A stretch of DNA of 21,939 nt from a virus. The stretch lies in IMG/VR virus record IMGVR_UViG_3300042691_008937, positions 1 through 21,939 of that record. One strand, 5' to 3'. How positions within the stretch are numbered: the first letter of the stretch is position 1; every line of letters starts with the position of its first letter. The position numbers were made by a program, and so were the translations under genes. The notes beneath the pieces were generated by a model that searched no databases, was not told the DNA's origin, and saw only the letters and a program-made list of their open reading frames with translations. Shown here one piece after another: positions 1 through 21,939 of the stretch.

Positions 1-2
1 AG

Positions 3-1031
3 CGTGCTGCTCGCATCGAAGCCCTCAAGGCTGATGCCGAGCGTGAAGCCAAGATTGAAGCGGCAACCCGCGAGATCGCTGGCCAAGTACGCCCAACCAG
101 CAAGGCTGTGTCAAGCGACTCAGACGTGATCCGTTCGATGGCTCGTGGAGAGACCCGTTCGTTCACCTTCGAGCAGCGCGACGTCGTCAAGACTTCGACT
201 GGTGCTCCAGTACCAACGTCGTTCTACGATCAGGTAATCGCCCAGGCTCGTCTCGTCGGCCCGATGTTGGAGACCTCAACGGTCTTGCGCACAGCCGGTG
301 GAGAGAACCTGCAGATTCCATCGCAGGCTTCGTGGTCAACGGCTAACATCACTGGTGAAGGCACCGCAATCAGCGAAAGTGATCCTGGCTTCAATGCCTT
401 CATCACGCTCGGCGCGTTCAAGTACTCGTTCCTGGTCCAGTTGAGCCGTGAGCTCATCGAGGATTCGGGTGTCGACATCTTGAGCTTCCTTGCCACGCAA
501 ACCGGAAACGCAATCGGCTTCGCCGTCAACAACGGACTCACCGTCGGAACTGGTACAACCCAGCCGAAGGGTGTCGTTGCTGCCGCAGGTTCGGGTGTGC
601 TCGGAACCGTTGCAGGTGGACTCTTCACCGCAGACAACCTCATCGACCTGGCGTACAGCCTGGATGGTGCGGCACGTCGTCTCCCCGGCGTTGGCTGGAT
701 GATGAACACCGCATCCCTCGGCGCAGTCCGCAAGTTGAAGGACACCGCGGGCTACTACATTTTCAGTCCGGCATTGGCAGACGGAAATGACCAGGTGCTC
801 AGCTACCCGGTCTACGAGAACCCAGCAATGGCCTCGCAGGCTTCGGCAGCCAAGTCAGTGATCTTCGGACACCTCCCCAGCTACTACGTCCGTATGGCTG
901 GCGGTCTCCGTTTGGATCGCAGCGACGACTACGCATTCAATGCGGACCTCGTCACGTTCCGTGCTTCGATGCGCGTGGACGGCAACCTGCCACAAACAAG
1001 CCACATCAAGTACTTCATCAACAACAGCTAA
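3..1031 (+). CDS. Phage major capsid protein, HK97 fold (5' truncated)
   Basis: This protein forms the icosahedral head shell. The frame is open from the first codon of the window, so the true start lies upstream. The GTG at 108 is internal, and about 35 charged, Ala/Glu/Lys-rich residues precede it; they look like the helical N-terminal scaffolding (delta) region typical of HK97-type capsid precursors. After it comes the mature capsid domain: a VPTSFYDQVI segment, the LQIPSQASW strand, a TGEGTAISESDPGF extended-loop-like stretch, then the LSRELIEDSGVDILSFLA spine helix and a Gly/Thr-rich GTGTTQPKGVV turn. These are hallmarks of the family. About 342 residues are visible. It ends at a TAA followed by two hairpins. 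The glycosyltransferase cassette lies directly downstream. The family call is strong; prohead cleavage at the delta/core boundary is inferred. Confidence 0.93.
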   Translation, partial: RAARIEALKADAEREAKIEAATREIAGQVRPTSKAVSSDSDVIRSMARGETRSFTFEQRDVVKTSTGAPVPTSFYDQVIAQARLVGPMLETSTVLRTAGGENLQIPSQASWSTANITGEGTAISESDPGFNAFITLGAFKYSFLVQLSRELIEDSGVDILSFLATQTGNAIGFAVNNGLTVGTGTTQPKGVVAAAGSGVLGTVAGGLFTADNLIDLAYSLDGAARRLPGVGWMMNTASLGAVRKLKDTAGYYIFSPALADGNDQVLSYPVYENPAMASQASAAKSVIFGHLPSYYVRMAGGLRLDRSDDYAFNADLVTFRASMRVDGNLPQTSHIKYFINNS

Positions 1032-1048
1032 TTCAGCCAAGTTGAAGA

Positions 1049-1066
1049 AGTCCCTTGATGGGGACT
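1049..1066 (+). other. Short hairpin just after the capsid gene
   Basis: The arms AGTCCC (1049-1054) and GGGACT (1061-1066) pair perfectly around a 6-nt loop, 17 nt after the capsid stop codon. No T-run follows, so it is not a classical intrinsic terminator. With the larger stem at 1080-1120 it may protect the 3' end of the abundant capsid mRNA or attenuate read-through. That role is inferred. Confidence 0.4.
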
Positions 1067-1079
1067 GAATAAAGAGTTC

Positions 1080-1120
1080 GGTGGGTCGGGGCGAAACACG
1101 CAGGGTCGTCCCGGCCCACC
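1080..1120 (+). other. Strong 11-bp hairpin between capsid and glycosylation genes
   Basis: GGTGGGTCGGG (1080-1090) pairs with CCCGGCCCACC (1110-1120) with one G-U pair and a 19-nt loop. It sits in the only substantial gap of the structural region, between the very highly expressed capsid gene and the glycosyltransferase cassette. No T-tract follows, so it is either a Rho-type or pausing site or an mRNA-stability element. It argues that the GTG at 1081 is not a real start, because that codon would lie inside the stem. Confidence 0.5.
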
Positions 1121-1167
1121 AACACTCTGAATACCAACCCTGCAACCTGCGTACACAAGGAGACTGC

Positions 1168-2469
1168 GTGAATGCGAATCATCATCAAGGGAGTCCCTCT
1201 GGACTTGGACGAGCCGACGGCGATCCTGCTCTTGCAGCGGGGCGTGGCGCACTTGCCAGAACAATCAGTCGTAGAACCCCGGATGCGGTCCGAGGACTCT
1301 GGTACTCAAACGCCCCGTGGGCGGGAACGGGCTACGGGCAACAAACCCAGCAAGCCGTCCAAAGGCTCATCAAAGAAGGGCACGAAATCGCAATCCACGC
1401 GATCTACGGCCTCGAAGGCTCCACGTCGACGTGGAACGGAATCAAAATCTACCCGCGAGGGATGAGTCCGTACAGCGACGATGTGGTCGTCGCACATTGG
1501 ATGGAATGGACACAAGGCACGAACCTGCCGAAGTTGTTGTTCACGTTGTTTGATGTGTGGGTGTTGAAAGCCCCGAATCTGGAGAAGGTTCCGAACATTG
1601 CGTCGTGGGTGCCTGTCGATCATCAGCCTTGTCCACCGGAGGTGGCTGCTTGGTGTCAACGTCCGAATGTGATGCCGATTGCGATGAGCAAGTTCGGTGC
1701 TCGCATGTTGGAACAGTTAGGCATCAACAGTCTCTACGTTCCGCACGGTATTGAGTCGGTGTTCAAGCCGACGCCGAGTGTGAAGGACAACGGCGGGAAA
1801 CCAATCACCGGGCGAGAGATCATGGGGTTCGGCGAGGATCAGTTCGTGGTGATGATGACGGCCGCCAACAAAGGTGTCTATCCTCCACGCAAAGCGTTCG
1901 CTGAGAACTTCATGGCGTTCAGCATGTTCGCCCAGAAACACCCGGATGCTGTTCTGTACATGCATTCTGAGGAGATGGGTTCGGCTGGTGGCATCAACTT
2001 GAAGGACTTGGCTGAGATGTGCGGTATTGCGCCAGAACGCATCAAATACGCTGACGCCTACCTGTACCGCCTAGGACTGCCTCAGAACGCTATGGCTGCC
2101 CTCTACAGCGCCGCTGACGTGCTTCTGGCTGCATCCATGGGTGAAGGGTTCGGTATCCCTGTGGTGGAAGCCCAGGCGTGCGGCACCCCGGTGATTGTCT
2201 CTAATTTCACGGCTCAGCCGGAGTTGGTTGGGGATGGTTGGATTGTGGAGGGTCAGCCGTTTTGGGATGCTGCTCAGAAGTCGTGGTTCTTGACTCCTTC
2301 GGTGCCGAGCATTCTGGATTCGTTGGAGCAGGCGTATGCGCGTGGTCGTGGCCGCTCGAAGAAGGCGGTCGAGTTCGCCAAGCAATATGACGCTGATGCG
2401 GTCTATGAGTCGCATTGGAAGCCTGCGATGAAGGAGATTGCGGAGTGGTGCCGCTCGTCCCAGTCGTAG
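1168..2469 (+). CDS. Glycosyltransferase, GT-B fold, GT4-like
   Basis: The predicted enzyme transfers a sugar from a nucleotide-sugar donor. The recognisable domain starts at GLWYSNAPWAGTGYG, a typical N-terminal acceptor-side strand and Gly-rich loop. The C-terminal donor domain has the EX7E signature in EGFGIPVVEA (Glu326 and Glu334 counted from GTG 1168), followed by CGTPVIVSNFTAQPELVG. The start is uncertain: GTG 1168 has AAGGAG 5 nt upstream, but the first 42 or so residues it would add do not look like a folded protein, and the better-looking N-terminus is in the overlapping frame at 1172. The GTG at 1081 lies inside a hairpin and is unlikely. It is the first gene of a four-gene decoration cassette placed after the capsid gene. 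Its acceptor, perhaps the capsid or a tail protein, is inferred. Confidence 0.85.
   Translation: MNANHHQGSPSGLGRADGDPALAAGRGALARTISRRTPDAVRGLWYSNAPWAGTGYGQQTQQAVQRLIKEGHEIAIHAIYGLEGSTSTWNGIKIYPRGMSPYSDDVVVAHWMEWTQGTNLPKLLFTLFDVWVLKAPNLEKVPNIASWVPVDHQPCPPEVAAWCQRPNVMPIAMSKFGARMLEQLGINSLYVPHGIESVFKPTPSVKDNGGKPITGREIMGFGEDQFVVMMTAANKGVYPPRKAFAENFMAFSMFAQKHPDAVLYMHSEEMGSAGGINLKDLAEMCGIAPERIKYADAYLYRLGLPQNAMAALYSAADVLLAASMGEGFGIPVVEAQACGTPVIVSNFTAQPELVGDGWIVEGQPFWDAAQKSWFLTPSVPSILDSLEQAYARGRGRSKKAVEFAKQYDADAVYESHWKPAMKEIAEWCRSSQS
1172..1465 (+). CDS. Small basic-tailed head/tail-type protein overlapping the glycosyltransferase frame
   Basis: The ORF encodes 97 residues. AAGGAG at 1157-1162 is 9 nt before the ATG. 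The first 37 or so residues look like a real folded segment (MRIIIKGVPLDLDEP, then ILLLQRGVAHLPEQ) and resemble the small head/tail proteins of siphophages that combine a short domain ending in an 'L-L-x-x-G' turn with a Lys/Ser-rich tail. A protein of the same architecture occurs at 5681-5851. The C-terminal 60 residues are Ser/Lys/Arg-rich and overlap the glycosyltransferase domain in another frame, so part of the tail may be shadow coding. It could be an independent gene, or the first part of a frameshifted fusion with the glycosyltransferase. Its function is unknown. Confidence 0.55.
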   Translation: MRIIIKGVPLDLDEPTAILLLQRGVAHLPEQSVVEPRMRSEDSGTQTPRGRERATGNKPSKPSKGSSKKGTKSQSTRSTASKAPRRRGTESKSTREG

Positions 2470-3095
2470 TCGTCCCGGTGCTCACTGAGCATCATCGAGT
2501 CGATGCCTTGTTGGATTCGTTCGATGGTCGCATCGGTGACCTGGTCGTGATTGACAACGGGAACAATGAGCATTGGATGCCGCGTACCGATAAGGCCAAG
2601 CGTGTGTTTCACTATCGGGTTCCGTGCAATCTCGGTGTCGCTGCGTCATGGAATCTCGGCATCAAGGTGACGTGCTCGGCATCAGGTTGGCTGATCGTGA
2701 ACCACGATGTGGTGTTCGGTACGAACGGTGTGGCAGACGTGTTCTTCCAAGCGTCACCAGGGAACATCGTTCTTTCAGGTAAGCCACCGTGGTCATGTTT
2801 CTGGTTGGGTTCGCAGGTGGTGCGCAAAGTCGGCCTGTTTCATGAAGGGTTCCATCCGGCGTACTTCGAGGACAACGACTATGAGATTCGGGCGCAACGC
2901 AAAGGTGTGGACATCGTGCGGTCGTCGGCTGCCGTCTACCATCGCAATTCCAGCACTCTGCGTTCCAGCCCTCAGTTTCAGCAACGGAATCAGGCGACGT
3001 TTGATGCGAACCGTCGTCTGTTCGAGGAGCGAATGCTTCAGGATTTGCCGTTGGATTGGGACTTGAATCGGCGTTTGGAGTTGGGGTGGGATTGA
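2445..3095 (+). CDS. Glycosyltransferase, GT-A fold, GT2-like
   Basis: The protein has about 216 residues. The GTG at 2445 has AAGGAG at 2431-2436 and overlaps the end of the preceding gene by 25 nt; GTG 2448 is an alternative. The N-terminus is a hydrophobic beta strand, VPVVVVPVLTEHHR, followed by LVVIDNGN, as in the nucleotide-sugar binding half of family 2. NHD near residue 88 occupies the place of the metal-binding DxD motif, and YFEDNDYEIRAQRKG (around residues 140-154) matches the acceptor-side ED-x-D(Y/W) motif of rhamnosyl- and galactosyl-type GT2 enzymes. It is shorter than many GT2 proteins, but the catalytic core seems complete. Substrate and acceptor are not predictable. Wobble bases are strongly biased to G and T. 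Confidence 0.85.
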   Translation: MVPLVPVVVVPVLTEHHRVDALLDSFDGRIGDLVVIDNGNNEHWMPRTDKAKRVFHYRVPCNLGVAASWNLGIKVTCSASGWLIVNHDVVFGTNGVADVFFQASPGNIVLSGKPPWSCFWLGSQVVRKVGLFHEGFHPAYFEDNDYEIRAQRKGVDIVRSSAAVYHRNSSTLRSSPQFQQRNQATFDANRRLFEERMLQDLPLDWDLNRRLELGWD

Positions 3096-3949
3096 AACTT
3101 GTTGTTGTTTGTCCTGGCGGGGCGGTGACTGGTGGACCAGAGGCGTTGCATCAACTTGTGTACATGGCCAATCAGATTGAGGCAGGTTCGGCGGCAATCA
3201 TGTATGTGCCGAATGTGCCTACTCCGTCGGCGTATCTGAAGTATGGGTGTCCGACGGTCACTTCGGTGTCTGCGGATCAGTTGGTGGTGTTGCCGGAGAT
3301 TTGGCCTGAGATGGCTCGACAGTTTCCTGATAGTCGGTGTGCATTGTGGTGGTTGAGTGTGGACAATTTCGGATCGCATGGTCAGGTTGATTTGTCGGGT
3401 ATTTCATTGCATCTGTGTCAATCGGAGTATGCGATGCGTCATGTGTCGTGGAAGGTTTCTGCTCCGAAGATGATGTTGACGGATTGGGTTGATTTGCGAT
3501 GGTTGGATGTTCCGAGGTATGCGCGGGTGGTGGTCAATCCTGCGAAGGATGCCGGGTTGATGCGACCTTTCATGGCTCGACATTCTGAGGTTGAGTTTGT
3601 GGAGTTGGCTGGTTTGGATCGGGTGGGTGTCGCCAGATTGTTGTGGGGTTCGCAGGTGTACATTGACTTTGGGCGTCATCCGGGTCGAGATAGACCGCCT
3701 CGTGAAGCTGCGTTGGCTGGGTGTGTGGTGTTGTCGGTGGAGTTGGGTTCGGCAAGGTTGTCTGATGACATGCCTTTGGATGACTGTTATAAGTTCAGTT
3801 CTTTGGATGAATGTTCGGCTGCGTTGAAGATGGTGATGTCTGATTGGCGTATGCATCATGAGGCTCAGGCTGGTTATCGAAGCGTGGTTGCGAATCAACG
3901 TGACGTATTTCGTCGTGAGGTAGGTTTGCTGCTTGACTTCTGTGGATGA
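3092..3949 (+). CDS. Glycosyltransferase-like protein (GT-B type)
   Basis: The TTG at 3092 shares bases with the previous TGA and gives MKLVVVCPGGAVTGGPEAL, a typical first strand and glycine loop; GTG 3086 is an alternative. The protein has about 285 residues. The most telling segment is YIDFGRHPGRDRPPREAALAG (from residue 190), a donor-site-like motif that I recall from phage and bacterial proteins of glycan loci. No classical EX7E spacing is obvious, so I call it glycosyltransferase-like. A full-length AGLMRPFMARHSEVEFVELAG linker between the halves fits a two-Rossmann GT-B layout. Its place between two clear glycosylation genes supports the call. It could instead be a polysaccharide-modifying enzyme of related fold. 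Confidence 0.7.
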   Translation: MKLVVVCPGGAVTGGPEALHQLVYMANQIEAGSAAIMYVPNVPTPSAYLKYGCPTVTSVSADQLVVLPEIWPEMARQFPDSRCALWWLSVDNFGSHGQVDLSGISLHLCQSEYAMRHVSWKVSAPKMMLTDWVDLRWLDVPRYARVVVNPAKDAGLMRPFMARHSEVEFVELAGLDRVGVARLLWGSQVYIDFGRHPGRDRPPREAALAGCVVLSVELGSARLSDDMPLDDCYKFSSLDECSAALKMVMSDWRMHHEAQAGYRSVVANQRDVFRREVGLLLDFCG

Positions 3950-4625
3950 TTTGGTGCGTGAGAGGTTGCGTACGGTAAAGCGCAGCGAGTTCGATGCGGT
4001 TGATACTTGGCTTGGCTTGTTGCGTGAGTTCGGTTTCAACGATGAGAATCGGGAAGAGTTGCCTGATGAGATGTTGGATTGTGCAGGTTTCGGGTTGCGG
4101 ATTTGGCAGTACCCCAATCAGTTCGGACCGTATATGGCATGGTTGTGTTCTGAGGCGTTGACCATCCGGTCGTATCTGGAGATTGGGACTCGTCACGGTG
4201 GTACGTTCATTACGCATGTTGAGACGTTGCGTCGGTTGAACCCCGGGTTTGGTAGGGCTGTTGCGGTTGATTTGATAGATCGACCGGCGATTCTTGGACC
4301 CTATGAGTATCGACAGCAGAACTCTCAGACTGCTGGGTTCGTGGATTGGGTGAGCGGTCAGATGTTTGATTTGGTGTTCATTGACGGTGACCATTCGTAT
4401 TGGGGTGTGAGAAGGGATGCCGAGTCGACGTTTGGGCGTTCCAACATTCAGGTGTTTCATGACATCACATCGGACATTTGCCCTGGTGTCGGGACGTATT
4501 GGCGTGAGTACAAGCAGCAGAACGCCTCGACGCACGACTTCTTGGAATTCACCGATCAGTACGAATCAGTCAATGGGTCGTTCTTGGGGATTGGTGTCGC
4601 CCGTCGTAAGAACTGGATTGAGTAG
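3933..4625 (+). CDS. Class I SAM-dependent methyltransferase (Methyltransf_24-like)
   Basis: The predicted enzyme transfers a methyl group from S-adenosylmethionine, probably to a sugar or another small group in the glycan made by the three upstream enzymes. YLEIGTRHGGT (from residue 81) is the SAM-binding motif I, and DLVFIDGDHSY (residues 146-156) is the motif typical of Methyltransf_24 and cephalosporin-hydroxylase-like proteins, followed by the FHDIT strand. The protein has about 230 residues. The TTG at 3933 has AGGTAGG at 3918-3924 and overlaps the previous gene by 17 nt; GTG 3942 is possible. Sugar O-methylation fits the context but is inferred; protein methylation cannot be excluded. 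It is the last gene of the cassette before the connector genes resume. Confidence 0.8.
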   Translation: MTSVDDLVRERLRTVKRSEFDAVDTWLGLLREFGFNDENREELPDEMLDCAGFGLRIWQYPNQFGPYMAWLCSEALTIRSYLEIGTRHGGTFITHVETLRRLNPGFGRAVAVDLIDRPAILGPYEYRQQNSQTAGFVDWVSGQMFDLVFIDGDHSYWGVRRDAESTFGRSNIQVFHDITSDICPGVGTYWREYKQQNASTHDFLEFTDQYESVNGSFLGIGVARRKNWIE

Positions 4626-4637
4626 GATTGAGCGAGT

Positions 4638-5267
4638 ATGGCCAACGAGAACCTCTATGCGACCCGCGCTCAAATCAAGGCGGCTCTTCGTATCGGCACG
4701 GCCGACACGCTTGATGACACGCTGATTGACAACTGTGCCGGTGCGGCATCTCGTCTCATTGACGGGTATTGCAACCGTCAGTTTTGGGCTGCGACTACGG
4801 CTACGGCACGAGTGTTCCAAGCCAACACCGAGTTCGTGTGTGATGTGGACGACTTCTACACCACGACAGGTTTCATACTGAAGACGTCATCGTTTGCTGA
4901 CGGCAACTTCGATACAACATGGGCGACGACCGACTACCAGTTGGAACCGTTGAACGGAATCCTCGATGGCCTCACCTGGTCCTATGACAAGATTCGTGCA
5001 GTCGGCAACTACCTATTCCCGACCGTGAACGCAAACTATGGTGAGCAGGCTCTCGTTCAGGTGACTGCGAAATGGGGTTGGGCTGCGATACCTGACCCGG
5101 TGACCCAAGCCTGCATCATCCAGGCGTCACGCATCTTCAAGCGTTATGACTCGCCGCTCGGTGTCGCGGGGTTTGGTGATTTGGGTGCTATCCGTGTTTC
5201 TCGATTCCTTGACCCTGACATGGCTCAGTTGGTTGAGCCGTATCGACGAATGCGGATGTTCGCCTAA
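4638..5267 (+). CDS. Head-tail connector / adaptor protein (gp6-like)
   Basis: This protein is predicted to sit under the portal and close the DNA-filled head. It has 209 residues. The N-terminus, ATRAQIKAALRIGTADTLDDTLIDNCAGAASRLIDGYCNR, is the helical signature of HK97 gp6-like and SPP1 gp15-like adaptors: two helices that start with a short 'ADTLDDTLID' stretch. The centre is beta-rich, and the C-terminus has the helical ITQASRIFKRYDSPLGVAG type segment ending in a basic tail. It lies in the position expected between capsid and tail terminator, once the glycosylation cassette is discounted. TAGGA 10-14 nt upstream may be the ribosome site. Its stop overlaps the next start (TAATG). Confidence 0.8.
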   Translation: MANENLYATRAQIKAALRIGTADTLDDTLIDNCAGAASRLIDGYCNRQFWAATTATARVFQANTEFVCDVDDFYTTTGFILKTSSFADGNFDTTWATTDYQLEPLNGILDGLTWSYDKIRAVGNYLFPTVNANYGEQALVQVTAKWGWAAIPDPVTQACIIQASRIFKRYDSPLGVAGFGDLGAIRVSRFLDPDMAQLVEPYRRMRMFA

Positions 5268-5677
5268 TGCCAGCAACACCATCCCAAGTCAAGGATGGTC
5301 TCAAGACCGCCATCCAATCAGTCTCCGGTCTACGAGCCTTCGACTACCAGCCTGACCAGGTGAACCCTCCGTTTGCATGGCCGACGCTCGACGAGATTCG
5401 ATTCCATCAGACAGGCATGTCAAGCGGTGGTGTGGTCATGGACTTCACTGTCACCATCGTGGTGAATCGTGCGTCGGAGCGGACGGCTCAGGATGCGTTG
5501 GATCAGTACACGGCATGGTCGGGTGCGCAGTCGTTGCGTGCAGCCATCGAAGCAGACCGAACCCTGGGTGGTGTGTGTGATGACTTGATTGTGAACTCGG
5601 CGGGGAACTTCACGAACATTGACGCCAATGACACGCTGTATCTGACAATGGATTTCAAGGTCACGGTGTACGCTTAG
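5267..5677 (+). CDS. Tail terminator-like protein
   Basis: The protein has 136 residues and starts at an ATG that overlaps the stop of the connector gene by one base, so it is translationally coupled. It has a helical N-terminus (SQVKDGLKTAIQSVSGLRAFDYQPDQVNPPFAWP) followed by alternating strands and a helix, ASERTAQDALDQYTAWSG, and ends on a TMDFKVTVYA strand. This layout and the gene order (adaptor, this gene, major tail protein) fit tail terminator or gpU/gp10-type completion proteins, which cap the tail tube and join it to the head. There is no catalytic motif. The exact role, terminator or stopper, cannot be settled from sequence alone. Confidence 0.65.
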   Translation: MPATPSQVKDGLKTAIQSVSGLRAFDYQPDQVNPPFAWPTLDEIRFHQTGMSSGGVVMDFTVTIVVNRASERTAQDALDQYTAWSGAQSLRAAIEADRTLGGVCDDLIVNSAGNFTNIDANDTLYLTMDFKVTVYA

Positions 5678-5680
5678 TCC

Positions 5681-5851
5681 ATGGCGAAGTATCTGGTTTC
5701 TGGACCGTTCCCGGTCACTGGCGTTCAGCCGGGTGGACATGTGGACGGCGAGGGCATCGACAATGTAGAGTTGTTGATTGGCGCAGGTATCCTGACGCCA
5801 GTCGAAGAATCCAAGAAATCCTCAAAGGCCGATAAGGCAGGAGACAAATAG
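5681..5851 (+). CDS. Small Lys-tailed structural-module protein
   Basis: The protein has 56 residues. It begins three bases after the previous stop with no good ribosome site, so it probably relies on coupling. The sequence MAKYLVSGPFPVTGVQPGG, then a DNVELLIGAGILTPVEE segment, then a SKKSSKADKAGDK tail, resembles small phage proteins with a short beta domain and a flexible basic tail. The protein at 1172 shows the same plan: a hydrophobic start, an 'LLxxG' turn followed by a proline, and a Lys/Ser-rich tail. It lies between the tail terminator-like gene and the major tail protein. No function can be assigned. Confidence 0.75.
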   Translation: MAKYLVSGPFPVTGVQPGGHVDGEGIDNVELLIGAGILTPVEESKKSSKADKAGDK

Positions 5852-5853
5852 TC

Positions 5854-6264
5854 ATGGCAAAGCTGGTCCTCAAAGATGCGAACATCGTGTTCAACGGCAC
5901 GGACATCTCAGCGAATGTTGCGTCTTTGACGCTGTCCACCACGGCCGCTGAAGTTGCGACCACCGCCTTCGGATCGTCAGCCGTGACACGAGTTTCGGGA
6001 CTTATCGACAACTCCGTCACGTTCAGCATCCACAACGACTACAACGCCATCGACGGAATCTTCTTCCCGTTGGTCGGCTCCACCGCAGTGACCTGCGTTG
6101 TCAAGCCCAACGGAACTGCTGCTGCTTCGTCGGCCAACCCGTCGTACACCTTCAGCGTGCTCGTCACCGAGTGGACTCCAGTGAACGGTGCAGTCGGCGA
6201 ACTCGCCACCGCAGACGTCACCTTCCCAATCTCCGGTGCAATCACCAAGAGCGTCGGCGCCTAG
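5854..6264 (+). CDS. Major tail (tube) protein
   Basis: This protein is predicted to polymerise into the tail tube. It has 136 residues and starts at ATG 5854 with AGGAG at 5839-5843. It is rich in Ala, Thr, Ser and Val and consists almost entirely of beta strands: MAKLVLKDANIVFNGTDIS, then TTAAEVATTAFGSSAVTRVSG, then a C-terminal strand series ending in ATADVTFPISG. The 'NGTDIS' opening and the terminal 'TFPISG' are typical of siphovirus tube proteins of the lambda gpV / HK97 gp6-tail fold. It sits immediately before the tail-assembly chaperones, its usual place. It is probably one of the most abundant virion proteins. Confidence 0.8.
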   Translation: MAKLVLKDANIVFNGTDISANVASLTLSTTAAEVATTAFGSSAVTRVSGLIDNSVTFSIHNDYNAIDGIFFPLVGSTAVTCVVKPNGTAAASSANPSYTFSVLVTEWTPVNGAVGELATADVTFPISGAITKSVGA

Positions 6265-6294
6265 TTGTAACAACTTCACCCTGCGGAGGTACAA

Positions 6295-6582
6295 ATGAAA
6301 CTCGGTCTTATCGTTCACTCGAACGACGGCAGCCAACGATTGGCAGTTGTTCAATACGCAGACTTCTGTGCGTTTGAGGAAGTCCACAACTGCTCGATGG
6401 CAAAGATTGAAGCAGAGATGAAGATACGAGACCTCGGATGGTTGGCGTGGCATTGCGAAAAACGCAACAAGCTGCACAACCTGTCCTTCGAGGTGTGGCG
6501 TGAAGGCGTTGACATGGTCAGCCTGGGAGATTCGGAGGACAACAAGATTGTCCCTTTGGAGAAGAGTCAGCCCACTGGCTGA
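6295..6582 (+). CDS. Tail assembly chaperone, unshifted product (gpG-like)
   Basis: This short chaperone of 95 residues helps load the tape measure during tail assembly. GGAGGT (6285-6290) lies just before ATG 6295. The domain is largely helical with MAKIEAEMKIRDLGWLAWH and a basic KRNKLHNLSFEVWREGV segment. It lies between the major tail protein and the tape measure region, and a slippery site sits seven codons before its stop; both are hallmarks of gpG. Most ribosomes would be expected to stop at the TGA at 6580-6582. Confidence 0.85.
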   Translation: MKLGLIVHSNDGSQRLAVVQYADFCAFEEVHNCSMAKIEAEMKIRDLGWLAWHCEKRNKLHNLSFEVWREGVDMVSLGDSEDNKIVPLEKSQPTG

Positions 6583-6719
6583 TCGCCTATCTGGCGGTCG
6601 AGACGGGCATCGCCCCGTCAGTGTTGCTGACTGAATCCCCACGAATGCTCTACACGATGTTTGCGTACATGCGTTGGAGGGCAGTCAAGCAGAACCCGAA
6701 CACGCCCTACACTCGTTGA
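6295..6719 (+). CDS. Tail assembly chaperone, -1 frameshift product (gpGT-like)
   Basis: Ribosomes that slip back one base at CCCTTTG (6552-6558) read on to the TGA at 6717-6719. The fusion is join(6295-6558, 6558-6719), 141 residues. The added part reads GEESAHWLIAYLAVETGIAP followed by SVLLTESPRMLYTMFAYM and a basic tail. That is the conserved T-domain type sequence with no start codon of its own at a sensible place, so frameshifting is the likely way to make it. The longer form binds the tape measure in lambda. The next gene begins one base after its stop, which would couple the two. Confidence 0.88.
6552..6558 (+). promoter_or_regulatory. -1 programmed ribosomal frameshift site
   Basis: CCCTTTG fits the X-XXY-YYZ rule and is correctly phased: the codons are GTC CCT TTG and slip to CCC TTT. 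Both tRNAs keep their first two base pairs. It lies 24 nt before the zero-frame TGA. Downstream structure was not modelled. Confidence 0.88.
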
Positions 6720-6720
6720 C

Positions 6721-7260
6721 ATGGCGGTCTCAAAACCAATCGGTCGTGCCGGTGAAGTGCAGTTCGCTGCCGACGGCCTGTTTGAGTTCTTGCGCATCGC
6801 CGGTCAGGCTGACAAGGACTTCAACAGGATGATGCGAATCGCAGCCCAAGAGGTCGCCCAACATGTGGTGGATAAGGCGAAGGTGAACGCTCAAGGGCAA
6901 CCGAAGCATGGTCCGAATCGTCCCGGTTCGTCGGGTATGTCTCAGGCTCAGGCGGTTGTGAATGGGTTGCGTGCTCGACGTGACCGCATTCCGACAATCA
7001 AACTGGATCACAAGCGTGGCTTCGTTTCAGCGTCTCGTCCGAATCGCAAACGTAAGACGAAGGTGACGATGGGTGACGTGTTCTTTGGTGCCGAGTTTGG
7101 TGGTCGTCGTCGTCCTACGACGCAACAGTTCTTGCGTCACCGTGGCCGTCAAGGCTATTTCTTCTGGCAGGCAGTTCGGGATAGTAATGGTTTCATTGCT
7201 AAGGAATACAGCGATGCCATTGACCGGGTTCTCAAAGAGCTTGCGCAGGGTGCCACCTGA
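6721..7260 (+). CDS. Minor tail / gp10-like completion protein
   Basis: The protein has 179 residues and starts at ATG 6721, one base after the gpGT stop; no ribosome site is evident. The C-terminal half carries the pattern FFGAEFGGRRRPTTQQFLRH followed by GRQGYFFWQAVRDS and a closing helix, DAIDRVLKELA. This combination (GAEFG, a central HRGR, a YFFWPTVR-like segment) is characteristic of HK97 gp10-type head-tail proteins and related minor tail proteins. It normally lies before the major tail protein; here it lies after the chaperones, so the order is rearranged or a second such protein exists upstream. It is strongly basic in the centre. Confidence 0.7.
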   Translation: MAVSKPIGRAGEVQFAADGLFEFLRIAGQADKDFNRMMRIAAQEVAQHVVDKAKVNAQGQPKHGPNRPGSSGMSQAQAVVNGLRARRDRIPTIKLDHKRGFVSASRPNRKRKTKVTMGDVFFGAEFGGRRRPTTQQFLRHRGRQGYFFWQAVRDSNGFIAKEYSDAIDRVLKELAQGAT

Positions 7261-7288
7261 CGCTACGCTGACCTGTAAGGAGCCCGCC

Positions 7289-8026
7289 ATGTTCCCAGAA
7301 GTTCAGTTGGACAACGTCCGTGCCGTCAGGTTTGACTACGTCAAGTCCGTCGTTCCCAAGCCGTTCGCTGGTTCGTGGGTGCAGTTGTGGTCTCGTCTGT
7401 GCATCCGTAAGGAAACCCGACGCAAGGATCAGCGTGCGCTGTGGTCGCCAGTCATCTATGCACCAGGCACCACACGAAGCAATCGGAATGTGGAGGCTGT
7501 GACCTGTCTCGTGGTGGACATGGACGGTGAGTCGTTCGACTATGCACGGTTGGATGGGTTGGAATGGTTTGCGTACACGACTTGGTCGCATCGTCCGAAC
7601 GATGAACACTGGCATTTGGTTCTCCCGCTCAAAGACCCGGTGCCTGCCCATCGTTGGGCAGAGGTGTGGACTCGGCTGCATGAACGCATCAACGTCGTCG
7701 GCGACCCAGCCACGAAGGACCCTGCTCGTATCTTCTATCTGCCTCAGCATCCTGTGGGACGGTTTGATTGGTCGTCTCGGAAGTATGGGCATGGCGAGTT
7801 CTTGGATGCTGGGTTGGGTGAACTGTTTGTTCCTCCTCGTTTGCATGTGGCTCGTATGCCTCGAACCGTGGAGTCGCACAGTCGAGCGAAGTACTACTGG
7901 CAGGATGAGGCGTGGTGGAATGAGCCGCAGGATTTGAGTCGGTTTGCTGGGATGACTCAGCAGCAGGTTGCGGTGGCGTTGCGTAGTGAGTTTGCTGATC
8001 TCAGAAAGTCGTTGTCTTTGGACTGA
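7289..8026 (+). CDS. Primase-polymerase (AEP)-like protein inside the tail module
   Basis: The protein has 245 residues. TAAGGAG (7276-7282) fixes the start at ATG 7289. Three motifs in the right order resemble an archaeo-eukaryotic primase catalytic domain: TCLVVDMDG (Asp77 and Asp79, motif I, DxD), EHWHLVLPL (His109, motif II, sxH) and ATKDPARIFYLP (Asp144 and Arg147, motif III). The YTTWSH stretch between motifs I and II is also seen in plasmid and phage primase-helicases. There is no helicase domain; the protein ends after about 80 residues of Trp-rich tail. Replication proteins are not expected between chaperone and tape measure genes. It might instead be a degenerate, structural or regulatory relative. 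Confidence 0.62.
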   Translation: MFPEVQLDNVRAVRFDYVKSVVPKPFAGSWVQLWSRLCIRKETRRKDQRALWSPVIYAPGTTRSNRNVEAVTCLVVDMDGESFDYARLDGLEWFAYTTWSHRPNDEHWHLVLPLKDPVPAHRWAEVWTRLHERINVVGDPATKDPARIFYLPQHPVGRFDWSSRKYGHGEFLDAGLGELFVPPRLHVARMPRTVESHSRAKYYWQDEAWWNEPQDLSRFAGMTQQQVAVALRSEFADLRKSLSLD

Positions 8027-8041
8027 GTAGAATTGGCGCTC

Positions 8042-10129
8042 ATGGCCGTTGAGCGCACATTTCTTGTCAAGCTGATTGCTGACCCGAAAGACCTGCTCAA
8101 GGCGTTCGGTGAGACAGGCAAGGCCGCCACCGATGCGTTCGGTGCAGCCAACAAGAAGGTCAACGAACTTCTACCAAACTTCCAGAAGATTGCCTTGGCT
8201 TCGGCAGCAGCCTTTGCTGGTCTTGCTGCGTTTGCGTCTGGGGCAGCGAAGGCTGCGATTGAGGATGAAGCTGAGCAGGCGAAGTTGGCTAAGACGTTGG
8301 AGAACGTCGTTGGTGCGACGGGTGATGCTGTTGCTGAGACGGAGAATTTCATCAAGGCTCAGTCACGGTTGACGGGGTTCACGGATAGTGAGCTTCGTCC
8401 GTCGATTGAGTCTTTGGTTCGTGCCACTGGGAATCTTGCGGAGGCTGAGAAGCAGGTTGTTCTTGCACAGAACATTGCTGCTGCGACCGGGGCGCCACTG
8501 GTTGAGGTGTCGAATGCGTTGGCTCGTGCGAACGTGGACAACTTCAAGTCGTTGGTGGCGTTGGTTCCGGCGTTGCGTGACAATGTCAAAGAAGGTCAGT
8601 CACTCGATCAGGTCTTTGCTGAACTGAATAACACGTTCTCTGGGGCGGCTGAGGCTGCTGCGCAAACGACTGCTGGTCGTATGAAGATTCTTCAGAATAG
8701 TGTTTCTGAGGCGAGGGAGGCGATTGGTGCCGGGTTGATTCCAGCGATCTCTGCTGCTGTTGGTCCGTTGACGAAGTTGGCTCAACTGATTGAGGACAAC
8801 GCCACCATCTTCTCGGCGGTCGTGATAACGGTTCTCACTTTCACCGGGACGATGACGGTTCTGGGTCTTGCGATGAAGGGTTATGCGGTGGCGGCTGGTT
8901 TGGCTGCGGTCGCAACTCGACTTCTCGGTACAACTATCTCGGCCAGTGGAATCGGCGGATTCGTCCTGGCGATGAGTGCGCTGGTGTCGGTGACGGTGCT
9001 GGCAGCCAATGCGTTGTTCAAGGCTGAGAAGGCGACGAAGCAGTTGCAGTCGGCGACGGCTGGGGCTGATGGCATAGTTCGAGCAGCGGGGAACTCGTAT
9101 GTCTACCTCACCGGCAAGGTGCTTCTACTCAACTCCAGTCTGTCGAGGACGGTGAATGTTCTGGCGACACAGAGTAATCGTTTGGAGGCGTTGGCTCGTT
9201 CGTATGGTGTGACGACATTCAAGACGGGTCAGTTTGATGAGAAGACTGGTGGTGCTTCCAAGACGGTGATGACGGCTAAGGAGAAGATTGCCGAGTACAC
9301 GTCGGTGTTGAAGCGTGCGCAGGGTGCGTCGGATGCGTTCGGTGCAGCCCAGAAGCGGGTTGGTAGCGCCCAGTTGTCGGTGGCTGATGCGAACGATGCG
9401 TTGAAGCAGGCGCAGGATGCGTTGGCGAAAGCTCAGCAGGGTGGTACTGCTCAGGACATTGCTGCGGCTCAACGTGCGGTGGCTGCTGCTGAGCGTGGTG
9501 TTGCCCGGTCGAAGTTCAGTCACGAGGAGGCAATCATTGCGGTGCGTGATGCCGAGCGTGAGTTGGCTGCTATTCGTCAGGACCCTGAGTCAACGGCTGA
9601 TGACATTCGGAAGGCGGAGATTGCTTTGGCTGAGGCGAAGTTCAATGTGGCTGATTCTGAGGATCGTCAGATTGAGACGGCGAATGGGTTGGCTGAGGCT
9701 CGACGCAATCTGCGTATTGCAACCGAAGGGTTGCGTGAGGGTGATGAGGAGTTGTTGCCGTTGCAGAAGGCCGTGGAGGCGGCTCAACGTCAGCAGACTT
9801 TGGCGAATGATGAGTTGACTGCTTCTATCAAGGCTCAGAGTTCGGCGTTGGAGGATTACACCACAGCGTTGACTGAATTGGCTGAGGCTGCCAAGAAGTT
9901 CCCAAGGATTGCGTCGAATCGTCCGGCTGAGGGTTTGATTCCTGCGGTTCCTGCTGCCGTGACGCCTCAACCGTTTGCGACTGGTGGCGGTACCAATGGT
10001 GGCAGCAACGCGCCGATCAACATCATTGTGCAGTCGGGTGTGTTGAATGGTGCGCAGGTCGGTGAGGAAATCTATGAGTACTTGCGTGACTATGAGCGTG
10101 TCAACGGCCCTCTGAACTTCATGGTGTAG
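8042..10129 (+). CDS. Tape measure protein
   Basis: This protein spans the tail lumen and sets tail length; with 695 residues and the usual rule of about 0.15 nm per residue, a tail near 100 nm is expected. ATG 8042 is preferred over an in-frame TTG at 8033. The N-terminus has AATDAFGAANKKVNELLPNF and a first hydrophobic stretch (about residues 51-72). A second hydrophobic region follows around residues 256-330, as in membrane-inserting tape measures. A long helical, heptad-like Ala/Glu/Gln-rich region covers roughly residues 430-625, with AAQRAVAAAERGVARSKF as an example. The end is Gly/Asn-rich. No lysozyme domain is visible. It is the longest gene of the window. Confidence 0.9.
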   Translation: MAVERTFLVKLIADPKDLLKAFGETGKAATDAFGAANKKVNELLPNFQKIALASAAAFAGLAAFASGAAKAAIEDEAEQAKLAKTLENVVGATGDAVAETENFIKAQSRLTGFTDSELRPSIESLVRATGNLAEAEKQVVLAQNIAAATGAPLVEVSNALARANVDNFKSLVALVPALRDNVKEGQSLDQVFAELNNTFSGAAEAAAQTTAGRMKILQNSVSEAREAIGAGLIPAISAAVGPLTKLAQLIEDNATIFSAVVITVLTFTGTMTVLGLAMKGYAVAAGLAAVATRLLGTTISASGIGGFVLAMSALVSVTVLAANALFKAEKATKQLQSATAGADGIVRAAGNSYVYLTGKVLLLNSSLSRTVNVLATQSNRLEALARSYGVTTFKTGQFDEKTGGASKTVMTAKEKIAEYTSVLKRAQGASDAFGAAQKRVGSAQLSVADANDALKQAQDALAKAQQGGTAQDIAAAQRAVAAAERGVARSKFSHEEAIIAVRDAERELAAIRQDPESTADDIRKAEIALAEAKFNVADSEDRQIETANGLAEARRNLRIATEGLREGDEELLPLQKAVEAAQRQQTLANDELTASIKAQSSALEDYTTALTELAEAAKKFPRIASNRPAEGLIPAVPAAVTPQPFATGGGTNGGSNAPINIIVQSGVLNGAQVGEEIYEYLRDYERVNGPLNFMV

Positions 10130-10132
10130 CCG

Positions 10133-11386
10133 ATGGCAAAGACGGCGATTTGGGGTCAAACCTACAAGGTGTTGATGGACACCGGGTTGTTGCAAGATGC
10201 GTTCACCCTGGACTCCTCAACGCTTGATGGTGGGGACACGTTGGATGGTTCAACAGACTTCGCTGACGTGACTGAGTATGTGACCAGCGTGTCCATTCGT
10301 CGCGGTCGTGCAACACAGCTCGACACGATGGGTGTCGGACAAGCCACCATCGTCCTTGACGACAAGGCATCGGGACGTTCCTTTGACCCTGCGAACACGG
10401 CGTCACCGTTCGTTCAAGGCGGGTACGGTATCGCCCCACGCCGATTCGTCCAGGTCTACGGTGGAACAGCCGGACAAGAACCACTATTCGTCGGCCGAGT
10501 CAACGACCTCGACATCGACTATCAGCAACCCGACAACAGCTTCGCCATCGTCACCTGCGTCGATGATCTGTCCTCCCTGGCTCGCACCAACCTCACCGCC
10601 TTCAACCCGTCCAGCCAACTGACCTCCGCCCGCGTCTCAGCCATCCTCGACCGACCCGAAGTTGCCTACTCGACAGCAACCCGCAGCATCGCAACAGGTG
10701 TCGCCACCGTCGGCACCGTCGCCTACGATGCCAACGACAACGTCAAGTCAGCCATCGACGCAGTCGTGCTCGCTGAGGACGGACGCTTCTTCATAGATCG
10801 AGGAGGCACCGCAGTCTTCCAACCGAGAATCTCCTACTCCTTCGACACCGCAGGCATTCAGTTCTCCGACACTCCAGCCGGAACCGTTATCGCCTACCAA
10901 GAACTCTCCGTCGGCTACGGAGCCGAAACCCTCTACAACCGAATCCAAGTCGGCGTCCAAGGCTTCGCCGTCTCCACCGCAGTCGACACCACTTCCACCA
11001 CCGAGTTCGGCGTCAACACACTCAGCCTCAACGACATCCCACTCAACACCCAAGCTGCCGGTGACACACTCGCCACGAACCTGCTCAACAAATACAAAGA
11101 CCCGGTCGTGCGCTTCAACGAAATGAGCGTCCTCCTCAACGGACTCTCAGCAACTAACGGTCAAGCCGTCTCCGTCCTCGACATCGGCGACCTGGTAGAA
11201 ATCACCAAGACCTACCAAACAGGTTCACCTGGCACCGTCACCAAAACGATGTTCATCGAGAACCTTGCCCACGACATCACCCCAGGTTCACATCGCATCC
11301 GCTTCGGCCTCGGCCAAGCCCAACTCCTCACCCAATTCATCCTCGACACATCCGAACTGGATGATGTCACGGTTGGGCTCGCCTAA
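10133..11386 (+). CDS. Tail hub / minor tail protein
   Basis: The protein has 417 residues and starts four bases after the tape measure stop. Its position directly downstream of the tape measure is that of distal tail and baseplate-hub proteins. The sequence is almost all beta: TEYVTSVSIRRGRATQLDTM and TIVLDDKASGRSFDPANTAS are typical of the first domain of actinophage minor tail proteins, followed by a PLFVGRVNDLDIDYQQPDN segment, as in hub proteins that contain a 'G-x-V-x-D' loop. The C-terminus ends in HDITPGSHRIRFGLGQAQLL, a second hub-like domain. Codon endings change from mixed to nearly all C/A at about 10,320-10,440 within the gene. The hub call is by order and composition; a distal tail protein is the alternative. 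Confidence 0.75.
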   Translation: MAKTAIWGQTYKVLMDTGLLQDAFTLDSSTLDGGDTLDGSTDFADVTEYVTSVSIRRGRATQLDTMGVGQATIVLDDKASGRSFDPANTASPFVQGGYGIAPRRFVQVYGGTAGQEPLFVGRVNDLDIDYQQPDNSFAIVTCVDDLSSLARTNLTAFNPSSQLTSARVSAILDRPEVAYSTATRSIATGVATVGTVAYDANDNVKSAIDAVVLAEDGRFFIDRGGTAVFQPRISYSFDTAGIQFSDTPAGTVIAYQELSVGYGAETLYNRIQVGVQGFAVSTAVDTTSTTEFGVNTLSLNDIPLNTQAAGDTLATNLLNKYKDPVVRFNEMSVLLNGLSATNGQAVSVLDIGDLVEITKTYQTGSPGTVTKTMFIENLAHDITPGSHRIRFGLGQAQLLTQFILDTSELDDVTVGLA

Positions 11387-11398
11387 ACTAGACACATC

Positions 11399-11605
11399 AT
11401 GGGAGCAGGATTCCGAACCTTCGCCAGTGGCGAAGTATTGACAAGCACGAACGTCATGGACTATCTGATGAAACAGATGGTGATGGTGTTCGCAGGTACA
11501 GCCGAACGAGGCTCAGCTCTTCCGTCACCAGAAACGGGAATGGTCACGTACTCAACCGCGACGGGAATGCAGGTCTACAACGGCACCGCCTGGGTTAGTA
11601 TTTAG
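11399..11605 (+). CDS. Short tail-tip protein, duplicate of adhesin N-terminus
   Basis: The protein has 68 residues. It opens with FRTFASGEVLTSTNVMDYLM and closes with STATGMQVYNGTAWVSI. This module is common at the start of actinophage minor tail proteins, where it probably attaches the fibre to the tail tip. Here it stands alone. The next gene begins with a close copy of the same module followed by a glycine-rich domain. The gap between the two genes is only four bases. It may cap or dock the tip, or be a remnant of a former adhesin whose C-terminal part was lost. Confidence 0.8.
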   Translation: MGAGFRTFASGEVLTSTNVMDYLMKQMVMVFAGTAERGSALPSPETGMVTYSTATGMQVYNGTAWVSI

Positions 11606-11813
11606 TCTCATGGGTTCCGGCTTCCGCACCTTCGCCAGCGGCGAAGTATTGACTTCGAGCAACGTCCAGAACTATCTCATGGATCAGGCCGTCATGGTGT
11701 TCGCAGGAACAGCCGCACGAGCCTCAGCCCTACCCTCACCCGAAGTTGGCATGACCGCCTACTCGACAGCCACAGGACTCCAGGTCTACAACGGCACAGC
11801 ATGGGTGAACGCT
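11399..11813 (+). repeat. Tandem duplication of tail module DNA
   Basis: The units 11399-11605 and 11610-11813 align along their whole length. For example, 32-nt blocks starting at 11409 and 11620 differ at only two positions, and both contain GGCGAAGTATTGAC. Protein identity is clearly high over about 67 residues. The retained DNA identity suggests a duplication that is recent relative to the rest of the module, or ongoing exchange between the copies. Confidence 0.8.
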
Positions 11814-12617
11814 GGATTGAAAGTTTTGGCTGTTGACGCATTTATCGCTGCTGGTGGAGGCGGAGGTGGTGCCGACGCTTCAGCCGATCAAGGCTCAGGT
11901 GGAGCTGGTGGTGGTGGTGTAGTCACATTGACAGGGCAGTATTTGGTTGCGGGAACCGCCACGGTGATTATTGGTGCTGGTGGTGCAGGTGCATCTGCAG
12001 GTATTCGATCTTTGGGTCATTCGGGCGGGGCATCGTATTTCGGCGCGTTCGCTGCAATCGGTGGCGGTGGTGGTGGTGTGGCAACTGGTAGCAACAATGG
12101 TGGGAATGGTGGTTCCGGCGGCGGTGAAGGTGGCAACGCTGGCACATTCGGCAATGGCATTTCAGGACAAGGCAATAATGGTGGCACCTCAAATGCTCAA
12201 ACCAATGCGGGTGGTGGCGGTGGCGCTGGCGGTGTTGGTGGCAACGGCAACAGCACAACAGGTGGCGCAGGTGGCGCAGCAACTACGAATAACTGGACAG
12301 GCACAACGTACACAGTTGGTGGCGGTGGCGGTGGCATGGGTTCAGTCACAGGCGGTACAGGTGGCACAAATGCCGGCAACGGTTCAAGCGGTGCAGGTGC
12401 ACCTGGTACAGGTAGCGCAAATAACGCTGGTGGTGGTGGTGGTACTTATGGCAACACAAACGCTGGTGGCAGCGGCGGTTCAGGGCGAGTCATCATTCGT
12501 TTCCTTACGGCCGATCTAAACTTTTCAATCTCCACTACTGGTTCGCCAACATCTGGAACAAACGGAAGTTACACATGGTACATGTGGACCTCTTCAGGAA
12601 GCTTTACACTGGCTTAG
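11610..12617 (+). CDS. Glycine-rich tail adhesin
   Basis: The protein has 335 residues in two parts. Residues 1-67 repeat the FRTFASGEVLTS module of the preceding gene. From about residue 80 the sequence is a glycine-rich domain: runs of G with Ala, Ser, Asn and Thr, opening with LKVLAVDAFIAAGGGGGGAD and including a VIIGAGGAG segment; it closes with GGSGGSGRVIIRFLTADL, which matches the usual end of Gly_rich_2-type domains. The last 40 residues form a small beta domain (GTNGSYTWYMWTSSGSF). Phage glycine-rich adhesins such as S16 gp38 use polyglycine layers to present receptor-binding loops; a receptor-binding role here is inferred. No ribosome site is visible; the TAG-to-ATG gap is four bases. 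Confidence 0.8.
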   Translation: MGSGFRTFASGEVLTSSNVQNYLMDQAVMVFAGTAARASALPSPEVGMTAYSTATGLQVYNGTAWVNAGLKVLAVDAFIAAGGGGGGADASADQGSGGAGGGGVVTLTGQYLVAGTATVIIGAGGAGASAGIRSLGHSGGASYFGAFAAIGGGGGGVATGSNNGGNGGSGGGEGGNAGTFGNGISGQGNNGGTSNAQTNAGGGGGAGGVGGNGNSTTGGAGGAATTNNWTGTTYTVGGGGGGMGSVTGGTGGTNAGNGSSGAGAPGTGSANNAGGGGGTYGNTNAGGSGGSGRVIIRFLTADLNFSISTTGSPTSGTNGSYTWYMWTSSGSFTLA

Positions 12618-12619
12618 TC

Positions 12620-12868
12620 ATGGCACACTTTGCACTCGTTGATGAAACAAACACCGTACGTCAAGTCATCACCGTGTCGAATGACGATTGTGGCGGCGGC
12701 GACTTTCCTGCATCAGAATCCGCAGGTCAAGCGTTCATCGCATCACTTGGACTCGCAGGCGAATGGAAACAAACTTCCTACAACGGCAATTTCCGTGGCA
12801 AATACGCTGGTATCGGCGACACCTATGATGCTGTGAACGACGAGTTCGTATCAGTTTCAATCGCCTAG
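12620..12868 (+). CDS. Small tail-associated protein (MAHFA-type)
   Basis: The protein has 82 residues and begins two bases after the adhesin stop. It opens with MAHFALVDETNTVRQVITV and contains GEWKQTSYNGNFRGKYAGIG followed by DTYDA. From memory, the pattern MAHFA(L/Q)(L/V)(D/N) plus W-x-Q-T-SYNGNFRxxYAGIGYTYD recurs in structural modules of cyanophages and pelagiphages; that is recollection and was not searched. It is probably a virion or tail-fibre-associated component. It has no TM segment or signal peptide. Confidence 0.78.
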   Translation: MAHFALVDETNTVRQVITVSNDDCGGGDFPASESAGQAFIASLGLAGEWKQTSYNGNFRGKYAGIGDTYDAVNDEFVSVSIA

Positions 12869-12877
12869 GATTGGTTC

Positions 12878-13069
12878 ATGACTTTGACACCTGAACACAA
12901 GCAAGCTCTCATGTCGTATCTGCGTAGCGTCATTGCGGCCGTTGTTGCCGTCGCCTCGACAGGGAACTATGCGCCAGAAGATTTGGCGAAAGCCGCAGTC
13001 GCAGCCGCCATCCCACCGATCCTGCGTTGGGCCAACCCCAACGACACGGCATTCGGTCGCGGTTCCTGA
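12878..13069 (+). CDS. Holin-like small membrane protein
   Basis: The protein has 63 residues. Two hydrophobic segments are visible, SVIAAVVAVAS (about residues 17-27) and AAVAAAIPPILRW (about 39-51). The end, WANPNDTAFGRGS, resembles the C-terminus of small actinophage proteins annotated as r1t-type holins. The M15 endolysin starts six bases later, which fits a holin-endolysin pair. A second holin candidate (13638-13895) lies on the other side of the endolysin, so one may be an antiholin or regulator. The hydrophobic stretches are short and Ala-rich, so membrane insertion is a prediction only. Confidence 0.55.
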   Translation: MTLTPEHKQALMSYLRSVIAAVVAVASTGNYAPEDLAKAAVAAAIPPILRWANPNDTAFGRGS

Positions 13070-13075
13070 ACCGTC

Positions 13076-13627
13076 ATGAAGCTTCCCGTCGTACCGGTGA
13101 AGCTCCCTGCTGACCTCAAAGGGATACCGAACGGAGAACTACCCAAACGGCTGTTGAAGCCGATTGAACCGTCGGGCAGGTTGCATCATTTCGCTGCCGA
13201 TGCGTGGGCATGGTTGCGTGAGAAAGCGGCAGAGGAGAATCTGGTTCTTGCGCAGGTTGGTGACTATCGGCCGCTCGATCAGCAGGTTGCGTTGTTCAAG
13301 ACTCGGATGCGTCCGTTCCCTGATGCGAAACGAAAGACGCAGGTGACTCGCCGTTGGAACGGTGAGACGTGGTATTTGCATGTTGGTGCCCCGGTGGCGA
13401 CACCAGGTACATCGAATCATGGTTTCGGTTTGGCTGTGGATGCTGCGTTGATGCTGAAGAACGGGACAGTTGTGTCGATTACCGCAACTCCACCGAGGGC
13501 GAAACGTAGCGGGTTGGCGTTCTTGGCGCAGTGGGCTCCGCAGGTCGGGTTCTCTTGGGAGATACCGAAGGTGGAACCTTGGCACATTCGTTATGTCACT
13601 GGACGACCACCAGTGTTTCCTGAGTAG
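13076..13627 (+). CDS. Endolysin, M15 (VanY-like) peptidase
   Basis: The protein has 183 residues and no signal peptide, so release should depend on a holin. It is predicted to cut the peptide stems of peptidoglycan. GTSNHGFGLAVD holds the zinc ligands His115 and Asp122, and EPWHIRYV holds Glu167 (general base) and His170 (third ligand). The upstream part includes VGDYRPLDQQVALF, which matches the substrate-side helix of M15 D-Ala-D-Ala carboxypeptidases and L-Ala-D-Glu peptidases. No cell-wall-binding domain is attached, so this is a single-domain lysin. It is flanked by two holin candidates. Confidence 0.9.
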   Translation: MKLPVVPVKLPADLKGIPNGELPKRLLKPIEPSGRLHHFAADAWAWLREKAAEENLVLAQVGDYRPLDQQVALFKTRMRPFPDAKRKTQVTRRWNGETWYLHVGAPVATPGTSNHGFGLAVDAALMLKNGTVVSITATPPRAKRSGLAFLAQWAPQVGFSWEIPKVEPWHIRYVTGRPPVFPE

Positions 13628-13637
13628 GATGTGACGG

Positions 13638-13895
13638 ATGGATACGGGCATCGCAGCAGTCTTGGGTGCTCTCATCGCAGCCGTTGGCGCAATCATCGTC
13701 AAACTCATTGACCAGTTCCGCAAAGAGAACAAGGAAGACCACGCCCATGTGGTCAAAGCGCTGGACAGGGTATCCAACACCATCGACCGAGTCGAGGGTA
13801 AGGTGGATTCACACATTGAATGGCACCTAACAGGAGGGACCACGAATGGGAGAGTTTCTCGACGCAGTAAAACAGGAAGCCGCAAAGCGTCCTAA
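13638..13895 (+). CDS. Holin candidate, DUF2746-like
   Basis: The protein has 85 residues. One clear transmembrane segment occupies about residues 5-24 (IAAVLGALIAAVGAIIVKLI), followed by a charged, coiled-coil-like DHAHVVKALDRVSNTIDRVE region and a DSHIEWHLTGG tail. This plan of one N-terminal TM plus a helical tail with 'H-(I/L)-E-W-H' is typical of DUF2746 proteins next to actinophage lysins. It starts ten bases after the endolysin. Its last 50 bases are also the start of the next gene in another frame, an unusually long overlap. Confidence 0.7.
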   Translation: MDTGIAAVLGALIAAVGAIIVKLIDQFRKENKEDHAHVVKALDRVSNTIDRVEGKVDSHIEWHLTGGTTNGRVSRRSKTGSRKAS

Positions 13896-14076
13896 CGCCA
13901 ACAAAGCCGACTCACGTCTCCGTGAGTTCCTCGGCGACCGATGGAAAGACTTCGAGAAAGCGTGCCGTGATGTTGGTATCGCCACCTCCGTCATCCACCG
14001 GGTACTCAAGAACCAAGGGTTCTCTATCTCCTACTCAGCGTTGACTCGTATCCGCACGGAGATTCAGGACTCATGA
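13846..14076 (+). CDS. Small helical protein, HTH-like
   Basis: The protein has 76 residues. AGGAGG at 13832-13837 sits 8 nt before ATG 13846, inside the coding region of the preceding holin candidate, so the start is well supported. The first half is charged (DAVKQEAAKRPNANKADSRL). The second half, AKACRDVG-like followed by VIHRVLKNQGFSISYSALTR, reads like a helix-turn-helix in which the last helix is basic. It may be a DNA-binding regulator or a small terminase-like or packaging accessory protein. Its stop overlaps the phosphoesterase start (ATGA), so the two are coupled. I do not recognise a named family. Confidence 0.65.
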   Translation: MGEFLDAVKQEAAKRPNANKADSRLREFLGDRWKDFEKACRDVGIATSVIHRVLKNQGFSISYSALTRIRTEIQDS

Positions 14077-15080
14077 ACGCCTATGAAGAACAATCACAAA
14101 TTGACGAACTCCAACGCCTCCTCAAAAAGGCGCAAGGAGAAGCAGCCCGAAACAAACGACGAACCGACGACATCGTCCAAGCCATCTATCAGGCCGCCTA
14201 TGAGGCCGCTAAGGCATCTGGGCGAGGACTCGCTGTCAAGCGCCCTGCCGTGGATAAGCGACGTAAAGGGCATGAGGTCGCATTGGTTCACGCCACCGAC
14301 TGGCAGTTAGGCAAGAAGACGTCGTCGTACAACATTGCGGTCGCTGATCGGCGAATCGCCGAGTTCACCGACAAGGTCATCAGCCTCACCGAGATTCAAC
14401 GCAAAGACCACCCGGTCGATGAATGCGTCCTGATGTTAGGTGGTGACATGGTAGAGGGCGGCGGGAATGTATTTAGTTCTCAAGTTTGGGAGATTGAAGC
14501 CCACCTGTTCGAGCAGCTCTTTGAGACCGCTCGACTCATCGAGCGGATGGTGCGCACGTTGCAGGCAAACTTCGCCAAGCCGTTGCGTATCGTCTGCGAA
14601 TGGGGCAACCACGGACGCTTAGGGCGCTACGGGGATGGCACCTACGCCGGGGACAACGCCGACCGAATGGCCTACAAGATCGCCCAAGACCGAACCACCG
14701 ACCTCCCCGCCATCTGGCAACACTCCGACAACTGGTATCAACAGTTCGCCATCGGCAAGTATCGAGTCCTGTTGGTCCACGGAGACGAAATCAAGAGCTT
14801 CGGAGGGAACGTCCCAGCGTTCGGCATCATGCGCAAAGTCAACGCCTGGGCATCAGGCGTCATCCCCGACTTCGACGACTGCTACATGGGCCACTACCAC
14901 CAGAACATCACCATGACACTCGCCAACGGTGGCCGAGTGTTCGTCTCCGGCAGCATCGAATCAGACTCCGACTACGCCAAAGAGTTCGTCGCAGCCACCG
15001 GCAAACCATCCCAACGCCTCCACTTCATCAACCCTGAACGAGGCAGCGTCACCGCAGAGTACGTCGTATGGCTCTCCTAA
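14073..15080 (+). CDS. Calcineurin-like metallophosphoesterase
   Basis: The protein has 335 residues. All metal-binding motifs are in order: ATDWQLG (Asp76, with Gln78 where many have His), LGGDMVEGG (Asp125), EWGNHGR (Asn179 and His180), LVHGDE (His236) and MGHYHQ (His274 and His276). The first 60 or so residues form a charged helical extension likely to be a coiled coil. The D-x-Q variant of motif I occurs in some phosphoesterase branches. Related proteins include Mre11/SbcD nucleases and small phosphodiesterases; the absence of an Mre11 capping domain argues against a straightforward SbcD. A DNA-end or nucleotide-processing role is inferred from the phage setting. The coupled upstream HTH-like gene suggests a joint function. 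Confidence 0.82.
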   Translation: MNAYEEQSQIDELQRLLKKAQGEAARNKRRTDDIVQAIYQAAYEAAKASGRGLAVKRPAVDKRRKGHEVALVHATDWQLGKKTSSYNIAVADRRIAEFTDKVISLTEIQRKDHPVDECVLMLGGDMVEGGGNVFSSQVWEIEAHLFEQLFETARLIERMVRTLQANFAKPLRIVCEWGNHGRLGRYGDGTYAGDNADRMAYKIAQDRTTDLPAIWQHSDNWYQQFAIGKYRVLLVHGDEIKSFGGNVPAFGIMRKVNAWASGVIPDFDDCYMGHYHQNITMTLANGGRVFVSGSIESDSDYAKEFVAATGKPSQRLHFINPERGSVTAEYVVWLS

Positions 15081-15328
15081 ACGAAGCAACCCTCGGAATC
15101 GTGACATGGCATGACGCCCACGCCGAATCAGAATGGCAAGACTTAGACAACCTCGACCAAGACCCATACGTCGTACGGACAGCCGGATGGATACTCCCCG
15201 ACCGCAAACCCGGACACATCGTCATCGTCCAATCCATCGGAGCCGACGACTCCTGCGACGGAGTCCTCTGCATCCCCATCGGAATGGTCGTAAATACCCA
15301 GGTAGTGAGTCGAACCGATCTCAGGTAG
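15068..15328 (+). CDS. Conserved small phage protein of unknown function
   Basis: The protein has 86 residues and begins inside the last codons of the phosphoesterase gene (13-nt overlap). The pattern TLGIVTWHDAHAESEWQDLD, then DPYVVRTAGWILPDRKPGHI, then ADDSCDGVLCIPIGMVV is a compact beta-rich protein that I recall from actinobacteriophage and other phage genomes without a known role. There are no metal-binding motifs apart from scattered His and Asp. The coupling to the phosphoesterase suggests a related task. A 139-base non-coding gap follows. Confidence 0.75.
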   Translation: MALLNEATLGIVTWHDAHAESEWQDLDNLDQDPYVVRTAGWILPDRKPGHIVIVQSIGADDSCDGVLCIPIGMVVNTQVVSRTDLR

Positions 15329-15346
15329 GGTTCGACTTAGACATCA

Positions 15347-15444
15347 CAAGGAGGTGTCCACTAGGCTGACGGACGGTAAGTCCTCGGCCTCGGCGGGCGT
15401 CACGAGTTGACTACCCCGCACAGTTTCCCTCCTTGGCTGTGCGG
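15347..15444 (+). ncRNA. Possible structured leader RNA with pseudoknot
   Basis: The gap 15329-15467 has no convincing ORF but can form three helices. Hairpin 1: AGGCTGA (15363-15369), a bulged C, and GGAC pair with GTCC (15380-15383) and TCGGCCT (15384-15390) around loop GGTAA; 11 pairs. Hairpin 2: CCGCACAG (15416-15423) pairs perfectly with CTGTGCGG (15437-15444), 13-nt loop. Third helix: CAAGGAGG (15347-15354) is complementary to CCTCCTTG (15428-15435) in the loop of hairpin 2. The upstream arm is a perfect Shine-Dalgarno sequence with no ORF after it, while the loop is an anti-Shine-Dalgarno. The signal-peptide lysozyme gene starts at 15468. I do not recognise a known riboswitch class. 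Confidence 0.5.
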
Positions 15445-15467
15445 TCACACCCACGAAAGGTCACCTC

Positions 15468-15986
15468 ATGCGAACCCTCACCGCAACCCTCACACTCACC
15501 CTCATAGCCATCCTCGGACTCGTCCCAGCCATGGCCGCAGAAGCCCCACAACAGCCCTCCAAACGCCCTATGGCATCCACCAGCACCACCACTACCACCC
15601 TCGCTCCGACGCCTCCCAGACGGCCTCTAAACGTCGCTGACGGGCAATCCTGCCCAGGCTGGATAGACGTCGCCCGTGAGGTCGGTTGGCCTGAAGCCGA
15701 ACTACCGATGGTTGGGGCGATCACCTACTTCGAGTCCCGATGTCGGATGGACGTCCGAGGCGACAAAGGCGTCTCATGGACCGCCTTCCAAATCCACACC
15801 AAATCGTGGTGCCGACCCAACCGCTACTACCCGAACGGCTATCTGCAATCGTTGCAAATAGTGAAGACCTGCGAAGACCTCCTCGACCCACACACCGCAG
15901 CCCGAGCAGCCCTCGTCATCTGGCAGTACGGAGGCTGGACACCTTGGACCACCCGCCACCTAGCATCCACCAGTCTCGGCCACTAA
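15468..15986 (+). CDS. Secreted lysozyme-like / lytic transglycosylase
   Basis: The protein has 172 residues. It has a signal peptide (MRT..., a hydrophobic TLTLIAILGLVPAMA core, likely cleavage after AMA at about residue 23), a Thr/Pro-rich linker (STSTTTTTLAPTPP) and a lysozyme-fold domain. GAITYFESRC carries the candidate catalytic Glu89, followed by WTAFQIHTKSWC, a cysteine pair around the domain, DPHTAARAALVIWQYGGWTP and a closing TTRH. The E-S-R motif and the WQYGGWTPW end match actinobacterial transglycosylase-like domains. GAAAGG lies 7 nt before the ATG. It could act on the wall from outside, late in infection or as a secreted factor. It is distinct from the cytoplasmic M15 endolysin. 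Confidence 0.8.
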   Translation: MRTLTATLTLTLIAILGLVPAMAAEAPQQPSKRPMASTSTTTTTLAPTPPRRPLNVADGQSCPGWIDVAREVGWPEAELPMVGAITYFESRCRMDVRGDKGVSWTAFQIHTKSWCRPNRYYPNGYLQSLQIVKTCEDLLDPHTAARAALVIWQYGGWTPWTTRHLASTSLGH

Positions 15987-16022
15987 TGCCCTAAGGTCAA
16001 ATCCGACCCACAAGGAGGGCTC

Positions 16023-16265
16023 ATGAAACCAAAAGAGAAACTGATACTCAACGGCTTGTTCATGTTCGCATGGATAGGACTCTGGCTCACCGGACCAGAG
16101 AACCCCGACAACAAATACACCGACTGGCAAATCGCAATCTTCATTGCGGTACTCGTCATCGGGTTCGTGTCAGCGGTGCGCTCGTGGTCGCAACTCATCC
16201 AGCAGCGTGACGCTGATCGACTCACCGAAATCTTGAAGCGCCGTGACCGACGAACCAATCGCTAA
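16023..16265 (+). CDS. Two-TM small membrane protein, possible holin
   Basis: The protein has 80 residues. AAGGAGGG (16012-16018) precedes ATG 16023. Two transmembrane segments are clear: LILNGLFMFAWIGLWLTG (about residues 7-24) and WQIAIFIAVLVIGFVSAV (about 35-52). A short loop with acidic and basic residues separates them, and a basic tail (EILKRRDRRTNR) follows. This matches small class II holin topology. It lies 36 bases after the secreted lysozyme gene, so the two may form a second lysis pair. Another possibility is a membrane protein that alters host envelope or entry of competing phages. Its end overlaps the WhiB gene by 23 bases. Confidence 0.72.
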   Translation: MKPKEKLILNGLFMFAWIGLWLTGPENPDNKYTDWQIAIFIAVLVIGFVSAVRSWSQLIQQRDADRLTEILKRRDRRTNR

Positions 16266-16539
16266 CTGGACAAACGAAGACAACGTCTTCGTCGGCAAAC
16301 ACCCAGTCTGGTATCGCCACGCAGCTTGCTACGGCAAATCAGGCGACCTGTTCTTTGAGGAAGGTGTGCGACGCCTCGTCATTGAAGCCAAGTCGTACTG
16401 CATCAAATGCCCGGTACGCATCGACTGCCTTGAACATGCCATCAAGCATGAGGAGGTTGGTGTGTGGGGTGGTTTGACGACGACGGAACGTAGGCGTGAG
16501 GCTCGTCGTAGAATCAGGCTCCGTGGCACATCCAAATAA
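16243..16539 (+). CDS. WhiB-family transcriptional regulator
   Basis: The protein has 98 residues. It has the four cysteines of the iron-sulphur centre (Cys29, then C-x2-C-x5-C at Cys53, Cys56 and Cys62), the ACYGKSGDLFFEEG lead-in, and the GVWGGLTTTERR tail: a GVWGG turn followed by a basic helix. This is diagnostic of WhiB proteins, which bind a 4Fe-4S cluster and partner with the host principal sigma factor. GTG 16243 overlaps the previous gene by 23 bases. WhiB is found in actinobacteria and their phages. In mycobacteriophage TM4, a phage WhiB disturbs a host WhiB regulator. Here it may redirect host or phage transcription. Confidence 0.93.
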   Translation: MTDEPIANWTNEDNVFVGKHPVWYRHAACYGKSGDLFFEEGVRRLVIEAKSYCIKCPVRIDCLEHAIKHEEVGVWGGLTTTERRREARRRIRLRGTSK

Positions 16540-16876
16540 ACGCAAAGGCAACCGGGCCGAGCTGCTCGTCGCCAAATGGTTGCGCAAGTTCGGGTGGGTG
16601 AACGCTGAACGCAGTCGTGCCGGATGGACAGACGACCGAGGCGACATCGACGGAATGCCAGGAGTCTGCATCGAGGTCAAAGCCGAGAAGAAAATTGACC
16701 TACCCGGCTACATCCGAGAACTTGAAGTTGAGATGGCCAACGCCCGTGCATGGACAGGAGCCGTCATCGTCAAACGTCGTGGATCAGAAGACGTGGACGA
16801 CTGGTATGCCGTCATGCCTGCCAAGGTGTGGGCGGAGCTTCTCGCTATGCTTGACCAGCCAACACCCCACCGATAA
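16523..16876 (+). CDS. Holliday junction resolvase-like PD-(D/E)XK nuclease
   Basis: The protein has 117 residues from GTG 16523; an in-frame GTG at 16496 would add nine. The core is complete: RKGNRAELLVAKWLRKFGW with Glu13, RAGWTDDRGDIDG with Asp41, and IEVKAEKK with the E-x-K pair Glu51 and Lys53. A C-terminal helix and strand pair follow. This is the arrangement of small archaeal-type Hjc-like resolvases and phage RusA-independent nucleases. It likely resolves branched DNA during replication or recombination. Its start overlaps the WhiB gene, and the recombination nuclease at 16926 lies 49 bases after its stop. Confidence 0.8.
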   Translation: MAHPNKRKGNRAELLVAKWLRKFGWVNAERSRAGWTDDRGDIDGMPGVCIEVKAEKKIDLPGYIRELEVEMANARAWTGAVIVKRRGSEDVDDWYAVMPAKVWAELLAMLDQPTPHR

Positions 16877-16879
16877 AGT
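16851..16879 (+). promoter_or_regulatory. Possible sigma-70-type promoter
   Basis: TTGACC (16851-16856) and TAAAGT (16874-16879) are 17 bp apart, close to consensus at -35 and partial at -10. The start would fall near 16886, 40 bases before the Cas4-like nuclease gene. It lies in the end of the resolvase gene. The match is plausible but chance hits of this quality occur. Confidence 0.4.
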
Positions 16880-16925
16880 ACAGTCAGTAATTCCCAATTA
16901 GCCCAACTACAAGAAAGGCCCGCCA

Positions 16926-18053
16926 ATGCCCGCCACCGACGACTTCACCACAGGTGAAGCACCCAAAGACCGATGGGGTCGATACCTCATCACCACACGC
17001 AGTGGGAAACAAACATCGTTCCCACGAGTCACCACCATCGCCAAATGCTTGGACGACGAAGGTGCGTTGACAGCGTGGAAAGGTCGCATGACTGCGACAG
17101 GACTCGTGCAACGCAACGACCTACTCGTCGCAGCATCAGCAGCACTCGAAGACCGCAACGCACTCGACCGCATCGTCCAACAAGCCATCGAAGCAGCAGG
17201 AGCATCCAGCAAAGCCAACATCGGCACCGCCTTGCACTCACTCACGCAAGCGTTGGACCTCGGCCAGAAACCAGCAATCCTCCCCGGACTACAAACCGAC
17301 GTTGACGCCTACCTCAAAGGCATCGCCGACCACGGCGTCATCATCGACCCACGCTTCGTCGAAGTGCTCCTCGTCAACGAGAAGTACGAGTATGCAGGGA
17401 CAGCGGATCGCATCGCCCGATTCAACACCCGCAAAAAGAAACAGGTGTTCGACTTGAAGACCGGGTCAATCGACTACGCAATGAACGCCATCGCAGTTCA
17501 GATGGCGATGTACGCCAACGCCGAATACATCTACAACTGGCAAACCCAAGAACACATCCCGATGCCAGACATCGACAAGACACGAGGCGTCATCCTGCAT
17601 CTGCCTGCCGGTAAAGGCGAACTCGCCCTCTACGAAGTAGACCTCGTGGCTGGTTGGGAAGCAGCACAGATGGCCATGGACGTGCGAGCATGGCGCAAAC
17701 GCAAAGACCTGCACATAAAAGTGCATGTGGAGGTGGCGGCCAACGACGGGATTCCGCCCACGACCGGAGTCGCCACCTCTACAGCACCCGACCTCAACCG
17801 CACCGACGCACTCACCCGCATCAAGAACCTCCCAGCCCCAGCACAAGAGCTGTTGAAGAAACATTGGCCTGCACCAGGCGTCAAACTGCCCGACCTCAAC
17901 GAAGAGCAGTTGGACATCCTCATGATTCGGTTGGATCAGTTGGAGACCGAGTTCTCTGCCGGGTTCCTCCCCAATAACGAACCCGACCTCCAACCCATCA
18001 CCAAAGCACCAGCCCGCAAGAAGGCACCAGCCAAGAAGAAGGTGACCAAATGA
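16926..18053 (+). CDS. RecB/Cas4-like PD-(D/E)XK exonuclease
   Basis: The protein has 375 residues. The nuclease motifs are in order: GTALHSL (His104), the GTAD turn with Asp161, DLKTG with Asp176 and Lys178, and QMAMYANAE (Gln192 and Tyr196). These are the RecB-type nuclease signatures seen in actinophage proteins called Cas4-like exonucleases. Only one cysteine (Cys41) lies in the first 250 residues, so the iron-sulphur cluster of true Cas4 is not present. The C-terminus is a Lys/Ala/Pro-rich tail (PARKKAPAKKKVTK) that may bind nucleic acid. It is expected to trim double-stranded DNA for recombination with the ssDNA-binding protein at 18450. AGAAAGG precedes ATG 16926. Confidence 0.85.
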   Translation: MPATDDFTTGEAPKDRWGRYLITTRSGKQTSFPRVTTIAKCLDDEGALTAWKGRMTATGLVQRNDLLVAASAALEDRNALDRIVQQAIEAAGASSKANIGTALHSLTQALDLGQKPAILPGLQTDVDAYLKGIADHGVIIDPRFVEVLLVNEKYEYAGTADRIARFNTRKKKQVFDLKTGSIDYAMNAIAVQMAMYANAEYIYNWQTQEHIPMPDIDKTRGVILHLPAGKGELALYEVDLVAGWEAAQMAMDVRAWRKRKDLHIKVHVEVAANDGIPPTTGVATSTAPDLNRTDALTRIKNLPAPAQELLKKHWPAPGVKLPDLNEEQLDILMIRLDQLETEFSAGFLPNNEPDLQPITKAPARKKAPAKKKVTK

Positions 18054-18460
18054 CACCGCTCGAAGGTCGCCTCGTAGACGAATCCGTCGTCACCATCCTC
18101 GCAATGCGATTCACCAAACTCGATGACAAGTCCCGACTCGTCATCCGAGACATCGCCGATGAAGCCAACGGCTCCATCAGCATGAACCCACCCACCGAAC
18201 GTCGAATCGGCATCGCCCGCATCCTGCTGGAAATCGCCGAAAACGACGGCCATGTGGACAAAGACCTCGTGCGTAGCATCTGCGAACTACGCACAGGAAA
18301 GAAATACAACACCGCAGGAGAAGCCCTGGCTGACTTGTCATGGGTTGACGCCGAACGAGTTTGGTCGTCATTCCAAGACATCTACAACAACCGGGTGCAA
18401 CTCGAATACAACCCCAACACCAACAACTACACCATCAAGGAGTACAGCAATGTCCGATGA
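18050..18460 (+). CDS. Unknown protein of the recombination operon
   Basis: The protein has 136 residues and starts with an ATGA overlap with the nuclease stop, then overlaps the next gene by 11 bases. It therefore belongs to the same translational unit as the exonuclease and ssDNA-binding-like protein. It looks like a mostly helical, charged protein with LVIRDIADEANGSISMNPPT and a RIGIARILLEIAENDGHVDK segment, and an Asn-rich end (EYNPNTNNYTIKEY). I recognise no motif, TM segment or cysteine cluster. A partner role in DNA end processing is inferred from position only. Confidence 0.8.
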   Translation: MTPLEGRLVDESVVTILAMRFTKLDDKSRLVIRDIADEANGSISMNPPTERRIGIARILLEIAENDGHVDKDLVRSICELRTGKKYNTAGEALADLSWVDAERVWSSFQDIYNNRVQLEYNPNTNNYTIKEYSNVR

Positions 18461-18857
18461 GTTCATGGAATCAACATCAGGTGGCCCCAAGCTGCCTGCA
18501 CTCAAGTTCGCCAAAATTGGCGACACCCACACCGGCACCGTCACCGAAGTCACCAAACTTCAAGACAAAGACCCGGCAGGCAACGTCAAAACCTACGACA
18601 ACGGCGACCCACGCTGGGTATTCGTCTTCACCCTCGACACCCCAATCGGTGCATCCAACCTGTGGGTGCGAGGACAGATGGTCAAGGCGATCCGTGAAGC
18701 AGCCGAGAAGGCAGGCGTCAAGACGCTCGTCGGCTCGACGCTGAGCGTGCGCTACACGGGTGACGGTGAGAAGAAGTCGGCTGCGTTCAACGCACCGAAG
18801 CTCTACGCCGCCAAAGTCGAAGCACCGAAGAACGATGCTTCGGCAGAGATGTGGTGA
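18450..18857 (+). CDS. ssDNA-binding-like protein (OB-fold candidate)
   Basis: The protein has 135 residues. AAGGAG at 18437-18442 sets ATG 18450. The pattern LKFAKIGDTHTGTVTEVTKL, TYDNGDPRWVFVFTLDTPIG, LWVRGQMVKAIREAAEKAG, then LSVRYTGDGEKKSAAFNAPK closely follows a family of actinophage proteins generally annotated as ssDNA-binding: a short OB-like barrel with a central helix and a closing strand. The C-terminal residues DASAEMW are short and acidic with a hydrophobic end, as in the tails of SSB proteins. It pairs with the exonuclease upstream, as in recombination modules. I infer a role in protecting or annealing single strands. Confidence 0.75.
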   Translation: MSDEFMESTSGGPKLPALKFAKIGDTHTGTVTEVTKLQDKDPAGNVKTYDNGDPRWVFVFTLDTPIGASNLWVRGQMVKAIREAAEKAGVKTLVGSTLSVRYTGDGEKKSAAFNAPKLYAAKVEAPKNDASAEMW

Positions 18858-18858
18858 C

Positions 18859-18942
18859 GTGGAACTGATTGTTCTCGTCGTCATCATTGGTGTTGTGACC
18901 TGGGTTGCCCTGCGTGGCCCAGGTCGCACACCACAGCCATAG
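18859..18942 (+). CDS. 27-residue single-TM peptide
   Basis: MELIVLVVIIGVVTWVAL is a single hydrophobic helix, followed by a short basic/polar end, RGPGRTPQP. The GTG at 18859 starts one base after the previous TGA, so expression would depend on coupling. Its small size makes it uncertain, but the hydrophobic composition is unlikely to be accidental. It may be a membrane microprotein acting on lysis, superinfection or membrane energetics; the function is unknown. The mirror-repeat hairpin follows. Confidence 0.5.
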   Translation: MELIVLVVIIGVVTWVALRGPGRTPQP

Positions 18943-18947
18943 AACTT

Positions 18948-18994
18948 GTGACCGGGGCAGGTTTTTCCCTTCCCTTTTTCCCTGTCCCGGTCAC
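18948..18994 (+). other. Long hairpin with pyrimidine mirror-repeat loop
   Basis: GTGACCGGGGCAG (18948-18960) pairs with CTGTCCCGGTCAC (18982-18994): 13 pairs with one G-U, plus one more G-C inside (18961 and 18981). The 19-nt loop is all pyrimidine, and 18962-18979 reads TTTTTCCCTTCCCTTTTT, a perfect mirror repeat. Homopyrimidine mirror repeats can form triplexes in DNA. No T-run follows the 3' arm, so a standard terminator is unlikely. It fills most of the gap between the ssDNA-binding block and the small-gene block. Confidence 0.75.
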
Positions 18995-19013
18995 ATCCTG
19001 TTAGAAAGCATCC

Positions 19014-19145
19014 ATGACCAAACAAGAAATCAGGGACGCCATCGAGTTTCTTCGCCGAGTGTTCGTCGGCCAAGGAGACGTGGATCGTCTTGAAGCAGCA
19101 ATCAAAGCCCTAGAAGCCGAACTCACAAGGAGAAACAAGAAATGA
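19014..19145 (+). CDS. 43-residue helical protein
   Basis: The sequence starts at ATG 19014 and ends in an ATGA overlap with the next gene. It encodes MTKQEIRDAIEFLRRVFVGQ, a GDVDRLEAAIKALEAEL segment and a Lys/Arg end. It is strongly helical and amphipathic, with leucines spaced as in a short coiled coil. GAAAG lies 9-13 nt upstream. The next gene also encodes a coiled coil, so the two may interact. The function is unknown. Confidence 0.65.
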   Translation: MTKQEIRDAIEFLRRVFVGQGDVDRLEAAIKALEAELTRRNKK

Positions 19146-19366
19146 CCTACGACATCGACGCCCTACGACAGATGAACGAGGAGGCACAGCTTCGCATCGC
19201 CGAACTGTCCACCGCCCTCGCACACGTCACTGAACAACGAGACAACCTTGAAGACTCACTCACCGCAGCGATACGAGAAGTTGACGCCTACAAACAACAA
19301 ATCGCATCGCTGACGGCCACTATCGAACGCCTCCGCCTCCACATCCAGCAAGGAGTTGAACTGTGA
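19142..19366 (+). CDS. Coiled-coil small protein
   Basis: The protein has 74 residues and shares an ATGA junction with the preceding gene; AAGGAG lies upstream. Almost the whole length, from IDALRQMNEEAQLRIAELST to IASLTATIERLRLHIQQ, follows heptad spacing with Leu, Ile and Ala at core positions. No other motif is seen. It probably forms a dimer or a scaffold with the 43-residue protein. The function is unknown. Confidence 0.8.
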   Translation: MTYDIDALRQMNEEAQLRIAELSTALAHVTEQRDNLEDSLTAAIREVDAYKQQIASLTATIERLRLHIQQGVEL

Positions 19367-19689
19367 CCAAAGGTTCCGAGATACTCACCGAAGCCCACGA
19401 CCTCGTCAACGGCTCACGCCAAGACGCCTACAGCCACCCATTCGACGACTACTGGAAAGTCTCACAACTCTTCTACGCCTTCACCGGCATCAAGGTCTCG
19501 GTGAAGCAGGCCATCATGTTCATGATTTGCGTCAAGCTCGCACGCATCGGCACCAACGATGCCAACGGCCGCTGGCACCGAGACAGCGTCGTAGACGCAG
19601 CCGGATACCTCGCCTGCCTCAGCATGGTCCATGAACACATCGAGGACAAACACAACGACGCAGTCACACGCTTCAAGGAACAGCCATGA
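19363..19689 (+). CDS. DUF6378-like phage protein
   Basis: The protein has 108 residues. GTG 19363 overlaps the previous stop, with AAGGAG at 19350-19355. The pattern EILTEAHDLVNGSRQDAYSHP followed by FDDYWKVSQLFYAF, then AIMFMICVKLARIGTND and VDAAGYLACLSMV, matches DUF6378 proteins, a widespread phage and bacterial family whose members have an N-terminal R-x-x-x-YGHP motif and a central D-A-A-G-Y. The equivalent residues are visible here (RQDAYSHP and VDAAGYLACL). The role of the family is not established to my knowledge. It is soluble and helical. Confidence 0.75.
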   Translation: MTKGSEILTEAHDLVNGSRQDAYSHPFDDYWKVSQLFYAFTGIKVSVKQAIMFMICVKLARIGTNDANGRWHRDSVVDAAGYLACLSMVHEHIEDKHNDAVTRFKEQP

Positions 19690-19910
19690 GCATCGCCGAC
19701 CCGAAGTTCGCCACCGTCCTCGCCGACTCCGACGGCCACTCACGCTGGGTAGCACACATTGACGCAACCGACGTCATGAACGCCTACCGACAAGGAGGCG
19801 TCCACCTCCTCGTCACCCTCGACCCAGAAGGCACCATCACCGTCGCATTCAAGCCCGGCAGACATTGGGAAGCATCCTGGTCGCCACCGATTACATTGGA
19901 ACGACGATGA
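19686..19910 (+). CDS. Small beta-rich protein, unknown
   Basis: The protein has 74 residues. ATG 19686 overlaps the previous TGA. MSIADPKFATVLADSDGHSR, WVAHIDATDVMNAYRQGG and HLLVTLDPEGTITVAFKPGR indicate a mixed alpha/beta fold with a clear C-terminal hairpin and Trp-rich end (HWEASWSPP). I do not recognise the family. Its stop overlaps the next, Cys-rich microgene. Confidence 0.78.
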   Translation: MSIADPKFATVLADSDGHSRWVAHIDATDVMNAYRQGGVHLLVTLDPEGTITVAFKPGRHWEASWSPPITLERR

Positions 19911-19990
19911 ACCTCGACCCGCTCCGACCGTGCGCCTGCGTACCAAACTCCAAACCCTGCTGCGACGGTCGTGATGACGAAGAGGACTGA
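19907..19990 (+). CDS. 27-residue Cys-rich microprotein
   Basis: The start ATG overlaps the preceding TGA. The protein MNLDPLRPCACVPNSKPCCD (then GRDDEED) has four cysteines as C-x-C-x6-CC. This could bind a metal or form disulphides. It ends in a strongly acidic tail. It overlaps the next gene by 17 bases. It is short and may be chance coding, but the junction pattern agrees with the neighbouring coupled genes. Confidence 0.5.
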   Translation: MNLDPLRPCACVPNSKPCCDGRDDEED

Positions 19991-20219
19991 CCCCATCGAG
20001 CAATACCTCAACAGCACCGGGTCGGGCTGGTGCATCAAATACGTCCTCATCGCCGTCGTAGAAGACGAAGACTCCGACCAAAGCTTCTACATACAATGTC
20101 TAGAAAACCAGACGGCAGCCGAAACCATCGGTCTCTGCGAAGCCGTCTCCCACATACAGAAAGCCAAGATCGCCAAAGCATGGATGGAACGAGAAGCAGA
20201 CTTCGACGACGACGAGTGA
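19974..20219 (+). CDS. Small acidic-tailed protein
   Basis: The protein has 81 residues from ATG 19974; the GTG at 19971 is one codon earlier. DPIEQYLNSTGSGWCIKYVL, EDEDSDQSFYIQCLENQTA and an AEREADFDDDE-like end (EREADFDDDE) give a mixed fold with a very acidic tail. No ribosome site is obvious; coupling to the Cys-rich microgene is likely. I do not recognise the family. Confidence 0.75.
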   Translation: MTKRTDPIEQYLNSTGSGWCIKYVLIAVVEDEDSDQSFYIQCLENQTAAETIGLCEAVSHIQKAKIAKAWMEREADFDDDE

Positions 20220-20341
20220 CCACCTGGTCGTGCAACCGATGCACCAACCACATCACCCTCCACGTCACCCCAACCCAACCACCCACCTGCACCCGGCACA
20301 CCCCACCCCACCCCATGACACCCCAAAACACCCCGAAATAG
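20216..20341 (+). CDS. 41-residue zinc-finger-like protein
   Basis: GTG 20216 overlaps the preceding TGA. The protein has MTTWSCNRCTNHITLHVTPT followed by QPPTCTRH. The C-x2-C at Cys6 and Cys9 plus Cys25-x2-His28 fit a small zinc ribbon that I recall from actinophages. The C-terminal end, a Pro/Thr/His-rich tail, is encoded by the C4-run tract. The zinc-ribbon half is convincing; the tail may be a consequence of the DNA tract. Confidence 0.65.
   Translation: MTTWSCNRCTNHITLHVTPTQPPTCTRHTPPHPMTPQNTPK
20301..20334. other. Five C4 runs: quadruplex/i-motif-prone DNA
   Basis: CCCC occurs at 20301, 20306, 20311, 20321 and 20331 within 34 bases, separated by 1, 1, 6 and 6 bases. The minus strand therefore carries five GGGG runs, enough for a G-quadruplex, and the plus strand could form an i-motif. 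Folding is not tested. It precedes a hairpin and a promoter. Confidence 0.7.
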
Positions 20342-20351
20342 GGCGTTTCGG
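20333..20351 (+). terminator. Terminator-like hairpin upstream of the late promoter
   Basis: CCGAAA (20333-20338) and TTTCGG (20346-20351) pair perfectly around a 7-nt loop. It overlaps the stop codon of the zinc-finger gene, before the promoter at 20359. There is no T-tract, so efficiency is uncertain. Confidence 0.35.
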
Positions 20352-20358
20352 AGGGTAC

Positions 20359-20386
20359 TTGCATTGTCTTACAAACCGTGTACACT
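20359..20386 (+). promoter_or_regulatory. Possible promoter of the regulator/methyltransferase block
   Basis: TTGCAT (20359-20364) and TACACT (20381-20386) are separated by 16 bp. It would start transcription near 20393, about 20 bases before ATG 20412. The region is more A/T-rich than its neighbours and has the only clear gap in this part of the window. Confidence 0.5.
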
Positions 20387-20394
20387 GTCATACA
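20365..20394 (+). promoter_or_regulatory. Operator-like TGT-N3-ACA repeats
   Basis: TGTCTTACA (20365-20373) and TGTCATACA (20386-20394) are direct repeats exactly 21 bp apart, about two helical turns, and each is itself a TGT-N3-ACA dyad. Between them lies GTGTACAC (20379-20386), a perfect palindrome. They overlap the -10 element, so a bound regulator would block the promoter. The ribbon-helix-helix protein at 20913 is a possible ligand. Confidence 0.5.
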
Positions 20395-20411
20395 TGGCAA
20401 AGGAGGCCACA

Positions 20412-20681
20412 ATGAACACCACAGAAATTACCAACATCAAAGAACAGCTTCTTATCGAAGCTGACAACACCTTGAACTTCAAGGCAGACCGTTCCTCATG
20501 GGGCGTATGCTTCGCAAAGAAAGACATCATCCATCGAGGCAAAGTCGTACTCACGGCAGGCGAACCTGCACTGTTTGACCCAAGCAGCCAGCGTGGCAAC
20601 AACTTTGATGTCTACCTCGCCAAGAACCTTGGTGGTGTCTCAACCACCCTCAAGTCCTTCCACTTCAACTTCACCAAGTAA
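20412..20681 (+). CDS. Unknown 89-residue protein, first gene of the block
   Basis: AAAGGAGG lies just 6 nt upstream of ATG 20412, so this start is preferred over ATG 20394. The protein begins MNTTEITNIKEQLLIEADNT and continues with SWGVCFAKKDIIHRGKVVLT and FDVYLAKNLGG. It looks like a small mixed alpha/beta protein with an N-terminal helix. It has no cysteine cluster or TM segment. It is the first gene after the operator-like promoter, so it would be the first product of this transcript. The function is unknown. Confidence 0.82.
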   Translation: MNTTEITNIKEQLLIEADNTLNFKADRSSWGVCFAKKDIIHRGKVVLTAGEPALFDPSSQRGNNFDVYLAKNLGGVSTTLKSFHFNFTK

Positions 20682-20700
20682 TCACAACCAAGGAGCAACC

Positions 20701-20916
20701 ATGAAAGTCATAGACACCACAGGAACCAACATCCGAATCCGTCGGACACCCGGCAAGAGCGAATGGTTCTACTCAACCGATGGCATCAACTTCACCAAAG
20801 CCACATTCAAGCAATGCCTTGAAGTTGTCTCAAATGTCCGAAACAACAAACTTGCAAACGACATTGCCAAGTTTCAATCAAGGCACGCTGAGTTCCTGAA
20901 GCAACTTGCCAAATGA
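20701..20916 (+). CDS. Unknown 71-residue protein
   Basis: AAGGAG (20690-20695) precedes ATG 20701. The sequence MKVIDTTGTNIRIRRTPGKS, WFYSTDGINFTKATFKQCLE and NDIAKFQSRHAEFLKQLAK shows two strands followed by a basic helix. It overlaps the ribbon-helix-helix gene by ATGA. No known family is recognised. It may be an accessory DNA-binding protein. Confidence 0.82.
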   Translation: MKVIDTTGTNIRIRRTPGKSEWFYSTDGINFTKATFKQCLEVVSNVRNNKLANDIAKFQSRHAEFLKQLAK

Positions 20917-21077
20917 AGACTTATCCGATGGTGTCGTTCCGATGCGACACTCAACTTCACAAATCCATCCAACGAGAAGCCAAACGACGCAACATGAACG
21001 TCAGCGAGTTCATCAAAGAAGCCGTCACCTTCCACCTTGACAATCTCGCCGACCAACGAAGAATGCACAACCAATGA
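20913..21077 (+). CDS. Ribbon-helix-helix DNA-binding protein
   Basis: The protein has 54 residues, with ATGA overlaps on both sides. MVSFRCDTQLHKSIQREAKR (a beta strand then helix A) followed by RNMNVSEFIKEAVTFHLDNL (turn and helix B) is a canonical MetJ/Arc/CopG layout: strand at about residues 5-10, helix 12-27 and helix 30-44. The Asn-Val-Ser-Glu start of helix B is typical. It likely dimerises and binds repeated operators such as those at 20365-20394. It directly precedes and overlaps the cytosine methyltransferase gene, which it may regulate. Confidence 0.85.
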   Translation: MKTYPMVSFRCDTQLHKSIQREAKRRNMNVSEFIKEAVTFHLDNLADQRRMHNQ

Positions 21078-21939
21078 AAGTTCTCTCACTGTTCTCCGGT
21101 GTCGGAGGATTCGACCTTGGCTTGGAACGAGCAGGAATGCAAACCGTCTTCCAATGCGAATGGGACAAACACGCCACCCGAATCTTGGAACGCCACTGGC
21201 CAGATGTCCCACGCTGGGATGACGTCTCCACCCTCACCGGGAAACACATCCTGCAACATGCACCAGTCATCGACATCGTCGCATGGGGCAGCCCATGCCA
21301 AGACCTCTCCGTCGCAGGCAAACGAGCAGGCCTAGAAGGCTCACGCTCAGGACTCTTTCATGAAGGAATCAGAATCATCAAAGAACTACAGGAGGAAACC
21401 AATGGAAAATACCCAAGAATCTCTCTTTGGGAAAACGTCTACGGAGCGCTCAGTTCCAACAAAGGCGCTGACTTCGGGGTCATCCTCGACGAAATGGCTG
21501 AAGCAGGGGCGCTGGTCCAAGAATGGCGAGTCTTGGATGCACAATACTTCGGAGTCCCACAACGGCGTCGAAGAGTGTTCCTCGTCTCTGTCTTTGATAC
21601 TGCAACCGCAGCACGATGTCCCGACCCGCTACTACCTGTCTGCGAAGGCGTGCAGTGGCATCCTGCGACGGGCAACACGGCGAGGCAAACAGTTGCCGGT
21701 GAGGTTGCAGGCTGCCTTAGAAGCGGTGGTGCAGGCGGCGTCCCCAGCAGCAGAGGCGAACATCTCGTCGTCGAACCAGCAAGCTTTGGAAGCAGTAACT
21801 TCGGCGGATGGGCAGAAACCGACACAGCCATAACTCTCTCCCAACGAGATCACAAAGGCAGCATGACCATGGTTGTCGGCAATCGGACGGCAATCCTCGG
21901 ATCAGACATCGTAGGACCATTAGCCGCATCAGATTGGAA
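21074..21939 (+). CDS. Cytosine-C5 DNA methyltransferase (3' truncated)
   Basis: The frame is open to the end of the window, 288 residues with no stop. It carries motif I, LFSGVGGFDLGLERAG (SAM binding); motif IV, GSPCQDLSVAGKRAGLEGSR, with catalytic Cys75; motif VI, ENV (residues 120-122); and motif VIII, QRRRR (163-167) in QYFGVPQRRRR. The target recognition domain probably follows, from about residue 190. No cognate restriction enzyme is visible, so it is a candidate orphan enzyme that marks phage DNA against host restriction or methylates host sites. ATG 21074 overlaps the regulator's stop. The sequence recognised cannot be predicted. Confidence 0.9.
   Translation, partial: MKVLSLFSGVGGFDLGLERAGMQTVFQCEWDKHATRILERHWPDVPRWDDVSTLTGKHILQHAPVIDIVAWGSPCQDLSVAGKRAGLEGSRSGLFHEGIRIIKELQEETNGKYPRISLWENVYGALSSNKGADFGVILDEMAEAGALVQEWRVLDAQYFGVPQRRRRVFLVSVFDTATAARCPDPLLPVCEGVQWHPATGNTARQTVAGEVAGCLRSGGAGGVPSSRGEHLVVEPASFGSSNFGGWAETDTAITLSQRDHKGSMTMVVGNRTAILGSDIVGPLAASDW

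Follow-up and report, generated by a model that had tools for sequence, protein, structure and literature searches.

A phage glycosyltransferase gene that probably encloses a second, out-of-frame gene, in an exchangeable cassette between capsid and connector

Between the capsid and connector genes of a phage clade that likely infects actinobacteria lies a swappable set of glycan-modifying genes, the first of which, coding for a GT4 glycosyltransferase, probably contains a complete second gene in another reading frame, with both products started by alternative initiation from a single Shine-Dalgarno sequence. The same reading, which we hold to be probable as a whole, takes the enzymes to decorate a virion protein late in infection and the small product to be a minor head protein. 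The overlap is conserved in more than 150 related viral sequences and appears to be previously undescribed; a search of the open-access literature turned up no phage glycosyltransferase described as containing a nested gene. The whole stretch of DNA analysed (21,939 nucleotides), hereafter the window, is a 21.9 kb piece of the genome of an uncultured tailed phage. Its host is likely actinobacterial, to judge by sequence relationships, because relatives of its capsid in cellular genomes fall into Actinomycetota records (plus one record of an uncultured bacterium) and because a WhiB-like gene is present. The interval between capsid and connector and its flanks comprise the following features:

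3 to 1031, + strand: HK97-fold major capsid gene, its 5′ end cut by the window (Pfam Phage_capsid 3e-55, phrog_10 2e-56)
1157 to 1162, + strand: Shine-Dalgarno sequence AAGGAG, read from the sequence, common to GTG 1168 (5 nt downstream) and ATG 1172 (9 nt downstream)
1168 to 2469, + strand: GT4 glycosyltransferase (Pfam and PHROG profiles, E-x7-E motif)
1172 to 1465, + strand: putative +1-frame gene lying wholly within GT4 and coding for a protein of 97 aa (frame statistics, conservation, AlphaFold2)
2448 to 3095, + strand: GT2-type glycosyltransferase, GTG start inferred (phrog_29879 7e-37, motifs conserved in 137 relatives)
3092 to 3949, + strand: predicted GT-B glycosyltransferase, TTG start inferred, accessory slot (alignment, AlphaFold2, Foldseek against the PDB)
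3933 to 4625, + strand: SAM-dependent methyltransferase of the Methyltransf_24 type, accessory slot (Pfam 3e-7, motifs conserved in 19 relatives)
4638 to 5267, + strand: head-tail connector closing the interval (phrog_442 head-tail adaptor 4e-16)

The original prediction had placed an enzyme cassette at 1168-4625, between an HK97-type capsid gene and a head-tail connector, and this placement holds, the Phage_capsid and phrog_442 matches identifying the flanks; the four enzymes stand as well, but the conserved out-of-frame gene at 1172-1465 in the 5′ end of GT4 had been missed. The cassette genes overlap each neighbour by about 4 to 22 bases, the starts being partly inferred, and are probably co-translated. 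GT4 matches Pfam Glycos_transf_1 (2e-13) and the glycosyltransferase family phrog_2170 (9e-36), and its E-x7-E donor-binding signature GEGFGxPxxEA is found in 155 of 156 relatives; the conserved enzyme core begins with LWYSNAPW at position 1297, preceded over the nested gene by a leader (1168-1296) of unconstrained amino-acid sequence. For the GT2 enzyme the Pfam match is weak, the profile hit is to phrog_29879 ('galactosyl transferase'), and the N-x-D and E-D-x-D motifs are at least 97% conserved among the 137 relatives. The methyltransferase exceeds the curated Methyltransf_24 cut-off (31.7 against 26.3 bits) and retains its EIGxRHGG and DGDHSY motifs in the relatives. The third transferase gave no match in a Pfam profile search and no relative in a search of named phages; its AlphaFold2 model (pLDDT 91.7) adopts a two-domain GT-B fold, the best Foldseek matches in the PDB are the glucosyltransferase entries 8xsh/8xsg (E 5e-10, TM 0.75-0.77), and the alignment contains the motifs TGGPEALHQ and HPGRDRPPREAA. 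By its modelled structure the third gene is a GT-B glycosyltransferase, given here without a CAZy family. Hence the classes originally proposed, GT4-, GT2-, GT-B- and Methyltransf_24-like, agree with profiles and conserved motifs and, for the third protein, with a predicted fold that is GT-B and not another one; profile searches alone confirm GT4 and the methyltransferase in Pfam and GT2 in PHROG, leaving the third without a family match. The cassette genes tested are under purifying selection and their catalytic motifs are intact.

Elsewhere in the window, the gene at 7263-8026 (ORF listed from 7073) matches DNA primase PHROGs (phrog_9765, 8e-13) and no Pfam family, and is situated among tail genes just before the tape measure, an unexpected site for a replication-type protein. 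Two adjacent genes within 11399-12617 encode products with nearly the same N-terminal segment (MGxGFRTFASGEVLTS...), to which the second adds a glycine-rich domain (Gly_rich_2, 9e-18); they resemble a duplicated pair of tail or appendage proteins. A VanY-type D-Ala-D-Ala carboxypeptidase (13076-13627) and a weakly lysozyme-like product (SLT_3, 15468-15986) are probably encoded by lysis genes.

Scans of viral contigs yielded about 160 loci carrying the GT4 gene, and synteny is evident from the cassette core occupying the same site in about 140 contigs, far beyond chance. The interval is readable in 142 loci, in which the GT2 family accounts for 137 ORFs, nearly always directly after GT4, and behind this pair about 15 further families alternate in 25 arrangements, counts which rest on mechanical ORF calling with certain contigs counted twice and with family F2 representing two merged groups. 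The alternating families include the GT-B enzyme, GT17, GT2-like and MptE-like proteins, several methyltransferases, a 2OG-Fe(II) oxygenase and homing-endonuclease-like genes. Judged by these loci, GT4 and GT2 form a constant core behind which accessory transferases, methyltransferases and the oxygenase are exchanged. One relative (L002), 92-98% identical to the window over capsid, GT4, GT2 and GT3, is devoid of the methyltransferase, and two others (L003 and L004) combine near-identical flanks with different accessory genes. A connector-based search revealed 31 relatives without GT4, in which the gap between capsid and connector mostly measures 106-163 nt (535-815 nt in four of them), as well as 23 relatives with GT4 but without the small ORF. 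The comparative picture is that of an optional, exchangeable insert, and this speaks for surface variation rather than for a core function in assembly. The site had been regarded as normally free of enzymes, which is true for most cassette-free relatives with their short gaps, but not for Pontimonas phage phiPsal1 and many environmental phages equipped with a like cassette. Homing-endonuclease-like genes (HNH and GIY-YIG, assigned by eye) reside within the cassette interval of L061, L141, L158, L164 and L165 and might drive its exchange. Behind the connector, divergent versions of the tail terminator gene (about 60% against more than 90% identity to the window) occur in otherwise similar phages (L010, L011, L019, L036 and others), which suggests recombination within the neck module.

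Glycosylation of the virion by the cassette is plausible from its genetic setting, since the late-operon position, the purifying selection, the intact catalytic motifs and the pattern of presence and absence in relatives all fit such a role. To call it a complete virion-decoration system was too strong, with no nucleotide-sugar synthesis gene seen in the window and with a methyltransferase that is optional. Capsids of cassette-bearing and cassette-free phages, aligned and compared by eye, display no obvious acceptor insertion. The glycosyltransferases may instead modify the host envelope, providing superinfection exclusion, or phage DNA, an alternative to which we allow a minor though appreciable chance: freshwater actinophage isolates are reported to encode glycosyltransferases for which both protection of DNA and alteration of the cell wall have been proposed (PMC10202952), and a C5 DNA methylase at 21074 would suit the DNA-modification variant. 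This is opposed by the location of the glycosyltransferase genes inside the head operon with overlapping starts, by the absence of a hydroxymethyl-pyrimidine pathway or a membrane-anchored Gtr-like protein among the annotated genes of the window, and by mycobacteriophages with glycosyltransferases of their own, in which, as far as the account in PMC12363180 goes, capsid and tail-tube proteins are glycosylated. As this alternative concerns the target of the enzymes only, the nested gene is untouched by it.

Upstream of the LWYSNAPW core there is no close in-frame start codon for GT4, and a well-formed small ORF extends in another frame from ATG 1172 to a stop at 1465; the GT4 start, GTG 1168, precedes this ATG by four bases and uses the same Shine-Dalgarno sequence. 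The same frame change recurs in 156 loci, including those of a second clade which, where compared, shares only about 62-66% identity with the window in GT4. In all 156 the small-ORF ATG lies exactly 125 nt 5′ of the LWYSN codon, and every one of 59 non-redundant loci has a GT4-frame start (GTG, ATG or TTG) 4, 7, 10 or 13 nt upstream of that ATG, compared with start codons at these positions in 4/59 and 2/59 loci for the other two frames. Across the relatives the Shine-Dalgarno sequence follows the GT4 start: the first base of GGAG stays about 9-10 nt upstream of it, whereas the spacing to the small-ORF ATG ranges from 13 to 20 nt.

According to six statistical tests on up to 59 non-redundant loci, with clean controls, both frames are translated and selected, each frame of the overlap carrying a coding constraint of its own. 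In clade 1, the small-ORF frame has a pN/pS of 0.44 over 1175-1282 and of 1.28 over 1286-1465; for the GT4 frame the values are 1.45 and 0.23, respectively. Third positions of the small ORF at which T would introduce a GT4-frame stop have T in 0 of 337 cases; the rate is 82 of 1011 at other sites and 19.5% for the capsid control. Counted as changes on a tree, the contrast is 0/68 against 35/219 (p=6e-5). The upstream start, the co-moving Shine-Dalgarno sequence and this avoidance of GT4-frame stops imply that GT4 is translated across the small ORF, the leader being constrained in its openness and start codon and not in its amino-acid sequence. The small ORF, in turn, should be translated because of the low pN/pS in its frame and because of selection on synonymous choice in its tail. 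There, T at GT4 third positions would place hydrophobic residues in the small protein, and T/(T+C) at these positions is reduced to 0.02-0.10 in the overlap and goes up again where the small ORF ends, which is past codon 30 or so in the clade whose ORF has 72 residues and past about codon 50-55 in the clade whose ORF has 97. Against synonymous recoding simulations the tail of the small protein has 2.6-3.8% of hydrophobic residues (24-34% expected), 34-35% of Ser/Thr (16-23% expected) and no stops (about 0.9 expected). No comparable composition effect was found in downstream segments or in 21 GT4 genes without the small ORF, and the latter rule out a codon-usage effect of gene 5′ ends; in clade 2 a mild hydrophobic deficit and an excess of stops are observed at codons 30-55, just past the small ORF.

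The position of ATG 1172, just behind GTG 1168 on the same Shine-Dalgarno sequence, would also be expected if the small ORF were a regulatory decoy, out-of-frame initiation lowering GT4 synthesis and yielding a functionless product. We consider this very unlikely in view of the amino-acid-level constraint on residues 1-37 of the small protein (pN/pS 0.44), the compositional selection reaching the end of the ORF and the confidently predicted short fold. Most improbable is programmed -1 ribosomal frameshifting that would fuse a small head-protein domain to GT4 and tether the enzyme to the capsid: it does predict that constraint switches near 1285 out of the small-ORF frame and into the -1 frame, as is seen in all loci, but a strict slippery heptamer occurs anywhere in 4/59 loci and within codons 33-43 in 0/59, and neither the universal upstream GT4-frame start, nor the Shine-Dalgarno sequence moving with it, nor the avoidance of GT4-frame stops upstream of the junction, nor selection on the small frame continuing past the junction is predicted, and on these grounds it is set aside as the main mechanism. 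A frameshift error in sequencing or assembly, suspected from the GT4 core without a nearby start, is dismissed by the recurrence of the frame change in 156 loci.

Within the 97-residue product of the small ORF, residues 1-29 are predicted by AlphaFold2 to fold into a hairpin and a helix (pLDDT 91-95), and the tail, rich in Ser, Thr, Lys and Arg, is predicted to be disordered. No Pfam match above cut-off, no NCBIfam match and no match in named phages were obtained. Prophages of actinobacteria that have related capsids (L182, L184, L186, L188 and L189) encode a protein of about 67-102 residues directly after the capsid (phrog_2616 / phrog_2322-like); as the small ORF does, this gene adjoins the capsid and combines a short head bearing ELPEDEA..LL..GLA with a basic tail, but it is stand-alone, whereas the small gene of the window is nested in a glycosyltransferase and has a Ser/Thr-rich tail. 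Comparison of the two profiles gave an hhalign probability of 91% (E 1e-6) for what are very short proteins, and direct searches gave no PHROG match for the window protein and E values of about 1 or worse in the genome search. Position, architecture and this one profile match make homology to the prophage post-capsid gene likely. The closest cassette-free relatives found by the connector-based search have no small gene, and it is for this reason not essential to the head. Selection has enriched the tail in Ser/Thr far more than the overlapping enzyme sequence requires; the tail is a candidate glycan acceptor, and its enrichment could also reflect disorder alone. That the nested protein is an acceptor displayed on the capsid, its tail receiving O-linked sugar from the very enzyme in whose gene it is nested, we regard as unlikely; if true, one DNA stretch would encode a glycosyltransferase together with its own substrate.

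Under the favoured reading, of a swappable cassette with two genes sharing one ribosome-binding site, a glyco-cassette would have entered between the capsid and connector genes of one actinobacterial phage clade, where the tail-coding part of the small gene may have come to overlap the 5′ end of GT4, possibly because GT4 grew over a small gene that was there before. One Shine-Dalgarno sequence would serve both starts, 4-13 nt apart, alternative initiation presumably yielding both proteins late in infection. The small protein would then be a minor head protein, kin of the prophage post-capsid gene product, and the enzymes would act late on a virion protein: GT4 and GT2 may attach the first sugars of a short glycan, which the accessory enzymes would extend or methylate, thereby setting the surface type of the phage.

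Annotation commonly drops one of two overlapping frames, and to our knowledge conserved nested genes on the same strand have seldom been documented in tailed phages. The signals supporting the present one can be looked for in any relative, and the locus offers a natural case of two starts per ribosome-binding site with the turnover of start codons and Shine-Dalgarno sequences visible across a clade. The cassette also shows exchange of surface chemistry at a fixed site in uncultured actinophages, similarly to the glycotype islands of bacteria, and should virions prove to be glycosylated, the type of glycan could be predicted from the accessory genes.

The named precedent for the cassette is phiPsal1 (MG835450), infecting a planktonic actinobacterium, where the like order of capsid, GT4 (45% identity), SAM methyltransferase, GT2 (about 41%) and neck protein is found; the phage itself is now lost (PMC6106888). 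It differs in having no nested gene, its GT4 being started from a normal ATG shortly upstream of the conserved core. Synechococcus phage S-CBS4 shares with the window a head module with GT4, GT2 and methyltransferase, but the sequences are distant and its GT4 is set before the protease and the capsid; in Microcystis phage Mae-JY09, likewise distant in sequence, GT4 follows the capsid as in the window, but a separate small gene stands between the two. Virion glycosylation is described for mycobacteriophages Che8, Corndog and Myrna (Freeman 2023, as cited in PMC12363180 and PMC11256854), which, as far as these accounts go, resemble the window phage in phage-encoded glycosyltransferases, also found here, and in actinobacterial hosts; their glycan was demonstrated on capsid and tail proteins, whereas virion glycosylation in the window phage is a proposal, and the same accounts put the enzymes of the related phage Maravista near the 3′ end of the genome, whereas those of the window adjoin the capsid. 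As for the paired starts, ambiguous initiation at AUGUG or GUGUG in E. coli likewise derives two products from two close starts in different frames at one initiation site (PMC9841429). There the starts share a base (AUGUG), whereas starts of the window type are 4-13 nt apart and, unlike the E. coli sites, are kept over a large phage clade with both frames selected.

Follow-up and report, generated by a model that had tools for sequence, protein, structure and literature searches.

In the rhizobial alpha-r14 small RNAs, anti-Shine-Dalgarno (aSD) motifs stay unchanged in the loops while the stems vary (PMC10746234). The same text presents alpha-r14/NfeR1 as trans-encoded RNAs with three hairpins, each carrying CCUCCUCCC, and their target as the translation start. 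The putRNA of phage HK022 measures about 70 nt, folds into two stem-loops whose first and last paired residues are 3 and 72, and acts over at least 10 kb, putL lying just downstream of its promoter (PMC9378689). Start-associated sequences of the cluster K mycobacteriophages are conserved actinophage intergenic elements near start sites. They are repeated many times per genome. In the sdi stem-loop of the lambda S holin gene, an RNA structure located at the holin start sets holin output and balances two start codons.

The element described here was found in a virus record of 21,939 bases (hereafter the window), in a gap of 139 bases (15329-15467) upstream of a lysozyme gene, and no paper on it was found in the literature searched. 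It shares with alpha-r14/NfeR1 an invariant anti-SD sequence in an unpaired loop on varying stems; it differs from them in having two hairpins, one of which carries CCUCCUU, in being phage-borne at a fixed place before lysis genes and in lacking a terminator and an Rfam match. Its loop is complementary to start sites, and the translation start is the target of the rhizobial RNAs (PMC10746234). With HK022 putRNA it shares the length of about 70 nt, the two stem-loops and a place in a phage transcript leader close behind an inferred promoter; an anti-SD loop is not among the features given for HK022 putRNA in the text consulted (PMC9378689). In Rfam 15, no family matched the window at the gathering threshold, in keeping with the earlier note, made from the sequence alone, which had recognized no known class; at relaxed thresholds the window and two relatives, L055 and L074, gave chance-level matches only. 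One of these was CcsR1 (RF02791), a CCUCCUCCC-motif RNA, which scored 10.6 bits in L074 against a gathering threshold of 65.3, that is, at chance level, and did not match the window or L055. Unlike the start-associated sequences, the element is single copy (one per record in 12 of 12 records), and it precedes the lysozyme gene whereas sdi sits at the holin start itself.

The locus and its relatives

The gene order around the element is a phage exonuclease (14073-15080, calcineurin-type in relatives), an 86-aa ORF, the 139-base gap, the lysozyme gene and a gene for an 80-aa membrane-type protein (Table 1); the window also codes for capsid, tail and tape-measure proteins, a WhiB-like regulator, a RusA-like resolvase and another exonuclease. 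For the first exonuclease the closest isolated phage is Actinomycetia phage DSL-LC01 (58%), so that the host is probably an actinobacterium. The lysozyme matched Pfam SLT_3 below the cut-off and its signal peptide was judged by eye. The 80-aa protein, which had no significant Pfam or PHROG match, appears holin-like and is regarded as a putative holin; its gene seems to have its own promoter, a TANNNT box over the lysozyme stop codon followed by AAGGAGG and ATG (15992-16022).

Table 1. Features of the element and of its surroundings, in window positions
Feature	Position	Strand	Basis
TAGGGT, upstream -10-like box	15326..15331	+	TAGGGT or TAGCGT in 21/22, none in L074
TAGACA, -35-like hexamer, spacer 18	15338..15343	+	NNGACA in 19/22
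AAGGAGG, orphan SD-like site, no start codon in the window	15348..15354	+	21/22, absent in L074
TAGGCT, -10-like box of the probable RNA promoter	15362..15367	+	TAGGCT in 14, TATGCT in 8 of 22
Structured RNA, two abutting hairpins P1 and P3	15375..15444	+	70 nt (69-73 nt in relatives); consensus fold and covariation
P1 5' arm, first letters GG at the probable +1	15375..15390	+	covariation
P1 3' arm, ending directly before P3	15395..15415	+	covariation
P3 hairpin with anti-SD loop	15416..15444	+	100% of cells paired
CCTCCTT loop core	15428..15434	+	invariant, 22/22
Lysozyme with signal peptide, 172 aa	15468..15986	+	profile match to lysozyme chains 2fbd (3e-9) and 3cb7
TAAGGT, -10-like box at the lysozyme stop codon	15992..15997	+	TANNNT-type in 28/28 distinct intergenic stretches, by eye
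AAGGAGG, SD of the next gene	16012..16018	+	8-9 bp complement of the P3 loop; inverted repeat I4
Membrane-protein-like gene, 80 aa, two hydrophobic stretches	16023..16265	+	holin-like by size, place and hydrophobicity

Relatives were gathered from 31 loci reached via the lysozyme and 80 reached via the exonuclease, with more contigs from pattern scans, and the element was present in 45 contigs as 22 distinct element sequences. A search with model R1 returned one strong copy each in 45 of 48 sources, the exceptions being three terminase loci (L178-L180); in the window, the element scored 91.7 bits and the next best match 7.8 bits. In L148 the contig stops within the element, and L139 gave a further R1 match that is weak (19.8 bits, E 0.29). 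L177, an AAGGAGG pattern match in an unrelated AT-rich contig (judged from 350 bases), and the chance matches L230 and L231 were excluded from the counts. Wherever the lysozyme gene is in view, the element lies directly upstream of it. All copies are from one group of uncultured phages, L074 being the only distant one among the 22, with a lysozyme 41% identical to that of the window. Over 27 loci, the mean pairwise distance amounted to 9% for the RNA (DNA letters), 34% for the lysozyme and 48% for the membrane protein (amino acids). As placed by hand in contigs G007, G016, G024, G025, G029, G035, G036 and G041, a terminase match follows the element at a distance of about 9.5-10 kb in some relatives and precedes it by 21-24 kb in others, which suggests a circular map of about 33 kb.

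Cellular genomes gave six matches, all attributed to chance on reading the sequences; none of 296 genomes of one phylum matched R1 (a set centred on a Mycobacteriales record, searched under strict filters and with no positive control), and INPHARED phages gave none by DNA or by lysozyme, with short chance pieces only. No R1 match was obtained in the 36 exonuclease relatives L077-L112, some of which are too short to reach the place. Loci L077-L084, L099 and L104 possess a similar exonuclease and the 86-aa gene, lack the element and carry directly at that place a TAAGGT- or TAGGGT-type box, GGAGG and ATG; the locus therefore exists with and without the RNA. Among the distant lysozyme loci L272-L311, 0 of 40 had an R1 match, L272 giving one partial match on the other strand (E 1.2). 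In L273, L275, L277, L278 and L281-L283 of the distant lysozyme group, a long hairpin is located inside the signal-peptide coding region near the lysozyme start (about 2775-2890 in L277); it is formed by GTCGTGCGGGG/CCCCGCACGAC or GGCGTGCGGGG/CCCCGCACGCC, with one compensatory change, and encloses CCTCCTTTC, the letters of the 16S anti-SD, which is possibly the same trick by another route.

That the conserved stretch is a DNA element such as a cos, packaging or integration site is very improbable. Some contigs do end nearby, and CGGACGGTAA in the window shows what we take to be a resemblance to the cos overhang of cluster A mycobacteriophages; however, CGGACGGTAA is not conserved among relatives, the ends of 43 contigs are spread over the map, and the tolerance of G-U pairs reported below is RNA-like.

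Two abutting hairpins read from the plus strand

The gap contains a single perfect stem of 8 bp or more, CCGCACAG/CTGTGCGG (hairpin P3), and its loop CCCTCCTTG has an 8-base complement, CAAGGAGG, at 15347-15354. Among 2000 dinucleotide shuffles of the gap, 63 contained such a stem, and none of these also offered the loop 8 complementary bases at another place in the gap; the gap region also folded moderately better than shuffles (z -2.8 and -2.4). The earlier note had combined this hairpin and its complement, both of which are indeed present, with an 11-bp bulged hairpin with a GGTAA loop. The latter appears in folds of the window sequence alone and was rejected on the relatives, in which 76.9% of its cells are paired, no pair is changed on both sides and 8 of 11 pairs either break or vary in just one partner; the conserved stem is P1 instead. 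Two further candidates were discarded, a hairpin around AAGGAGG (TGGAC..GTCCA), several pairs of which fail in relatives, and a GCGGG/CCCGC stem, which is invariant and hence uninformative. The limits first proposed, 15347-15444, are retained at the 3' end and replaced at the 5' end by the first base of P1.

RNAalifold on all 22 sequences gave P3 and a stem starting from the GG at 15375, which the first reading had missed. Folded alone from this GG to the end of P3, each of the 22 sequences adopted the same two-hairpin layout, with zero free bases between P1 and P3 and local differences in upper P1. The covariation statistics were computed on the 15 of the 22 sequences that differ from one another within the RNA. 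Over 26 pairs, 96.9% of cells were paired and five pairs were changed on both sides, in 19 cells. None of 500 shuffles reached the observed percentage paired, none the covariation score, 7 the number of pairs and 90 the count of additional pair types; in the slid controls, all of them far lower, no pair was changed on both sides. In P1, columns 3-41 are occupied by UA (7), CG (4), UG (3) and AU (1), columns 12-29 by GC (9), UA (4) and UG (2), and in the lower part column 40 finds its partner, by AU, GC or CG, in column 4 or column 5 in 14 of 15 sequences (all but L074). In P3, pair 49-70 is CG in 5, UA in 3 and UG in 2 and is absent on both sides in 5, so that both letters of this pair come and go together and, where present, are exchanged among UA, CG and UG; pair 52-67 changes from GC to CG in L074. 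On the plus strand, the proposed pairs include 53 G-U cells against 1 A-C cell, 44 of the 53 coming from three pairs for which every or almost every sequence has U-G, and this asymmetry indicates an RNA read from the plus strand. The proposal of a structured RNA with an anti-SD loop before the lysozyme gene is therefore borne out by covariation in relatives, and two abutting plus-strand hairpins under selection for pairing are almost certainly a real RNA structure.

The same letters could be read from the other strand, the loop being then the SD of a small gene of 25 codons (15359-15434, minus strand). CCAAGGAGG is followed by ATG or GTG in 21 of the 21 element rows printed and a TPAEAED-type peptide is found in 18 of 21 rows; nevertheless, the ORF has only 14 codons in L013, L024, L045, L046 and L149 and is frame-shifted in L021, L025 and L074, no conserved minus-strand promoter was noticed, and the wobble asymmetry is that of a plus-strand RNA. 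Such a gene is accordingly given hardly any probability.

A probable promoter in front of the RNA

A TA(G/T)GCT box is located exactly 7 bases upstream of the first paired GG in 22 of 22 sequences, and the 7-base stretch between them exists in 14 variants. The exceptions to the -35-like NNGACA are L009 and L014 (TGGATT) and L069 (TTGGAC); L074 retains the box, the distance and GACA, with an 18-base spacer that is not alignable. Actinobacterial -10 boxes are of the TANNNT type, and TAGACA-18-TAGGCT was not listed by a generic E. coli-type promoter scan. This fixed arrangement makes it likely that the element has its own promoter, TAGACA - 18 - TAGGCT - 7 - GG, and the RNA probably starts at 15375, which would leave the AAGGAGG of the promoter spacer outside the RNA. 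P1 accounts for one half of a joint change from TAGGCT-TCGGCC to TATGCT-TCTGCC, since the second changing letter pairs with column 29 (GC, UA or UG).

The orphan AAGGAGG was rejected as a normal SD: elements of the TAGGCT type have no start codon after it, and in those of the TATGCT type an ATG lies 8 bases on, with an ORF that in some of them continues into the lysozyme, the L021 group being an exception. In L024, L026-L028, L039, L040 and L046, the ORF from this ATG has 207-214 aa, in frame into the lysozyme. Elsewhere in the window, inside a gene, CAAGGAGGCGTCCAC at 19791-19805 is identical to spacer letters of other element types and occurs only in the window and L002/L159; the second AAGGAGGCGTCCAC, at 19792, was put down to chance, as it is found only in the window and its near-copy.

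A TAG(G/C)GT box accompanies AAGGAGG in 21 of 21 sequences, both being missing in L074, and as read by eye it is retained in relatives where the upstream ORF stops earlier; a longer transcript containing AAGGAGG is therefore possible in those 21. On such a transcript, started from TAGGGT or arising by read-through, AAGGAGG and the P3 loop would form a pseudoknot with which the 30S subunit competes, and lysozyme expression would be set in cis. The complement CAAGGAGG/CCTCCTTG extends over 8 bp in 20 of 22 sequences and 7 bp in L069, and two fixed partners, 16S rRNA and the loop, would explain the invariance of both sides. Against this switch, AAGGAGG stands upstream of the probable start, in the promoter spacer, its pairing with the loop is without covariation, and the lysozyme start itself is not covered. 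The pseudoknot of the earlier note keeps its complement in 21 of 22 distinct elements and fails as an essential feature, the loop being intact in L074 without AAGGAGG. Control of the lysozyme by this cis pairing is consequently considered quite unlikely.

No terminator was found after P3, which does not indicate a discrete small RNA. An RNA cut or ended near 15445 and binding many host and phage SD sites, like the rhizobial aSD small RNAs, would fit the own promoter, the compact fold and the anti-SD loop, and its logic would strongly resemble that of NfeR1 (PMC10746234). The fixed place before the lysozyme gene, where this gene is in view, and the co-inheritance with lysis genes speak against a freely acting RNA, as does the missing terminator, and we regard it as decidedly unlikely.

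Antitermination of the put type, in which the nascent two-hairpin leader would bind RNA polymerase, at the beta' zinc-binding domain if it acts as put does, and carry it past terminators along the lysozyme to terminase block, is a serious rival to the lysis leader proposed below, though judged unlikely. The size of about 70 nt, the two stem-loops, the pairing from +1 to +70 and the place agree closely with HK022 putRNA, and a terminase match lies about 9.5-10 kb downstream in three relatives (distances by hand). This reading, however, leaves unexplained an exact anti-SD loop that remains unchanged while its flanks gain bases, and no terminators above chance were found in 14000-17000. R1 found nothing in HK022 NC_002166 26000-34000, an 8-kb region in which the put sites are unannotated, sequence likeness being in any case unnecessary for such a function. 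To our knowledge, there is no put-like RNA described in actinophages.

Partners of the loop and a model of lysis control

The loop core CCTCCTT is unchanged in all 22 sequences while the loop flanks gain C or T and the letters of the P3 stem compensate, and an invariant core on a changing stem suggests a base-pairing loop. CCTCCTT-type letters also form the 3' end of 16S rRNA. The candidate partners are the orphan AAGGAGG, the SD of the holin-like gene and host SDs, and on the sequences compared the chances that the loop does base-pair with a Shine-Dalgarno site seem evenly balanced.

AAGGAGG precedes the holin-like gene in 43 of 43 loci reaching that gene, L074 included (46 loci were given, of which L023 is without the element and L032 and L064 stop short of that gene). 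In relatives lacking the element, AAGGAGG was found before a gene start in 0 of 14 matching regions, with orthology taken by region, not gene by gene, and with three loci showing no site of any kind. The loop duplex was calculated at -17.5 kcal/mol with the holin-like start, -14.7 with the orphan AAGGAGG and -4.4 with the lysozyme start; the holin-like site ranks first among the window start sites, though an unrelated start at 5854 follows within 0.2 kcal/mol. As a strong SD of generic type, AAGGAGG would be complementary to any anti-SD loop, and the loop and the holin-like SD showed no covariation. A pairing of P3 with coding letters of the holin-like gene (repeat I3) was rejected, those letters varying between relatives. 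The SD of the holin-like gene is put forward tentatively, as a possible main target of the loop.

Over 27 linked and partly near-identical loci, element distances correlated with gene distances at rho 0.72 for the holin-like gene, 0.64 for the lysozyme and 0.31 for the upstream exonuclease; at a given lysozyme distance, the partial correlation between element and holin-like gene was 0.47 (permutation p 0.001). As the element distances track the membrane protein and the lysozyme more than the exonuclease, control of lysis genes is favoured. We therefore hold, at somewhat less than even confidence, that the element may be a structured leader RNA of the phage lysis operon, whose loop would pair with a strong SD, most likely that of the holin-like gene. 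This pairing would occur either in cis, within one mRNA, or in trans; the lysozyme, whose weak site hardly matches the loop, would accumulate while the holin is held back, and the holin would be released once holin mRNA from its own -10-like box lacks the leader or outnumbers it. Two observations are unaccounted for by this lysis leader, the AAGGAGG between -35 and -10 in 21 of 22 sequences and the near-invariant letters of upper P1.

Holin and antiholin proteins are the usual explanation for the timing of lysis. A stronger form of the lysis leader, which we consider doubtful, would make the element a new RNA class acting as a lysis clock, in which a promoter-borne two-hairpin leader masks the holin start by its anti-SD loop, in cis or in trans, so that the endolysin comes first; RNA pairing, in place of antiholin proteins, would in that case determine the order of endolysin and then holin. 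In phages with probably actinobacterial, uncultured hosts, conserved structured RNAs are little charted. The present one is compact, its covariation is solid, its start base is predicted, and the role of its one loop is open to tests by a few base changes. If the RNA were put-like, factor-free antitermination would be extended beyond the lambdoid phages; if its loop sets holin output, it would represent an RNA lysis timer.
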